A program made the position numbers and the translations under genes. The notes under the pieces were generated by a model. It saw nothing but the letters and a program-made list of their open reading frames with translations, was not told where the DNA came from and searched no databases. Below are positions 1-64,000 of a stretch of 64,000 bases of DNA, one piece after another. Where the stretch lies: the NCBI RefSeq assembly GCF_001434835.1, contig NZ_AZDV01000028.1, positions 23,695 through 87,694 of the forward strand, written 5' to 3'. Every line of letters starts with the position of its first letter. The first letter of the stretch is position 1. The DNA comes from Levilactobacillus acidifarinae DSM 19394 = JCM 15949 (lineage in GTDB: Bacteria; Bacillota; Bacilli; Lactobacillales; Lactobacillaceae).

Positions 1-3000
1 CCAACGTTGGTTCGGCATCACCAACCGTCATCGCGTAATCGGAACCCGTCAAACTTTGTTGTGATGGGTTGACGGTTAACGTGACCGTCTTGCTCTGACC
101 ATCGGCGGTACTCAGCACAACATCATAAGTCCCGGCCTTCGTCAAATCCGCTTGGCTCAGATCCATGGTAACCGGAATCGTTTCACCGTGGTTATCCGTC
201 GCCGTAGCGTTAAAGTCCGTCAACGTTGGTTCGGCATCACCGACCGTCATCGCGTAATCAGAACCCGTCAAACTCTGTTCGGATGGCAAAATGGTTAACG
301 TTCCGGCCTTCACCGTCACGTTGTAGTTCGGGTTATCATTAGCCGTGGCTTGAATGGCGTAGTTTCCCGCCGCTTCGCCTGCCGTACGAGCCAACGTATA
401 GTTGACGGGTACGCCGTTAGACGCAGCATTGGTGACTGTCGCCGTCAGAACAGGGTCAGCATCCCCCGCGTACTTGGTTTGATCCGCCACGGTAATGGTA
501 ACGGGCGCCGGTACGATCGTATAGGTCAGCCCCGTATCGGTCGAATTCGTCCACTCGTACATTTGAGAAGCCGCTTGTTCGTTCAGGTAGTTGATACCTT
601 GTTGTGATAAGGTCACCGCGTAGGTCCCCACGGTGGTCGCCGTTGGAACTTCCAGGTCACCCGGCCGCAACTGAATCGTCGAACCATTCGGGTCCGGTAA
701 AACGATGGCGTATTGCGTAGCGTCTAACGTCACCGGATTCCCCGTGTAGGTCTGGGTGACGTTCGGTCCCGTCACCGTGTACGTGCCCGCACGCTTAACC
801 ACCGTAATGGTGGCCGTCGATTGGTCTGTCCCGTAACGATAGGTGACCGTGTACTTCCCGGCAACGTTGGTATTGACCGTCCCGTCAATTGTCAAATCGG
901 CTAACGGCACCGTCGTTCCAGTTGGTGTCACCGCACTCATAAAGTTGTCACCGGGCGTCCAGGTCGTCCCGGCGAAGATGGTTGTATCCATGACTTTAAT
1001 ATCGGGATTATCCAAAACGACCGTGTAATGTCCACTATAGAGGGGTTCAGTGCTATTCGTCAGCGGCAGCGTCCAGTCAAAGCTAAAGCTGTTCACGCCT
1101 TCCGGAATGAGTAACTGACCGTTTTGCAACGTGACCCCGTTACTCAGATTCGTCAACTGGAGGTTCGCCGTGGTCAAGCCACCCAGGTTTAACGTAAAGA
1201 GGTTAGTCAGCGGAATCACGGATGGGGCCGTTTCAAACGCCGTCACCATCTGTTCGTTCGCCAAGGGAACCGTCGTTGCTGGCCCCGTCAACTGAGTAAT
1301 CCGGTTATAGGACAAAGCGTCTTGGCCCATGGTCGTTCCCGCCGGAATCGTGACCCCGGTCAATTCGTTGCCGTAAAACGCCATATTGCCCACGGTGGTA
1401 ACCGTGGCTGGAATGGTCAAGGTCCCCATCAAGTGATTATAGATGAAGGCCGAATTACCGACACTAATCAAACCGTCATTTAACGTCAACCCGTCGATGG
1501 GATTCCCCGCAAAGGCGTAGTCGCCGATACTGGTCAAGTTAGCCGGCGTGGTCAGCTCACCCGTCAACGCGTTGTATTCAAAGGCACCTTCGCCGATGGT
1601 CTTTAATTGCGTTGCCTGATCGAGATTCAACGTCGCTAACTTGGAATCATAGGTAAAGGCGTGATTCCCAATGCTTTGCAGATTGCCGTTCAACGTGACG
1701 CTTTGTAGCCCCACGTTGGCGAGAAAGGCCTGATCGCCAATCGTTTGCAGGTTAGCCGGTAGCGTCAACGTTTTAAGTTGCCCATCATAAATGAAGGCGT
1801 TATTCCCAATACTCGTTAACTGGCTGCCCGGTGCAAAGGTCACACTCGTTAACGCCAAGTTATTAGCAAAGGTGTTAGCGCCAATGGTTTGAATGTTTGC
1901 CGGAATCGTGACACTCGTCAACGGATCGTTTTCAAAGGCGTGGTCGCTTAAGGCGGTCAGCTTAGTCGCCCGACTAAGATCGACCGAAGTCAACGCCACG
2001 CTGCTGGCAAAGGCCGTCTGGCCGAGACTGGTCAGCTCCGCCGGTAAGGTCACGCTGGTTAGGTTCTTATTATAGGTAAAGGCTTCATTCCCAATCGTGG
2101 TCACGCTATCTGGCAAGTCTAATTGATCGATGCCCGACGAAACGAAGGCTTGGTTACCGATGCTCGTCAACGTCTTATTCGCCGAAAAATCAACGTTTTG
2201 CAAGTTCCCCAGATAAGCAAACGCCGAGTCACCAATGGTGGTCAAGCCGTTCGCAAAGTCGACCCCGGTCAAGTCATTCGTCATTCCGGTGTCCGAGGCG
2301 AAGGCCGCCGTCCCGATGTTAGTCACCGTGTAGGTCTTGCCGTTGACCGTATAGGTTGGTGGAATACTCATGACCCCACTGACCTTCTGATTTAACCCGG
2401 TAATCGTGGCCGTACCATCGGCGTTCAATTGCCAATTAAAGACGCTACTGTCCGTGTAGGCCGGCGTGACACTCGCTGCTTTGGCCTGTAGACTGGCCGC
2501 GACAACTGGCGTCTTGGTCGCCGCAGAACTGGCCGGCGCCGCAGCACTTTTCACCGCCGTAGCGGCCGTAGAAGCTGCTGTCGTCGCGGAACTACTAGTT
2601 GCGGTTGAACTGGCGCCGCTGATGGCAGAACTGCTACCAACCTCAGCCACGCTGGCAGCCGAAGAAGCCGCTACGGAACTAACTGGCACACCGGATACCG
2701 GCGTACCACTGGCTGCCGCAGAACCCACCGTTGCCGCCGAAGAAGCTGCCACGCTGGCCGCAGAACTGGCTGGAGCAACGCTCGTGGTCCCGGAACTTAG
2801 TTGCTGTTCATCAGTTGAGGTCGCCAGACTGGTCGCTGACGAAGCCGAGGCACTGCTGGGTGTAAGGGCCACCGTCTTGGCCGCCGTTACAGCGGAGCTC
2901 GCCTGACTAGTCGTTGCCGGTTGTGGATCGGTTGTTGCCGCGTGGGCGGGGACCGTCGTGGTCGCCCCTACACCTAACGTTGCCACGGTGATGGCCGCAG

Positions 3001-3055
3001 CCATGAGATATTTACTTTCTTGCGTTTTCTTATTTGTGTGTCGTGTCATTGACAT
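1..3055 (-). CDS. Large secreted surface protein, BspA-type leucine-rich repeats plus MBG/Ig-like repeats (3' end beyond window)
   Basis: About 1,018 codons are visible and the frame is still open at the left edge, so the C-terminus and any anchor motif are not seen. The start is ATG at 3055, with a GGGGGG ribosome site about 8 bases upstream; a second in-frame ATG lies two codons later. Residues 1-39 form a signal peptide ending in PAHA. Residues about 40-200 are a low-complexity Ala/Ser/Thr stalk. Residues about 250-600 hold roughly fifteen short repeats of the type 'LTSIGNNAFxYN', the BspA-like (LRR_5) pattern. From about 740 on come beta-rich modules, including an MBG-type domain (about 842-920, 'ADQTKYAGDADPVLTATVTN'), then near-identical 73-residue repeats containing 'LTGSDYAMTVGDAEPTL'. 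Related lactobacillus proteins are cell-surface adhesin candidates. Binding partner unknown. Confidence 0.85.
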   Translation of the reverse strand, partial: MSMTRHTNKKTQESKYLMAAAITVATLGVGATTTVPAHAATTDPQPATTSQASSAVTAAKTVALTPSSASASSATSLATSTDEQQLSSGTTSVAPASSAASVAASSAATVGSAAASGTPVSGVPVSSVAASSAASVAEVGSSSAISGASSTATSSSATTAASTAATAVKSAAAPASSAATKTPVVAASLQAKAASVTPAYTDSSVFNWQLNADGTATITGLNQKVSGVMSIPPTYTVNGKTYTVTNIGTAAFASDTGMTNDLTGVDFANGLTTIGDSAFAYLGNLQNVDFSANKTLTSIGNQAFVSSGIDQLDLPDSVTTIGNEAFTYNKNLTSVTLPAELTSLGQTAFASSVALTSVDLSRATKLTALSDHAFENDPLTSVTIPANIQTIGANTFANNLALTSVTFAPGSQLTSIGNNAFIYDGQLKTLTLPANLQTIGDQAFLANVGLQSVTLNGNLQSIGNHAFTYDSKLATLNLDQATQLKTIGEGAFEYNALTGELTTPANLTSIGDYAFAGNPIDGLTLNDGLISVGNSAFIYNHLMGTLTIPATVTTVGNMAFYGNELTGVTIPAGTTMGQDALSYNRITQLTGPATTVPLANEQMVTAFETAPSVIPLTNLFTLNLGGLTTANLQLTNLSNGVTLQNGQLLIPEGVNSFSFDWTLPLTNSTEPLYSGHYTVVLDNPDIKVMDTTIFAGTTWTPGDNFMSAVTPTGTTVPLADLTIDGTVNTNVAGKYTVTYRYGTDQSTATITVVKRAGTYTVTGPNVTQTYTGNPVTLDATQYAIVLPDPNGSTIQLRPGDLEVPTATTVGTYAVTLSQQGINYLNEQAASQMYEWTNSTDTGLTYTIVPAPVTITVADQTKYAGDADPVLTATVTNAASNGVPVNYTLARTAGEAAGNYAIQATANDNPNYNVTVKAGTLTILPSEQSLTGSDYAMTVGDAEPTLTDFNATATDNHGETIPVTMDLSQADLTKAGTYDVVLSTADGQSKTVTLTVNPSQQSLTGSDYAMTVGDAEPTL

Positions 3056-3308
3056 ATCGGATTCCCCCCAAAGCGATAGCTTAAAACCACACGTTGGTTT
3101 CTTGCTCACTACATATATTAATTGATAACCAATCCAATGCAACTATTATCTACATATGAAACAAGCACAGACGGTAATCCTTGTATTATCGCGATAGTTT
3201 TAAGTGATAATTTATTTTACACTATACAAAGGTTCCTGTCACAAATAATTCTTGACTGCGCTTACAGTCGCCCTCATCCGGCTTCTAACGGTATCCGACC
3301 CAACCAAT

Positions 3309-3346
3309 CAAAAAACGCCCCGCTAGCGGTGCCCAGCGAGACGTTG
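3309..3346 (-). terminator. Rho-independent terminator of the reductase gene
   Basis: On the minus strand an 11-bp stem (AACGTCTCGCT with AGCGGGGCGTT, including G-U pairs) is followed by a run of T, just past the reductase stop codon. Confidence 0.75.
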
Positions 3347-3357
3347 ATTATGAAAGT

Positions 3358-3933
3358 TTATTTTAGGACCGCAAAGCCACCGTTCCAAGAAATCTTGTCG
3401 TTAGCGGCCAACGTCATTTGTAAAAACCCGTAAGCCTCTAGTTCACGCGCCCGCTTTAACGCGCCCGCATCAATGACGGTAACGTCACTTCCCGCTAAGG
3501 CGGTCGTTAAGGCCTGCTTCGCTTCAGCGGAATCGCCAGCCGTCATGACCTTGGTGGGTGCCGTACCCCCAACCTGCTTGGCAACTAACGTTCCCGCGAA
3601 GGTCGTGTTGAACGCCTTAATCACCTGCGACTCGGGTAACAGTTCGGCTAACTGGGCCGTCGCGGAACTATCGGCTGGCACGACTAGACCGTCCCACGTG
3701 TCAAAGTCTAAGGGGTTCGTGATGTCCACGACCACCTTACCGGCCAATTGCGCGACGTTAGCCTTCGCAATGGCGAGGGCCGCCGGATATGGCACCGCTA
3801 AGACCACGATTGATCCTAGCGCCGTTACGGGGTCGGCATGGCCCAGATAAGTCACTTGATTTCCTCCCTGAGTCATCAGACCACCAATTGCCTGTCCCAT
3901 GTTCCCCTTACCAAAAATCGTGATATCTGCCAT
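3358..3933 (-). CDS. NADPH-dependent F420 reductase-like NAD(P)-binding oxidoreductase
   Basis: A 191-residue protein beginning MADITIFGKGNMG. The GxGxxG dinucleotide-binding loop is at residues 8-13, followed by a Rossmann pattern and 'VVVDITNPLDF', typical of the NADP oxidoreductase, coenzyme F420-dependent family (PF03807 type). Lactobacilli make no F420, so the real substrate is probably another small molecule; the sequence does not identify it. I chose the ATG at 3933 because GGAGGG sits at the right distance and the fold starts there; the longer frame upstream lacks a ribosome site. It is divergent from an Rrf2-type regulator at 4105, a layout that suggests the neighbour controls it. 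Confidence 0.8.
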   Translation of the reverse strand: MADITIFGKGNMGQAIGGLMTQGGNQVTYLGHADPVTALGSIVVLAVPYPAALAIAKANVAQLAGKVVVDITNPLDFDTWDGLVVPADSSATAQLAELLPESQVIKAFNTTFAGTLVAKQVGGTAPTKVMTAGDSAEAKQALTTALAGSDVTVIDAGALKRARELEAYGFLQMTLAANDKISWNGGFAVLK

Positions 3934-3976
3934 AACGCAATCCCTCCAAAAATGTATTATTTTTAAGTACACTTTT

Positions 3977-4005
3977 AAGTTAACCGATTTCTGAAAATTT
4001 GTCAA
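3977..4005 (-). promoter_or_regulatory. Promoter of the reductase gene with a candidate operator
   Basis: Minus-strand -35 TTGACA (4000-4005) and -10 TAACTT (3977-3982) are separated by 17 bases. A direct repeat TTTTAAGT-ACAC-TTTTAAGT (3961-3980, plus strand) overlaps the -10 and start region. It is a candidate site for the divergent Rrf2 regulator; that link is inference. Confidence 0.7.
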
Positions 4006-4042
4006 TAGTTCTTGTTTAAAAAGAAAAATTAATTCTTCGAAG

Positions 4043-4071
4043 CTGACGTTTTGTGAAAAGTGTTATAGAAT
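4043..4071 (+). promoter_or_regulatory. Promoter of the Rrf2-family regulator
   Basis: CTGACG (4043-4048) and TAGAAT (4066-4071) are 17 bases apart, followed by AAGGAG ahead of the ATG at 4105. Confidence 0.55.
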
Positions 4072-4104
4072 GTAGTACAAAGTAAACCCTAAGGAGTTGA
4101 AAAT

Positions 4105-4524
4105 ATGGCAAACACCCAATTAAGTGACACCCTTCATGTCTTGACCTACGTGGCCTACTTTGGCGGTCGTAAGATCACCAGTCAGGAAATGGCCAGTAGC
4201 CTGGAAACGTCCCCGAGCCTAGTCCGCAAGATCATGGCCAACCTGAAACAGCACGGTTTGTTAGTCCAAACGCACGGGACCACTAACCTCGCCTTAGCCC
4301 GGGCGCCCCGGGAAATCACCCTGCGCGACGTTTACCGAGCCCTGCCCGGTGAGCCGACCCTCCTCAACGTGGACCGGCACACCTCCGATCATTGTCCGGT
4401 CGGTGTGGCCATGCCCCAAACGTTGACCCACTACTACAGTGAGGTGCAGGCCGCCGCCGAGGCCCAAATGGCGCGCATTTCGTTGCAAGATTTGCTCAAT
4501 GACGTTCGTCTTCAAACCACCTAA
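4105..4524 (+). CDS. Rrf2 family transcriptional regulator
   Basis: A 139-residue protein with the Rrf2 winged helix at the N-terminus: 'DTLHVLTYVAYFGGRKITSQEMASSL' gives the first helices, and 'SPSLVRKIMANLKQHGLL' the recognition helix and wing. Fe-S members of the family (IscR, NsrR) carry three cysteines in the second half. Here only one Cys is visible (in 'DHCPVG'), so a cluster-type sensor is unlikely; a thiol or ligand sensor is possible. It is divergent from the reductase at 3358-3933, with promoters back to back, so it probably regulates that gene and itself. Start ATG with AAGGAG. Confidence 0.85.
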   Translation: MANTQLSDTLHVLTYVAYFGGRKITSQEMASSLETSPSLVRKIMANLKQHGLLVQTHGTTNLALARAPREITLRDVYRALPGEPTLLNVDRHTSDHCPVGVAMPQTLTHYYSEVQAAAEAQMARISLQDLLNDVRLQTT

Positions 4525-4530
4525 AGACAC

Positions 4531-4565
4531 TAAAATGGCGACCCCCACGGGAGTCGCCATTTTTT
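4531..4565 (+). terminator. Bidirectional terminator between convergent genes
   Basis: The stem AAAATGGCGAC / GTCGCCATTTT has a 10-base loop and T-runs on both strands. It serves the Rrf2 gene and the convergent membrane-protein gene. Confidence 0.85.
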
Positions 4566-5388
4566 ATGACCGTCGAAAAGTTCGGTGTCCCAGCAGGACC
4601 AGGAGACCCAAAATGAGTTCCGCGCCGCCGACAAACATGATCACACCTAAACTGCTGTGGCCAATTGACGTTAACAACGCCGTCACGCTGCCGGTCGTGC
4701 TCGTCACGACAAGGGGTAACCCTAGCCAGCTCACCAGGCCCACCACGATGGTCAACACCCCACCCAATGCTAGACTGGGGCCCAGACTTCCTAGGAAGTG
4801 GTGTACGCTTAACGCGTAAATTGCCGTCACCACCAGCAGGAGTAACGTGGCGACCAAGATATAAAAGTTTAACTGCCGCGCCCGTTGTAACCGGGCGGCC
4901 GCCACCTGCATGGCCGACGTTTGAAAGGCTTGTGTGACCAATTTTTGGGCCTGCTTCGCCACTTGTGTCGTCAGGGCTGAACTAGCGGTGACCCCCGCCG
5001 AACTGGCCTGGGCGCTAATGGCGTTGGTCAGTTCGGTCGAATCCACCGTCGTGGTTGATTGCCCATAAAGCTGCGTAATGCCTTGGGCCAAGTACGGTTG
5101 AATCACACTAGTGGTCACGGGCGAACCCGTCACTCCTAAATCACTCAAGTCGTTGTTTAGCCGGTTGATGACCTTCTCGCCGACCGTTGAGCGGGAAACG
5201 ACTCCCGCCGTATACGTCGCGTTAAACACGGTCAGTTTAAGGCCCACCGTAATCGTCAACAGCAGCACCAAGAAGGCCCCCCAGCGGGCTAACGCCGGTC
5301 GTCGTTGATACGTTGTTAGTTCCGGTTGTTGCTGCGGCGGCTCTTCGTCGGCAAAATGGTAGCGCGCCATTCGACTCTCAGCACTCAC
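4564..5388 (-). CDS. Four-helix integral membrane protein of unknown function
   Basis: I do not recognise a named family. Of about 274 residues, a cytoplasmic Gln/Pro-rich head (about 25 residues) leads to a first membrane helix ('WGAFLVLLLTITVGLKLTVF'). A Thr/Ser/Gln-rich extracytoplasmic region of about 120 residues follows, then three C-terminal helices near residues 175-195, 205-230 and 240-265. The GTG at 5388 is preferred because GGAGG lies 8 bases upstream; two ATGs a few codons earlier have no such site and would place the Shine-Dalgarno sequence inside the gene. The loop size suggests an extracellular sensing or assembly role, which is speculative. Confidence 0.6.
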   Translation of the reverse strand: MSAESRMARYHFADEEPPQQQPELTTYQRRPALARWGAFLVLLLTITVGLKLTVFNATYTAGVVSRSTVGEKVINRLNNDLSDLGVTGSPVTTSVIQPYLAQGITQLYGQSTTTVDSTELTNAISAQASSAGVTASSALTTQVAKQAQKLVTQAFQTSAMQVAAARLQRARQLNFYILVATLLLLVVTAIYALSVHHFLGSLGPSLALGGVLTIVVGLVSWLGLPLVVTSTTGSVTALLTSIGHSSLGVIMFVGGAELILGLLVLLGHRTFRRS

Positions 5389-5421
5389 ACCAGCCACCTC
5401 CATCACAAAATTAATTGTGTT

Positions 5422-5435
5422 TCATTGTAGCACAC
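5422..5435 (-). promoter_or_regulatory. Extended -10 promoter of the membrane-protein gene
   Basis: The minus strand reads TGC-TACAAT shortly upstream of the gene. The extended TG compensates for a weak -35. Positions are approximate. Confidence 0.4.
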
Positions 5436-5474
5436 TTAGTTGGGCAAAGGATTAAGGCGGCCTTAAGTTCACGC

Positions 5475-5510
5475 AAAAAGCGGCGAAATTCCGCTGAATT
5501 TCGCCGCTTC
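5475..5510 (-). terminator. Terminator of ccpA
   Basis: A 13-bp stem AAGCGGCGAAATT / AATTTCGCCGCTT with a short loop and a T-run on the minus strand, 9 bases past the ccpA stop. Confidence 0.85.
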
Positions 5511-5518
5511 TCTAAACT

Positions 5519-6520
5519 CTATTTCGTAGAACTCCGCTTCATCAAGCCATAAGGTAAGATGACGGTATTTTCCTCGACCGTTTCGTTATTCATTAACTTG
5601 GTCAATAAGCGCATCGCCACGGCCCCAATATCGTAGAGGGGTTGGGTGATGGAACTCATCTTCGGCCGCACCAATTCGGTCAACTTGGTGTCGTTACTGG
5701 TGATGACTTCGAAGTCGCCCGGGACGTCAATCTTGGCGTCGGTCAAGCCGTTCATGACCCCAGCGGCTAATTCGTCGTCCCCAACGAAGGCGGCCGTCGC
5801 CCCCGCAGCGGTCAAAGCTGGTTCCAGTGCTTGACCCGCCTTGTAGGTGTAGTCGGTTTCAAAGACCAGTTTTTCGTCGTAGGTTAAGCCGGCGTCCTTC
5901 AACGCCTTCTTGTATCCCTTCAACCGGTAATCGTGGTTGATGGCTTCGTCCATCGGCCCCGACACAAAGGCAATCTTTTGGTTGCCGTGATCGATCAGGT
6001 TTTTGACGGCTTCCGCCACCGCAGCCACGTAGTCGATGTTGACACTGGGTTGCGACTTTTCGGCATCCACGGACCCCGCTAAAACAATGGGCGCCTTGGA
6101 ACGTTTAAATTCTTCACGGAGTTCGGGGGTTACCCGGTTACCCATGAAAATAATGCCGTCAACTTGCTTGGCCATCAGGGTATTTAACACCTGGACCTCT
6201 TTGCCACCATTTTCATCGGAATTGGTCAAAATGATGTTGTACTTATACATCATCGCGATGTCATCAATTCCGCGGGCTAGGGAAGCAAAATACGCGTTAG
6301 TCACGTCGGGGATAATAACCCCCACAGTGGTCGTTTTCTTGCTAGCTAATCCTCGCGCAACGGCATTGGGACGATAGTCGAGGCGGTCGATGACCTCCAA
6401 AACTTTCTTCCGCGTAGCTGGTTTAACGTTGGGATTGCCGTTAACCACCCGAGATACGGTAGCCATGGAGACTGCCGCCTCACGTGCCACATCGTAAATT
6501 GTTACTGTCTGTTTTTCCAT
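5519..6520 (-). CDS. ccpA: Catabolite control protein A (LacI/GalR family)
   Basis: 333 residues. The N-terminal LacI helix-turn-helix 'TIYDVAREAAVSMATVSRVVNG' and hinge helix 'RPNAVARGLASKKTTTVG' match CcpA. A periplasmic-binding-like core follows, with 'VDGIIFMGN' and the usual C-terminal domain. CcpA binds cre sites with HPr-Ser46-P as corepressor and sets carbon catabolite repression or activation in Firmicutes. The ATG at 6520 is chosen for AAAGGG upstream and the MEKQTVTIYDVA start; an upstream ATG in frame lacks support. It is head to head with pepQ, a known lactobacillus arrangement. A perfect cre lies just upstream of its -35, indicating autoregulation. Confidence 0.97.
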   Translation of the reverse strand: MEKQTVTIYDVAREAAVSMATVSRVVNGNPNVKPATRKKVLEVIDRLDYRPNAVARGLASKKTTTVGVIIPDVTNAYFASLARGIDDIAMMYKYNIILTNSDENGGKEVQVLNTLMAKQVDGIIFMGNRVTPELREEFKRSKAPIVLAGSVDAEKSQPSVNIDYVAAVAEAVKNLIDHGNQKIAFVSGPMDEAINHDYRLKGYKKALKDAGLTYDEKLVFETDYTYKAGQALEPALTAAGATAAFVGDDELAAGVMNGLTDAKIDVPGDFEVITSNDTKLTELVRPKMSSITQPLYDIGAVAMRLLTKLMNNETVEENTVILPYGLMKRSSTK

Positions 6521-6553
6521 AACGATAGCCCTTTCTTTACTGTTTTGATTTGT

Positions 6554-6569
6554 TTTCATCCGTTTTCAT
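6554..6569 (-). promoter_or_regulatory. Degenerate cre-like site in the ccpA 5' leader
   Basis: Minus strand ATGAAAACGGATGAAA. It fits the cre consensus except for the conserved C in the second half. It lies downstream of the ccpA -10, where binding would block transcription. Confidence 0.3.
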
Positions 6570-6581
6570 GCGACTTGAACT

Positions 6582-6610
6582 AGTATACAAAAAGTTAGTT
6601 TCATACGCAA
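6582..6610 (-). promoter_or_regulatory. ccpA promoter
   Basis: Minus-strand TTGCGT (6605-6610) and TATACT (6582-6587) with 17-base spacing. Confidence 0.7.
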
Positions 6611-6611
6611 G

Positions 6612-6627
6612 TTGAAAACGCTTTCAT
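6612..6627. promoter_or_regulatory. cre site between ccpA and pepQ
   Basis: TTGAAAACGCTTTCAT matches the consensus WTGNAANCGNWNNCWW at every defined position. It abuts the ccpA -35 and lies about 55 bases upstream of the pepQ -10, so CcpA can act on both divergent genes. Confidence 0.85.
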
Positions 6628-6677
6628 ATCAAAGAATACCCTAATTTCATGGAATTTTCAAGCCAAGAGGTCAGCTA

Positions 6678-6686
6678 TGCTATAAT
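6678..6686 (+). promoter_or_regulatory. pepQ extended -10 promoter
   Basis: TGC-TATAAT, a perfect -10 with extended TG. The -35 is weak, consistent with dependence on the extended element or on activation from the upstream cre. Confidence 0.65.
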
Positions 6687-6713
6687 AGGGCTAACTTTTG
6701 AAAGGGTGATGAC

Positions 6714-7811
6714 ATGACAAAACTCGAACAGATCCAGCAATGGACTGCAGATCAACACGCGGATTTAACCTACTTAAGTAATCCCAAAACGATTCAATAT
6801 TTAACCGGTTTCGGGAGCGACCCCATCGAACGGGTCCTAGCTTTAGTGGTCTTCCCCGACCAAGATCCCTTCATCTTCGCACCAGCCTTAGAAGTCGAAG
6901 TCATCAAGGAAACGGGTTGGGCCTTCCCAGTCATTGGTTACCTGGACCACGAGAATCCTTGGGCCATGATTGGTGACCAAATTAAGCAACGCCACGTGAC
7001 CCCCGCCCACATTGCGTTGGAAAAGGGCCAACTCCAAGTCGCCCGGATGGAAGCCTTGGGGGCCCAATTCACCGCCCCCGCTTTCGACGTCGACATTACC
7101 AGTTTCATTGATCATATGCGGCTCATCAAGTCGGCCGATGAAATCAAGAAGCTAGAAATCGCTGGTAAGTGGGACGACTTCGCCTTCGAACACGGCTTTG
7201 CGGCCGTGAAGGCGGGTAAGACGGAACAATCCGCCGTGGCCGAACTGCAATACGCTTTAATGAAGGAAGGCATCATGGAAATGTCTTTCGGTAGCTTGGT
7301 ACAAGCCGGCGCCCACGCCGCCGAACCACACGGGGCCACCAACGATACCAAGTTCGCCAACAACGAACTGGTCTTGTTTGACCTCGGAACGGTTTACGAC
7401 GGTTACATCTCCGACGCTTCCCGGACGGTCGCCTTAGGCACGCCAACCGCTAAGCAAAAAGAGATCTACGACGTCTGCCTTGAAGCGCAATTAACGGCCC
7501 AGGCCGCCGTGAAACCGGGCATGACCGCCGCCGAACTCGACAAGGTCGCTCGAGATATTATCACCAAGGCCGGCTACGGCGAATACTTCATTCACCGGCT
7601 GGGTCACGGAATGGGCATGAGCGATCATGAATTCCCTTCCATCATGGCGGGCAATGACCTGGTCTTAGAACCCGGCATGTGCTTCTCCATCGAACCCGGG
7701 ATTTACATTCCCGGTGTCGCCGGTGTCCGGATCGAGGACTGTGTCCACGTCACGGACGACGGGAGCTTACCGTTCACCCACACCTCGAAAGAGTTAACTT
7801 ACGTGGGTTAA
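6714..7811 (+). CDS. pepQ: Xaa-Pro dipeptidase (M24B)
   Basis: 365 residues, the normal length for PepQ. The N-terminal creatinase-like domain is followed by the pita-bread M24 domain. Metal-ligand motifs are visible: 'LFDLGTVYDGYISDASR' (two Asp), 'HRLGHGMGMSDHEFPS' (His), 'SIEPGIYIPG' (Glu) and 'VRIEDCV' (Glu). It cleaves dipeptides with C-terminal proline in the cytoplasm, the last step of casein- and plant-peptide use in lactobacilli. ATG at 6714 with AAAGGG upstream. Divergent from ccpA with a shared cre. Confidence 0.95.
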   Translation: MTKLEQIQQWTADQHADLTYLSNPKTIQYLTGFGSDPIERVLALVVFPDQDPFIFAPALEVEVIKETGWAFPVIGYLDHENPWAMIGDQIKQRHVTPAHIALEKGQLQVARMEALGAQFTAPAFDVDITSFIDHMRLIKSADEIKKLEIAGKWDDFAFEHGFAAVKAGKTEQSAVAELQYALMKEGIMEMSFGSLVQAGAHAAEPHGATNDTKFANNELVLFDLGTVYDGYISDASRTVALGTPTAKQKEIYDVCLEAQLTAQAAVKPGMTAAELDKVARDIITKAGYGEYFIHRLGHGMGMSDHEFPSIMAGNDLVLEPGMCFSIEPGIYIPGVAGVRIEDCVHVTDDGSLPFTHTSKELTYVG

Positions 7812-7823
7812 AAATGACCAAAT

Positions 7824-7854
7824 AAAAACCGTAGCGTAAGGGCTACGGTTTTTT
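7824..7854 (+). terminator. Terminator after pepQ (bidirectional)
   Basis: Stem AAAACCGTAGC / GCTACGGTTTT with a short loop and T-run. A-rich on the other side, so it can also serve the convergent gene at 7861. Confidence 0.85.
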
Positions 7855-7860
7855 GCTGGA

Positions 7861-8265
7861 CTATTTTTCAGAAGTTTCTGCATCCGTCGAAGTTTCAGCG
7901 GTTGGTTCGGCCGTTTCGGAAGTCGCTGGTTCACTCGGCGCGTCATCAGTCATCGCCGACACGTCGTCGCTACTCAGCACGATGTCGTCATCGGTGGCAT
8001 CAGCCGTCTCATCGGTGGCCGTTCGCCAATCCTCAACGCCATCATCCGGGGCTTTTTCCCCCATGTGTTCGTTCAGGTTTTCTTTGAAATCGTCTAAGGC
8101 ATCGGCCGCGTAAAAGGCGTAATCGATGGCCCGATCCTTTAAGGCATCACATTGTTCGCGTGCCATGTCCTTTAGGGCTTCACGCTTTTCGAGATCTAAC
8201 GCGTGGTAAGCGGCATAGGCCGCCCCACCTAAAACTAAACCTGCTAATAATTTATGTTTTGCCAT
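7861..8265 (-). CDS. Small YtxH-like envelope protein of unknown function
   Basis: 134 residues. A short N-terminal hydrophobic Gly/Ala segment ('LLAGLVLGGAAYAAYHAL') is followed by a charged amphipathic stretch (residues 25-75) and a strongly acidic Asp/Glu/Ser/Thr tail. The layout resembles YtxH/YvlB-type stress and envelope proteins, but the match is too weak to name. It lies 21 bases downstream of the DUF948 gene and is probably co-transcribed; DUF948 and YtxH-like genes are frequent partners in Firmicutes, which supports a shared membrane-associated role. Confidence 0.6.
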   Translation of the reverse strand: MAKHKLLAGLVLGGAAYAAYHALDLEKREALKDMAREQCDALKDRAIDYAFYAADALDDFKENLNEHMGEKAPDDGVEDWRTATDETADATDDDIVLSSDDVSAMTDDAPSEPATSETAEPTAETSTDAETSEK

Positions 8266-8286
8266 TCTGATGACTTCCCTTCCGTG

Positions 8287-8703
8287 TTAATCGTCCGCTT
8301 TGTTCTTGCGACTCCGATTCCGGTACAGATCGAAGGCTGTTTTGCCGACCCGCGCGGCGAGTGAACTCGTGGCGGATTTCTTAGCCGTCTCGCCCACGCG
8401 ATCCGTTAATTTCCGGGTTGCCGTGTTCAGATCGGAAACACTTTCACCCAGATCAGCCGCCGCCTGAAAGACGGGATCGATCTTGGCCACTTTCTGGTTC
8501 ACGTCTGCCAACAATTCGTTGGCGTTCGCCATAATGTTTTCCGTCTGATGACTCAACGTATCGACATCACTGGTCATGGTCTTCATCGAGCGATTCAACT
8601 CACCCAACGTTTTGTTCAACTTTACTAAGAACATTCCAATGAAGAGCACCAAGATCAACAACGCAATCGCTGCGATCAAGCCTGCTATTTGTCCACCGGT
8701 CAT
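8287..8703 (-). CDS. DUF948 domain-containing membrane protein
   Basis: 138 residues. One N-terminal membrane helix ('IAGLIAAIALLILVLFIGMFLVKL') is followed by a heptad-patterned coiled coil ('LGELNRSMKTMTSDVDTLSH', 'LLADVNQKVAKIDPVFQAAA') and a basic tail. This is the DUF948 layout, found next to ccpA/pepQ in many Firmicutes. Function unknown; general-stress or envelope roles are proposed for relatives. ATG at 8703 is supported by AAGGAGGGG. First gene of a two-gene unit with 7861-8265. Confidence 0.8.
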   Translation of the reverse strand: MTGGQIAGLIAAIALLILVLFIGMFLVKLNKTLGELNRSMKTMTSDVDTLSHQTENIMANANELLADVNQKVAKIDPVFQAAADLGESVSDLNTATRKLTDRVGETAKKSATSSLAARVGKTAFDLYRNRSRKNKADD

Positions 8704-8737
8704 GACAACCCCTCCTTGTACTTGGTTACTTACCAAT

Positions 8738-8766
8738 AGAATAGCATTGTCGCGCCAGGCGTGCAA
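8738..8766 (-). promoter_or_regulatory. Promoter of the DUF948 operon
   Basis: Minus-strand TTGCAC (8761-8766) and TATTCT (8738-8743) with 17-base spacing and an extended TG. Confidence 0.6.
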
Positions 8767-8894
8767 TGAAAACCCTACCTTCCCACCGCAATTTTCCACC
8801 GAACGTAGGCGTGTTCCCCAAAGTCTGCTAAACTAGAGTCTGGTTTGGCCGGCAAGTGCCATTCCCAGAAATTTAGCCAAAGGGGGTTCGTCTC

Positions 8895-9773
8895 TTGACG
8901 ATCCAAGCCGCCGTTACCACGGCCCTAAAATCTAATCAGTGGTTTCAAAACTATCTTAAATCGTTTAATTGGGACTCCTTTCTTCATTTAATTACCAGTC
9001 GTTTTTTGTCCCTGCTGTCGCTAACCGTTCTGTTCTTCCTGATTAACTTAATTGGGAAGTCCATTCTCAACCGGAGCTTCAAACGTTACTTACAAAACAA
9101 GGATCAATCCAGTAACCGCCTGCAAACCATCAGTATGCTGACCATGAACCTCTTCCACTACACCATCCTGTTCTTCTGGATCTACGCCATTCTATCCACT
9201 TTAGGCGTTCCCGTAGGCACCCTGGTCGCCGGGGCCGGAATCTTCAGTTTAGCGTTAGGCCTTGGTGCGCAGGGCTTCGTCAGCGATCTGGTCACCGGGA
9301 TTTCTATCCTGATGGAGCAGCAACTCGACGTGGGCGATTCGGTCAAGATTGGCACGATCGAAGGGACCGTCACGGCCATTGGTCTCCGGACGACCCAGGT
9401 CACCGGCGCCGATGGAACCGTCAACTTCATCCCCAACCGCAACATCACGATTATCTCGAACCGTTCACGAAATAACATGCGCGCATTGGTCAACATCCCC
9501 ATCGCCACCACCACGCCGGTTGAAGAACTCCGGCCCATCATTGAGACCGTGAATGCTAAATTAGTGCCGCAGCACCCCAGTATTCTTGACGAACCGGCCA
9601 TCATCGGCATCGTCACCCTCCCGACCGGCGAACTCGTCTACCAAGTCGTTTTGATGACCAAGAACGGCAGTCAATTCAACCTCCAGGCCACCTTCCTGAC
9701 TGCCTACCTGAAAGCCATTCGGCAGGCCGGCATTCATCTGCCGACCCACAACCTGACCCCACCGAAAGCCTAG
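8895..9773 (+). CDS. Small-conductance mechanosensitive channel, MscS family
   Basis: 292 residues starting from TTG (8895) with AAAGGGGG upstream. Membrane helices are at about 30-55, 75-100 and a Gly/Ala-rich pore helix 'LVAGAGIFSLALGLGAQGF' (about 110-130). The MscS beta domain follows ('LDVGDSVKIGTIEGTVTAIGLRTTQ', 'NFIPN') and then a C-terminal alpha/beta domain. It releases small solutes on membrane tension during osmotic downshock. Monocistronic, with its own terminator. Confidence 0.93.
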   Translation: MTIQAAVTTALKSNQWFQNYLKSFNWDSFLHLITSRFLSLLSLTVLFFLINLIGKSILNRSFKRYLQNKDQSSNRLQTISMLTMNLFHYTILFFWIYAILSTLGVPVGTLVAGAGIFSLALGLGAQGFVSDLVTGISILMEQQLDVGDSVKIGTIEGTVTAIGLRTTQVTGADGTVNFIPNRNITIISNRSRNNMRALVNIPIATTTPVEELRPIIETVNAKLVPQHPSILDEPAIIGIVTLPTGELVYQVVLMTKNGSQFNLQATFLTAYLKAIRQAGIHLPTHNLTPPKA

Positions 9774-9805
9774 TCCAAGTTGCTTATTTCTTAAAACTCG
9801 TCCTC

Positions 9806-9853
9806 AAAAACCGACAATTTGCGTTCCTCAAATACACGCAAATTGTCGGTTTT
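9806..9853 (+). terminator. Terminator after the MscS gene
   Basis: An 18-bp stem (AAAAACCGACAATTTGCG and its complement) with a 12-base loop, ending in TTTTT. Confidence 0.85.
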
Positions 9854-10330
9854 TAACACGTTCACGGTTTTAGGTATACCGGTATTTATGAAAAAATGAT
9901 GATAAAAATCATACTTATTTTCAATCAATTAACCGTCCCCATTAACCAATTTATACAGAATTCATTGCTGGCAATCATTCGGTCGCTAACGAACATTTCC
10001 GGTTATTATCTGGAATGATTCTCTACTTTGTTCGCTATTTATGTCGTCCTATAACCCGTTTTTTAGCCGTTTTAGCTGATACGTTCTAATCACATTCCCC
10101 CTCACCTGTAGTCCGTTAGGGGCAACCATCACTCACCAAAGGCACCCAACCACAGTCCTACCAACCACTTTAATCACCAGTAGCTTGACCGTTAATGTCC
10201 CGTTGGCCCAATCATTTTTGCCGAAAATTATCCGCGTCATCCGTTGTCGCCATGGTAGCCAATTCAACTTTTAATCTAAAATGGCAATTAAATGAAGCTT
10301 GAAACGTCTAGCTGGTCACCACAAAAAAAT
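9854..10330. other. Gene-poor, A/T-richer intergenic stretch
   Basis: Almost 480 bases with no frame of coding quality on either strand, visibly richer in A/T than its flanks. I see no RNA gene or promoter I would defend. It may be decayed former coding DNA or a former insertion site. Confidence 0.5.
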
Positions 10331-10334
10331 GATG

Positions 10335-10505
10335 AGAGTGGGACAAAAGGCGATTAGCTGGTGAGCATTAACGTCGTAAGGCGGATAATCCCGAACTTGG
10401 ATTATCTGACTTACGGGGTTAAGCGGAACCAGCTGCCTTTTGGCGCACGTTTCGGCACCAGCTGTTCGGAGACACAAAGGGTCTGGGACTTTTGTCCCAG
10501 ACCCA
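10335..10505. repeat. Structured intergenic repeat-like element with complementary ends
   Basis: A long imperfect hairpin spans 10345-10441. The paired blocks are AAAAGGC/GCCTTTT, AGCTGGT/ACCAGCT, TTAAC/GTTAA, CGTAAG/CTTACG and GATAATCC/GGATTATC around a 7-base loop (33 pairs). It is followed by a perfect 11-bp hairpin GGGTCTGGGAC-TTTT-GTCCCAGACCC (10479-10504). The left end (TGGGACAAAAG, 10339-10349) is also complementary to the right part (CTTTTGTCCCA, 10489-10499). Similar GTGGGAC-type elements are, to my recollection, dispersed in lactobacillus genomes. It encodes no credible protein. Confidence 0.7.
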
Positions 10506-10533
10506 CCATCTTTAAGATTATTTTCACTCATCG

Positions 10534-11034
10534 TTACGCTTCATTCAACCCGTCGCCCACCGCCACATCGGTTCGGGGACTGACCAGATACTGTTTATCC
10601 AGGTTATGGGCTAAGTAATTCACGCGTTTTAAAATCTCCCGCCGGGTAATGATCCCCCGAAAGGTCATGTCGGCATCAACCAACGGGATAAAGGGCTCAT
10701 CTACCAATAAATTAAGAATCGTTTCCAATTTAGTGGCGTCGTCAACCCAATGGCGAATGGGTTGCATCACCTCGGAAACCAAGACCCCGCTTAATTGGTC
10801 AACGGCCGCTCCGGGCACCTGCAAGAGCCGGTCCGTCACGGCCGACAATGCCAGCATCCCCTGCAAATGATCGTCCGGTGATAACACCGGAATGCGGGTA
10901 TAGCCCACCTTGGAGAGCACCATTAGCGCGTGTTCTAGATTATTGGTGGCCGTCACGTTAGCAACTCTATCCGCCGAAATCACATAACTCTTGGGATTTT
11001 GACGTAGTAACGTGGCCACTGCCGGATCTAACAT
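10534..11034 (-). CDS. cbpB: CBS-domain protein, c-di-AMP-binding CbpB/DarB-like
   Basis: 166 residues made of two CBS motifs: 'SYVISADRVANVTATNNLEHALMVLSKVGYTRIPVL' and, after a linker, 'DDATKLETILNLLVDEPFIPLVDADMTFRGIITRREIL'. Length and layout match the YkuL/DarB (CbpB) family, whose members bind cyclic-di-AMP and, when free of it, stimulate the (p)ppGpp synthetase Rel. Last gene of the murI-rdgB-yfcE operon, 14 bases after yfcE. The c-di-AMP role is taken from family knowledge. Confidence 0.8.
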   Translation of the reverse strand: MLDPAVATLLRQNPKSYVISADRVANVTATNNLEHALMVLSKVGYTRIPVLSPDDHLQGMLALSAVTDRLLQVPGAAVDQLSGVLVSEVMQPIRHWVDDATKLETILNLLVDEPFIPLVDADMTFRGIITRREILKRVNYLAHNLDKQYLVSPRTDVAVGDGLNEA

Positions 11035-11048
11035 ACCGTCATCCTTTC

Positions 11049-11567
11049 TTACTGGCGATCAAACGTAAAGTGTAACTTGGTCACGGGATGCGCGTCGCGG
11101 GTGTAATACTGCACCTGCCACTGATCCGGCGTCACCGTCACCACGGCGCAAGTCCCCCCTAACTGGCGAAACTCGCCCCGGGGCTGACTAATACTTCCCG
11201 GATTCAGGAACAAGCACCCAGCGACCATTTCCACGGCCAGTTCGTGGGTGTGCCCGTAAAAAGCGGCCTGGGCCCCAACGGACTGAGCGTGTAAGGCTAA
11301 TTTAGTCAGGTCCCAGTTGACGGCGTCCCGATGACCGTGAGCCAACAGTACCCGACAACCATTTACTTCGGGCGTCAACACGAGGGGAAACCGGTCGTCG
11401 CTATCCATGTTGCCCCGCACGGCCGCCACTCCGGTGAACCAGGGATCATCAACCGCAAGCTCCGAGTCGCCACAGTGAAAAACTGCGTCGGCGTGGAATT
11501 GATGTTTTAACGTTTCTAGGATGGCGCGATCGCCATGGTTGTCACTAATCACTAACCAACGGGCCAT
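11049..11567 (-). CDS. YfcE/MJ0936-type metallophosphoesterase
   Basis: 172 residues of the calcineurin-like fold: 'VISDNHGD' (metal Asp and His), 'HCGDSEL', 'VRGNMD', 'LLAHGHRD' and 'FYGHTHELAVE' give the full set of metal-binding motifs. Family members hydrolyse phosphodiesters in vitro; the cellular substrate is unknown. ATG at 11567 preceded by GGGAGG, which lies inside the end of rdgB, implying translational coupling. The order murI-rdgB-yfcE is conserved in Firmicutes. Confidence 0.85.
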   Translation of the reverse strand: MARWLVISDNHGDRAILETLKHQFHADAVFHCGDSELAVDDPWFTGVAAVRGNMDSDDRFPLVLTPEVNGCRVLLAHGHRDAVNWDLTKLALHAQSVGAQAAFYGHTHELAVEMVAGCLFLNPGSISQPRGEFRQLGGTCAVVTVTPDQWQVQYYTRDAHPVTKLHFTFDRQ

Positions 11568-11569
11568 CG

Positions 11570-12169
11570 TTACGCCTCCCACCATTCGTCAAATTCACGC
11601 AACATCGCCGCCGTGGCCTTGGCCCGGTGACTCAACCGGTTCTTCTTGGCCATGGGCATCTCCGCAAAGGTCAGATGTTCGCTGGGCACGTAGAACAACG
11701 GATCGTAGCCAAAGCCATCGGTTCCCCGGGGGGCGGTCAGGATCGTCCCGGTGACTTCGCCCGTGGTGACCAATTCGTGACCGTTGGGTTTAACCAGCAC
11801 CAACGAGGTGTGGAAGTGGGCGGTCCGCTGCGTTGCCGGCACTCCTTCCAATTTGGTCAGTAATTTTACCTTGTTTTTTTCGTCGTCGTGATCGCCAGCA
11901 TAACGGGCCGAGTAGATGCCCGGTTCCCCGTTCAATGCGTCGACCATCAAACCAGAGTCGTCGGCTAAAACGGGCAGCTGAGTCGCCTGAGCAACTGCCG
12001 TGGCCTTGAGTTTCGCGTTTTCGGTAAAGGTCTTCCCGGTTTCGACAACCGCCGGCAGATTCGGGAAATCGGCTAGCGTTTTGACCGTGATGCCCTTGGG
12101 CTCAAAGATGGCCCGAAATTCCCGGGCCTTCCCGGCGTTAGTCGTCGCAATGACTAAAGTGTCTTCCAT
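11570..12169 (-). CDS. rdgB: XTP/dITP diphosphatase (RdgB/HAM1)
   Basis: 199 residues. Family motifs are in order: 'IATTNAGKAREF' at the N-terminus, 'LADDSGLMVDAL' (metal-binding Asp pair, near residue 70), 'GYDPLFYVP' and 'SHRAKATAAM' near the C-terminus. It removes deaminated purine nucleotides (dITP, XTP) from the pool and so protects DNA. It overlaps the yfcE ribosome site and follows murI by a few bases, as part of one operon. Confidence 0.95.
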   Translation of the reverse strand: MEDTLVIATTNAGKAREFRAIFEPKGITVKTLADFPNLPAVVETGKTFTENAKLKATAVAQATQLPVLADDSGLMVDALNGEPGIYSARYAGDHDDEKNKVKLLTKLEGVPATQRTAHFHTSLVLVKPNGHELVTTGEVTGTILTAPRGTDGFGYDPLFYVPSEHLTFAEMPMAKKNRLSHRAKATAAMLREFDEWWEA

Positions 12170-12173
12170 AGTA

Positions 12174-13010
12174 TTATTCAGCCTCCAAATTAATTTGAGT
12201 TAAAGCGTCGAGGGCCAGTGCCTGCGCATGAACCGGTGCGGTGTCGAGCCATTGATTCGCGGCCCGGTCGAAACTCACGACGTCACCGGTGGTGTAATAG
12301 GTGGCCTGGGGTTGCGGCTGACCCGTTGAATTAGCTAAGTTCCAGTAATCCAGTAAGGCCGTGACCGTGTTCGCGGTGGCCGTGCCGGGATCAATCAATT
12401 GCACCCCGGGGCCGAGCACCCGTTGAATGACCTGCCGCAACAGGGGAAAATGGGTGCAGCCCAACACCAACGTATCAATCTGCGTGCCCTGAAGCGGAGC
12501 TAGCTTGGCGGCAACCACCTGCAGCGCGTGCGGTGACGTCAGATCGTTGGCTTCGGCCAATTGTACCAGTTCGGGACACGCCAGACTGGTCACCGTATTG
12601 CGGGGATCCTGGGCCGTAATGGTCCGCTGGTAGGCCTGACTCTTCACCGTCCCCGCGGTGGCAATCACGCCAATCTTATGGGTCTTGGTGGCTTGCACCG
12701 CCGCCCGCGCTCCGGGGGCGATGACCCCCACGACTGGAATCGCTAACGTTTGTTGCAGAGTCGGCAACGCCGCGGCGGTCGCGGTATTGCACGCCAAGAC
12801 CAGTAGCTTAATCTGATCACGCCGTTGTAAGAACGCCGCAATCTGTTGCGTAAACGTCAACACTTCACTCTGAGGCCGCGGACCGTAAGGCAGCCGTTGT
12901 TGGTCCCCCAAATAAACGGTCTTTTCCGTAGGGAGTAGTCGTTGAACTTCCCTTAAGACCGTCAAACCACCTACTCCCGAATCCATAAACCCAATTGCTG
13001 CATTGCGCAT
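12174..13010 (-). CDS. murI: Glutamate racemase
   Basis: 278 residues. Both catalytic cysteines are visible: 'LVLACNTATAAA' (near residue 74) and 'LVLGCTHFPLL' (near residue 185). 'MDSGVGGLTV' at the N-terminus is diagnostic. It makes D-glutamate for peptidoglycan. ATG at 13010 is chosen because GAGGAGG lies about 9 bases upstream; an upstream in-frame TTG would put that site inside the gene. First gene of murI-rdgB-yfcE-cbpB. Confidence 0.96.
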   Translation of the reverse strand: MRNAAIGFMDSGVGGLTVLREVQRLLPTEKTVYLGDQQRLPYGPRPQSEVLTFTQQIAAFLQRRDQIKLLVLACNTATAAALPTLQQTLAIPVVGVIAPGARAAVQATKTHKIGVIATAGTVKSQAYQRTITAQDPRNTVTSLACPELVQLAEANDLTSPHALQVVAAKLAPLQGTQIDTLVLGCTHFPLLRQVIQRVLGPGVQLIDPGTATANTVTALLDYWNLANSTGQPQPQATYYTTGDVVSFDRAANQWLDTAPVHAQALALDALTQINLEAE

Positions 13011-13170
13011 GACGCCACGCCTCCTCAATCTTACTTGAACCTATATTATCGCCTTTTTATAAACCGGTTTCAAGCCAAGTGCCGAAAAGTTCTTCCGGAC
13101 CAATAAGCAAGCTCGCCTTATAAAAAAGTTTTAAAATTGGCTCGTCTCTAGTGTCGGTGCTTTTTTACGG

Positions 13171-13187
13171 TATAATGACAGTATAAT
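13171..13187 (+). promoter_or_regulatory. Putative promoter of the DUF2507 gene
   Basis: Two TATAAT hexamers (13171-13176 and 13182-13187) precede the gene. No convincing -35 at standard spacing for either. Confidence 0.4.
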
Positions 13188-13228
13188 TACAAATTAGCGC
13201 AAACTATTGGACGAAGGAGTCAATCATC

Positions 13229-13759
13229 GTGAAAAACTTATACCAAACCGTCATGAACGACGCGGCGGGGGCGCCCTACCTGCCACAGCTCATCATTCGG
13301 GACGCACTCATTCCGGAACTATTAGGGGACGATCAGGGGGCCATCGGCTACTGGGCCGGAAAATCCCTGGCCCGGAAATTTCCACTAGGTAACCCCAAGG
13401 ATGCGGCCATCTTTTTCCAACAGGTCGGCTTTGGGACGTTGACCTTACTAAAGCAAACAGCCGAGATGAGTCGTTGGCAACTCAGCGGTGAACCCGTCAA
13501 ACTCCGTAAACAACTAAAGGCCGACAATGATTTCACTTTGGAGGCGGGGTTCCTGGCCGAAATGATGGCCCAACAATTAGGCATTAATGCCGAAGCCGAG
13601 CTGGTAGAAACGAGTCGCAAGTTGCGGGATCAAGCCGTAACGTTTGACGTCTACACGGATCCCAGTGACGTGATTCCCGATTACGATGCGCCGACGCCCT
13701 TAGACGTCATCGCCCCGGACGACCCGGCCACTCCCGAAACGCCCCAGCAATCTAAATAA
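13229..13759 (+). CDS. DUF2507 (YslB-like) protein
   Basis: 176 residues from GTG with GAAGGAG upstream. The core (residues about 15-140) has the YslB/DUF2507 pattern: 'RDALIPELLGDDQGAIGYWAGKSLARKF', 'FFQQVGFGTL', 'EAGFLAEMMAQQLG'. The fold resembles 4-vinyl-reductase/V4R small-molecule-binding domains. The tail is Asp/Pro-rich. Function not established. It is divergent from murI, an arrangement also seen near racE in Bacillus. Confidence 0.85.
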   Translation: MKNLYQTVMNDAAGAPYLPQLIIRDALIPELLGDDQGAIGYWAGKSLARKFPLGNPKDAAIFFQQVGFGTLTLLKQTAEMSRWQLSGEPVKLRKQLKADNDFTLEAGFLAEMMAQQLGINAEAELVETSRKLRDQAVTFDVYTDPSDVIPDYDAPTPLDVIAPDDPATPETPQQSK

Positions 13760-13765
13760 CGGTTT

Positions 13766-13801
13766 AAAAAAAGCGGACTCCGATCAGGAATCCGCTTTTT
13801 T
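13766..13801 (+). terminator. Bidirectional terminator between DUF2507 gene and trxA
   Basis: Stem AAAAAAGCGGA / TCCGCTTTTTT with A- and T-runs; it serves both convergent genes. Confidence 0.85.
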
Positions 13802-13812
13802 AGCGGCGCACG

Positions 13813-14130
13813 TTAAGCTTCAACGTATTGCGCCAAAATCTTCTTTAATTGGTCTTTGGAGTGGTAACCCACGATGGAATCCACCACTTCGCCGTCCTTC
13901 TTCACCAATAACGTGGGAATACTCATGATGCCAAAGGATTGCGGCGTGTTAGGGTTCGCGTCAACGTCCATCTTGTTGAACGTGACTTGGTCGCTCATTT
14001 CTTCAGCTAATTGTTCCACCACTGGTGATTGCATGCGACAAGGACCACACCACGTTGCCCAAAAATCGGTTAACGTGACGCCTGTTGCCGTATCTTGTTC
14101 GAAGGTCTTGTCCGTTGTTTCTGCTACCAT
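13813..14130 (-). CDS. trxA: Thioredoxin
   Basis: 105 residues with the active site 'WCGPC' near residue 28 and 'IMSIPTLLV' carrying the cis-proline. It is a general cytoplasmic disulfide reductant fed by thioredoxin reductase. Start at 14130 (second of two adjacent ATGs) gives the better 7-base spacing to GGAGG. It follows mutS2 in the conserved zapA-cvpA-mutS2-trxA order, about 100 bases apart, so it may have its own promoter. Confidence 0.96.
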   Translation of the reverse strand: MVAETTDKTFEQDTATGVTLTDFWATWCGPCRMQSPVVEQLAEEMSDQVTFNKMDVDANPNTPQSFGIMSIPTLLVKKDGEVVDSIVGYHSKDQLKKILAQYVEA

Positions 14131-14236
14131 CATACTGCCTCCTTAAAGGGATCATTAAAACCAGTAGCGCTTAAAAGTCTACAATGATAAGTCTACCAGA
14201 ATCGGGTCAAATAACAACTGAATTGCTCACAACCGG

Positions 14237-16600
14237 TTACTGTAACCGCACGATGGTCGACCCATCGCCCCCGGCGTTGGCCGGCGAAAAGCCGAAGCTC
14301 TTAACGCGTTTGCTGCGTTTCAGGTAGTCGGTCACACCCTTACGCAACGCACCGGTCCCTTTCCCGTGAATGATGGTCACGGACGGATAACCCGCTAACA
14401 GGGCCGAATCAATGTACCGATCGACCTCGGCCATCGCCTCTTCGTACCGGTGACCCCGTAAGTCTAAGGTCGGGGACATCCCGTTAGACCCCGTCCGGCG
14501 AATCGACGCTCGGGGTTGCTTCTTGGACTTAGCGGGATCGGCCGCCTTTTCCAGGTCGGTCGTGGCAATCTTCATCTTCAAGATGCCCAGTTGGACCTCC
14601 CAGTGCTGGTCGTCCAGCTGTTGCATCAGCACCCCGGTCTGACCGTAGGATTTGACCAAGACACTGTCCCCCTTCTTAAAGGTATGCTTGGCCTTTTCCC
14701 GGCGTAAGACCTTGTTCTTCTGTAACCCAGTATCCTGCTGCAGGGCGTTTAACGCCCCCTGAGCAGCGATCAACTCGTCTTCCTTCACCACGCTCTTCCC
14801 CGCGTCCAATTGTTTCTTGCGTAGGTCGCTAATGATTTGGTTGGCGCGTTTTCTGGATTCATCCACGATCCGGTTAGCGTCGCGCTTGGCGTCCAGCATC
14901 AACTGATCCTTCTGGTGTTGGTACTGGTCAAACTGCGTCTGTAACTGGTCGTGCAGTTCCGTGGCCTCGGTCAACTGACTTTCCAGGTTAGCCGCGTGAC
15001 TATCGGCCAACCGCTTTTGTTCGGTTAAGTCGCTAATCATGGCGTTTAAATCCTGGCTATCTTGATCGGTCAAGCCCCGGGCGGCCGCGACCACTTGGCT
15101 CGGCATCCCCAGCCGTGCCGCGATGTCCAAAGCGTTACTGCGTCCCGGAATCCCAATCAACAAGCGGTACGTTGGTTGTAAGCTCTCCGCATCGAATTCC
15201 ATGCTGGCGTTGATGGTTTCCGGCCGGTTGTACCCGTAAGCCTTCAGCTCAGGATAGTGGGTCGACACCATCACGTAACTGCCGAGCGTCCCAATCTGGT
15301 CTAAAATCGCAATGGCTAACGCCGCCCCTTCTTGCGGGTCGGTCCCGGCTCCCAGTTCATCGATAATGACCAGGCTCCGGTCGTCGGCTTGCTTTAAGAT
15401 GCTGACGATGTTTTCCATGTGACCCGAGAACGTACTCAGGCTTTGTTCAATGGATTGTTCGTCCCCAATGTCGGCAAAGATGTCATCAAAGACCCCGATG
15501 ACACTGTTTTCGTTGGCCGGAATAAACAACCCGGACTGCCCCATGAGTTGAACCAACGCCAACGTCTTTAGCGTAATGGTCTTCCCACCGGTGTTCGGCC
15601 CCGTCACGATGATGGTCTTGTAATCCTTCCCAATCGTGATGTCGTTCGCCACGACCTTCTTGGGATCAATCAACGGGTGCCGAGCTTGCCGTAAGTTCAC
15701 CTGGTTCGTCAACGAAAGTTTGGGTTCCGTCGCCCTGATCTGGTGGGCGTAACGGGCCTTGGCGTTGATGAAGTCCAGGTGGCCCAAAATTTCGGCGTTA
15801 CGCAGGATCTCATCTTGATACGGCGTCAATAAGGCCGTCAATTCGGCTAAGATCCGCTGTTCTTCGTGCCGTTCGTCCATCTGATTTTGCCGTAACCGGT
15901 TATTTAGACTGACCACGGCTTGGGGCTCGATGAACAACGTTTGACCGCTGGCACTTTGGTCGTGGACGATCCCCCCGAAGTGTTGTTTATATTCCGAACG
16001 CACGGGAATCACGTACCGGTCGTCCCGAATCGTCACGATGGTTTCGCTCAGGTACTTGGCGTCCTTGCCCCGCGTGTACTGGTCCATGTTTTCCCGAATC
16101 GCCGCGGCGGTTTGGGCGATATGTTGCCGAATCTGACGTAATTCAGGCGACGCGTCGTCGGTCAGATGCCCGTCACCCTCGAGTGACGTCCGCAAGCGCC
16201 GCGTCACATCCGGGATGGTGACCAGTTCTTGCACTTCTTGGTTCAGTAGCCGTAACGTCAGTTGTTTTTCGGCAAGTTGATCGAAGAATTTGACCACGGA
16301 ACTGGTGGTCCACAAGACCCGACTGATTTGCGCTAGTTCGAGCCCGTTTAACACGGCCTCAAGGGCTAAACGCTTTAAGTGTGGTCGAATGTCGTCCAGT
16401 TTGGGTAACGGAATCCCGCTTTCTAGCCGGTAAATGTCCGCCCCGTCTTGGGCTTCGTCCAACCACCGTTGTAATTTTTGACTATCGGCTGTGGGCTGTA
16501 ATTGCGCCAACTCGTGTTGCCCGGCCGCCGATACCAGGTACTTTTGAATGGCTTGTTTGATGCGCCCATATTCCATGATGGTTAGTGTTTTTTGATTCAT
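14237..16600 (-). CDS. mutS2: MutS2: MutS-like ATPase with C-terminal Smr endonuclease domain
   Basis: 787 residues, the normal length. Domain order: N-terminal helical core/clamp region, ABC ATPase with Walker A 'GPNTGGKTITLKTL' near residue 335 and 'LVIIDELGAGTDPQEGAAL', a long coiled coil (about 515-620, 'SDLTEQKRLADSHAANLESQ'), a KOW-like segment, and the Smr domain with 'LDLRGHRYEEAM' and 'HGKGTGALRKGV'. Not part of mismatch repair. Relatives suppress recombination or rescue collided ribosomes (the RqcU/MutS2 role). Translated from ATG with AAAGGAG. Confidence 0.96.
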   Translation of the reverse strand: MNQKTLTIMEYGRIKQAIQKYLVSAAGQHELAQLQPTADSQKLQRWLDEAQDGADIYRLESGIPLPKLDDIRPHLKRLALEAVLNGLELAQISRVLWTTSSVVKFFDQLAEKQLTLRLLNQEVQELVTIPDVTRRLRTSLEGDGHLTDDASPELRQIRQHIAQTAAAIRENMDQYTRGKDAKYLSETIVTIRDDRYVIPVRSEYKQHFGGIVHDQSASGQTLFIEPQAVVSLNNRLRQNQMDERHEEQRILAELTALLTPYQDEILRNAEILGHLDFINAKARYAHQIRATEPKLSLTNQVNLRQARHPLIDPKKVVANDITIGKDYKTIIVTGPNTGGKTITLKTLALVQLMGQSGLFIPANENSVIGVFDDIFADIGDEQSIEQSLSTFSGHMENIVSILKQADDRSLVIIDELGAGTDPQEGAALAIAILDQIGTLGSYVMVSTHYPELKAYGYNRPETINASMEFDAESLQPTYRLLIGIPGRSNALDIAARLGMPSQVVAAARGLTDQDSQDLNAMISDLTEQKRLADSHAANLESQLTEATELHDQLQTQFDQYQHQKDQLMLDAKRDANRIVDESRKRANQIISDLRKKQLDAGKSVVKEDELIAAQGALNALQQDTGLQKNKVLRREKAKHTFKKGDSVLVKSYGQTGVLMQQLDDQHWEVQLGILKMKIATTDLEKAADPAKSKKQPRASIRRTGSNGMSPTLDLRGHRYEEAMAEVDRYIDSALLAGYPSVTIIHGKGTGALRKGVTDYLKRSKRVKSFGFSPANAGGDGSTIVRLQ

Positions 16601-16625
16601 GGGATGCTCCTTTTTAAAGCGTCAC

Positions 16626-17156
16626 CTAATGCTTAATCAACCACCAGTTATAAACCTGGTGGGATAACACCGGCGTTTCCTTGACGATCCACTGCGCCAC
16701 GGTGGACGTCTTGTAGGTCGCCTGGAAACTGTCGATCGGCAATAGAATGAGTAAATTGAGTAACAAAAAAATAATCACGTAACGAATAGTCACGTTAATC
16801 AGGCCACCCGCCAAGGAATTTACCTGGTGAATGACCGGCAACCAGGTCACCTTGTTCAGTCCGTACGACACGCGACGCACCACGAAGTACCCCACGGTCA
16901 GAATGGCGGAAAAGGCCAGCCCGTTGAGAAAAAAAGAACTGCTTTGGCTGGCCGTGACCGCACTGACTGAACTATTGAGGGAGAGGTTGCCGAAAAATTG
17001 ACCTAACCCGCTCGCCAAGGGTTTGGCCCCGAAACGTGCGGCAATCCAGACCACCAGGTACCCCACGGTCAGGAGCAGCTGTAAGACCAGCCCCCGGTGA
17101 AACCCGCGGTAAAAGCCCCAGGCCAGGATCAATACGATACCGATACTTAGCAGCAA
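16626..17156 (-). CDS. CvpA family membrane protein
   Basis: 176 residues from TTG (GGGGGAG upstream). Four hydrophobic segments: residues 1-20, 25-45, 75-95 and 105-140. The N-terminal 'LILAWGFYRGFHRGLV' is the CvpA signature. In other bacteria CvpA is linked to colicin V export and envelope stress; its role here is unknown. It sits four bases from zapA and 25 from mutS2 in a conserved operon. Confidence 0.9.
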   Translation of the reverse strand: MLLSIGIVLILAWGFYRGFHRGLVLQLLLTVGYLVVWIAARFGAKPLASGLGQFFGNLSLNSSVSAVTASQSSSFFLNGLAFSAILTVGYFVVRRVSYGLNKVTWLPVIHQVNSLAGGLINVTIRYVIIFLLLNLLILLPIDSFQATYKTSTVAQWIVKETPVLSHQVYNWWLIKH

Positions 17157-17159
17157 ACG

Positions 17160-17444
17160 CTACTCCCCCGTTTCCTTAGTGGGCGTCGAAGACTGCGCTG
17201 CCGACGTACTTGTTTCTGCCTGGTCCGCGGTGGCCGCCATCTTCAACTGATCCGAAATCGCGTTGAACGCCATTAACACGGCGGCGTCTTCCTTACTGAT
17301 ATCTGGGGAGACTTGTTTTAATTGTTTAAATTGTTCGTTTAATAGGGTCGTTACGGCACGCATGTGATCATCGGTCGCTTGGCCGACAATCGTGTACGGT
17401 TTACCCGCAATGACCGCCTTGAAGCGGTGAGTTTGTTCCGTCAT
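17160..17444 (-). CDS. zapA: Cell division protein ZapA
   Basis: 94 residues. 'FKAVIAGKPYTIVGQATDDHMRAVTTLLNEQ' is the ZapA globular head; the following helix 'AAVLMAFNAISDQLKMAA' forms the dimerising coiled coil, and a Thr/Ser/Gln tail ends the protein. ZapA cross-links FtsZ filaments at the division ring. ATG at 17444 follows GGGGGAA. First gene of the zapA-cvpA-mutS2 unit. Confidence 0.9.
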   Translation of the reverse strand: MTEQTHRFKAVIAGKPYTIVGQATDDHMRAVTTLLNEQFKQLKQVSPDISKEDAAVLMAFNAISDQLKMAATADQAETSTSAAQSSTPTKETGE

Positions 17445-17536
17445 CTCATGATTCCCCCTAATTTCCATAACGTCTTATTTTACCATTAATCCAGGGTCCG
17501 GCCTAGTTATAGACCCACTTGAAAATCAGGGCAAAC

Positions 17537-17559
17537 AAAAAGGGCGGAAATCCGCCCCT
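17537..17559 (-). terminator. Terminator of the ireB-ruvX-yrzB operon
   Basis: Minus strand: GGGCGGA-TT-TCCGCCC followed by TTTTTG. Confidence 0.8.
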
Positions 17560-17568
17560 GGTGTTTGC

Positions 17569-17883
17569 TTACTTTTGTTCCTTACCCGCGTTAGGATCAA
17601 CGGTGCCGTCTGCTAAGAACGTGTTCAAAACAGATTCAACCATGTCCCATTCTTCGTCGGATTCGATCAATTGCAGATCGCCGCCGGAAGGATTGGCCGG
17701 GTCATCGTCTGCTGGTAAGGCGTAGGCCTGAATGTCGACTTCTTCGTCGTCACTCTTGCCAGCAGGGTAAATCAAAATGTAAGACTTACCAAAGTCGTCG
17801 GATTCAAACGTAAATAAGACATCGTACAACTCTTCGTTGCCGTTTTCATCAACTAATGTAATTTGTTCTTGGTCTTCGTTCAT
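17569..17883 (-). CDS. DUF1292 protein, YrzB family
   Basis: 104 residues, acidic. 'ITLVDENGNEELYDVLFTFESDDFGKSYILIYP' is the typical DUF1292 core. Function unknown; it is widely conserved behind ruvX and ireB, as here. ATG at 17883; the stop codon of ruvX lies at 17892, so the two are nearly contiguous. Confidence 0.88.
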   Translation of the reverse strand: MNEDQEQITLVDENGNEELYDVLFTFESDDFGKSYILIYPAGKSDDEEVDIQAYALPADDDPANPSGGDLQLIESDEEWDMVESVLNTFLADGTVDPNAGKEQK

Positions 17884-17891
17884 GGGAAACC

Positions 17892-18329
17892 TCACTTTTC
17901 TCGGGTTAACTTGCCTTTACGATCCAAATAGTTCTGCAAGATCAACCCAGCTGCTAATTTATCAATGACGCGCTTGCGTTTCCGCCGTGACGTGTCAGCT
18001 TGTTCCACTAACATACGCTCTGCTTCAACCGTTGTCAACCGCTCATCTTCGAAGTCAACCGGTAAATGAAACCGATCCGTTAACATTTGACCGTAACGTT
18101 GCGACGCCGCGACCCGGGGCCCTAAAGTATTATTCATATTCTTGGGTAACCCCACCACAAAGCCTTCAACATCATGGGTCTTCACTAATTCAGCGACCCG
18201 ATCCAAGCCAAACACTTCATCTTCTTCGTTAATCGGAATGATCTCGATCCCCTGGGCCGTCCAGCCCAACGCATCACTAATTGCGATCCCGACAGTGCGA
18301 GACCCGACATCTAATCCCATTAACTTCAT
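17892..18329 (-). CDS. ruvX: Holliday junction resolvase-like RNase H-fold protein (YqgF/RuvX)
   Basis: 145 residues. '[18 protein letters not shown]' carries the first catalytic Asp of the RNase H fold, '[15 protein letters not shown]' is the family signature, and '[10 protein letters not shown]' carries further acidic residues. Homologues process 16S rRNA ends or resolve junctions. The ATG overlaps the ireB stop codon in an ATGA, showing translational coupling. Confidence 0.93.
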
Positions 18330-18598
18330 GAAGGCTTCACCGGTCCATTCTGATTAAGATAGAAACGCACGAGTTCTTCAATAATCTCGTCACGTTCGTG
18401 TTTGCGAATTAAATTCCGCGCATCATTGATTCGCGGGATGTACGCAGGATCGCCCGATAGTAGGTACCCGACAATCTGATTAATTGGGTTATATCCCTTT
18501 TCTTCCAGTGCCTGATAAACCGTCACCAGCGTATCGTGGACATCCTTTGGTTGGTTAGCGCCAAAGTCAAAATACATCGTTTTGTCTAATGAACTCAC
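18326..18598 (-). CDS. ireB: IreB family regulatory phosphoprotein
   Basis: 90 residues, matching the family (UPF0297, about 88). '[22 protein letters not shown]' and '[12 protein letters not shown]' are diagnostic. The start is GTG at 18598 ('[12 protein letters not shown]'), with GGGGGTG upstream; the longer open frame is non-coding. In Enterococcus faecalis, IreB is phosphorylated on Thr4 and Thr7 by the PASTA kinase IreK and acts against cephalosporin resistance. Here Thr7 is kept while position 4 is Leu, so at most one of the two sites is conserved. Confidence 0.92.
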
Positions 18599-18633
18599 TA
18601 TATAACACCCCCGCACTTCCTCACTTAGTGTCA

Positions 18634-18662
18634 ATTTTACTCGATTGCCTAGCAAACTACAA
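18634..18662 (-). promoter_or_regulatory. Putative promoter of the ireB operon
   Basis: Minus-strand TTGTAG (18657-18662) and TAAAAT (18634-18639) with 17-base spacing. Confidence 0.45.
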
Positions 18663-18841
18663 CGACCGACCCCCAATGTAATCTTTTCGTAATACAAGTT
18701 ACGGCTTAAACCAGAGTCGTTCGGATACAGTAGTTTCCCGTTTGGAGAGTTTACTATACCACTAATAGACCAATAACCCAACTATTTAGTTTCCCATAGG
18801 CTTCGCTTGCTTAAACCGTCCCAGACCAATTGTTTCAATCT

Positions 18842-18876
18842 AAAAGGCGCGACCCCTAATTCGGAGTCGCGCCTCG
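18842..18876 (-). terminator. Terminator of alaS
   Basis: Minus strand: GGCGCGAC / GTCGCGCC stem followed by TTTT. Confidence 0.8.
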
Positions 18877-18897
18877 ATTAAAAATTAAGCTAATGAC

Positions 18898-21537
18898 CTA
18901 GTCCTGTTCCTTCAGCCAAGCGCTCGCCGCACTCATTGCTTCTGGTAACCCGGCGGGGTTCTTCCCACCGGCTTGGGCCAAGTTTGGTCGGCCACCGCCG
19001 CCCCCGTTGATCTTCGGAGCAATGGCTTTAATCAAGTCACCGGCCTTAACCTGCTTTTGCTTGTCGGCACTAACGGCCACAATCAGGTTGGCTTTACCGT
19101 TAACTTCCGCCCCTAAGACCAGGACGTCGGATAACGCCTGATCACGCCAAGTATCGGCTAAGGCCCGCAGTTGATCCATCTTCGACACCTGAACGGTCCC
19201 GCTGATCAACGTGTAGTTGCCCGCCGTTTCGACGTTATCAAAGACGGCTCCGGCCTGTTGTCCGGCTAATTTGCCTTCCAGGGTGGCCTGCTTTTGTTGC
19301 AGGTCCTTGACCTGGGCTTGTAAGGCTTGGACCCGCGTCTCGATGTCGTTGGTCTGGGTGACCTTCAAGTCCGCGGCCACGGCGTCTAAGATGACGCTCC
19401 GGTCGTTCAAGTACTTGTAAGCAGCCGCAGAGGTCACGGCTTCGATCCGCCGAACCCCGGCGCCGACCCCGGATTCGGAGGTAATCTTGAACAGGCCAAT
19501 TTCGTTGGTGTTCTTGACGTGGTTCCCCCCACAGAATTCGGTGACGAAATCGCCCGCGCTCACGACCCGCACGGTCTTGCCGTACTTTTCGCTAAACAAC
19601 GCGATGGCCCCCATCTTCTTGGCACTTTCGATGTCGGTCACGACGGTCTTCACGGGGAGTTCCGCAAAGATTTCTCGGTTAACGATGGCTTCGGCCTTGT
19701 CCAGGTCAGCCGGGTCAACTTGCCCAAAGTGGGTGAAGTCAAACCGCAGGTAGTCGCCTTCCACCAGGGAACCGGCTTGTTGGGTGTGTTCGCCAAAGAC
19801 TTCGCGTAAGGCCTTGTCCAACAAGTGGGTCGCGGTATGGTTCTTTTCGACCTTACTGTGGAAGACTTGATCGACCTTCAAGTCGTAGGTGGTGCCCTTC
19901 TTCAACGGCGAAACCACGGCTAACGTGTGCAGGTTTTGGCCGTTGGGGGCGTGTTGCACGTCCTTGACGTGCGCCACCACGTGACCATCCAGGTCGTAAA
20001 TATCCCCGTGATCGGCCACTTGGCCCCCCATTTCGGCATAGAACGGCGTGGTGTCGAACATCGCTTCAACGGTCCCGGTCGTGGCTTCATCCGCTAATTG
20101 GTCGTTCACGACTAATTCGGTCAACTCGCTGTGCGTTTCCAGTTGGGTGTACCCCACGTAGTCGCTCGGCGTCTTGACGTTGATCAATAAGTCGTGTTGT
20201 AAGCCCATAGCCTTTTGTTTGCCCCGCGCGTTACGAGCCCGATCCTTTTGCTTTTGCATTTCGGCCTTGAACCCGTCCTGATCGACCGTAACCCCTTGGT
20301 CGATGGCGTATTCTTGCGTCAATTCAACCGGGAAGCCGTAGGTGTCGTACAGCTTGAAGGCGTCGGGACCCGCGATTTGCTTACCGCCGGTCTTTTTCAG
20401 GTCGGCGATGAGTCCGTTCAACAGGTCCAATCCGCCGGTCAAGGTTTCCCCAAACCGGTCTTCTTCGGAACGCACAATCTTGGCAATGTAGTCCTTTTGT
20501 TGTAGGACTTCTGGGTAGTAGGATTGCATGATCTCGCCCACGATTGGCACGAGTTGGTCCAAAAAGGCCCCCTGGATGCCCAACTTTTGGCCGTTGACGA
20601 CCGCCCGCCGGATCAACCGCCGGATAACGTAACCACGGCCTTCGTTACCTGGTAAGGCCCCGTCACCAATGGCAAAGGTAATGGCCCGCGCGTGGTCGGC
20701 AATCACCTTAAAGGAGATGTCGTCTTCCGCGTCGGCCCCGTACTTTTTACCGTCGCTTAAGGCTTGCGTCTTTTCGATCAACGGCAAGAACAGGTCGGTT
20801 TCAAAGTTGGTCTTAGCGTTTTGGAAAATGGAAACGACCCGTTCGAGGCCCATCCCCGTATCAATGTTCTTCCGGGGCAGTGGCTTGTAGCTACCGTCCG
20901 GTTCGTGGTTGAACTGGGAGAACACGATGTTCCAAACTTCGAGGTAACGTTCGTTTTCACCCCCCGGGTAGTTTTCGGGATCGTCGGCGGCCAAGTTGTT
21001 GAAGCTTTCGCCCCGGTCGTAGAAGATTTCAGAATCGGGACCCGAAGGACCTTCACCGATATCCCAGAAGTTGTCTTCCACCGGAATGATGTGGTCCGGG
21101 GCGACGCCGGCCTTTTCCCAGTACATCTTGGCATCGGCATCCTTAGGATAGACCGTCATGTACAGTTTTTCGGGATCCCAGCCAAACCAGTCGGGTGACG
21201 TTAACAGTTCCCAGGCCCAGGTGATGGCTTCCTTCTTGAAGTAGTCACCGACCGAGAAGTTCCCTAACATTTCGAATAACGTGTGGTGCCGCGCCGTGCG
21301 ACCCACGTTTTCGATATCGTTGGTCCGGATACTCTTTTGTGAACTGGTCAAACGTGGGTTTCCGGGCACCACTTGACCGCTAAAGTATTTCTTCATCGTG
21401 GCAACCCCGGAGTTGATCCACAGTAAGGACGGATCATCCTTCGGGACTAAGGATGCACTGGGTTCGATGGTGTGTCCCTTAGACTGGAAAAAGTCGAGGT
21501 ACATCTGCCGAATTTGACTACTACTGAGCTCTTTCAT
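18898..21537 (-). CDS. alaS: Alanyl-tRNA synthetase
   Basis: 879 residues, full length. The class II catalytic domain begins 'IRQMYLDFFQSKGHT' with 'HHTLFEMLGNFSVGDYF' and 'DTGMGLERV'. The editing domain carries 'HTATHLLDKAL' and 'EFCGGNH' (zinc/editing residues). The C-Ala domain ends in 'GGGGGRPNLAQAGG'. It charges tRNA-Ala and hydrolyses mischarged Ser/Gly. ATG at 21537 follows GGAGG. Controlled by a T-box leader at 21538-21770 with a GCU (Ala) specifier. Confidence 0.97.
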   Translation of the reverse strand: MKELSSSQIRQMYLDFFQSKGHTIEPSASLVPKDDPSLLWINSGVATMKKYFSGQVVPGNPRLTSSQKSIRTNDIENVGRTARHHTLFEMLGNFSVGDYFKKEAITWAWELLTSPDWFGWDPEKLYMTVYPKDADAKMYWEKAGVAPDHIIPVEDNFWDIGEGPSGPDSEIFYDRGESFNNLAADDPENYPGGENERYLEVWNIVFSQFNHEPDGSYKPLPRKNIDTGMGLERVVSIFQNAKTNFETDLFLPLIEKTQALSDGKKYGADAEDDISFKVIADHARAITFAIGDGALPGNEGRGYVIRRLIRRAVVNGQKLGIQGAFLDQLVPIVGEIMQSYYPEVLQQKDYIAKIVRSEEDRFGETLTGGLDLLNGLIADLKKTGGKQIAGPDAFKLYDTYGFPVELTQEYAIDQGVTVDQDGFKAEMQKQKDRARNARGKQKAMGLQHDLLINVKTPSDYVGYTQLETHSELTELVVNDQLADEATTGTVEAMFDTTPFYAEMGGQVADHGDIYDLDGHVVAHVKDVQHAPNGQNLHTLAVVSPLKKGTTYDLKVDQVFHSKVEKNHTATHLLDKALREVFGEHTQQAGSLVEGDYLRFDFTHFGQVDPADLDKAEAIVNREIFAELPVKTVVTDIESAKKMGAIALFSEKYGKTVRVVSAGDFVTEFCGGNHVKNTNEIGLFKITSESGVGAGVRRIEAVTSAAAYKYLNDRSVILDAVAADLKVTQTNDIETRVQALQAQVKDLQQKQATLEGKLAGQQAGAVFDNVETAGNYTLISGTVQVSKMDQLRALADTWRDQALSDVLVLGAEVNGKANLIVAVSADKQKQVKAGDLIKAIAPKINGGGGGRPNLAQAGGKNPAGLPEAMSAASAWLKEQD

Positions 21538-21770
21538 CTCTAAAAACCTCCAAAAAAAGATAAAAACACCGTTGCCCGTAAAGACGCCGAAGCGCGGTAC
21601 CACTTTACTTGCAACGATGTTTAGTCGTTAACCTCTTAAACTCATAACGCTGAGTCGCGATGTTGCCTGAGGGAGCACCGATGACCACGATTCGTTTTTC
21701 ACAGCGACCAAAACGTTTCTGAAAGTCGACGGTTATCGGCATATCCTCTAGTTATATTTAATTGTCCACT
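21538..21770 (-). ncRNA. T-box riboswitch leader of alaS
   Basis: The minus strand carries the T-box motif GTGGTACCGCG (21593-21603). The terminator stem (about 17 bp, 21567-21583 with 21603-21619) is followed by T-rich sequence. The candidate specifier GCT (21674-21676) sits in a small internal loop closed by CCGAT/ATCGG above and GAGG/CCTC below. This loop lacks the GAA-x-codon-A context of the other leaders here, so Stem I is unusual. Uncharged tRNA-Ala should stabilise the antiterminator. Confidence 0.88.
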
Positions 21771-21774
21771 TGAA

Positions 21775-21803
21775 ATTATAGGTGGCACGCTAACGGTTGT
21801 CAA
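21775..21803 (-). promoter_or_regulatory. alaS promoter
   Basis: Minus-strand TTGACA (21798-21803), 17-base spacer, TATAAT (21775-21780): full consensus. Confidence 0.9.
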
Positions 21804-21806
21804 TTC

Positions 21807-23165
21807 TTATTGATACCGATCTGAATTACGCTTACGCTGCTTGCGTTCCGCTCTAGCGGCCGCTCTGGCGGCAATCCGCTTATCCTGGTCCTTCTTGGCG
21901 TGGATGGCCTGCTTGATCTGGTGTTTGTAACCAGGCTTAATCTTCTTTTTCTTCTTCTTAACCATCCCGATCAGCGTTGGGTCCAGGTGTTGCGTGGACT
22001 TCCGACGCTTGGTCCGGCGGTTTCGGTCGTACGAATCGACGATTTCACCGTTACTAATCCGCTTAGGTTCAAAATGAATCCCCAGCGCTTCAATCTCGGA
22101 AACCAACTTCTCTTCGCCCGGTGAATACAGGGTAATGGCCGTGCCGGGCATCCCCTGCCGTCCCGTCCGGCCGACCCGGTGAATGAAGAATTCTAGGTCT
22201 TCGGGAATGTCGTCGTTGATGACGTGTGAGACCCCTTCGATATCGATCCCCCGCGCCGCCAAGTCGGTGGCCACGACGTATTGATACTGTAGGTTCTTCA
22301 CTTCACGCATGACCCGTTTCCGTTCTCGCGGCTTGATGCCCCCGTGAATCATGGCCACTTTCAGGCCCTGGTTCTTCAGGTAGTCGTGCAACTCTTCGAC
22401 CCGGGTCTTGGTGTTGGCAAAAATCAAGACCAGGTAGGGTTCGCCCATGGTGATCAGTTGGTAGATCAACCGGTTACGGTCCTGCCCCTTGGTCGAAATC
22501 AACCAGTTGTCGATGGTGTCACTGATGATGGCCGAAGCCGGGATCTCTTCAATCACGGGGTGGTTCAGGTACTTGCGTAAGAACGGGTTCAGCTTTTGCG
22601 GAATCGTTGCCGAAAAGACCATCATTTGCAGGTTCTTCGGCATTCGGCTGGCAATCTTATCGACCTGGTCTAAGAACCCGAGGTCTAAGGTCATGTCGGC
22701 TTCGTCCACCACGAATTGCCGCGCCGTGTGAACGTCTAAGGCGTCGGACTGGATCAGGTCCATGACCCGTCCGGGCGTCCCGATAACCAACTGTGGTTGG
22801 AAATTGTGCAACTTGTTTAATTGCCGTTGCTTGTCGGTGCCCCCAACGTAATTGCCGATGCGAATCTCAAACGGGGCCTCGGCGGCTAACTGTTCGGCCG
22901 CACTGTGAATCTGGTAGGCCAGTTCCCGGCTAGGCGTGGTGATGACGGCCTGCACCTGGTTATCACTGGTCAACTGGTTAAAGATCGGCAGTAAAAAGGT
23001 GTGGGTCTTTCCACTCCCCGTTTGGGATTGGCCAACGACGTCTTTGCCGGCGGTGATGATTGGAATCAACTTTTCTTGGACGGCCGTGGGTTGTTTGAAC
23101 CCAATCTTCTGTAATGCCGTCATTAAATATGGCTGCAAATGAAACTCGTTAAATGTTGCGGTCAT
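21807..23165 (-). CDS. cshB: DEAD-box ATP-dependent RNA helicase, CshB-like
   Basis: 452 residues. Q motif 'GFKQPTAVQEKLIP', Walker A 'GQSQTGSGKT' (45-54), 'TPSRELA', 'TPGRVMDL', 'VVDEADM', 'VFSATIP', and the helicase C motifs 'ATDLAARGIDIEGVSHVINDDIP' and 'HRVGRTGR' are all present. The C-terminal extension is short and Lys/Arg-rich (KKKKKK), which suits RNA binding. Length and context (between the DHH phosphoesterase and alaS) fit CshB, a cold-adaptation and RNA-degradation helicase. Its start overlaps the end of the upstream gene region, so the two are co-transcribed. Confidence 0.9.
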   Translation of the reverse strand: MTATFNEFHLQPYLMTALQKIGFKQPTAVQEKLIPIITAGKDVVGQSQTGSGKTHTFLLPIFNQLTSDNQVQAVITTPSRELAYQIHSAAEQLAAEAPFEIRIGNYVGGTDKQRQLNKLHNFQPQLVIGTPGRVMDLIQSDALDVHTARQFVVDEADMTLDLGFLDQVDKIASRMPKNLQMMVFSATIPQKLNPFLRKYLNHPVIEEIPASAIISDTIDNWLISTKGQDRNRLIYQLITMGEPYLVLIFANTKTRVEELHDYLKNQGLKVAMIHGGIKPRERKRVMREVKNLQYQYVVATDLAARGIDIEGVSHVINDDIPEDLEFFIHRVGRTGRQGMPGTAITLYSPGEEKLVSEIEALGIHFEPKRISNGEIVDSYDRNRRTKRRKSTQHLDPTLIGMVKKKKKKIKPGYKHQIKQAIHAKKDQDKRIAARAAARAERKQRKRNSDRYQ

Positions 23166-23166
23166 G

Positions 23167-24126
23167 CTATTCTCCTTTATCTTGCGCGACCAGGGCGTCC
23201 AACTCGTGGATCACCTGGTCAATTTCTGCTTGGTCGTGGGCGGTGGCCCCACTGGCGAGGGCGTGACCACCCCCACCATGATTCTTGGCGAGACCGTTGA
23301 TCGACGGCCCCTTCGACCGTAACCGAATGCGATAAGTGTGGTCCTTAGCCTCCACGAAGAAGGCCCAGGCCACGACCGTGGTGATCTTGCCGGGTAACGG
23401 CACTACCGCGGAGGTCGAGTCGGTCTCGCCCAGCTCGAACGGTTCGAGGTCGGCGTCGCTTAATTTCAGGTAAGCGGCCCCACTAGGTAAAATGTTCAGG
23501 TTCTGATACACGTAGGCCGACAACCGGGCCATGGCCGGGGAAACCTCGTCTTCGGCCTGGTTAACGTCGCTGGCCGAAAAACCGGTGGCCATCAATTGCC
23601 CCGCCACGGCCATGGTGTGCGCCGAGGTGGCCGGGTACATGAAGCGCCCCGTATCGCCGACGATGCCGGCGTAGAACAACCGCGCCGCTTCTTGCGGTAA
23701 CGTCAGTTCGTTGGCGTTAGCCGCGTAAAAGTCGTACAGCATTTCCGACGTGCTGGACGCCTGGTCTAAGACCCATTGCAGGTCCCCGAAGGCGTCATCG
23801 TTGGGATGGTGATCGATCTTAACGACGGCCTTTCCCGTGTGCCAGCGGTCATCGTCGACCCGCGGTTGGTTGGCCGTATCGACCACGATCACCAGCGCGT
23901 TTTCGTACTGGTCATCGGTCACGTCGGTGTCGGCCTGTCCTAACCAGTCAAAGCCAGCGTAATGCTTGCCGACCGCTAAGATGGTCTTATCAGGAAAACT
24001 GGCGCGTAAAATTTCACGAAGACCTAATTGGGCACCCACGGCATCTGGATCCGGATGCTGGTGCCGGTGAATGATAATGGTTTGATAGTGTTTAATTTCT
24101 TCTAAAATGGCGTTTTCAATAGCCAT
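23167..24126 (-). CDS. DHH/DHHA1 phosphoesterase, NrnA-type nanoRNase/pAp phosphatase
   Basis: 319 residues. 'IIIHRHQHPDPDAVGAQLGL' and 'VKIDHHPNDDAFG' give the DHH metal-binding motifs; 'NHGGGGHALASGA' is the DHHA1 signature near the C-terminus. Relatives (NrnA/YtqI) degrade short RNA oligonucleotides and pAp, and some act on pApA from c-di-AMP breakdown. ATG at 24126 is the start of the fold; the longer upstream frame has no ribosome site. One base separates it from the helicase gene. Confidence 0.88.
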   Translation of the reverse strand: MAIENAILEEIKHYQTIIIHRHQHPDPDAVGAQLGLREILRASFPDKTILAVGKHYAGFDWLGQADTDVTDDQYENALVIVVDTANQPRVDDDRWHTGKAVVKIDHHPNDDAFGDLQWVLDQASSTSEMLYDFYAANANELTLPQEAARLFYAGIVGDTGRFMYPATSAHTMAVAGQLMATGFSASDVNQAEDEVSPAMARLSAYVYQNLNILPSGAAYLKLSDADLEPFELGETDSTSAVVPLPGKITTVVAWAFFVEAKDHTYRIRLRSKGPSINGLAKNHGGGGHALASGATAHDQAEIDQVIHELDALVAQDKGE

Positions 24127-24221
24127 GCTGTTCACCCGTTCTTTCCGATTGGCGGGATAGCCCGCCGCAATACTGCGTTTCAGTATACAAGTTTTGGGGG
24201 GTAATTTCAAAGAAAGTCTGT

Positions 24222-25328
24222 CTAATCGCCCCATAAAGGGAGCCGTACGTTTTCAAAACTCTGCGCCGCCAGCCCGGTAATCGTGATCCCTAACAGGCGA
24301 ATCTGTTCATCGGCCGTGGCGACCTCGTGGTAGAGGCCTAACGCCAAATCGTAATAGTTCTCCGCTTCGTTAGCCAAAAAATCTTCTTGGGTGATGCGCT
24401 TAGTCACGGTGGTGAAATCACTAGTTCGTAATTTTAACACCAGCGTTTTACCGTGGCGCTGTTTCTGCGCGACGGTCTGTGCCACCATGGTCGCTAACCG
24501 CCGCAACTGGTTTTCCACCTCACCCACCGTGGTCAACGGCGGGCCATACGTGCGTTCCTTACCGATCGACTTTCGCTCCCGTTGATACTCGACGGGCCGT
24601 TCGTCGATGCCCCGGACCCGTTGATACAACACGTAGCCGAACTTGCCAAAGTCGTGAATCAATTCCAGTTGCGAACGTTGGTACAAGTCGGCGCCGGTTT
24701 GGATGCCCAGGTCGTGCATCTTGGGGACGGTCTTCTTGCCCACTCCCCGAAACCGTTCGATGGGCAGCGCCATCAGAAAGTCGTGCGCGTCTTCGGGCAA
24801 AATCACGCTAACGCCCACCGGCTTACGAAAGTCCGAAGCCTCCTTGGCCAGAAACTTGCTGTAAGAGATTCCCGTCGAACAAGTCAGGTGCGTCTGATCG
24901 TAGATTTCGGCCTGCAACTCGTGGGCCACCTGGACGGCCGAGCGTAAGTGATGCTTATTTTCGGTGACGTCCAGGTAGGCTTCATCAAAGGCCACCGGCT
25001 CGATTTTCTCGGTGTACTCGTGAAAAATCCGGTGGATCTGTGCGGAAACTTCGCGGTAGTGCGGAAAGTTCGGGGTTTGAAAGATCGCCTCGGGGCACAG
25101 CTTAAGCGCTTCGTTCGCACTCATGGCCGAGTGGACGCCGTGTTTGCGGGCCAGGTAGTTGGCGGTCGTGACCACCCCGCGTCCCCCCGTTTTCCGCGGG
25201 TCCTTAGCGATAATCAAGGGGTGCCGGCGAAATTCGGGATGGTCGCGCATCTCGATGGACGCGTAAAAGGCATCCATGTCGACGTGGATGATTTTCCGTT
25301 GTGTAAATTTAGCCGCCGGTTGTGGCAC
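24222..25328 (-). CDS. dinB: DNA polymerase IV (Y family)
   Basis: 368 residues from GTG with AAGGG upstream. Catalytic motifs '[14 protein letters not shown]' and '[13 protein letters not shown]' are intact, as are the helix-hairpin-helix '[15 protein letters not shown]' and the little-finger domain '[20 protein letters not shown]'. It is an error-prone translesion polymerase. The upstream region carries a LexA-type box at 25371-25382 within the promoter, so SOS induction is expected. Confidence 0.95.
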
Positions 25329-25361
25329 GTCCCTTCGCCCCTTTCCTGATCATTTAGCTCC

Positions 25362-25382
25362 ATTATACCGGAACGTTTGTTC
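25362..25382 (-). promoter_or_regulatory. dinB promoter with LexA (SOS) box
   Basis: The box GAAC-GTTT-GTTC (25371-25382; CGAAC-N4-GTTC on the minus strand) lies just upstream of TATAAT (25362-25367). LexA bound here would cover the spacer between -35 and -10. Confidence 0.75.
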
Positions 25383-25403
25383 GTTTGCATCCCTTAACGC
25401 CGC

Positions 25404-25432
25404 AAAAAAACGACCCCTAAGTGGAGTCGTTG
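25404..25432 (-). terminator. Terminator of yajC
   Basis: Minus strand: AACGACTCC / GGGGTCGTT stem followed by TTTTTTT. Confidence 0.8.
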
Positions 25433-25443
25433 ATTTCACGAAC

Positions 25444-25872
25444 TTATTTAGTTTCGTTAGTCGTCGAGTCGTCGTCAGCCTTTGCTGAGTCGTCGGTTGA
25501 ATCGTCAGCGGCTTCTTCAGCCGTGTCCTTGGCGTCGTCCTTAGCGGCTTCTTCAGCGGCGGGAGCCGTGACGGCTTGTGGTGCTTGCGCCGTGACCTGG
25601 GCGATGGCCCGGAGGTCAAAGACCAAGTAAATCCCGTCACAGTCTAAAGTGACCGTCTTGTCGGCCTGGTTGATTTCATCAATCACACCGTGTAAGCGCC
25701 CGATGGTGATCACGTGATCGCCCTTCTTCAGGTCGCTCATCATGTCCCGGTGCTTCTTTTGTTGCTTTTGTTGTGGCCGTAACATCAAGAAATACATCAA
25801 CGCCAAGAAGACCACTAAAATGATCAACGTGGAGTATTGACTGGCCGCAGCAACTACCAGATTACTTAACAC
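25444..25872 (-). CDS. yajC: Preprotein translocase accessory subunit YajC
   Basis: 142 residues from GTG with AAGGAG. The single N-terminal helix 'LIILVVFLALMYFLMLRPQQKQQKKHRDMM' is the YajC signature, followed by 'LKKGDHVITIGRLHGVIDEI'. The acidic Ala/Asp/Ser/Glu C-terminal tail (about 45 residues) is longer than usual. It associates with SecDF. The position after tgt/queA is conserved across bacteria. Confidence 0.93.
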   Translation of the reverse strand: MLSNLVVAAASQYSTLIILVVFLALMYFLMLRPQQKQQKKHRDMMSDLKKGDHVITIGRLHGVIDEINQADKTVTLDCDGIYLVFDLRAIAQVTAQAPQAVTAPAAEEAAKDDAKDTAEEAADDSTDDSAKADDDSTTNETK

Positions 25873-25945
25873 ATTTGTTCACTCCTTCTGTAACTTACTC
25901 TAATGAACAACTTTACCAGACTCCGGGGAATCCGTCCAATTATTT

Positions 25946-27103
<1,158 letters not shown>

Positions 27104-28138
27104 TTATTTGATAAACATCGCGTCGCCAAAGCTAAAGAAGCGGTACCGCTGGTCGATGGCGTGTTGGTAGGCGTTGAGTATCTGGTCGCGGCCGGTAAAG
27201 GCGGCCACCAGCATCACCAACGTCGATTTAGGCAAGTGAAAGTTGGTGATAAACGCGTCGACCACCTGCCAGTGATAACCCGGTTTGATGAAGATGTCGG
27301 TCCACCCGGCATCGGCTTGTAACCGGCCATGGAACTTGGTCCCGATGGTTTCCAACGTCCGAATCGACGTGGTCCCGGTCGCCACGATCCGACCCCCGTG
27401 GGCCCGCACGTCGTTCAACGTTTGGGCGGCCTGCGCGTCGAGCTGGTAGAACTCGCTGTGCATCTTGTGATCCTCGATGTTGGCTGCTTCCACGGGCCGA
27501 AACGTCCCCAAGCCAACGTGTAAGGTCACATAAACCAGCTTCACACCCTTGGCCACCACCTGATCGAGTAAGTCCTGGGTCCAGTGAAGACCGGCCGTGG
27601 GGGCGGCCGCCGACCCGTTTTCCTTGGCGTAAATCGTCTGGTACCGATCCGGGTCAGCCAACTTCGCCTTAATGTAAGGCGGTAACGGCGTCTCGCCCAA
27701 GCGTTCCAGAATTTCCATAAAGATCCCGTCATAGTGAAAATCGATCAGACGAACGCCATCCGCCCGTTCTGCGGTAATGGTCGCCGTCAATTGACCGTCC
27801 CCAAAGCTAACCGTCGTCCCCACTCGTAAGCGTTTGGCCGGCTTCATCAAAGTCTCCCACACGTCGCCTTCGACGTTATGCAGGAGTAAAACCTCGACGT
27901 GTCCACCGGTTGCCGGTTTGACGCCGTACAACCGGGCGGGCATCACCCGGGAGTTGTTCAGCACCACGGCATCCCCGGGGTGCAATTCATCCAAAATGTC
28001 GTAAAAGTGTCGATCGGTCAGCTCACCGGTCCGGTGATCAAGCACCAGTAACCGGGACGTATCCCGTTGTTTGATCGGCGTCTGGGCGATCAGCTCGTGC
28101 GGCAACTCGTAATCAAAGTCCTCTAGGGTTTCAGCCAT
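27104..28138 (-). CDS. queA: S-adenosylmethionine:tRNA ribosyltransferase-isomerase
   Basis: 344 residues. '[28 protein letters not shown]' at the N-terminus and '[17 protein letters not shown]', '[10 protein letters not shown]', '[19 protein letters not shown]' are family signatures. It transfers the ribosyl group of SAM to preQ1-tRNA, giving epoxyqueuosine. Part of ruvAB-queA-tgt-yajC, a widespread order. Confidence 0.96.
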
Positions 28139-28163
28139 GGGGCAACACTCCTTTTAGGCGGTC

Positions 28164-29180
28164 TTATTGGGCAGTTGGAAACGGTCGGTCCAGGTGCCGG
28201 TAACCCGCTTCGGTTACTACGCGCCCCTTGGCCGTACGCTTGAGAAATCCGCGTTGTAGCAGGTAGGGTTCGTACATGGCGGCCACCGTTTCGGTCTCTT
28301 CACCGATGTTAGCCGCTAAGGTGTTCAGTCCCACCGGACCACCGTTATAGTAGTCGATCATGGTGGTCAGCAATTTAATATCCGTCGAGTCCAGTCCCGC
28401 GGAGTCCACGCGTAACAACGTTAAGGCGTGATCCACGATTTCTGGGTCAATGGTATCGTGATCCGGGGAAACTTCCGCAAAGTCCCGGACCCGTTTCAGT
28501 AACCGGTTGGCAATTCGTGGTGTCCCCCGGGACCGCAACGCGATGGCGTGGGCCCCTTCTGGCGCAATCGGGGTCTGAAAAATATCGGCCGACCGCAACA
28601 CGATTTCTTCGAGGTCGTTGGCGTTATAGTACGCCATGTGTTCGACGATGCCGAAGCGGTCGCGTAACGGTGCCGATAACAGTCCCGCTCGCGTCGTGGC
28701 TCCGATCAAGGTAAACGGCGGCAACGGGAAGTGCACCGGATGCGCGGTCGGCCCCTGGCCCACCACGATATCGATGTAGAAGTCCTCCATCGCCGAATAC
28801 AGCATTTCTTCAACCACCTTGGGTAGCCGGTGGATTTCGTCGATAAATAAAATGTCACCGGGTTGCAGTTCGTTAAGTAATGCAACTAGGTCCCCCGGTT
28901 TTTCAATGGCCGGCCCGCTGGTCGTGCGAACCTGCACCCCCATCTCGTTAGCAATCACCCAGGCCAAAGTGGTTTTCCCTAGACCGGGTGGGCCGTAGAG
29001 CAACACGTGGTCCAAGGACTCTTCTCGTTGCTTAGCCGCCTGGATGTAGACGTTTAATTCGTGTTTGATCGGTGCTTGGCCGATGTATTGCCCCAGTGTT
29101 TGGGGTCGTAAAGATTTCTCCACGGAATCTTCCCTGGCGTCCTCCGGTTCTGGGGACACGATGCGGTCGTCGTCTGCCAT
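28164..29180 (-). CDS. ruvB: Holliday junction branch migration ATPase RuvB
   Basis: 338 residues. '[13 protein letters not shown]', Walker A '[11 protein letters not shown]' near residue 65, Walker B '[10 protein letters not shown]', '[19 protein letters not shown]' and the winged helix ending '[11 protein letters not shown]' make the complete RuvB. It drives branch migration with RuvA, whose gene ends 28 bases upstream. Confidence 0.97.
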
Positions 29181-29208
29181 GCTCGACCCCTCCTTTCTTG
29201 TCGTAACC

Positions 29209-29811
29209 TTACTTAGTCAATAACCGTAAGCCTTCGCTCAGGTAATCGTTCGTATCGTGCCCCGCAAATTGCCGTAACTTGGGGGTCACCTTTTTAATGG
29301 CCGTTTCCCGGTAACCCAACGCCAGTAACGCAGCTAAGGCGTCGTCCAATTGGGCGTTGCCTTCACCGGTCGTGACGGTTTCCGGTTCAAAGAGGTCTGG
29401 CGTGTCAGCCGGCGCTAAGTCGTCGAGCTTGCCTTGCAAGTCCAAGACCAGTTGGCCCGCCGTTTTCTTCCCCACCCCGGGAAACTTGGTCAAAAAGCTG
29501 ACGTCGTTGGTCTTGATGGCCAGCATCAGCCCTTGATGGTCCGGGTTAGCGAGAATGGCCAACGCGCTCTTGGGCCCAATGCCGCTGACCGCGATCAGCT
29601 TTAAGAAGAGTTGTTTCTCCGCGTAGTCACTAAACCCGTAAAGGGTCTGGGCCGAATCACTAACGGCCTGATACACGTAAATGGTAACTTGGTCGTCGAC
29701 CGTGTAACGGTAGGGATTGGCCGTGTTGACCAGGTAGCCGACGCCTTGAACGTCCACCACGATATGGTCGGGCGTCACCGCCGCCACGGTTCCCCGCAGG
29801 TATTCATACAT
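29209..29811 (-). CDS. ruvA: Holliday junction DNA-binding subunit RuvA
   Basis: 200 residues. OB fold at the N-terminus ('[28 protein letters not shown]'), two helix-hairpin-helix motifs ('[13 protein letters not shown]', '[16 protein letters not shown]'), and a C-terminal RuvB-binding domain ('[20 protein letters not shown]'). Co-transcribed with ruvB. Confidence 0.96.
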
Positions 29812-29832
29812 GCCGATTAAGCTCCTTTAAGA

Positions 29833-29844
29833 AAACGTATGTTT
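29833..29844. promoter_or_regulatory. Degenerate LexA-like box upstream of ruvA
   Basis: AAAC-GTAT-GTTT resembles the GAAC-N4-GTTC SOS box with the outer G/C lost on both sides. It lies between a TACAAT -10 and the ruvA start. Weak candidate. Confidence 0.3.
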
Positions 29845-29886
29845 GCATTTAAATTGTACCATAATTCCGGAAAAACTTAAGATGGA

Positions 29887-31902
29887 CTACTCGCCCCAAT
29901 CATCCCCACTATGATGCGGGTCCTGGATGCGTTTGAACAACCGTTCTAGGTCCTGGTCGGTCAGATGAACTAATACGGGCCGACCGTGCGGGCAGTTAAA
30001 CGGGTTCTCGGCCGTCGCCAGCTTAACCAGTAAAGCACGCGCCTGTTGATCATCTAAGTGGTGGTTGGCCTTGATGGCCCGCTTACAGCTCATCATGATG
30101 GCCGTCTTCTCCCGGAAGGCCGCCACGGTCAGCTTCCCGTCGCGTAAGACCCAGTCGACCATTTCCTTGACGGTATCGGTCTCCTGCCCCGCCTTGAACC
30201 AGGTCGGGTGTTCGTGGACGATAAAACTATTCGGACCAAACGATTCGAGGTTCAGCCCCACACTAGCTAAGGTGTCTAAATGGTCGTTTAAGGCCAGTAC
30301 GTCGGTGGTGGGGTAATCCAACACGATGGGCACTAAAAGCTTCTGCTCGTCGTCGCTGACCTCCCCAATCGCCTGGCGGTAGAACTCGTAGTTCACCCGC
30401 TCCTGGGCGGCGTGTTGGTCGATCAGATACAGCCCATCGTCGGCCTCGGCCAACAGGTAGGTCCCGTGCACCTGACCCAGATACCGTAACTGGGGAAAAC
30501 GTGTCGGGGCCGGTTGCGGTGCGGCCGATTCTGCCGGTGCGGCTGATTCCGGTGCCGGCGCGCCTAACGCCCAGACTTTCCCTTCGTTGCGGTATTTCGC
30601 ATCGAATTGTTTGACCAGGGGTAAGGTCAACTCGGCTTCCTTTTGCACCATCACGGGTTCCACCGGGCTGGTTACCGGGGTACTCAACGGTGCTGGCCCC
30701 GCTGGCGTAGCGTCTAGGGGCTCGGCCGGTTGGGTGGTCACTGACGCCGCGGTTGATGCCGGCGCCGTGACCGGCGGCGTCACGGCGCGGTGCGTTAACG
30801 GCGGGGCCGTCGTCGGTTGGTACTTCTGAGAGACGTCATTTAATGCCATGGTCAACTGGTCACTGGCCGGTTCGCGCGTTTTGGTCTGCGGTAAGTCGTT
30901 AAAGACGTCCGGGATCAGATTCTCTTGCGCCAACCGATCGAACACCGTCTTTTGGATCAGCTGCGTTAACTCGGGTTCCTGACTGATTCGCACCTCTTGT
31001 TTAGTCGGGTGCACGTTCACGTCGACTAATAACGGGTCCATGGTGATGGCGAGCACCGCCAACGGGTACCGGCCAACCATGAGTTTCGAGCCGTACCCCG
31101 CCACCAAGGCCTTACTAAGCTGATAATTGTGGATGTAACGCCCGTTGAGCAGGATGGAAATGTACTGACGACTGGCCCGCGTCAGTTCGGGTAAACTGAC
31201 GTAGCCCGTCACCTTAAAGTCGGGGTTTTCCCCCGCAATCGCCACCATCTTACGGGCACTTTGCACCCCGTAGATCCCGGCAATCACCTGTTGTAGGTCC
31301 CCACGACCACTGGTTCGGGTGAGTTCACGGCCGTTATGCACCAGCGAAAAGGCGATGTTGGGGTAACTCAACGCAATGCGGTTCACGATATCGGTAATCT
31401 TGGACAATTCGGTGGTCGGGGACTTCAGGTATTTCAGTCGTGCCGGGACATTACCGAATAGATCGGTGACCGTGATATCGGTGCCCTTACGCGCCGCCGC
31501 GGGTTCGTGCGCCACAATGTGGCCCCCCACGTTATGGATCATGGTCCCCACACCACCGGTCGAGGTGGTCAACGTCACGTCCGCCACTGACGCAATACTG
31601 GGTAACGCTTCACCCCGAAACCCCAGCGACTTAATCTTAAACAAGTCACGCCGGTCGGTAATCTTACTGGTCGCGTGGCGCTTGAACGCCATTTCGGTAT
31701 CGTCATCGGCAATACCATCGCCGTCGTCGACCACCGAAATCCGTTTAAGGCCGGCCTCCTCGACCGTGATGTCGATTTGGGTACTGTGGGCGTCAATGGC
31801 GTTTTCCACCAATTCTTTGACCACGGAGGCGGGACGTTCAACCACTTCTCCCGCCGCAATCTGATCGGCTAACACCGAGGCTAATTCATGAATTTTCGCC
31901 AT
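29887..31902 (-). CDS. mutL: DNA mismatch repair protein MutL
   Basis: 671 residues. GHKL ATPase motifs '[11 protein letters not shown]', '[12 protein letters not shown]' and '[23 protein letters not shown]' are intact. The C-terminal domain carries the endonuclease motif '[12 protein letters not shown]' and 'CPHGRPVLV', so this is the nicking type used by bacteria without MutH. A Pro/Ala/Thr-rich linker (about 345-460) separates the halves. Pairs with mutS upstream. Confidence 0.96.
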
Positions 31903-32125
31903 TGTGACCCTTCCTTTCGTCTAACTTATGAAACTTAACAACTTGAGATGAAATTAGTCGCTCTCCGGCTGCAGCTTGAAAATGAAACTCACAGTTGGTG
32001 TTAATTTCAGCAAGGTCAGCCCTCAAGCCCTAATTCGCCGGCCTAAGACCAGGCCCGATCACCATAACTTTCAACAGCCAATTCGCTAATTTGAAAACAA
32101 TTTTTTAGATATAGTTAAAAGCTAA
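31903..32125 (-). other. mutS-mutL intergenic region
   Basis: 223 bases, A/T-richer than its flanks. I see no clear terminator or promoter with consensus boxes; a ribosome site (AAGGAAGG) precedes mutL. Confidence 0.4.
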
Positions 32126-34816
32126 TTATTTATTGAGCTTCTGTTGCCACTGATAAACCTGGTTCATGATGGCCATCGGCGTCATCCCCATCAGGTTCAG
32201 ATCCCTTAACTGGTCTAAGACCTTGGCCTGCGCCGGCTTGAGTTCGGGTTCGTCCGTAAACAACGACAACTGTTGGTCGGTTTCGGCAGCCGCCGTTGAC
32301 TTAGGGGCAGCCGGCGCAGGTTCTGTGGCCGCTACAGCTGGCGTCGCCGGTGTGTCTGGTGTCGATTCAGCCGGCACCGCCTTCGGTGCGACCTGCCCCG
32401 TCACCACTTCTTTGGTCACGGTCGGCGCATCAGCGGCTTGCTGCTCGAGTTCTTGTAAGATCACGTCGGCGCGGTGCAAGAGTGACTCCGGCATCCCCGC
32501 CAACTTCGCCACGTGAATCCCGTAGGACTTATCGGCCGGGCCGGGTTGGACCTGGTGCAAGAAGACTAGGTCACCGTCTTGCTCCACGGCGCCCACGTGC
32601 ACGTTCTTTAATTGCGGCAAGACCGTGTCGAGGGCCGTTAATTCGTGGTAGTGGGTCGAAAACAGGGTCTTGGCGTGAACCTTGTTGTGGACGTATTCCA
32701 CGATGGCCTGGGCTAACGCCATTCCATCGTAGGTCGCCGTCCCCCGCCCAATTTCGTCGAATAGGATCAAGCTGTTGGCCGTCGCCTGACTTAACGCTCG
32801 GTTGGCCTCCTGCATTTCGACCATGAAGGTACTCTGACCCGAAATCAGGTCATCGGCCGCCCCGATGCGCGTAAAGATCTGGTCAAAAATCGGCATCCGC
32901 GCACTTTCGGCGGGCACGAAGCACCCCATCTGCGCAATGATCACGGTCAACGCCAGCTGGCGCATGTAGGTACTCTTCCCGGACATGTTCGGTCCGGTAA
33001 TTAGCAGAATGTTGGTGTCATCGGGCATGGTCACGTCGTTGGGCACGTAGGACTGCCGGCCCAGCACCTTTTCGACCACGGGATGGCGGCCCTGTTGGAT
33101 ATCCAAGACGTGGCCCGGCGTAAAGGTCGGCTTCACGAAGTGATAATCTTCGCTGACCACCGCAAAGCTTTGCAACACGTCCAAGCTCGCAATCGCGGCG
33201 GCCAACTTTTGTAGCCGGGTGATGGCTTGCTTCACCTGTTCTCTTAAGTCCACGAACAGTTGATATTCCAAAGCGACCGACTTTTCTTCGGCCTCTAAGA
33301 TCAACCGTTCCTTTTCCTTGAGTTCCGGCGTCGAGAACCGTTCGGCGTTGGCCAACGTTTGTTTCCGCTCATAACGGTCGGCCGGTAATTTGTTTAAGTT
33401 CACTTTGGTGACTTCGATATAGTACCCAAAAACGTGGTTGTACCCAATCTTCAGGTTATTAATGCCCGTGACCTCGCGTTCGTGGGCTTCCATCTCGGCC
33501 AACCACTGTTTCCCGTTGCGCATGGCGTCGCGGTAGGTGTCGAGCTGGTCATTATAGCCGTCGCGAATCACCCCACCGTCGGTCACCGACAGGGGCGGTT
33601 CCGGCACGATGGCCGCTTGAATCGCGTCGGCAACGTCACTGACCGGATCGAGTTGGTCGAGCATCGAATCAAAAACGGCCTCGTCAAGTTCTTCTAGGGT
33701 GTGCTTGATTTGTGGCACCTGTTCCAACGACGTTTGCAATTGGATCAGGTCTCGGCCGTTGACGCTCCCGAAGGCCACGCGACCGGCTAAGCGTTCCAGG
33801 TCATAGACCTTAACCAGTTCGTCTTGAAGACTGTTGCGTTCGAAGTAGTGGTCGAGTAACGCGCCTACCTTGGCCTGACGATCTTCAATCTGGGCCTGAT
33901 CAATCAGGGGGCGATCCAGCCACTGTTTCAACAATCGGCCACCCATCGCGGTTTTAGTCTCGTCTAACAACCACAACAGGGTCCCGGACTTCTTCTTAGT
34001 CCGCAAGTTCTGGGTTAACTCCAAGTTGACCTGCGACGAATGGTCGAATTTCAGAAAGGCCGTTGGCCGGTACGCCACGGCCCGTTGCAGGTGCGCCAGG
34101 CTACGTTTCTGGGTCGCCGTCACGTAGGTCACTAGAAGCCCCACGACCTGAATTAGTCGCGGTTCGGTCAGGTCCTGTTCCACGTAACTAACTTCCGAAC
34201 TAGCCTGAACGTCTAACTGTTGGGACACCAAGAGGCCCAACTTTTTCAGGCGGTCCGTTAATTCCGTGGGTACGCTAGCGTCGACCACGACTTCCTTGGT
34301 CTGCAAGCTCATTAGTTCGTTCATGACCGTGGTCAGGTTGTCGATGGCCGCCACCTTGAGTTCCCCGGTCGACAGGTCGGTATAGGCCAGACCGTAGTGG
34401 TCGGGTTGCGGCATAATCAGCGCCGTTAAATAGTTGTTTCGTTTGGCACCAGCCGCACCGGTATCGGTCTGCGTGCCGGGCGTCACCAGTTGGATGACCT
34501 CGCGCTTGACCATGCCCTTCGCCAACTTAGGATCTTCCATCTGTTCACAAATGGCCACCTTGTACCCCTGATCCACTAAAATATCGATATAGTTTTGGAC
34601 GGCCTTATGCGGCACCCCACACATGGGGATTGGGTTCTTGGCGCTATGACTCCGGGTGGTCAGGGTCAGTTCCAGGAGTTGGGAGCCCTTAACGGCATCC
34701 TCGTTAAACATCTCGTAAAAGTCCCCCAGCCGGTAAAACAAAAAGGCGTCGGGATATTGATCCTTAATCTTTTGGTACTGAACCATCATTGGCGTTTGTT
34801 TTGGTGTACTACTCAT
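32126..34816 (-). CDS. mutS: DNA mismatch recognition ATPase MutS
   Basis: 896 residues. The N-terminal mismatch-recognition domain begins '[30 protein letters not shown]' with the Phe-x-Glu-type 'YEMF'. The ATPase has Walker A '[14 protein letters not shown]' (near residue 605) and '[20 protein letters not shown]'. A low-complexity Pro/Ala/Thr segment (about 800-860) precedes the C-terminal tetramerisation-type helix. It recognises mispairs and recruits MutL. Confidence 0.97.
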
Positions 34817-34847
34817 GAAAACTGTGTCATCCTTCCATTTTTAGCGC

Positions 34848-35645
34848 TTAGCTTTGGTACGGGTGTTGCGGACTGATCAGGATCTCGTGAATGGCGGTCG
34901 CGTGCCCCGTCTTATCGTTGACGTCGATCACACAGCCGGAGAGGATCCCGGGGCCCTGTTCTTGGACCGTATAGCGGGCTGGTCGTTGATTTTCGAACTT
35001 GGTAATCACGCTATCGGCCTGCATGCCTAAGATGCTGTCGGCCGGCCCGGTCATCCCCACTTCGGTCAGAAAGGCCGTCTGGTGGTCGAGCACTTGCGCG
35101 TCACTGGTCTGCACGTGGGTGTGCGTCCCGACGACTGCTGAAACATCTCCGGTGAACCGCATGGCAAAGGCTCGTTTCTCACTGGTGACCTCGCCGTGAA
35201 AATCGACGAAGACAAACGGCGTGTCGAGTTCATTCACCAGATCCGCCATCATGGCGAACGGGTCATCGACCAGCTGGTTCATGAAGACTCGTCCCTGTAG
35301 GTTCACCACGGCCAATGTTTGTTGGTTGACCTTGATCTTAGTCCACCCCTGGCCCGGCGTTTTTCCCGGGAAATTAGCGGGCCGCACCAAGCGGTTGGCG
35401 TCGTCGATAAAGTCGAACAACTCGGCGTTATCCCAGGTATGGTTCCCCATGGTGACCACGTCGGCCCCGTCCTTTAAGAGTTGCTTATAGATCTTGTAAC
35501 TGATTCCCCGGCCGACCGGCGTTGAGTTCTCACCGTTAACGATGGTGACTTGCGGTTTTAAATCCCGCTTGAGTTGTGGCAAATACTCGTGAATCATGGC
35601 CTGACCAACGTTGCCGACCACGTCACCAACAAACAAAATACGCAT
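34848..35645 (-). CDS. ymdB: YmdB family metallophosphoesterase (2',3'-cyclic nucleotide phosphodiesterase)
   Basis: 265 residues. 'MRILFVGDVVGNVGQAMI', 'NGENSTPVGRGI', 'MGNHTWDN' and 'GTHTHVQTSD' give the dinuclear metal site of the TIGR00282 family. Bacillus YmdB is a phosphodiesterase affecting biofilm and nanotube formation and sits beside rny, exactly as here. ATG at 35645 begins the fold; the upstream frame extension has no support. Confidence 0.92.
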   Translation of the reverse strand: MRILFVGDVVGNVGQAMIHEYLPQLKRDLKPQVTIVNGENSTPVGRGISYKIYKQLLKDGADVVTMGNHTWDNAELFDFIDDANRLVRPANFPGKTPGQGWTKIKVNQQTLAVVNLQGRVFMNQLVDDPFAMMADLVNELDTPFVFVDFHGEVTSEKRAFAMRFTGDVSAVVGTHTHVQTSDAQVLDHQTAFLTEVGMTGPADSILGMQADSVITKFENQRPARYTVQEQGPGILSGCVIDVNDKTGHATAIHEILISPQHPYQS

Positions 35646-35736
35646 CTTTGTACCCCTATCTTGACGGGCCACTCTAGCGGCGACCCCCGTCGTTATAAAT
35701 ATTGTCTATTTTACCATGCTTTTTTCGTCCATGACG

Positions 35737-35768
35737 TAAAAAAGCTAGGACCAATTGGCCTAGCTTCT
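35737..35768 (-). terminator. Terminator of rny
   Basis: Minus strand: AAGCTAGG / CCTAGCTT stem followed by TTTT. Confidence 0.8.
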
Positions 35769-35773
35769 CTGAC

Positions 35774-37333
35774 TTATTTTGCATATTCAACTGACCGAAC
35801 TTCCCGAATCACGGAAACTTTGACGTGACCTGGGTAATCCAGGTCGCCTTCAATTTGTTTCTTGATGTCGCGGGCCAAGACCACAGCATCTGTATCGGAA
35901 ATCTTCTCCGGCCGCACAATTACCCGAACTTCCCGGCCCGCCTGAATGGCAAAACTATGATCGACGCCGTCAAAATCATTGGCAATCGTTTCCAGCTTGT
36001 CTAAGCGGTGAATGTAACTTTCCAGGGAATCCGACCGTGCGCCTGGTCGGGTCGCGGAAATTGTATCCGCGGTGCTAACCAGTTCCGCAATCACGGACTG
36101 CGGTGCCGTTTGGTCTGCTTGAGCCGCAATGGCGTTCACAACGGTCGAACTTTCCCGGTACTTCTTCGCCAGTTCCGTTCCGAGCGTAATGTACGAACTG
36201 TCATCTTCGTGCTCTGCAGCGCGGCCAATATCATGTAGTAATCCTGCACGTTTTGCTAACGTAACATCCTCACCGAGTTCGGCGGCTAAGACCCCAGTGA
36301 TCTTAGCCACTTCAATGGAATGGGCTAACGCATTTTGCCCATGAGAAATCCGGAAATTCAACCGTCCGACGAGTTTGATCAACTCAGGGTGCATGGAATG
36401 AATTCCCAAATCAAAGGTGGCCTGTTCCCCGAGTTCCCGGACGTGTTCGCCCAGTTCCTTCTTGGCTTTGGCTACCATTTCTTCAATTCGAGCCGGATGG
36501 ATCCGCCCGTCTTGAATTAACTTCTCCAGCGCGATCTTCGCGACTTCACGTCGTAACGGATCAAACCCGCTCAAAACAACCGCTTCAGGCGTATCGTCGA
36601 TAATCAAATCGATTCCGGTCAACGTTTCTAGGGTCCGAATATTGCGGCCTTCCCGGCCAATAATTCGTCCCTTCATGTCGTCGTTGGGTAACGTGACCAC
36701 GGTAATCGTGGTTTCGGTCACCATGTCGGCGGCACTCCGTTGAATTGCGGAAACAATGAGGTCTTTGGCGTTTGCCTGGGCCGTCTTGCGCGCAGTTTCT
36801 TCGCTTTCCTTGATCATTTTCGCCCGTTCCCCGGCCAAAGCCGTTTTGGCTTCGGAAATAATCAGGTCCCGTGCGTCTTCCTGGGAGAGAGCAGCGACGG
36901 ATTCAACCGCCGTCTGCCGTTTTTCAATCAGTGAGTCTGCTTGTTGTTGTTTCTTAGTCAAATTTTGCTCTTCAGCGCTCAACTTTTTGTCCCGCCGGTT
37001 CAAAGCGTTTTCACGCTTCTCCAACGAGTTGTCTTTGCGATCCAGCGTTTCTTCCCGCTGAATCAACCGATCCTCTTGCTTCTGAACTTCGGCTCGCCGT
37101 TGCTTGAGCTCCTGTTCAACTTCCGCACGATACTGATGACTGTCCTCTTTAGCACTAAGTAGTGCCTCTTTAGTAGCCGTCTCGGCTTGCTTATGAGCCT
37201 CTGCTAACACACCCTTGGCCGTGTACTTAGCAGCGTCTAACTTGCGTTCATGGACGGATTTCCGTAGATAATAACCACCCACGACACCAACAACGATAGC
37301 GATGATTGCGAGGATTATGCTTGGAACACTCAT
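35774..37333 (-). CDS. rny: Ribonuclease Y
   Basis: 519 residues. N-terminal membrane helix '[18 protein letters not shown]', a long coiled coil (about 30-200, with '[20 protein letters not shown]'), a KH domain ('[21 protein letters not shown]') and an HD domain ('[12 protein letters not shown]'). A membrane-anchored endoribonuclease that starts mRNA decay. Confidence 0.97.
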
Positions 37334-37572
37334 GATTCCACCTCCGCATCATCAAAAATGACTAATTAAAAATCAGACTTTTTAAGATGTTTGTATGATA
37401 ACTGACACAAATTCAATTTTAATAGTTGCCATCAAGCCTGTCAACTAAACTCACCAGAAAGCCGCACGAAGTTCACCGCCGGTCCCTTACCAAACGTCCC
37501 GAATGGACCGATTAACGGAAAAGCTACGCTACTAACGCCCTTTATTTCGCATCAATTCAAGATTTCTGGCCA

Positions 37573-37606
37573 ATAAAAAAGGCTTGAGCTCACTGGCTCA
37601 AACCAT
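37573..37606 (-). terminator. Terminator of recA
   Basis: Minus strand: GGTTTGAGC / GCTCAAGCC stem followed by TTTTTT. Between here and the rny start (37334-37572) I see nothing else. Confidence 0.8.
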
Positions 37607-37614
37607 TTTTGTCA

Positions 37615-38799
37615 TTATTTATGCTGGTTAGGTTGAATCACCGTCGCGCCAGAATGACTAGACGTTCCCGGCGTGGTATCCACCTTAGGCGTGGACTTCG
37701 CCGCAGGATCCTTGGACGTCGTTGCCTTGGACTCGGTCTTAGCACCGTCCTTGGCCTTGGCCGCCGTCTTAGCGTCCTTAGCATCCTTGGTTTCAGCCGT
37801 CTCTGCTTCGTCCGAAACGCCATAAGCCGCCCGCACACGTTGATTGACTTCCGCCATCATGTCCGGGTGATCCGCCAAGTATTGCTTGGCATTCTCCCGA
37901 CCTTGGCCGATCCGGTCTTCACCGTACGAGTACCAAGAACCACTCTTGTCCACGATGTCTTTTTCCACCGCCATGTCGAGAAGTTCCCCCGTTTGGGAAA
38001 TTCCGTGACCGTACATGATATCCACTTCGGCCTTCTTAAACGGCGGCGCAACCTTGTTCTTCACAACCTTAATTCGGGTTCGGTTCCCAATCACATCGGT
38101 ACCGTTCTTGATCTGTTCGGCCCGACGAACTTCCAAACGAATCGTCGCGTAGAACTTCAAAGCACGACCACCGGGCGTTACTTCGGGGTTCCCGAACATC
38201 ACACCGACTTTTTCCCGAATTTGGTTAATGAACAGTGCAATGGTTTTGGTCTTGTTAATGGTCCCCGATAACTTCCGGAGCGCTTGAGACATTAACCGGG
38301 CCTGTAACCCCACGTGGGCGTCACCCATTTCGCCTTCAATTTCGGCCCGGGGAACCAAGGCCGCCACAGAATCGACGACCACGATGTCCACGGCACCGGA
38401 GGACACCAGGGCGTCCGTAATTTGGAGTCCCTGTTCCCCAGTATCTGGTTGGGATAACAGTAAATTGTCGATATCGACCCCTAAAGCCGTCGCGTAGGCG
38501 GGATCCAGGGCGTTTTCGGCATCAATGTAGGCCGCCGTTCCCCCACGCTTTTGCACTTCGGCAACCGCGTGTAAGGCGACCGTGGTCTTCCCGGATGATT
38601 CAGGACCGTAGATTTCTACAATCCGTCCCCGCGGGTAACCGCCGACTCCTAAGGCTACGTCTAAAGCCAACGAGCCAGACGGGACGGTCAAGACCTGTGT
38701 CTTGGTATCGTCGCCCATCCGCATGATGGACCCCTTACCGAAGTCCTTTTCGATCTTCTTCAGCGCTTTATCTAACGCCGCTTGTCGTTCGTCAGCCAT
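37615..38799 (-). CDS. recA: Recombinase RecA
   Basis: 394 residues. Walker A '[13 protein letters not shown]', '[19 protein letters not shown]' (L1), '[20 protein letters not shown]' (L2) are intact. The C-terminal tail (about 325-394) is an Ala/Lys/Thr/Asp-rich extension longer than in most RecA proteins. It drives homologous recombination and SOS induction. Upstream are a TTGCAT/TATAGT promoter and a LexA box. Confidence 0.98.
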
Positions 38800-38838
38800 C
38801 CAAATCCTCCTTTAGTTGCTCTTAAATATTCAAGTAAT

Positions 38839-38867
38839 ACTATACCGATTTTGTTCCCAGAATGCAA
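38839..38867 (-). promoter_or_regulatory. recA promoter
   Basis: Minus-strand TTGCAT (38862-38867), 17-base spacer, TATAGT (38839-38844). Confidence 0.75.
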
Positions 38868-38876
38868 GCGAAAAGA

Positions 38877-38888
38877 GAACAAAAGTTC
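38877..38888. promoter_or_regulatory. LexA (SOS) box upstream of recA
   Basis: GAAC-AAAA-GTTC, a perfect inverted repeat of the Gram-positive SOS-box half sites, 9 bases upstream of the recA -35 and just past the cinA stop codon. Confidence 0.75.
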
Positions 38889-38891
38889 CCC

Positions 38892-40142
38892 TTAATTTTC
38901 ATTGAGGAGGCTGCGCCGTAACCAGTCCAAACCACTCAAAACGGACCGCATCCGTACATCGCTTCTGGTTCCCGCAAAGTGCATCAGCTTCGCCTGGGGG
39001 GCCTGTCCCCGTTGAGCTAACCCTAACCAAACGGTCCCGGCGGGGTGCCCTTCTAGGCTATCCGGTCCGGCGGCTCCCGTGAAGCTGAGTGCCAGATCCG
39101 TGTCTAAGAGTTGCCGGGAACGTTCGGCCATTTCTTTGGCCGTCGCTTCGCTCACCACGCCCTGCGTCTCAATAATATCTTGGGGAATTCCTAGCAATTC
39201 GTGCTTGGCGCGGTTGGCGTAAGTCACGAACCCACCGGGGAACACCGCCGACACCCCGGGAATCGACCCGATAGTACTCTGGAATTCACCTGCCGTTAAG
39301 CTTTCGGCCCCCGTAATGGTCAGGTGGCGGGCAATCAATTGATGAACCACCACGTTGGCTAGACTATTATCATCACCGTACCCGTAAAGGTAATCGCCGA
39401 CCCGTTCCTTGATGGTGGCCGTCAACTGATTCAGCAGCGTCTCTGCCGAGGCCGTTTCCGTGGTCTGCGCCGTCAATCGTAAGGTCACCTCGTTGCGTTT
39501 AGCGTACGGGGCAATCGTCGGGTTCGTCTGCTGGTCGATCAGATCACTCAACTGGGTCACCAGTTGACTCTCCCCGATGCCAAAGAAGCGCAACACGCGC
39601 GACGTCAGGTACTCTTGCCGCTGATAGGTGTGCTTTAAGGCCGGCAACGCTTCGTGGATAAACATTGGTTCTAGTTCACTGGGTGGTCCGGGGAGTAACA
39701 TCATGTCTGCGCCGTGCGGGTCCTGATAGAAGGCCCCCACGGCCATCCCCGTAAGGTTCTTAAGGGGCTGACTACCGGCTAAATACAACGCCTGAAGCCG
39801 ATTATTGGGCGTCAAAGGGCGTCCCGTCGTGGCAAAGTGCGCCTGAATTTTCGTCATCGCTGCCGCGTCTTCGACCAGTTTGACGCCTAGGAGTTGGGCC
39901 ACCGTCTGCTTCGTCAGGTCGTCTTTCGTGGGACCGAGGCCGCCGCTGATCACCACTAAATCGCTGCGTGATCGCGCCTGTTCCAACACGGCCGTCAACC
40001 GGTCGGCGTTATCCCCCACTAACGAATGGTAATACACTTCAATGCCCGCACTCGCGAGCTCTTGGGCGATAAAGGCCGAATTCGTATCGACAACTTGTCC
40101 TAATAAAATTTCCGTTCCCACTGCAATAATTTCCGCTTGCAT
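38892..40142 (-). CDS. cinA: CinA: competence/damage-inducible protein, nicotinamide-nucleotide amidase
   Basis: 416 residues. N-terminal MoaB/MogA-like domain ('MQAEIIAVGTEILLGQVVDTNS', 'LVVISGGLGPTKDDLTK') and C-terminal PncC amidohydrolase domain ('ESLTAGEFQSTIGSIPGVSAVFPGGF'). It converts NMN to nicotinate mononucleotide in pyridine-nucleotide recycling. ATG at 40142 has GGAGG at 7 bases; the GTG two codons earlier falls within the ribosome-site region. The cinA-recA pair is standard in lactic acid bacteria. Confidence 0.94.
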   Translation of the reverse strand: MQAEIIAVGTEILLGQVVDTNSAFIAQELASAGIEVYYHSLVGDNADRLTAVLEQARSRSDLVVISGGLGPTKDDLTKQTVAQLLGVKLVEDAAAMTKIQAHFATTGRPLTPNNRLQALYLAGSQPLKNLTGMAVGAFYQDPHGADMMLLPGPPSELEPMFIHEALPALKHTYQRQEYLTSRVLRFFGIGESQLVTQLSDLIDQQTNPTIAPYAKRNEVTLRLTAQTTETASAETLLNQLTATIKERVGDYLYGYGDDNSLANVVVHQLIARHLTITGAESLTAGEFQSTIGSIPGVSAVFPGGFVTYANRAKHELLGIPQDIIETQGVVSEATAKEMAERSRQLLDTDLALSFTGAAGPDSLEGHPAGTVWLGLAQRGQAPQAKLMHFAGTRSDVRMRSVLSGLDWLRRSLLNEN

Positions 40143-40208
40143 GGTCACCCCTCCTCAGCAATCTTAAGTAACTCCGTCAAGCATACCATTATTTTTTCGT
40201 CGGCCGTT

Positions 40209-40248
40209 AAAAAAACCTTCCCCGTGAGCAACAACTGGGGAAGGTTTG
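40209..40248 (-). terminator. Terminator of pgsA
   Basis: Minus strand: AAACCTTCCCC / GGGGAAGGTTT stem followed by TTTT. Confidence 0.85.
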
Positions 40249-40260
40249 GTTAAATTCAAC

Positions 40261-40848
40261 TTATTCCGCCGACGATTCCGCAAAGACTTGCCGGTTTTGA
40301 ACAAAATAATCGATACCCGAGTAGATGGTGAAAAACAGGCAAACGTAGAAGAAAATCAGGGCCATTGGCACGTTGATGGCACCAAAGCCGATGTTGTTTA
40401 ACAACAACAGAATGATGCCGACCATCTGCGTCGTGGTCTTAATCTTGCCGGGCCAAGCGGCGGCTAGGACCCGTCCTCCGGTTTCCACGACAATCAACCG
40501 TAACCCCGTCACGGCTAATTCCCGGCAAACAATAATGGCCACGCCCCAAGCGGGCACGGCATTCATGGCCACTAACAAGATAAAGGCCGTCATGACGATC
40601 ATCTTATCGGCTAACGGATCGGCGAATTTCCCAAAATTCGTCACCAAATGTTGCCGCCGGGCAATCTGTCCGTCCAAAAAGTCGGTAATGGAGGCGACCG
40701 CAAAGATCAATGCCCCCCAGACGTGGGTCACGGGGATGCTGGTCCCTAACCAAGTGACCGTCCCCCAATTCAGGGGCAACACTAAAATCAACAAAAAGAT
40801 GGGAATCAAAATGATACGCATGATGGTTAACCGATTAGGTACGTTCAA
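40261..40848 (-). CDS. pgsA: CDP-diacylglycerol-glycerol-3-phosphate 3-phosphatidyltransferase
   Basis: 195 residues. The CDP-alcohol phosphotransferase motif D-x2-D-G-x2-A-R-x8-G-x3-D-x3-D is visible in 'SITDFLDGQIARRQHLVTNF' and the following 'GKFADPLADKM'. Four to five membrane helices. It makes phosphatidylglycerol phosphate. I choose the TTG at 40848 ('MNVPNRLTIMRI'), since AAGGAGG lies 8 bases upstream and family members start right before this motif; a GTG nine codons earlier lacks a site. Confidence 0.95.
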   Translation of the reverse strand: MNVPNRLTIMRIILIPIFLLILVLPLNWGTVTWLGTSIPVTHVWGALIFAVASITDFLDGQIARRQHLVTNFGKFADPLADKMIVMTAFILLVAMNAVPAWGVAIIVCRELAVTGLRLIVVETGGRVLAAAWPGKIKTTTQMVGIILLLLNNIGFGAINVPMALIFFYVCLFFTIYSGIDYFVQNRQVFAESSAE

Positions 40849-40876
40849 AACCTTTTCCTCCTTCGAATCACTCACA

Positions 40877-40913
40877 AAAAAAGCGCGCCGATCGTGACGG
40901 ACCGACCCGCTTT
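40877..40913 (-). terminator. Terminator after the RodZ-like gene
   Basis: Minus strand: AAAGCG...CGCTTT with an inner GTCGG/CGGC-type stem, then TTTT. Confidence 0.65.
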
Positions 40914-40920
40914 TTGATGG

Positions 40921-41862
40921 TTACTTAAATTCCAACGTGACTTCTTGAACCTGCGTCGTATTGGTACTTGCACTGCTGCTAGTCGTCGTGGTTCCCGTCG
41001 TCGTACTGCTACTACTGCTCGACGCCGTACTCGTGGCCGTGGTCGAACCGAAGTTAAACTTCTTGCCGTTAACGGTCACCGTCGTAACGGGGGCGTTACC
41101 GAACTTAAAGGTCACACTCGTCGCGGAACTCGGAATCGTTAGGGTGTGCGACGTGCTAGCGGACAAGGTCCCTTGCCAGGTCGTCGACCCACCTACCGTG
41201 ACGGACATCCAGCTACTGCCAGTTGCCGCTAACTTCACCGTCCGCTTGCTTGGGGCGTTCTTCATTTCCCAAGTTGACCCGGACGTCGTCGCGCTCAACT
41301 GTTTAAACGTTGCCGTCGTGGTTTTCTTCTTGGAAGAAGCCTTCTTCTTCGATGAAGAGCTACTCGACGAACTGGAGGAGCTGCTCCCCGAAACACTGAC
41401 CGAACTACTGTCGACGTTTTGCTTCGCCGTGGAATGACCGCTCTTTGCGGCCGCCACCCAGATGCCGATCAAGACGACCAGCACCACGACCACGATTCCC
41501 GTAATCGGGATCAGGCGCCGTAGCTGTAGCGACCGATCGTCCACCTTACGTTGTTGTGATCGAGTTTCCGGGTTGTTTTCGTTAACCTTATCGACGTATT
41601 CCTGTGTCTGCGTACTGGGGAGTGCACTATCAAATTGCTTTAACAGTTCGGCCCCATCCAAATCAACCATGTCAGCGTACTGCTTGATGAACGCCCGGAC
41701 GTAAAAGTCTCCCGGTAACTCATCAAATTGTTGATCTTCAATCGCAATCAGGTAACGCTTTTGAATCTTGGTTGCCTGTTGCAAGTCGTCTAACGTATAC
41801 CCCTTGGCAATCCGCGCGTCCTTTAACGTCTTTCCCAGTGTAATTTTGTTGTTCTCACTCAT
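40921..41862 (-). CDS. RodZ-like helix-turn-helix membrane protein (DUF4115)
   Basis: 313 residues. N-terminal HTH_25 domain ('LGKTLKDARIAKGYTLDDLQ' and 'KRYLIAIEDQQFDELPGDFY'), one membrane helix (about 115-135, 'ITGIVVVVLVVLIGIWVAA'), a poly-Ser linker and KKK stretch, a beta-rich DUF4115 domain (about 195-275) and a Ser/Thr-rich tail. RodZ links MreB to the elongation machinery. The position between pgsA and the M16 pair matches the ymfM locus in Bacillus. ATG at 41862 with GGAGAG. Confidence 0.88.
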   Translation of the reverse strand: MSENNKITLGKTLKDARIAKGYTLDDLQQATKIQKRYLIAIEDQQFDELPGDFYVRAFIKQYADMVDLDGAELLKQFDSALPSTQTQEYVDKVNENNPETRSQQRKVDDRSLQLRRLIPITGIVVVVLVVLIGIWVAAAKSGHSTAKQNVDSSSVSVSGSSSSSSSSSSSSKKKASSKKKTTTATFKQLSATTSGSTWEMKNAPSKRTVKLAATGSSWMSVTVGGSTTWQGTLSASTSHTLTIPSSATSVTFKFGNAPVTTVTVNGKKFNFGSTTATSTASSSSSSTTTGTTTTSSSASTNTTQVQEVTLEFK

Positions 41863-41954
41863 GTTGTAAACTCTCCATCTTATTTCAGTTTTCTCTATTG
41901 CAGTATAGCATAGGCGCCGCGTCATTTTCAGCGTCAGCGCCTAGAATTCTGGAT

Positions 41955-43262
41955 TTAACGGTTTCTTAAACCTTCTGGCAAGATGGTCGCCACGGTCTGC
42001 CGCCCCTGCGTAAAGAAGGCCTGGGCTAGCGGTAAGAGGTCGTCAAATTGTAGGGCCTCCAGAATAGTTAGTTCATCAAATAATGTGGACCCCGCAAACA
42101 ACGGTCCCGAATATTGGTTGGCGATGGCTTCCACCGAATTCACGGCCCCAATCAACCGGCCAATCGCCTCACGTTTAACCAGGTCAAATTGAGGTTGGGC
42201 CGCTTGTAACTGGGGCAAGACATCGGCTAAGATGGCCTGCATCTCACTCACAAAAAGCTCGGGGTGATCCGTGTCCCCGGCGAGCTGACCGAAGTGTGCG
42301 CCTCTTTGGACCAAGAAGTCGTAACCAAAGCTGTCATCGATCACGTTGGCATCGTACAACCGCAAATAATTATCGCTGGTATCGTTGAACAACAGGTCAA
42401 AGACTAGAGACAACGCCACGTTATAGCGTAACCCCGCCCGGCCCGCGGGAACGGCATCGTACCCCCGGATTCCCAGACTCACCTTGGGCCGCGTCACGGC
42501 CAAGTACCGGGTGGTGTGGGCAATCACTTCATCGGGTGCGGTAACCGGACTGGCCACCCGTTGTAAGGGGCTGACCGGGGCGAAAGTTTTCTTAGCCTGG
42601 TTGGTCGTAATCCAGTCTAGCGTTTCGGTTGGCTCAAGTTGGCCGACCAGCACCAAACTCATGTTGCTGGGATGGTAGAAGGTTCGGTAGGCCGCGTAGA
42701 GGTCATCGGCGGTAATCTGGTCGATGGACGCCACCGTCCCGGCAATGTCGATACTTAACGGTTCCTTGGGATACAGGTTGCCGATCATCCCAAAGTAGCT
42801 TTGCCACCCCGGATCGTCATCATACATTTGAATCTCTTGGCCGATGATGCCCTTTTCTTTATTAACCGTTGCCGGGGTAAAGTAAGGGTCCTGCACGAAG
42901 TCGAGTAAGATGTCGAGGTTGGCGTGCAGTTGACTGGTCGTGGCAAACAGGTAGCTAGTCTGCGTGAAGCTGGTAAAGGCGTTGGAACTGGCCCCGTACT
43001 GACCGAACAGGTCAAAGGCGTCGTGATCCTTCTTTTCAAAAAGTTTGTGTTCCAAAAAGTGCGCAATCCCGTCGGGGAACCGTACGGCCGACTGTTGACC
43101 ACGGGGCACAAAGTGATTGTCGATGGACCCGTAGTCGGTGGTCATGATGGCAAACGTCTTGTGAAATCCCGCTTTAGGCACCAACACCACCCGTAGCCCG
43201 TTGGCCAACGTCGTGCGGTAGACCGTTTCGCCTAACCGGTCGTAAGCTTGTTGTGTCAACAT
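41955..43262 (-). CDS. M16 family metallopeptidase, YmfH-like (active subunit)
   Basis: 435 residues. The zinc motif HxxEH is intact in 'IAHFLEHKLFEKKDHDAF' near residue 66, followed by the second M16 domain. YmfF/YmfH homologues are paired pitrilysin-like proteins of Firmicutes; some act in peptide or RiPP processing, but the substrate here is unknown. The ATG overlaps the TAA of the upstream paralogue by one base (TAATG), so the two are translationally coupled, with GGAGGTG before the start. Confidence 0.9.
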   Translation of the reverse strand: MLTQQAYDRLGETVYRTTLANGLRVVLVPKAGFHKTFAIMTTDYGSIDNHFVPRGQQSAVRFPDGIAHFLEHKLFEKKDHDAFDLFGQYGASSNAFTSFTQTSYLFATTSQLHANLDILLDFVQDPYFTPATVNKEKGIIGQEIQMYDDDPGWQSYFGMIGNLYPKEPLSIDIAGTVASIDQITADDLYAAYRTFYHPSNMSLVLVGQLEPTETLDWITTNQAKKTFAPVSPLQRVASPVTAPDEVIAHTTRYLAVTRPKVSLGIRGYDAVPAGRAGLRYNVALSLVFDLLFNDTSDNYLRLYDANVIDDSFGYDFLVQRGAHFGQLAGDTDHPELFVSEMQAILADVLPQLQAAQPQFDLVKREAIGRLIGAVNSVEAIANQYSGPLFAGSTLFDELTILEALQFDDLLPLAQAFFTQGRQTVATILPEGLRNR

Positions 43263-44533
43263 TAGTCCTCACCTCCGTGTAAGCAATACGTGGCTTGTAA
43301 CGTGACTCGTTGGGCCACGCGCTGAACGTCGGCCACCGTCACAGCGTCTAACGCGGCCTGCCAATCCGCCAGGGACGTAGTGACGTGGGTCAGCTGAGCG
43401 TTTAACCGCCCATCTAACAACCGTTGGGGACTATCTAACACCGTCAAACGGGCGTTACGCAGACTCGCCTTGATTTCGGCTAACAAGTCCGCGGATAGTT
43501 CCCCCCGTTGGAGGGTCGCCAATTGTTCGGCAATGATGGTGAGCACCCGTTGTTGATTCTGCGCTTGAATCCCCGTCTGAACGCTAATCGTCCCCGTATA
43601 CGGACTATAGCTACTGCTAGCGTAATAGGCCAGACTAGCCTTTTCCCGCACGTTGGTGAAGAGCAGCGACAGCGGCGTGCCCCCGAAGACCGCATTAAAG
43701 ACCACCGTGGCCATGAAGTCCGCGTCGTTACGGTAGACGGGCACCCGGTAAGCCAGGTTCAACTTCGCCTGCGTGACTGGCGCCACGTCATCGCCCACCT
43801 GAACGGTCGGTCGGGCTTCCCACTGGTAGTATGGCAGCGTTTCGTGAACTTCTCGCGCCACTAAGGGCCAGGTTGTAAGCGCCGCTTGGGCCCGTTCTGC
43901 CGTCACGTCCCCGATCACGGCGACGTGCACGGCATCGTGAGCCAACATGTCGTGATACGTGGTTAGAATGTCGGCGGCGGTCAATTCGCCCAGCGTGGTG
44001 ATGTCCCCCAAAGCACTCATGGCCTGGGTCGGCTGACCGGCAAAGAGTAACTCTTGGAGCCGACGGTTGGCTAAGTATTGTTTGTCATCGTCCAACGATT
44101 TAATCGCCGTCAACAGGTTCTGACGCTGCTGGGTGAAGGTCGTCGGGTCAAAGTGCCCGTTAGGTAACAGTGGGTCGAACAGGACGGCTTGGAGTAACGC
44201 CATCCCCCGCTCAAATAGCGGTTGCGTATCCGCGTAACTCGTCAGATACTGTTCGTCCACGACCGAGCAGGTCAAACGCACGATGTGTTGCGTGCCGGCC
44301 TTCAGGACCGTGATGCCAAAGTTAGCCCCGTACATGGCGGATAGTTGTCGCGCCAGGGCCGTTTGGGTCGGATACGCGGCGGTACTGGTCTCTAAGACCT
44401 GGGCCAATAACGCCCGCGCCGTAATCGCCGTTGCGCGTAAGGGGGTCACGAAATCGACCTTAATGCCAACGGTTTTAAATTGTTTGGTGGGTAACAAATC
44501 TAAGGTTACCCCGTCTTTAATGCGTAAATGCAC
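43262..44533 (-). CDS. M16 family protein, YmfF-like (no zinc motif)
   Basis: 423 residues from GTG at 44533 with AAGGAGG 9 bases upstream. It has the M16 fold pattern ('LARQLSAMYGANFGI', 'VREKASLAYYASSSYSPYTGTISVQTGI'), but the HxxEH zinc motif is absent: the corresponding helix reads 'ARALLAQVLETST'. It should be the non-catalytic partner of the adjacent active M16 protein, as in two-component bacterial M16 peptidases. Confidence 0.88.
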   Translation of the reverse strand: MHLRIKDGVTLDLLPTKQFKTVGIKVDFVTPLRATAITARALLAQVLETSTAAYPTQTALARQLSAMYGANFGITVLKAGTQHIVRLTCSVVDEQYLTSYADTQPLFERGMALLQAVLFDPLLPNGHFDPTTFTQQRQNLLTAIKSLDDDKQYLANRRLQELLFAGQPTQAMSALGDITTLGELTAADILTTYHDMLAHDAVHVAVIGDVTAERAQAALTTWPLVAREVHETLPYYQWEARPTVQVGDDVAPVTQAKLNLAYRVPVYRNDADFMATVVFNAVFGGTPLSLLFTNVREKASLAYYASSSYSPYTGTISVQTGIQAQNQQRVLTIIAEQLATLQRGELSADLLAEIKASLRNARLTVLDSPQRLLDGRLNAQLTHVTTSLADWQAALDAVTVADVQRVAQRVTLQATYCLHGGED

Positions 44534-44616
44534 GCGCAATTGCCTCCTTCGCAAAAAACCTAACGAAGTTTAATGATAAGGGAAGCGCCCTGGAAATACA
44601 AGCAATCCCCCTACGC

Positions 44617-44647
44617 AAAAACCGGGGAGACACGCGGTCTCACCCGG
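44617..44647 (-). terminator. Terminator of the amino-acid ABC transporter operon
   Basis: Minus strand: CCGGG-t-GAGAC / GTCTC-CCCGG stem followed by TTTTT. Confidence 0.75.
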
Positions 44648-44655
44648 TTAATGAT

Positions 44656-45516
44656 TTATTTTTCAGTATTTTTTAGCAACGGCGTATCAACGTTGCTGCC
44701 AAACCACTTTTCATTGATTTTTTCGAGCGTCCCGTTGGCGGCTAACCGTTTCATACCCGCGTTAATTTTTCGCCGCATGGTCACGTCACCCTTCCGCAGG
44801 CCCACCGCGAACTGTTCCTTGGGGAAATTACCCCGGATGACCCGGTAGTCTTCGGGATGCGCCTGGTGCTTAACGTAGTAGTTCGCGTAGGTGCTATCGA
44901 TCAGTAACCCCTGAATCCGCCCCGAATTCAGGTCGATAAAGGCGTTGGTGAAGGAATCGTACTGAATCGCACTGTGGTTCTTGATGCGGTTCTTCAAGAC
45001 CTTCGGGTAGGTATCGATATCGTTATACCCGGACGACCCACTCTGCGCGCCCAAGACCTTGCCCGTCATCCCGGCAAACGAGGTGATGTGGTCCTTCTTT
45101 AGCGTAACTAAGACTTGGTCGTTATTCAGGTAAACGTCGGAGAACGCCACCTTCTTGGCCCGTTCCGGCGTGATGGAAAACCCGTTCCAAATCAAATCAA
45201 TCGTACCGTTGTGCAACTCGGTCGCGTTCATCGACCAGTCGATGGACTGAAAGTCGACCTTAATGTGGTACAACTTGAACACGGCCCGTGCCAGGTCGAT
45301 ATCATAACCGACCAGCTTGCCACTCTTTTGCCGAAAACCCATGGGGACGAACGTATCGTCGAGGCCCACGACCACGTGACCGCGTTTTTGCATCTTGGCC
45401 CAGGTATCTTGAGTGTTCGCCCGTTGGGTCACGTTACTGCACCCCGCTAAGCTCAATCCCAGACCAACCAGGAGGCCAAGGCCCAAAAGCCAGCGGGCTA
45501 CCCGTTTCATCTTCAT
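44656..45516 (-). CDS. Amino-acid ABC transporter, substrate-binding lipoprotein
   Basis: 286 residues. Lipoprotein signal with lipobox 'LAGC' (Cys near residue 26). Family 3 solute-binding fold: 'GHVVVGLDDTFVPMGFRQKSGKLVGYDIDLARAV', 'AFSDVYLNNDQVLVTLKK', 'GKVLGAQSGSSGYNDI'. The T-box specifier of this operon reads CAC, so histidine is the favoured ligand (inference). Third gene of the permease-ATPase-binding protein operon. ATG at 45516 follows AAGGAGG. Confidence 0.92.
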   Translation of the reverse strand: MKMKRVARWLLGLGLLVGLGLSLAGCSNVTQRANTQDTWAKMQKRGHVVVGLDDTFVPMGFRQKSGKLVGYDIDLARAVFKLYHIKVDFQSIDWSMNATELHNGTIDLIWNGFSITPERAKKVAFSDVYLNNDQVLVTLKKDHITSFAGMTGKVLGAQSGSSGYNDIDTYPKVLKNRIKNHSAIQYDSFTNAFIDLNSGRIQGLLIDSTYANYYVKHQAHPEDYRVIRGNFPKEQFAVGLRKGDVTMRRKINAGMKRLAANGTLEKINEKWFGSNVDTPLLKNTEK

Positions 45517-45528
45517 ATGACGTCCTCC

Positions 45529-46167
45529 TTAGTTTTGCTTGGGTTCTACCCGCAGCATCTGATCGGCGATGTTTTCCGCGAACGGAATATCGTGGGTGAC
45601 CACGATCTGGGTCATGCCCTCCTGTTTTAAGTTCAAGATAATCTGTTCGACTTCGTGCCGAAGATCCGGATCAAGTGCCGACGTCGGTTCGTCGTAACAC
45701 AGGAGTTTGGGATGCATGGCCAACGCCCGCACAATGGCGACCCGTTGTTTCTGACCTCCGGATAATTCGTAGGGATACAAGTCCGCCTTGCCATCTAAGT
45801 TTAAGCGTTGGAGCAAGTTACGGGCTTCGGTGGTCACGGTCTGAGCGTTCTTTTTCAGCACCATGGTGGGTGCTAAAGTCACGTTTTGTAAGACCGTCAA
45901 ATTAGGGAAGAGTTGAAAGTCCTGGAAAACCACTCCGATCACGGAATCGTTATCCCGGTTAGTGGCGGGATCAAAAGGCTTGCCGTCCAGGAGAAACTGA
46001 CCTCCGTCTACCGAAGCCAACCCGCTGATACACCGGAGTAACGTCGTTTTTCCGGCGCCGGACGGACCCACAATGGTTAAGATCTGACCGTCCTGAACGG
46101 TCAAGTTCACGTTATCCAGGATGACCTTGCCATCAAATTTCTTGGAAATATTTTTTAGTTCAAGCAT
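45529..46167 (-). CDS. Amino-acid ABC transporter, ATP-binding protein
   Basis: 212 residues, somewhat short for a GlnQ/HisP-type subunit (about 240) but with all motifs: Walker A 'VGPSGAGKTTLL', Q-loop 'VFQDFQLFP', signature 'LSGGQKQRVAIVRAL', Walker B 'LLCYDEPTSALD' and the His switch 'VVTHDIPFA'. It ends soon after the switch, so the regulatory tail is missing or very short. Drives uptake with the permease encoded 18 bases upstream. Confidence 0.93.
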   Translation of the reverse strand: MLELKNISKKFDGKVILDNVNLTVQDGQILTIVGPSGAGKTTLLRCISGLASVDGGQFLLDGKPFDPATNRDNDSVIGVVFQDFQLFPNLTVLQNVTLAPTMVLKKNAQTVTTEARNLLQRLNLDGKADLYPYELSGGQKQRVAIVRALAMHPKLLCYDEPTSALDPDLRHEVEQIILNLKQEGMTQIVVTHDIPFAENIADQMLRVEPKQN

Positions 46168-46185
46168 ATGCTGACCATCCTTTCT

Positions 46186-46827
46186 CTAACGCCAATAGCT
46201 GTAGTGCTTTTCCAACCGGCGTAACACTAACGTGCAGACCGCCGTTAATAACAGGTAGATGACGGCCACTAAGACCATCGGCAGGAGCGTGACGTCACGC
46301 GCCATGGCCACGTTACCGGCCCGTAACAGATCGCCAAGTCCGATCACGTAGACCAACGAGGAATCCTTGACCAGGTTGATGACTTCGTTACCAATCGACG
46401 GTAAGACGATCTTGACCACTTGGGGAATCACGATCTTGCGTAACGTTTGCCAGTTAGTCAACCGCAAGACCCGGGCACTTTCGTACTGGCCCGCGGGGAT
46501 GGCCTGTAGCCCTCCCCGGAAGATTTCGGCGAAGTAGGCCGTGTAGTTCAGGATAAAGGCGAACAACGCCGCCTCGTAGCGGGGAAAAACTACCCCAATA
46601 ATCGGTAACCCGTAAAAAACAAAAATTAATTGCAGTAACAATGGGGTTCCCCGCATCAACCACACGTAAATGTTGATGATCCAGGTTAAAGGCTTAAACC
46701 TGGTCATCATGCCTAGCCCCACCAAGATCCCTAAGGGAATGGAAATAATAATGGTCCAAAAGAAAATCGATAACGTCATTCCGGTTCCGGAAATCAGTGA
46801 GGGTAAAATTTCGCTAACGTAGTGCAT
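46186..46827 (-). CDS. Amino-acid ABC transporter, permease
   Basis: 213 residues of the HisMQ type: 'LISGTGMTLSIFFWTIIISIPLGILVGLGM', 'WLMRGTPLLLQLIFVFYG', and the coupling (EAA) loop around 'EIFRGGLQAIPAGQYESARVLRL'. About five membrane helices. First gene of the operon, 21 bases after the second T-box terminator, with AAGGAGG before ATG. Confidence 0.93.
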   Translation of the reverse strand: MHYVSEILPSLISGTGMTLSIFFWTIIISIPLGILVGLGMMTRFKPLTWIINIYVWLMRGTPLLLQLIFVFYGLPIIGVVFPRYEAALFAFILNYTAYFAEIFRGGLQAIPAGQYESARVLRLTNWQTLRKIVIPQVVKIVLPSIGNEVINLVKDSSLVYVIGLGDLLRAGNVAMARDVTLLPMVLVAVIYLLLTAVCTLVLRRLEKHYSYWR

Positions 46828-46972
46828 GCCTATTCCTCCTTCTCAACTAAAAAACGCCCACTTGGAACTTAATCCAAGAGGACGTTTGACCGCGGTGCCA
46901 CCTCAATTTTCGACGGGCTCACGCCACGCCGACTCAGGGAGTTGCTCGCACCGCCAGAGCCCCCGAAATTAA
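46828..46972 (-). ncRNA. Second, partial T-box module (no Stem I) of the transporter operon
   Basis: It contains a hairpin (GGGCTC/GAGCCC, about 46907-46972), T-box motif GAGGTGGCACCGCG (46891-46904) and its own terminator (46849-46887). There is no room for a specifier stem. Positions 46929-46945 closely match 47052-47069 of the upstream leader, showing that the 3' half was duplicated. It should act as a second antitermination gate. Confidence 0.75.
46849..46887 (-). terminator. Downstream terminator of the tandem leader
   Basis: Minus strand: ACGTCCTCTTGGA / TCCAAGTGGGCGT stem followed by TTTTTT. Confidence 0.85.
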
Positions 46973-47010
46973 AAAACGCCCTCCTAGACCCAATAGATCT
47001 AGAGGACGAT
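46971..47010 (-). terminator. Upstream terminator of the tandem leader
   Basis: Minus strand: CGTCCTCTAGA / TCTAGGAGGGCG stem followed by TTTTTT. Confidence 0.85.
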
Positions 47011-47238
47011 CACATCGTGGTTCCACCCCTGTTCGTTGGTCTATCACTAAACCAACCTCAGTGAGTTGCAAGCAACTCCAGCGATAACGGGCTAACCCGA
47101 ATCATCCTACTCAATCTTCAGACGACCAACTCACAGATGTGCTTCACGTCATCAGCGACACCCGTTTCCATCATCGGGGCTTTCTGTCGTCACACTGATT
47201 CGCTACTCTTCTGCTCAACGTTTTGATTCATTGCCAAT
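46973..47238 (-). ncRNA. T-box riboswitch (His-type specifier) of the transporter operon
   Basis: T-box motif GGGGTGGAACCACG (47016-47029). Stem I is closed by CAGA/TCTG and TCAG/CTGA. The specifier loop reads GAA-G-CAC-A, giving CAC (His) at minus-strand positions 47139-47141. The same GAA-x-codon-A context gives the correct Val codon in the valS leader, which supports the reading. Uncharged tRNA-His should allow transcription. Confidence 0.85.
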
Positions 47239-47267
47239 ATACTACGATTTTTTGACAGGACCGTCAA
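47239..47267 (-). promoter_or_regulatory. Promoter of the transporter operon
   Basis: Minus-strand TTGACG, 17-base spacer, TAGTAT. Positions are accurate to a few bases. Confidence 0.65.
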
Positions 47268-47324
47268 CCCCAATTGCCAAGATTGTAGCGAAGATTGCCA
47301 CTATCCACCCGGTTTTAACCAAGT

Positions 47325-47354
47325 AAAAGGCCGGTCCCATCCCGGTCCCGGCCT
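47325..47354 (-). terminator. Terminator of minD
   Basis: Minus strand: AGGCCGG / CCGGCCT stem followed by TTTT. Confidence 0.7.
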
Positions 47355-47367
47355 CTTCATAACTTTT

Positions 47368-48174
47368 TTAACCGCGATGGAACCAGTTGCTGACTCGGTG
47401 CCAAAAACCGGGATCCTCTTGGTCTTCTAACTTCATCAACGGCACGGTCTCGCCTTCTAAGCGACGAGCCACGTTCCGGTACCCCTGTGACGCGGGATTA
47501 TCCGTATCCATGACGATGGGCTCACCCTGATTCGACGTGGTAATGACCGCATCGTCGTCGAAGATGATGCCCAACAGTTCGATGCCCAGGTGGTGGGTAA
47601 TCTCGTCGATATCCATCATGGTCCCATCCTGCATCATGTTCCGCCGAATCCGGTTAATCAGTAACCGGGGCGCTTCAACTAACGGGTGTTGTTCCAACAA
47701 CCCCACGACCCGGTCGGCATCGCGCACCGCCGAGATTTCTGGCGTGGTGACCACGATGGCGGCATCCGCCCCGGCAACGGCATTCATGAAGCCCTGTTCA
47801 ATTCCTGCTGGACAGTCGATCAACACGTAATCGTATTCGGGCTTGAGCTCGTCCACAATGGCCTTGACCTGTTCCGGTTTCAACGCCGTTTTATCGGTAT
47901 TCTGGGCGGCCGGCAACAAGTAGAGCTTGTCGTCAAACCGCTTGTCCTTGACCAACGCTTGGGGTAATTTCGCCCGTCCCGTCGCCACATCCACGATATC
48001 GTAGATGATCCGGTTGTCCAACCCTAAGACCACATCAAGGTTCCGCAGGCCGATGTCTAAGTCCATCAAGCAGACCCGTTTACCCATCAAGGCCAACGCG
48101 GTCCCAATGTTGGCACTGGTCGTGGTTTTGCCGACGCCCCCCTTACCAGAGGTGATCACAATTGCTTTTCCCAT
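47368..48174 (-). CDS. minD: Septum site-determining ATPase MinD
   Basis: 268 residues. Deviant Walker A 'ITSGKGGVGKTTTSANIG' at the N-terminus, 'LMDLDIGLRNLDVVLG', 'VLIDCPAGIEQGF', and the C-terminal amphipathic membrane-targeting helix 'PGFWHRVSNWFHRG'. Binds the membrane as an ATP dimer and recruits MinC. It starts one base after minC. Confidence 0.97.
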   Translation of the reverse strand: MGKAIVITSGKGGVGKTTTSANIGTALALMGKRVCLMDLDIGLRNLDVVLGLDNRIIYDIVDVATGRAKLPQALVKDKRFDDKLYLLPAAQNTDKTALKPEQVKAIVDELKPEYDYVLIDCPAGIEQGFMNAVAGADAAIVVTTPEISAVRDADRVVGLLEQHPLVEAPRLLINRIRRNMMQDGTMMDIDEITHHLGIELLGIIFDDDAVITTSNQGEPIVMDTDNPASQGYRNVARRLEGETVPLMKLEDQEDPGFWHRVSNWFHRG

Positions 48175-48175
48175 T

Positions 48176-48844
48176 CTAAATTCCTCCGATCTGGTTATAG
48201 AGCTTGGGGTTAATCTTCTTCAACTGATCGAGGTTGCCGTACGACAACACGTGTAAATCGTTGACGTAAGCGACCGTCTGTTGTGAAGCGGTCAGCTCGC
48301 CTTGTTCCACAATATCAAACTGTTCGGCGATACGCACCTGTTGCGCGGTTTGCAAATTCCCCATCACCAGTTTTGACTCGTCATCGGGATAGCCGGCCTG
48401 TAAGATGCCCGTCACGTTACCCATCGAGAAGATATTCCCCGTGGTACAGAGTTTACCACCCTCATGGATGGTGCCCAAAAACAGGACGTCGCCTTGCATG
48501 TGAACGTCCTGTCCGTTACGAATTACTTTGCTCAATAAATGAACGTTTTCCCGTTCTTTCAGTTGAAGGGCGTCTGCAATCGTCATGACGTTGGCCGTAA
48601 TTTTATGAATTTTAAACCGGGGGTACTGTCCCACCAGTTGCTCGATTCGGTGTTTCTCATCGGCCGTTAAGATCCGGTCTTCCGTCAAGACATCTAACGA
48701 AACCTGTTCCGTCGGCGCCTGAGCATCCGCCTTTAAATTCTCCAACAATGTTTTCAAATCGACCATGACTTGGTCCAGACTTGCGGACTGTTTAATCACC
48801 AAGTCATAACCGTCTTGCGTTCCCCGTAATACGGCAGCTTGCAT
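48176..48844 (-). CDS. minC: Septum formation inhibitor MinC
   Basis: 222 residues. N-terminal domain ('AAVLRGTQDGYDLVIKQSASLDQVM') and C-terminal beta-helix ('VIRNGQDVHMQGDVLFLGTIHEGGKLCTTGNIFSMG'). Inhibits FtsZ polymerisation away from mid-cell. ATG at 48844, with GAAGGG about 10 bases upstream, is preferred over a TTG six codons earlier that would overlap the ribosome site. Confidence 0.95.
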   Translation of the reverse strand: MQAAVLRGTQDGYDLVIKQSASLDQVMVDLKTLLENLKADAQAPTEQVSLDVLTEDRILTADEKHRIEQLVGQYPRFKIHKITANVMTIADALQLKERENVHLLSKVIRNGQDVHMQGDVLFLGTIHEGGKLCTTGNIFSMGNVTGILQAGYPDDESKLVMGNLQTAQQVRIAEQFDIVEQGELTASQQTVAYVNDLHVLSYGNLDQLKKINPKLYNQIGGI

Positions 48845-48863
48845 AGCGTTCGTTCCCTTCAAC

Positions 48864-49385
48864 CTATTTTAACCAATTGTACACCCACCGGATGGGGAAA
48901 TATAACACAACAAATAGCGCCAAGTTTAAGGCTAACGTTGGTCCGAGGGTCGTCACCAAGAAAGTGCTCCCCGCCATACTGGTTAAATGCACCATGCGAC
49001 TCGCCAGATACCCCAGCGTCTCGACCACGGTAATGTCGATGAAGTAAATCAGTAGACCACTCAAAAAGTTGGGACTGATATACGCCACCAACAACCGGGT
49101 CAGATAGACCACTAACGGAAAGATGAACACGTAGACGCCAAAAATTCCCGTGTAGTACAGGTCAAAAATGGCCCCGGCCGCGGCAGCCCACCGCGCGATT
49201 GGAATGTCGTATTGGTCTTCAAATAAGACGGCTGCGATTAACCACAGGACGACTAAATGACTCACCATCGTAGCCGAGGGCCGAAAGAGGTGCGCACTAA
49301 AAATCTGACTGATGGACCCGTCTAGAAACAACATGAGTAACAACCCGATGGGAAACCCGAACCGTAATTTAGATAATCGGTACAC
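48864..49385 (-). CDS. mreD: Rod shape-determining protein MreD
   Basis: 173 residues from GTG with AGGGGGG upstream. Five to six hydrophobic helices; 'DGSISQIFSAHLF', 'GAIFDLYYTGIFGVYVFIFPLVVYLTRLL' match MreD. Integral membrane partner of MreC in the elongation machinery. Confidence 0.92.
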   Translation of the reverse strand: MYRLSKLRFGFPIGLLLMLFLDGSISQIFSAHLFRPSATMVSHLVVLWLIAAVLFEDQYDIPIARWAAAAGAIFDLYYTGIFGVYVFIFPLVVYLTRLLVAYISPNFLSGLLIYFIDITVVETLGYLASRMVHLTSMAGSTFLVTTLGPTLALNLALFVVLYFPIRWVYNWLK

Positions 49386-49397
49386 GCGTCGTCCCCC

Positions 49398-50249
49398 CTA
49401 TTGTTTCGTCACGGCAACCGTCACGATGTTTAAGTCGCTCAAATCGGTTGCGGGCGTGATGTACAGTTTTGTCGACAACCCGTAGTCGTCACCACTGGCT
49501 TTCGCCACTTGACCCACGTACAGGCCCTTAGGCGTCACGCCACCTAACCCACTGGTCACGACCTTATCACCCTTACTGATCTTGGCCTTAGTCGTGATAT
49601 TGTTCATGGTAATCTGACCGGAGTCCGCGTTAAACCCGCTCAACACCCCGTTGACCGTCTTACCAGACTTGGTGGTAATTTGAACGGCAAACCGGTTCGC
49701 CGAATCGTTGTTATCCGTGATCAATTCAACCTTGGAATTGGTCTTGTTGACCTCGGCGATTCGGCCCACGAGTCCCGAACCGGACATAACGGGCATGTTC
49801 TTGACCACGCCGGCCGAGGAGCCCTTGTTAATGACCACTTGGTTTTGCCAAGACGATGGGGTCCGCGTAATCACGGCCGCCGAGATCGCCGAATAGTCGG
49901 TCAGAGAATCGTTGAGCTTAACCTGTTGCTTTAACTGCTTATTCTCTTTAGCGAGGGTTTGGTCCCGGACCTTAGTTTGAGCCAGTTCACTGACCTGTTT
50001 TTTCAACTGCTGGTTTTCTTGATAGGTGTTGAGGAGTTCTGAAATCGAACTCACGGAGCCACTTAGGCCGTTAGCCGGTAAGGCCACGATCCGGTCAGTC
50101 AGGCCAACAATGTCGTTACCGAACTGCTGAATCAGCGGTGGTGTCGAGCGCTTGTTCCGAACCGCGACGGACACCGTCATCAAAGCAAAGCTAACAATCA
50201 AGCAAACAATGATGATCACCAATCGCCGATTGAAAGAAAATTTCTGCAT
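49398..50249 (-). CDS. mreC: Rod shape-determining protein MreC
   Basis: 283 residues. N-terminal membrane helix ('LVIIIVCLIVSFALMTVSVAV'), a coiled coil (about 70-115, 'LLNTYQENQQLKKQVSELAQ'), then two beta-barrel domains with 'VINKGSSAGVVKNMPVMSGSGLVGRI'. It links MreB to the penicillin-binding machinery outside the membrane. Confidence 0.95.
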   Translation of the reverse strand: MQKFSFNRRLVIIIVCLIVSFALMTVSVAVRNKRSTPPLIQQFGNDIVGLTDRIVALPANGLSGSVSSISELLNTYQENQQLKKQVSELAQTKVRDQTLAKENKQLKQQVKLNDSLTDYSAISAAVITRTPSSWQNQVVINKGSSAGVVKNMPVMSGSGLVGRIAEVNKTNSKVELITDNNDSANRFAVQITTKSGKTVNGVLSGFNADSGQITMNNITTKAKISKGDKVVTSGLGGVTPKGLYVGQVAKASGDDYGLSTKLYITPATDLSDLNIVTVAVTKQ

Positions 50250-50302
50250 GTTTGACCTCCATCTTGTTTATCCGGTTGCCCAACGGTGACGGACAAACCG
50301 GT

Positions 50303-50338
50303 AACAATAAAGAAGCGGGAAGCTGCCTTCCCGCTAGT
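50303..50338 (-). terminator. Hairpin between mreB and mreC (attenuator-like)
   Basis: Minus strand: AGCGGGAAG-gc-ag-CTTCCCGCT, followed only by TTCTTTATTG. The U-tract is imperfect, so this is more likely a partial terminator or processing site than a full stop. Confidence 0.5.
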
Positions 50339-50340
50339 CC

Positions 50341-51345
50341 CTATTTTTTCTTCATGACATCGATACTCTTTAAGGACTCACCGGTACCGGCTGCCACGCA
50401 ATCCAGCGGATCGTTTGCAATGGAGACGGGAACCTTGGTTGCATCAGCAATCACTTCAGATAAGTTTTTAAGCAGCGCACCGCCACCCGTTAACACAATC
50501 CCGTGATCGATGACGTCGGCCGCAATTTCAGGAGACGTTTCTTCCAACGTTTCCTTGATGGCCGTAATCACACTTTGGACGGGTTCTTGAATAGCCTTTG
50601 CCACGTCGACGGCAGAGACTTCAACGGCCTTAGGTAACCCAGTCACTAAGTCGCGGCCCCGAATCGTGGCACCCTTAATTTTTTCGGCGTCGGTCACGGA
50701 AGCGGACCCAATGTCCATCTTCAACTTTTCAGCCGTCCGTTCCCCGATCAACAGGTTGAAGTTAGTCCGTACGTACGTTGCAATCGCGTCATCCAGCTTA
50801 TCCCCGGCGACCCGAATGGAACGGCTAGACACGATCCCACCTAAGGAAATCGTGGCGACATCGGTGGTCCCACCACCCATGTCGACCACCATGCTCCCGG
50901 TTGGGTCCATGACGGGTAGTCCGGCCCCAATGGCTGCAGCAAATGGTTCTTCAATCACGTAAGCGTCACGTGCACCGGCGACCCGCGTTGCGTCAATCAC
51001 GGCCCGCTTTTCAACTTCCGTTACGCCGCTTGGCACACAAACCATGACGTAAGGCTTACCGCCAGAACGACCCACCGTCTTTTCGATGAAGTACTTCATC
51101 ATGGCGACCGTGGTATCGTAATCCGCAATAACCCCATCTTTCATGGGCCGAATTGCAACGATACTAGCTGGCGTCCGACCAATCATTGCCCGTGCGTCTT
51201 CACCAACGGACACAATTTCGCCAGACTTTGTGTTCTTGGCGACAACGGAAGGTTCGCGTAGAACGATTCCCTTACCGTCAACGTAGACAATCGTATTGGC
51301 GGTACCCAAATCGATTCCAATATTTTTCGTTCCTAATCCGAACAC
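50341..51345 (-). CDS. mreB: Rod shape-determining protein MreB
   Basis: 334 residues from GTG with AAGGGATG upstream. Actin-fold motifs: '[20 protein letters not shown]', '[19 protein letters not shown]', '[14 protein letters not shown]'. Filament-forming scaffold of lateral wall synthesis. First gene of mreBCD-minCD, with a hairpin before mreC that may adjust its level relative to the rest. Confidence 0.97.
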
Positions 51346-51412
51346 TGTGTTTCATCCCTTCATTGTCAACAAAATATATTAATGGATTTTTGTCTTATTC
51401 ATTGATAGACGT

Positions 51413-51421
51413 ATTATAACA
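51413..51421 (-). promoter_or_regulatory. mreB extended -10 promoter
   Basis: Minus-strand TGT-TATAAT; no good -35 at standard spacing. Confidence 0.5.
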
Positions 51422-51565
51422 TACCTATCTACGTGAAAACACGTCGTCACCGTTAAGAATACCGAACTTTCCAACAGAAAGAAATAGCAAAAGGTGATTT
51501 TAATTAGATTTTAAGACTTCGACTCATTTCCCCGGTAGCTCGCGGTTCGGCGCCCCTTTCACGCG

Positions 51566-52891
51566 TTAATTTTCTGCAGGAGCGTCCTTAAAGTAATGCC
51601 GGACTTCCGAGATGAAGTATAACGACCCCGTCAACAGCAACAGGTCCTCGGCCGACATGGTGTTTAAGGCCTGTTTTAAGGCTGCCGGCCAGTTGGGGGC
51701 CATGGTCATGCGCTCGGACTGGGCCGCCGCGGCTTCCAATTCGGTAGGCGTCGCCGCACTCCGTTTTCCCGGGCCACTGAACTGCGTCACAATCAGGTGG
51801 ACGTTGGGCACCGTAAGTAAGGTCTGGACCATCTGACCGTACTGTTTATCGGCCAAAACGGCCAACACAATGTACACGTCGTTCGTCGCAAAATGGCGCC
51901 GTAGCAGCTGCACTAGCTCCACCATGGCTGGCTCGTTGTGGGCCCCGTCAATGGCGATGAGCGGTTGGTTATTTAACCGTTCAAACCGACCGGGCCAGGC
52001 CGTATGCGCCAAGCCGTGACGAATCGTGGTCACCGAACTCGTGAGTCCTTGTAGCCGCTGATAAGTCGTAAACGCGGTCAGCGCCGTCGCGGCGTTATCA
52101 ATCTGGTAAGGCCCTAACAGGTCAATTTGCAGGTGGGGCACCTTCAAGGTACCGTACTGGTAGGCGAACCGCTCCCCCCACTGGTCTTCGGGTTGATCGG
52201 TGACCTGAAAGTCCCGGCCCAAAGCTACGACCTGAGTGTGGTTGCTGGTAGCGGTTTGGTCCATCACGGCTAGGGCGTCCGGGGATAACCGGCCGCACAC
52301 CACGGGAACGTTAGGCTTAATGATTCCCGCCTTTTGGGCCGCAATCTTCGGAATCGTGTCCCCCAGGATTTTCATATGATCCAGCCCAATCGTGGTAATC
52401 ACCGATACGAGGGGCGTGATGATGTTGGTCGAGTCGTACAGGCCGCCCAGTCCCACCTCAACCACCACCACGTCGACTGGGTGGGTGGCAAAGTAACAAA
52501 ACATCAGGGCCGTATCGATTTCAAACTCGGTCGGGCCCTTCTCAGCCAACTCGGCGTCCAACTGTTGCACAATGGGCTGCACCCGGTTAACCAAGTCAAC
52601 CAGGTTGTCATCGCTAATGGGTTGCCCATCGACACTGATCCGTTCGTTAAACCGGGTGATGAACGGTGAGGTAAACGTCCCCACGGTATTCCCATCGGCC
52701 ATTAATAAGTCACGGAGAAAGGCCACGGTCGAGCCTTTACCGTTGGTCCCCGCCACGTGAATCATCTTGAGGTGTTCCTGGGGATTTCCTAAAAGTTCCA
52801 TGAAGTGCCGCATCCGTTGTAACGTCGGGGCCTTTTTAAACTGGTCGCGACCGTGAATGAAGCGTAACGCTTCGGCATACGTTGTGATCAA
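51566..52891 (-). CDS. folC: Folylpolyglutamate synthase/dihydrofolate synthase
   Basis: 441 residues from TTG with GGGAGG upstream. Mur-ligase-type P-loop 'HVAGTNGKGSTVAFL' (near residue 47), 'FTSPFITRFNERISVDGQPI', and 'AIDGAHNEPAMVEL' in the C-terminal domain. Adds glutamate to folates. The valS-folC order is conserved in Firmicutes. Confidence 0.95.
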   Translation of the reverse strand: MITTYAEALRFIHGRDQFKKAPTLQRMRHFMELLGNPQEHLKMIHVAGTNGKGSTVAFLRDLLMADGNTVGTFTSPFITRFNERISVDGQPISDDNLVDLVNRVQPIVQQLDAELAEKGPTEFEIDTALMFCYFATHPVDVVVVEVGLGGLYDSTNIITPLVSVITTIGLDHMKILGDTIPKIAAQKAGIIKPNVPVVCGRLSPDALAVMDQTATSNHTQVVALGRDFQVTDQPEDQWGERFAYQYGTLKVPHLQIDLLGPYQIDNAATALTAFTTYQRLQGLTSSVTTIRHGLAHTAWPGRFERLNNQPLIAIDGAHNEPAMVELVQLLRRHFATNDVYIVLAVLADKQYGQMVQTLLTVPNVHLIVTQFSGPGKRSAATPTELEAAAAQSERMTMAPNWPAALKQALNTMSAEDLLLLTGSLYFISEVRHYFKDAPAEN

Positions 52892-52958
52892 AACTACCTA
52901 CCTCCCGCTAAATTCTCTGTATTTCAGTGTAGCAGATTTTAGACCAAACCGTTAACGC

Positions 52959-53003
52959 CAAAAAGTCCCCGTCCCTGGTTACGACCAGAAACGGGGACTT
53001 ACT
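52959..53003 (-). terminator. Terminator of valS
   Basis: Minus strand: AAGTCCCCGT / ACGGGGACTT stem with a long loop, followed by TTTTT. Confidence 0.8.
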
Positions 53004-53042
53004 ATGGTTAATGAGCTAACCAGGAACTAGTTAGTAGTTCGT

Positions 53043-55709
53043 TTAGAGTTGAGCGTTGATTTCGGCTAACCGTTCCTGCGTCGCGGCTAACTTCTTTTCG
53101 TTATCCGCTTGCTTTTCCCGTTCGGCGTTAACCACGTCTTCGGGTGCGTTGGCCACGAAACGTTCGTTACCCAGCTTCTTAGTTGCCCGTTGGACTTCGG
53201 CCGTGTACTTAGCCACTTCCTTGTCCAACCGTGCCGCCTCTTCCTTGAGGTCCACCAATTCAGCCAACGGTACGGAAATTTCAGCAGACGTGATGACCGC
53301 CGTCATGGCTAACTTCGGTGCCACCAAGTCAGCCCCAATTTCTAAGGCCTTCGGGTGAACGAACCGGTCGATGTAGTCGCGGTTGTTGTCGAAGACGGCC
53401 TGTAACTTCGCGTCGCTGGTCTTGATCTGTAAGTCGATTGGAGTAGACATTGGCGCGTTAGCTTCCGCCCGAATGTTTCTGACCGCCTTGATCAAATCAA
53501 TCAAGCTGGTCATGTCGTTTTCGGCCGTCGCGTCGTCAAAGTCGGGGTGATCAACCGGGTAAGCGGCGGTCACTAAGGACTTACCATCGTGCGGCATGGC
53601 TTGCCAGATGGCTTCCGTCACGAACGGCATGATCGGTTGTAAGAGCCGTAACGTCTGGTCTAAGACGTAGGCTAACAGGTCCTGCTTAACGGCCTTGGCC
53701 GCTTCGTCGTCCCCCGTCAAGACACTCTTACTCATTTCGATGTACCAGTCACAGAAGTCGTTCCAGATGAAGTTGTACAAAGCACGGCCCGCTTCACCGA
53801 AGTCGAACTTGTCGAACATTTCGGTGACGTGCTTGACCGTGGCGTTCAAGCGACTCAGGATCCACTTGTCGGTCAAATCCCACTGATCCTTAGCTGGGAC
53901 GACTGGCTTAGTATTCGGCCCCAAGTTCATGATCACGAACCGACTGGCGTTCCAGATCTTGTTAATGAAGTTCCAGGCCGCGTCCATCTTCTTGTAACTG
54001 AAGCGGACGTCTTGACCGGCCGTCGAGCCCGTCGACAAGAACCACCGCAAAGCGTCGGCCCCGTATTTCTGGATGACGTCCATCGGGTCGATCCCGTTGC
54101 CGAGTGACTTACTCATCTTGCGACCCTCTTCGTCGCGAATTAAACCGTGCAGCAAGACGTGTTTAAACGGCCGCTGACCGGTAAATTCAAGGCTTTGGAA
54201 GATCATCCGAGAAACCCAGAAGAAGATGATGTCGTAACCGGTGACCAGGGTACTGGTTGGGAAGTAGCGTTGGTAATCGGCGCTATTTTCGTCCGGCCAG
54301 CCCATGGTGCCAAACGGCCACAGGGCACTGGAGAACCAGGTGTCCAAGACGTCTGGATCGCGGTCCCAGTTTTCGGGATCCTTCGGCGCCGTTTCGCCGA
54401 CGTAGATTTCACCGGTCTGCTTATGGTACCACGCTGGGATCTGGTGACCCCACCATAGTTGCCGTGAGATGACCCAGTCGTGGGCGTTATCCATCCACTG
54501 CATGAAGGTGTGTTCGAACCGCTTGGGCACAAAGTCTACGGCGTTATCGCCCTTTTGGTTGGCCATGGCCTTTTCGGCGAGGGGCTGCATCTTCACGAAC
54601 CATTGTGTCGACAAGCGAGCTTCAACTTGGACCCCGGTCCGCTCGGAATGCCCAACGGAATGGACGATTGGGTCAACCTTTAGCAATAAACCTTGGGCGT
54701 CGAGGTCGGCGACCATGGCCTTCCGGGCTTCGAACCGGTCCATGCCGTTGTATTTACCGGCCTTCTCGTTCATGCTGGCGTCTTCGTTCATGGTGTTGAT
54801 TCGTTCCAGGTTGTGCCGGTTACCGACTTGGAAGTCGTTCGGGTCGTGGGCGGGCGTAATCTTCACCATCCCGGTTCCAAATTCGGGATCCACGTACTGG
54901 TCCGCGATGATCGGAATTTCCCGGTCAGCTAACGGTAAGATCACCTTAGTGCCCACTAACTCTTTGTAACGTTCGTCACCCGGGTTAACGGCCACGGCCG
55001 TGTCCCCCATCATGGTTTCCGGCCGCGTCGTGGCAATTTCAATGTAGTGCTTGCCGTTAAAGGTTTGGTCCTTATCGGCAAACGGGTACTTCACGTGGTA
55101 GAAGGCGCCCTTGTCGTCCTTGTGAATCACTTCGATGTCGGACAATGCGGTCCGGGCTTGCGGGTCCCAGTTGATGATGTACTCGCCCCGGTAGATCAGG
55201 CCCTGCTTGTACAACGCCACGAAGACCTTTTTAACGGCGTCGGAGAACCCTTCGTCCAGAGTAAACCGTTCCCGGGAGTAGTCTAAGGACAACCCCATCT
55301 TGGCCCATTGCTGGTGAATGGTGTCGGCGTATTCGTCCTTCCATTCCCAGACCTTCTTGATGAATTCCTCCCGGCCTAAATCGTAACGGGAAATCCCTTG
55401 TTCACGCAGTTTGGCTTCCACCTTCGCCTGCGTGGCGATACCGGCATGGTCCATCCCCGGTAACCACAGGGTGTCGTAGCCCTGCATCCGCTTTTGCCGG
55501 ATCAACATGTCCTGTAACGTGGTGTCCCAGGCGTGACCCAAGTGCAACTTCCCCGTGACGTTCGGTGGTGGTAATACGATGGAATACGGTTTAGCCTGCG
55601 GGTCACCGTTGGGTTTAAAAACGTCTTCGTCCAACCAAGTCTGATACCGGCCCGCTTCAACGGCGGTTGGGTCATACTTCGTCGGCATTTCTACTGGCTT
55701 GTCTGCCAT
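53043..55709 (-). CDS. valS: Valyl-tRNA synthetase
   Basis: 888 residues, full length. Class I HIGH-type motif '[16 protein letters not shown]', editing domain with '[17 protein letters not shown]', '[14 protein letters not shown]' (KMSKS), anticodon-binding domain and a C-terminal coiled coil ('[20 protein letters not shown]'). ATG at 55709 ('[14 protein letters not shown]') is preferred; an ATG three codons earlier is only 2 bases from AAAGG. Controlled by a Val T-box upstream. Confidence 0.97.
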
Positions 55710-55994
55710 AATGGTCATATCCTTTCTCTTTGCCGGGCACAATGGCACGAAAAAAAGCTTCGTCCTAATCTCATATTAGGACGAAGCTTCCTTCGCGGTA
55801 CCACCTAAATTGGGCGGTTAAGCCCCACTTATCTTCGTTGTTAACGGAGTGTGCTCCGGTACCGACCTACTTATCATGCGTTCAGTCGATCAGCTCACAA
55901 GTTACTTTCCCGATGACCCCTTCACCACGTCTCAGCACCCGTGATTCTCTGCCTCAAGTGGTCACCGTTACTCTCTTGCTCACAGCTAGTTACT
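55710..55994 (-). ncRNA. T-box riboswitch leader of valS
   Basis: T-box motif GGTGGTACCGCG (55794-55805) and a strong terminator (55751-55789). The specifier loop reads GAA-A-GTA-A, giving GTA (Val) at minus-strand positions 55903-55905, flanked by stems TGACC/GGTCA and CAAG/CTTG. It agrees with the downstream gene. Confidence 0.93.
55751..55789 (-). terminator. Regulated terminator of the valS leader
   Basis: A 16-bp perfect stem (AAGCTTCGTCCTAATA and complement) followed by TTTTTT on the minus strand. Confidence 0.88.
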
Positions 55995-55998
55995 CTGT

Positions 55999-56027
55999 AG
56001 TGTACTCAATTTTAGGCTAAGCGTCAA
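55999..56027 (-). promoter_or_regulatory. valS promoter, embedded in the end of tpx
   Basis: Minus-strand TTGACG (56022-56027), 17-base spacer, TACACT (55999-56004). The -35 lies inside the last codons of tpx. Confidence 0.7.
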
Positions 56028-56526
56028 CTCGAGGCACTAATTTTTCCAGTGCCGTGAGGGCGGCTAAGTAGTCGGGTTCTTCGGACTGTTCAATCACAAT
56101 TTGCCGGTAAACGATCTTTCCGGTTTCGTCAATGATCCAGATGGACCGCGCCAGATTTCCGGCGTTGGGCACGTATAACCCGGTTTCGTAACCGAAAGAG
56201 AGTTCCTCATCGGATAATAGCGTCACGTTTTGGACCCCTTCGGCCGCACACCATCCGGTCTGCTCCGCCACGGAATTATTGGACACCGTGTAGAACTTGG
56301 CCGCCGGATAATGGTCCGCCTGTTGCACAAATTTCCGGGTTTGCAGCGTGCAAACTGGGGTATCCAAATCGGGAACGACACTAATTAGGCTCACCTGGCC
56401 AATTAGATTGGCCGTCTTCACCTTGTTATTCTGTTGATCAAACAGCTTAAACTTAGGTAACTGATCCCCTACTTCGGGGAGATCGCCCGTTAAGGCCATC
56501 TTCTTACCGAGTCTCGTGACATCCAC
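56017..56526 (-). CDS. tpx: Thiol peroxidase, atypical 2-Cys peroxiredoxin
   Basis: 169 residues. The peroxidatic Cys is in 'SVVPDLDTPVCTLQTRKF' (near residue 58) and the resolving Cys in 'TGWCAAEGVQ', as in Tpx. It reduces hydroperoxides using thioredoxin. The start is GTG at 56526: AAGGAG lies 8 bases upstream, whereas the GTG three codons earlier overlaps that site. No clear terminator follows, so read-through into the valS leader is possible. Confidence 0.92.
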   Translation of the reverse strand: MDVTRLGKKMALTGDLPEVGDQLPKFKLFDQQNNKVKTANLIGQVSLISVVPDLDTPVCTLQTRKFVQQADHYPAAKFYTVSNNSVAEQTGWCAAEGVQNVTLLSDEELSFGYETGLYVPNAGNLARSIWIIDETGKIVYRQIVIEQSEEPDYLAALTALEKLVPRVDA

Positions 56527-56647
56527 ACAGATCACTCCTTAATGTTTAACCGGTCGCGACCGGCTATTAAGTTAATTATGACGCAGAGAGCGCCTAAAAA
56601 ACAAGTAATTTGAAGGATAAATTCAGGTTAATTTCCGGATTTTTAGT

Positions 56648-57778
56648 CTAGGATTGAGGGCCCGTTGTGGGGGTCAACCGCACGGCGTTAATCAGGATTT
56701 GTGCCCCGCTCACCATGGCGGTGTGGTCAAACGTCATCCCCGGCACGTGTAAGCCCGGGATCAGCCCACAGCCGAGTCCCAGCATGGTACTGCGCTTCGC
56801 CAGCCCGTCGTAGGCGTAGAAGTGAAAGTCGTCGCCTCCCTGAGTCGGCACCGGGGCCACTAACCCGTCGGTCCCCAAGACCGCCGTGATGGCCTGGCCC
56901 ATCGTTTCAACCGCTTGCGGGTCGGGAAGCGCTGCCGGCGACAGGTCGTTACCGTCTAAGGTCACCTGAATATCGCCAGTTGACACCGCCCGCATCGCTT
57001 GAAAAGCCTGGTCTTGCAGCTGATCCATTAACGCATTGGTGCGCGCCCGTAGATCTACGGCAAAGGTCCCCTTGTCCGGCACAATGTTGGAAGACTCCCC
57101 GGCCTGAAACATCGTGGTCGTCACCGAATACGGTGACTCGGTATCGAGTTTGATCCGCTTAAAGCGTTCGTTGAGGGTGCTAAATGCGTCGATCACGTTA
57201 GCCCCCAACCAAGGGCGGCCGGCGTGGGCCGTCTTACCGGTGATGGTCACCCAGTAGGTCCGCGTGGCGATGTCGGGTAAGATGGCCTCGGCCTGGTGGT
57301 CGGCCACCTCACTGTCTGGGCACACGTGCAGCCCGTACAACACGTCGAGTGGGCCGAGTAAGCCGCTTTGAATCACCTTCTCCGCTCCGGTCACGGTTTC
57401 TTCGGCGGGTTGAAAGATCACCTTGAGCGTTCCCGGTAACTCGTTCGGGTGGGTCGCAAAGTAGGTCACGACCGCCAGCACGATGGCCATGTGGGCGTTG
57501 TGCCCGCAGGAGTGTAACACCTGCGTTTTTCCTTGGTAAACCTGCTTTAACGCGTCGATATCCGTTCGTAACCCGATGGTTAGTGGTTGACCCGGATTTA
57601 GGGTCGCAATCAATCCCGTCATCTTTGGAAACCGTTGATAGGTCACCCCCAGTTGATCTAAACGCTGGGCTAGATAGGCCGTGGTGCGTACTTCCTGAAA
57701 GGCGATTTCCGCGCGGGTTCCTAATTGGTCAAAGTCGTGATAAATTTGTTGTTCGTTTACTGTAATCGGATCAATCAT
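56648..57778 (-). CDS. M20 family amidohydrolase/peptidase
   Basis: 376 residues. Metal and catalytic motifs of the M20D subfamily: 'VLHSCGHNAHMAI' (Cys-Gly-His), 'FQPAEETVTGAEKVI' (Glu-Glu), the lid domain 'WVTITGKTAHAGRPWLGANVI', and 'GGDDFHFYA' near the C-terminus. Relatives remove acyl or peptide groups from amino acids (N-acetyl amino acids, hippurate, some dipeptides). It follows the OppA-type gene by 11 bases in one operon under a T-box with a His-type specifier, so a product releasing histidine is plausible but unproven. ATG with AGGAGGG. Confidence 0.88.
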   Translation of the reverse strand: MIDPITVNEQQIYHDFDQLGTRAEIAFQEVRTTAYLAQRLDQLGVTYQRFPKMTGLIATLNPGQPLTIGLRTDIDALKQVYQGKTQVLHSCGHNAHMAIVLAVVTYFATHPNELPGTLKVIFQPAEETVTGAEKVIQSGLLGPLDVLYGLHVCPDSEVADHQAEAILPDIATRTYWVTITGKTAHAGRPWLGANVIDAFSTLNERFKRIKLDTESPYSVTTTMFQAGESSNIVPDKGTFAVDLRARTNALMDQLQDQAFQAMRAVSTGDIQVTLDGNDLSPAALPDPQAVETMGQAITAVLGTDGLVAPVPTQGGDDFHFYAYDGLAKRSTMLGLGCGLIPGLHVPGMTFDHTAMVSGAQILINAVRLTPTTGPQS

Positions 57779-57789
57779 CCGAATCCCTC

Positions 57790-59430
57790 CTATTGCTGAC
57801 TGGTCTTGTAAGCCGTTTTTAACGAAATACCTTGGGCCGCCGCGTAAGTCACCCCTTTGAGTTGCGGATTATTGAGCCGGGCGATTTGGCCTTGATTCAG
57901 GACCGCCACGGCTTGATCGGTCATGGCAATCTGGTTGGCCTGCTTAAAATCGGCGTAGCGTTGCGGCGCGTTGCCGGCGTCCGTTCCGTTGGCGCGGGTG
58001 TAAACTCGGTCGAAAGCGGCGTTGGAATAGCTACCGGCGTTGTTGTAATTACCGGTATTCAACAACTGAAAAAATTCATTGAGTTCCGGATAAGACGAGA
58101 TCCAGTTGGAAAAGCCAATGTCGTAGCCCTGCTTCTTTTGCATGGTGGTGATGGCTTGGACCTTGGGTTGTACGTTAACCTTTAAGTTCAGCCCCTTTAA
58201 ATACTTCTCCGTGTTGGCCTGCACGTATTCGGCGGTATTTTTGAAGGTGTCCACGTCGTAGCAGACCAGGTTCAACGTCAGGTGCTTCACGCCTAGTTGT
58301 CGCAAGCCTTTCGCCCAGTAGCGTTTGGCCAGTTGTGGGTTATACGCCACGGCACTGGCAACCTTCGCCTCTTGGGTGAAGTCTTGACCGGTTCGGGGGT
58401 TCTTGGCGATATCGGCCGGGGCCATCCCCGTGGGGACCTTAGCCCCGTTCTTCAACACGTCGTCCACTAGGCTTTGCCGGTCGATGGCTAACGAAATGGC
58501 GCGCCGAACGTTGCGGTTGCGCATGGCTCGGTGATTGAAGTTGTAGGCCAGATAGTCGGTCTCCCCGCTGGGATAGGTCAAATAGCCGGGATTGGTCTTT
58601 TCCTGGGCGGCCTGTTGCCCGGATAACACAACGTTATCCAGCTTCTTGGCTTGGTATAACGACAGGGCCGTCTGAGGCGACTTGGCGACCTGAAACTTAA
58701 TGGTGGCTAGCTTCACATGCCGTCGGTCCCAGTAAGTCGGGTTCTTCTTCAACGCCCAACTAGTTGACGAGGCCGTCCAGTTCTGAACGGTAAACGGCCC
58801 GTCGTAAACCGTCTTGCTGGCTGAGGTACCGTACCCCTTCCCGTACTTGGCCACGGCTTTGGGATTCAGCGGGAGAAACGGCGCGGAGGCGACCAAGTAC
58901 TTGAAGTACGGTGTCGGCGCCGTCAGCGTCACCTTTAACGTCGTTGAGTTAACGGCTTGGACCCCTAATTTCTTGGCGGATAACTTCCCGTTTTCAATGG
59001 CCTTAGCATTCTTAAGCGGTAAGAACTGGTAGGCGTGAGCCGCCTTGGTGCTCGGCGTGACCGCTCGGCGCCAGGTATAGACGAAGTCGTTGGCCGTCAA
59101 CGCGTCCCCGTTGCTCCACTTCAATCCCTTGCGTAGGTGGAAGGTGTAGACGGTTTGGTTGGCCGTGGGGGTCACGATGGCCGTGGCCAAGCCCGGTTCG
59201 ACCGTGGTACTGTTTTTCATTCGGTACAGGCCCTCTTCGGCGTTGTTGATGGTTTCTAAGGCCCCCACGTCCGTGATCATGGTCGAATCTAACGATGAAA
59301 TATCGGCCTGTTCCATGATGGTCGCACTTTGCTGGGGACTCGCAGCCGCCGTGCGACCGCAGCCCGCTAACGCGAGGCTTCCGACTAAGACGACACCGAT
59401 TCCGACAAAACGTTTTAATTGATTTGGCAT
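57790..59430 (-). CDS. Oligopeptide ABC transporter, substrate-binding lipoprotein (OppA family)
   Basis: 546 residues. Lipobox 'LAGC' with Cys near residue 24. Family 5 solute-binding fold: 'DISSLDSTMITDVGALETINNAEEGLYRM', 'TFHLRKGLKWSNGDALTANDFVYTWRRAV', 'NVRRAISLAIDRQSLVDDVL'. No permease or ATPase genes are adjacent, so it must feed a transporter encoded elsewhere. Regulated by a T-box leader upstream; a small His-rich ORF lies between leader and gene. ATG with AAGGAGG. Confidence 0.94.
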   Translation of the reverse strand: MPNQLKRFVGIGVVLVGSLALAGCGRTAAASPQQSATIMEQADISSLDSTMITDVGALETINNAEEGLYRMKNSTTVEPGLATAIVTPTANQTVYTFHLRKGLKWSNGDALTANDFVYTWRRAVTPSTKAAHAYQFLPLKNAKAIENGKLSAKKLGVQAVNSTTLKVTLTAPTPYFKYLVASAPFLPLNPKAVAKYGKGYGTSASKTVYDGPFTVQNWTASSTSWALKKNPTYWDRRHVKLATIKFQVAKSPQTALSLYQAKKLDNVVLSGQQAAQEKTNPGYLTYPSGETDYLAYNFNHRAMRNRNVRRAISLAIDRQSLVDDVLKNGAKVPTGMAPADIAKNPRTGQDFTQEAKVASAVAYNPQLAKRYWAKGLRQLGVKHLTLNLVCYDVDTFKNTAEYVQANTEKYLKGLNLKVNVQPKVQAITTMQKKQGYDIGFSNWISSYPELNEFFQLLNTGNYNNAGSYSNAAFDRVYTRANGTDAGNAPQRYADFKQANQIAMTDQAVAVLNQGQIARLNNPQLKGVTYAAAQGISLKTAYKTSQQ

Positions 59431-59489
59431 AAGGCTTTCCTCCTTGATGACTGACGCTCTTCTGACTGCCAGTCCTGTCCCGACAACGA

Positions 59490-59579
59490 TTAATTGTGCA
59501 GACTATGGCCCATATGCCGCTGATGTCGCTTCTGCTCGGCAAGATTCGCGATTAAATTAAACATCATCAATTGAAACAT
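59490..59579 (-). CDS. Small His-rich ORF (29 aa) between T-box and oppA-like gene
   Basis: ATG at 59579, TAA at 59490-59492. A hydrophobic N-terminal part ('MFQLMMFNLIANLAEQ') is followed by a basic tail with histidines at residues 19, 22, 25 and 28, exactly every third position. AAAGGATG lies about 8-11 bases upstream. It begins soon after the T-box terminator and ends 59 bases before the OppA-type gene. It could be a leader peptide sensing charged tRNA-His, a small membrane protein, or chance. No attenuator hairpin is obvious downstream. Confidence 0.45.
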   Translation of the reverse strand: MFQLMMFNLIANLAEQKRHQRHMGHSLHN

Positions 59580-59876
59580 TTAGTCATCATCCTTTCTCTA
59601 ACAAAAAAGTCCCCGCAAAGACGTTAATCTTTGCGAGGACGGCTCAATAGCGTGGTTCCACCTCTGACTTCGTAATGACCTCACAGCCATTACCTCAATG
59701 AGTTTTCAAAAAAACTCCCCCCGGTTAACGGTGGGGACCGTTCACTCCTACTAAGCGTGACCCGTTCAGACTGACTGCTGGTAGCTGTGGTTCAATTCTG
59801 GTTTCACCCTTTCAGCCGTACGGGTGATCTCTTAAGGTTAGAATTTACTTTGACTACTCGTTGCATTTCTAATTTA
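59580..59876 (-). ncRNA. T-box riboswitch leader of the oppA-like/M20 operon
   Basis: T-box motif GAGGTGGAACCACG (59651-59664) and terminator (59603-59642). Upper Stem I is closed by ATTCT/AGAAT and the basal part by GTAG/CTAC. The specifier loop reads GAA-C-CAC-A, giving CAC (His) at minus-strand positions 59787-59789. If the basal stem is one pair shorter, ACA (Thr) is an alternative register. Confidence 0.85.
59603..59642 (-). terminator. Regulated terminator of the oppA-like leader
   Basis: Minus strand: GTCCTCGCAAAGA / TCTTTGCGGGGAC stem followed by TTTTTT. Confidence 0.88.
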
Positions 59877-59882
59877 AAATTC

Positions 59883-59910
59883 ATTTTAGGAGTTTTTAAC
59901 GAATTGTCAA
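59883..59910 (-). promoter_or_regulatory. Promoter of the oppA-like/M20 operon
   Basis: Minus-strand TTGACA (59905-59910), 16-base spacer, TAAAAT (59883-59888). Confidence 0.7.
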
Positions 59911-59995
59911 GGGGTATCTGGACGTTCTTAAGCGGAATAAACCCGCTTAAATCTAACTAAATCAACTCTCGTTGCAATATGAGAACTTTTTAATA

Positions 59996-60026
59996 ATAAA
60001 AAGCCTGGGTAAAAATCCCAGGCTTT
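59996..60026 (-). terminator. Terminator of thiI
   Basis: Minus strand: AAGCCTGGG / CCCAGGCTT stem followed by TTTATT. Confidence 0.85.
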
Positions 60027-60066
60027 CTTGATGGTTATTCATGATTTTAAAATCGGCGTGTTGCGG

Positions 60067-61284
60067 TTAGAGGAGCTCCGCAAAAACGTCTTCGTTTTGG
60101 TTCAGGAAATTGTCGCCCGGCCGGATTTCGGTAATCGTAATCCCGTCTAGTGCTTCCTTCATCAAGCCCTCCACGTCGATGTTCTTTTCGAACTTCCGCG
60201 ATTTTTCGAGATCCGGCCGCGTCTTCGGTGCGGGCGGCGTGAAAATCGTGCAGCAGTCTTCGTATGGTAAGATCGACAGCTCATAGGTGTCAATATCCTT
60301 GGCTACCTTGATGATCTCCGTCTTATCCATCGACAGTAGTGGCCGCAGAATTGGCATCGACGTAACGTCGTTAATCGCCGCCATGCTTTCCAACGTCTGT
60401 GAGGCCACTTGGCCCAACGATTCCCCGTTGAAGATTCCCTTGGCGTGCCGCATTTCGGCCACGGCCACGGCTAAACGGAGCATCATCCGCCGTTGAATGG
60501 TCATCAAATACCCTTCTGGCACGGCTTCCTTGATGGTTTCTTGAATCTTGGTGAATGGCACCTGGATGAACTGAATGCCCCCGGAATACTTGGCCAGTTT
60601 AGCGGTCAATTCCTTGGCCTTGGCTAAGGCTTGTTCGGAGGTGTACGGCGGACTGAAGAAGTGGACCATGTCCAGCTTCACGCCCCGGCGCATCCCGTAG
60701 TATGAGGCCACCGGCGAATCAATTCCCCCGGACAACATCATCACGGCCTTGCCCCCGGTGCCAACGGGTAAGCCCCCGGCCCCCTGGACGGTTTGACCCG
60801 AGATAAAGGCCCCGTTCATCCGGATTTCGACCCGGAGTTCCAGATCGGGATGCTTCATCTTGACCTGGATGCCGGGCACATTATCCAATACCACGCCCCC
60901 CAACAAGTCGTTGAGTTGGTAGGTGTCGTAGGCAAATTCCTTGTCTTGACGCCGGGTGTTGATCTTAAAGGTCATCCCCGGTTGAAAATCTTCCTTGGCC
61001 ATGGCGACCACGGCGGCCTTGATGGTGTCGAGGTCCTTTTCGACCTTGACGGCGGGCGAAAAGTTTTCGATCCCAAACACACCCTTTAGGCGATCCATCA
61101 CGGCGGCCGAATCGGCGCCGTTCAAGGTCACGTGTAACCGGTCGTGTTGAGCCCGAACTTCGAGGGTTTCAAAACTGCTGAGCGCCTTACGGACGTTGTG
61201 TCCCAGTTGCTTGATAAAGTCCTTTTTGTTCTTGCCCTTCGTCGACAATTCGCCGTAGCGGACCATAATTTCGCTATATTCCAT
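60067..61284 (-). CDS. thiI: tRNA 4-thiouridine sulfurtransferase
   Basis: 405 residues. NFLD/THUMP region (1-165), PP-loop '[20 protein letters not shown]' (near residue 185) and the C-terminal adenylation domain. There is no rhodanese domain, as usual in Gram-positives, so sulfur is handed over directly by the partner cysteine desulfurase encoded 20 bases upstream. It makes s4U8 in tRNA. Confidence 0.96.
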
Positions 61285-61304
61285 TGCGCGACCCCTTTCG
61301 TGAT

Positions 61305-62450
61305 TTAGCGTAATTTCGCAAATTGTTGGTAGAGTTGGTCAAAGACCCGGTTGAATTCCTCGGCTTCCGCCAGGGTGTTGTGTTCGTCTAACGAGATGCG
61401 CACCGCACTGGTGGCCACCCCTTCGTCGATTGCCATGGCTTGTAGCGTACTGGATTCAACGTGCTTCTTCGACGAGCACGCACTGGTCGTCGAAATGTAA
61501 ATATTGTGTTCCTCAAACGCGTGCACAATAGTTTCTCCTCGCACGCCCTCGATGGCAAAACACAGAATGTGCGGGGCGAAGACGGGTAAATCCTTGGAAA
61601 AGATCGTCACGTGCGCAAAGGTTTCAATGTGGTGCAGAATGGCTAACCGAATCTCGCGTTGCCGTTGGACCTTGGCGGTTTCATCGGTCAACAGCATCCG
61701 CAAGGCCTTGGCCATTGCGGCGATGGCGGGCAGGTTTTCGGTCCCGGAACGCAGGTTACGTTCCTGACCCCCACCGGCCATTAACGGCGCAATTTTACGG
61801 CCCTGTCGCTTGTACATGAAGCCAATGCCCCGGGGTGCGTGGAACTTATGGCCCGAGAAGGTCACAAAGTCGACCCGGTCGTTAAAGATTAGGTCGGCTA
61901 AGCCCTTCCCAATCCCCTGCACGGCATCGATGTGCCAGTGGATCTTCGGAAAGTCGCGCATCACGTCGGCAATTTCGGCCAACGGTTGTACGGCCCCGAT
62001 TTCGTTATTCACCGCCATGGTGGACACCAGGATCGTGGTCGGTCGAATGGCGGCCCGTAAGTCGTCAGCGGAGACCCGCCCGTTCGCGTCCACCGGTAAA
62101 TAAGTCACTTCAAAGCCCAGCTGTTTCAACTGTTCCATGGAGTTGTGCACGGCGGGATGTTCGACCGCCGTGGTGATCAGGTGGTTCCCAAATTCACGTT
62201 TGGCCATCGCGGTGCCCTTGATGGCCCAATTATCGCCTTCGGTGCCCCCACTCGTGAACAAGATTTCACTCAGTTTGGCCCCGATTAGATCGGCAATCTG
62301 TTGACGCGATTGTTCGAGGAGGTTAAAGGCCTGTTCCCCAAAGTTGTGCAAACTAGACGGGTTCCCCCAGTAGTTGGCACTGACCTTGGCATAGGTATCG
62401 ACAACCTCCGGCGCGGCCTTGGTGGTCGCACTGTTATCAAAATAAATCAT
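61305..62450 (-). CDS. Cysteine desulfurase (NifS/IscS-like, ThiI partner)
   Basis: 381 residues. Class V aminotransferase fold: '[16 protein letters not shown]', PLP Lys in '[20 protein letters not shown]' (near residue 200), and the catalytic Cys in '[12 protein letters not shown]' (near residue 325). It supplies persulfide sulfur. Immediately upstream of thiI, like the nifZ-thiI pair in Bacillus, so it probably serves 4-thiouridine synthesis rather than general Fe-S assembly. Confidence 0.94.
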
Positions 62451-62554
62451 GCTGAACCCTCTTATCTTTTTCTATTGGTTCGACTCCGATAGAAATTCTC
62501 ACTTATTATAAACACATTCTGAAAATCCCACAAGCCTTGCGCCGCGACTCCCAA

Positions 62555-62600
62555 CAAAAAACGCTAATTTTTCGTAAGTTAACTCGCGAAAATTAGCGTT
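62555..62600 (-). terminator. Terminator of ezrA
   Basis: Minus strand: AACGCTAATTTTCG / CGAAAAATTAGCGTT stem followed by TTTT. Confidence 0.85.
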
Positions 62601-62606
62601 GCGGTT

Positions 62607-64000
62607 TTATTTTGATTGGTCGTCTGGTTGCGGTTTCGGCTTACCCTTACGTTGGTAATACGCATCCTCTAACCGTTTATACGAGCCCGGTTCGACCTGG
62701 TCCAAGACCGTGGCAATCGTTTCTAGGGCCTTTGCATACTGGTGGTCCTGTTCGAATAACTGCTTAGCCTGTTGACTCGCTTGTGCCACATCGGCGTGGC
62801 TGGCCTGATAGCGGTTGGCGTATTGCAGGAGTTGTTCCGCCAATTCGGCACTATCCAACAAGTCGTCGGTCTTTTCGCCCAACGTATCCAAGTCCGTTTG
62901 GATGATCAATAACTGCTTGGTAATTTTTTCCATGTCGATCTGCGGTTGGTCCATGTCCGTGGCCAATTGTTCAACCTCGTCACGCACCACGAAGAAGTAG
63001 TCCAGGTAATCCTGCGGTACCCCCGGTAAATTCAAGTTTTCGACCTGTCGCCGTAAACTATGTAATTTAAAATCAAATTGGCGTAACGTCTCACGGGCCT
63101 GCCGTTCTTCGTCGGCCAACCCCGCCACGCTCTTTAAAATCTGGGTCTGCTGTTCTTCAATCTGTTTTAGATCTTTTTCCTGTTGTTCTTGGTGAGTCAG
63201 CACCTCTGAGAAGGTCGCCGACTTGCCCGTCAGGTCCTGCACGTCCCGTTGATAAATCCCATCGATGGCCCGCAACTGTTCGTTGAGTTCGCGCGTGGTT
63301 TCTAATTCCTGGTGGTCTAGCGTGTAGTTTTGGCTCAACCGGTCTAACTCGGTCAGCAGGCTTTGGTTTTGGTTCTGGGCGTGCGCGATAAACCGCGCCA
63401 CGTTGTCCAAGTTTTCTTCGACCGGTTTCTTGGCGTCAATTTCGGTCTGCATCCGCGTGTATAACTGATCAATCTGATCGGCAATACGTTCGTTGACGAC
63501 CTTGGCGTCGGCGGGCCGCAAGTCGGCTAGCGTCGCCAGATTACCGCTGACTTGGTCGGCAACCTTTTGAATCAACCCCGGAATATCCGTGTCCCCAAAG
63601 CGATAATGTTGGGCCGTCAATTGCTCGTAACCGGTCTTCAATTCGCTAATTTGATCGGGATAAATCGCCGTTAGATCCTTATACAAAGGTGGGATGGCCT
63701 TGATCAGGTCTTCTAGTGACGCCGTATCTTCCTTCAATTGAGTCAACACGTCGGTGGCCCGCTCGTGGTCCCCCGTCTGGGTCAGCTTGGTGAAGGTATC
63801 AAAGTTGTCTTCTAATTCGCTGAGTCGTTCCTCGAGGCCGTCGATGCTGGGCCCAAAGGCAAAGTTTTTAGCTAATAACGTTTTGCGGAGGTCTTGGTAT
63901 TTCTGCTCTAGGTCGTGGACGGCCTGACGGTGCTGTTTATCAATCTCCTGTAGCTCCGCTAACTTGGCCTGAACGGTCTGCACCAGCTCATCGGTCTGGT
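62607..64000 (-). CDS. ezrA: Septation ring formation regulator EzrA (5' end beyond window)
   Basis: About 464 C-terminal residues are present; the frame is open at the right edge, so the N-terminal membrane helix is not seen. It is almost wholly alpha-helical and rich in Gln, Asp and Leu, with spectrin-like repeats ('LEDNFDTFTKLTQTGDHERA', 'YDLRK'-type helices, 'LAELPADLDKDL'-like spacing). 'VPQDYLDYFFVVRDEVEQLA' and the closing 'EPGSYKRLEDAYYQRK' match EzrA. It is a negative regulator of FtsZ ring assembly and couples division to PBP1. The ezrA - cysteine desulfurase - thiI order is conserved. Confidence 0.9.
   Translation of the reverse strand, partial: QTDELVQTVQAKLAELQEIDKQHRQAVHDLEQKYQDLRKTLLAKNFAFGPSIDGLEERLSELEDNFDTFTKLTQTGDHERATDVLTQLKEDTASLEDLIKAIPPLYKDLTAIYPDQISELKTGYEQLTAQHYRFGDTDIPGLIQKVADQVSGNLATLADLRPADAKVVNERIADQIDQLYTRMQTEIDAKKPVEENLDNVARFIAHAQNQNQSLLTELDRLSQNYTLDHQELETTRELNEQLRAIDGIYQRDVQDLTGKSATFSEVLTHQEQQEKDLKQIEEQQTQILKSVAGLADEERQARETLRQFDFKLHSLRRQVENLNLPGVPQDYLDYFFVVRDEVEQLATDMDQPQIDMEKITKQLLIIQTDLDTLGEKTDDLLDSAELAEQLLQYANRYQASHADVAQASQQAKQLFEQDHQYAKALETIATVLDQVEPGSYKRLEDAYYQRKGKPKPQPDDQSK

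Follow-up and report, generated by a model that had tools for sequence, protein, structure and literature searches.

A tiny histidine-rich reading frame behind a His T-box is probably a second histidine check in some lactic acid bacteria

Why would a T-box-controlled gene for a peptide-binding lipoprotein be preceded by a second, very small reading frame that is rich in histidine codons? We addressed this question in a window of 64,000 nucleotides from Levilactobacillus acidifarinae, the whole stretch of DNA that was analysed, in which the small ORF lies at 59490..59579 on the minus strand. A preliminary description had proposed two layers of histidine sensing, tRNA charge in the T-box and then ribosome speed on the His codons, as a new combination, and had offered a small His-rich membrane peptide as the alternative. 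Our comparison of related loci implies that the frame is probably a second histidine check in some lactic acid bacteria, and we lean slightly toward reading it as the leader peptide of a translational attenuator that acts behind the His T-box.

The ORF and its surroundings

The ORF, its ribosome-site-like sequence and its four His codons were all found where the preliminary description had placed them. The 29-codon frame runs from ATG to TAA, with the stop inside the coordinates above, and its product of 29 amino acids, MFQLMMFNLIANLAEQKRHQRHMGHSLHN, carries His at positions 19, 22, 25 and 28. Its Shine-Dalgarno (SD) site, AAAGGATG, was read from the sequence at 59588..59595 (minus). Upstream, a T-box leader matches Rfam RF00230 at 59632..59870 (minus) with 89.7 bits (E 3.6e-20) over model positions 1-219, a score just below the gathering score of 93. 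Alignment to RF00230 puts the specifier codon CAC (His) at 59787..59789 (minus). The specifier region reads GAA-N-CAC-A in 17/17 orthologous leaders examined, where N is C, A or T, and this constancy around a variable N makes the His reading of the specifier firm. The antiterminator motif AGAGGTGG likewise is present in all 17 leaders. A terminator at 59603..59638 (minus), with a hairpin from 59638 to 59611 (11 pairs by eye, including G-U) and a T run at 59608..59603, stands between the T-box and the ORF as read from the window. By eye, a promoter-like pair of elements, TTGACA (59910..59905) and TAAAAT (59888..59883), occupies 59883..59910 (minus) with a 16-base spacer.

Downstream of the ORF lies oppA (57790..59430, minus), which encodes a solute-binding lipoprotein of 546 amino acids (Pfam SBP_bac_5, PF00496) and has an SD sequence, AAGGAGG, at 59439..59445 (minus; read from the sequence). 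The next gene (56648..57778, minus) encodes an M20 amidohydrolase/peptidase of 376 amino acids that scores above the cut-off of TIGR01891. Placement of the ORF between a His T-box with its terminator and an OppA-type gene was thus borne out, and the operon comprises oppA and the M20 peptidase gene, whose products would together supply histidine from peptides. The M20 gene follows oppA in 15/15 close orthologous loci searched (a count that left out genome G013 and included the S. similis copy, which is split over two frames) and in 0/3 Pediococcus loci; in two Lentilactobacillus loci it starts some 350-400 bases past oppA.

OppA from the window is 95% identical to that of L. zymae. Of 35 Levilactobacillus genomes, 4 have a close OppA orthologue (the least similar, in G021, at 79% identity), as do 6 of 15 Secundilactobacillus genomes, with only a 52% relative in a seventh, and 6 of 24 Lentilactobacillus genomes; the S. 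similis locus was found additionally in a scan of named relatives. A homologous ORF is intact in nine species of Levilactobacillus (the window's own, L. zymae, G013 and L. suantsaii) and Secundilactobacillus (S. collinoides, S. odoratitofui, S. angelensis, S. silagincola and S. yichangensis), with 29 codons in six and 34 codons in three. S. folii has a different ORF of 40 codons, with another N-terminus and the ending ...PHQVHSLHHRF. In the public assembly of S. similis JCM 2765, the ORF, oppA and the M20 gene are all frame-broken, and since oppA and the M20 gene are broken too, this locus may be decaying or badly assembled. The homologous ORF is absent from 6/6 Lentilactobacillus loci, although the T-box is present there. 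One of these six loci, in Lentilactobacillus sp. Marseille-Q4993 (L132, 2864-2968), has an unrelated ORF of 12 codons, MRSSNRHLNPLT, with one His between the T-box and oppA; by eye, the 5' arm of a hairpin could be made from the final codons of this ORF.

Predicted pairing of the leader with the oppA start

In folds of single leaders (oppA end at +40), the ORF paired with the start region of oppA. RNAalifold, run on the nine homologues (S. folii and S. similis are not among its rows), found two helices, P2 and P3, in a weak consensus of -5.78 kcal/mol with a covariation term of +0.31. Helix P2, delimited by RNAalifold and pair counts, joins codons 5-7 (59560..59566, minus) to codons 18-20 with His19 (59521..59527, minus). 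Helix P3, for which an assignment test was added, joins codons 21-24 (59510..59518, minus) to the oppA AUG and its neighbours (59426..59434, minus), such that the CAU codon of His22 is predicted to lie opposite the oppA AUG in 9/9 species. A further helix, P1, came from single-sequence folds and is absent from the RNAalifold consensus; it would join the ORF start, AUGUUUCAAUUG (59568..59579, minus), to 59410..59421 (minus) inside the oppA coding region.

We compared the P2 and P3 pairs with shuffles, using 14 of the 17 RNAalifold pairs (a helix of 3 pairs, columns 105-107 with 177-179, was omitted). Across nine rows, 93.7% of the cells were paired versus 88.5% in shuffles, and the covariation score was 0.147 versus 0.066 in shuffles (reached by 2/500), whereas slid partners scored 0.016-0.075. 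Six cells had changes on both sides (reached in 7/500 shuffles); such double changes affected 2 pairs, which is not above shuffles (376/500). The base pair before the P3 core is G-C in three Levilactobacillus species and U-A in five Secundilactobacillus species, and in S. similis the oppA start AUGCGC is matched by leader GCGCAU. When leaders were assigned to oppA starts in all 720 ways, with one row for each of 6 lineages (S. similis being one of these), pairing as good as the native was seen in just 2, one of which is the native assignment itself. The row/column ranks of the native pair were 1/1 in the window's own species and in S. similis, 4/1 in S. odoratitofui, 1/4 in S. silagincola and 4/7 in S. 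yichangensis.

With the oppA end at +60, pairing of the oppA start codon with positions -150..-40 was at least 0.9 in 8 of 11 loci that have the leader, the frame-broken S. similis among them, and was lower in G013 (0.57), S. yichangensis (0.33) and S. folii (0.04). By comparison, this level was reached by 0/36 control ORFs of the window (mechanically listed, 150 amino acids or more, with an SD-like word; 7/36 reach 0.3) and by 0/6 Lentilactobacillus oppA genes without the leader. When ORF codons were shuffled (oppA end again at +60), mean pairing of ORF with oppA exceeded the shuffle mean in 10/10 species, and the fraction of shuffles as high as the native was 0.027-0.207 in nine species and 0.467 in S. 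folii; given these single-species fractions, the case for masking rests on agreement among lineages. Against synonymous randomisation, P1 was better than chance in G013 (0.0015), L. zymae (0.0035) and L. suantsaii (0.041), borderline in the window's own species (0.0545) and in S. collinoides (0.064), and no better than chance in four Secundilactobacillus species (0.12-0.70). In S. folii, our reading of the fold places the His region of the different ORF opposite the oppA SD sequence and not the AUG. Prediction and covariation together point to an oppA start that is masked by leader RNA.

A different partner was considered for the HSLH codons, CATAGTCTGCAC (59496..59507, minus), which codon comparison marked as unusually constant in DNA. 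In folds extended to +100, this block paired with the oppA lipobox codons (59367..59357) at -19.9 to -23.9 kcal/mol in the window's own species, L. zymae, G013 and S. collinoides, and only weakly, at -6.3 to -9.5 kcal/mol, in S. odoratitofui, S. angelensis, S. silagincola, S. yichangensis, S. folii and S. similis. The lipobox was rejected as the common partner of the block, because pairing is strong in four species only. Where it formed, this pairing would be an alternative fold, since it crosses the other helices.

A two-layer switch would work as follows. When charged tRNA-His is low, RNA polymerase would pass the T-box terminator, as expected from the T-box family, and the ORF RNA would emerge before oppA and be translated from its own SD site. 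ORF RNA that is free of ribosomes would pair with the oppA start through P3, with the lock also including P2, in which the Met5-Met6 region faces the His19 region, and in Levilactobacillus P1, in which the ORF start faces oppA codons 4-8. A ribosome that waits at hungry His codons would cover P2 and P3 and leave the oppA start open, whereas with enough histidine the ribosome would reach the stop codon, the lock would re-form and oppA would be shut. Because of T-box read-through and the ribosome-dependent lock, oppA and the M20 gene would pass two checks of the same signal. ORF translation, ribosome stalling and the direction of the effect on oppA are what we infer from this layout.

We modelled the second check by hiding the ribosome footprint with each codon in turn in the A site and calculating the energy to open oppA from -16 to +12 (oppA end at +60 in the first masking calculation and +90 in the second). 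For 4 of 6 Secundilactobacillus species, the calculation predicts what a classical attenuator would show: oppA opens with the ribosome at His codons and closes with it at the stop. Opening costs for free RNA, the mean of His codons and the stop codon, in kcal/mol, were 10.8, 7.1 and 10.6 in S. collinoides (permutation fraction for His versus other codons, 0.032), 12.6, 5.7 and 10.9 in S. odoratitofui (0.0028), 9.6, 4.8 and 8.2 in S. angelensis (0.0002), and 10.9, 3.8 and 10.9 in S. folii (0.0075). In S. silagincola (8.6, 5.8 and 6.0; 0.054), the stop is nearly as open as the His codons, and in S. yichangensis (5.4, 5.3 and 4.7; 0.0105), the His codons give no opening relative to free RNA. A single ribosome at His codons opened oppA no better than at other codons in 4/4 Levilactobacillus species: the window's own (12.8, 10.4 and 13.9; 0.66), G013 (13.3, 13.1 and 13.4; 0.95), L. 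zymae (11.7, 10.7 and 11.4; 0.74) and L. suantsaii (10.0, 8.4 and 13.3; 0.27). In the models, it is P1 that holds the lock in Levilactobacillus. Adding a second ribosome on the ORF start in this genus brought the cost at His codons to about 5-9 kcal/mol, and a ribosome at the ORF start alone had much the same effect as two. Under the attenuator reading, opening of Levilactobacillus leaders would need a trailing second ribosome on the ORF start. The His-specific step is therefore a prediction that is supported in part of Secundilactobacillus and not for the window itself.

These calculations also bear on plain translational coupling, in which the ORF RNA would shut oppA unless the ORF is translated, whatever the histidine supply, and the His codons would be by-products of CAU:AUG pairing. 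We consider this explanation unlikely, though it fares best among the rivals. In most species the opening cost also falls when a ribosome occupies the first ORF codons, and in S. angelensis and S. silagincola it falls to about the His level; together with the effect of the ORF-start ribosome in the Levilactobacillus models, this is what coupling would predict. Moreover, the CAU codons of His19 and His22 lie in P2 and P3 opposite AUG triplets, and because CAU complements AUG, some His codons may indeed be by-products of the mask. However, neither P2 nor P3 includes His25 (CAT) or His28 (CAC), and still 7/9 homologues retain HSLH (L. suantsaii lacks the block), which recurs in S. folii, whose pairing scheme differs. 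The His specificity of the T-box in all 17 loci also speaks against coupling, as does S. folii, where a ribosome at the ORF start hardly lowers the cost of opening oppA. Returning to the attenuator, we tentatively suggest that the sensing codon itself is the mask: a His CAU antisense to the next AUG would both measure histidine and lock the start. This principle would have survived joint changes of the two strands from genus to genus, and would have been rebuilt in S. folii with the His region facing the SD sequence.

Conservation of the reading frame and its codons

The frame that the preliminary description had singled out is kept, with His codons, in the orthologous leaders of nine species, each ORF having 4-6 His. 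The SD site and ATG are kept in 9/9 homologues, and insertions within the ORF are of whole codons only. CAY triplets number 45 in frame versus 1 and 3 in the other frames of the nine homologous ORFs, which come from related species and are not independent; the corresponding numbers by frame in S. folii are 4, 3 and 2. By contrast, the distance from the ORF stop to the oppA start varies (59, 59, 59, 72, 69, 37, 27, 27 and 28 bases, with 59 in the window), where the gaps of 37 and 28 use a later oppA start and an earlier in-frame ATG would give 7 and 22. A bias at synonymous sites, also raised in the preliminary description, is pronounced: among columns with the same amino acid in at least 8 of 9 species, 7 of the 8 non-Met columns of the ORF use a single codon, compared to 11 of 351 in oppA. 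Because the frame is kept and its codons are nearly frozen, selection seems to act on the RNA as well as on the frame.

This hold at the nucleotide level is also what would be expected of an element that works as RNA only, as a structured 5' leader or stability element, with ORF translation serving no purpose, and S. similis retains the masking helix despite its broken ORF frame. We judge this improbable, because the SD site and ATG, the whole-codon insertions and the frame bias of CAY triplets all speak for translation, and because oppA and the M20 gene of S. similis are broken as well. A functional small peptide, whether a membrane, metal-binding or signal peptide, appears very improbable: M1, F2, Q3, M5, M6 and two His are constant in the nine homologues, but the central part varies freely (L. 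suantsaii has RHSTNTVT in place of FNLIANLA, and S. angelensis has FHDNTNTAG), 5 of 7 codons that differ between the window's species and L. zymae alter the amino acid, S. folii has another N-terminus, and neither Pfam nor NCBIfam gave a match to the peptide at E 0.001. The membrane version put forward in the preliminary description is not supported, as the L. suantsaii and S. angelensis replacements leave no conserved hydrophobic segment. Finally, transcription attenuation by the ORF was rejected, as no terminator was seen before oppA: inspection by eye between 59490 and 59430 revealed no hairpin with a T run, and the gap from ORF to oppA is only 27-28 bases in three relatives.

A peptide profile searched against 397 family genomes gave 36 places in 35 genomes at E ≤0.05, of which 8 are at the oppA locus. 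The other 28 were taken as chance; 11 of them were inspected by eye, and none was seen to follow a T-box next to an oppA gene. One of the 28 presumed chance places had an E of 5.9e-5, so that E-values are a misleading guide for a profile this rich in His. The profile missed the S. folii ORF, and the ORF had no match in the plasmid collection.

The conserved frame and His codons and the covarying predicted mask favour the part of the earlier proposal that concerns two-layer sensing as such, whereas stalling of a single ribosome does not act His-specifically in the models of the window's genus.

Relation to known leaders and to neighbouring T-box loci

To our knowledge, tandem sensing of one uncharged tRNA, first by a T-box and then by a ribosome, is documented only for rtpA of Bacillus subtilis. 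In the rtpA leader, it is the ribosome terminating on the leader peptide that covers the following SD site. Unlike that device, the leader RNA is here the predicted mask, with a His codon opposite the start codon; moreover, with a gap of 59 bases in the window, a ribosome at the ORF stop would be too far from the oppA SD sequence, which is less clear for gaps of 27-28 bases. The amino acid, the gene and the clade also differ from rtpA. According to passages of two reports, rtpA transcription is under a Trp T-box, its translation depends on a leader peptide, RtpLP, with three Trp codons, and complete RtpLP translation prevents RtpA synthesis (PMC2311275, PMC11255114). As far as those passages describe the rtpA (anti-TRAP) leader, the present locus resembles it in having a T-box, then a short ORF with codons for the same amino acid and its own SD site before the gene, and in a second layer that, as we propose here, acts on translation of the next gene.

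The claim of a new combination thus has to be narrowed. A T-box with a cognate-codon leader is known from rtpA, so that the two-layer principle is not new, whereas our searches of the open-licence literature yielded neither a His version that locks a peptide-uptake gene through RNA nor a description of this ORF. As in E. coli his and the candidate His attenuators of Firmicutes, a leader peptide with His codons lies near alternative RNA structures; unlike the E. coli his type, no terminator is seen between ORF and oppA, the His codons are spaced and not in a run, and a T-box stands in front. In the accessible sections of their survey of his regulation in Gram-positive bacteria, Ashniev et al. 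(2022) list His T-boxes and candidate His leader attenuators of Firmicutes, mention attenuators that hide the ribosome site, report His leader peptides for groups without HisR and His T-boxes, and state a "T-box and/or" attenuator for two families (PMC9413887); those sections make no mention of a T-box and a His leader attenuator on one operon.

The same operon with the same T-box specificity has been described in part of a report on the histidine-decarboxylase island of L. parabuchneri, where a His(CAC) T-box is followed by a peptide-binding protein and an M20 peptidase, and where the authors presumed that histidine regulates these genes and that His-containing peptides are involved in their role (PMC5313534). 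Unlike in the window, no small ORF is mentioned in that part of the report, and none was found in the orthologous locus of L. parabuchneri DSM 5707. In food lactobacilli, the uptake of His peptides may be under the control of the present locus, and a relative of these bacteria carries the same operon on this histamine-forming island, as far as the consulted part of that report goes (PMC5313534). If tandem sensing had a second case, with another amino acid and another lock, this would point to a layout that has arisen as a solution more than once.

Several neighbouring or related loci are worth recording. A second His (CAC) T-box of the window (47227..46999, minus) lies ahead of an ABC permease gene that is HisX/Y-like by reading, and the scan listed no SD-bearing small ORF between the two. 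Pediococcus ethanolidurans and P. cellicola have a small frame (MQRTHKLVNLISLVIISLIIKVHGAVTLTF or a close variant) with much Ile, Leu and Val, which begins some 230-265 bases ahead of an OppA relative (44-45%). After it comes a hairpin that resembles a terminator and has a T run; no T-box was seen in the 500 bases read, and the arrangement looks like a classical leader-peptide attenuator for branched-chain amino acids. The window's own genome has 33 T-box matches, and in 9 of the 30 loci examined the gene is preceded by one or more short frames that have an SD-like word. Seven of these nine were set aside by eye, leaving the present locus and that of a paralogous OppA (contig C28, about 300187-301782). 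The paralogue, which has counterparts in G005 and G013, has a T-box whose specifier is UGG (Trp) by eye. After this T-box comes an ORF beginning MMLIRWQSS..., which has a strong SD site, runs into the start of oppA and is shared by three close species; with its one Trp codon, this locus is possibly a second tandem case.
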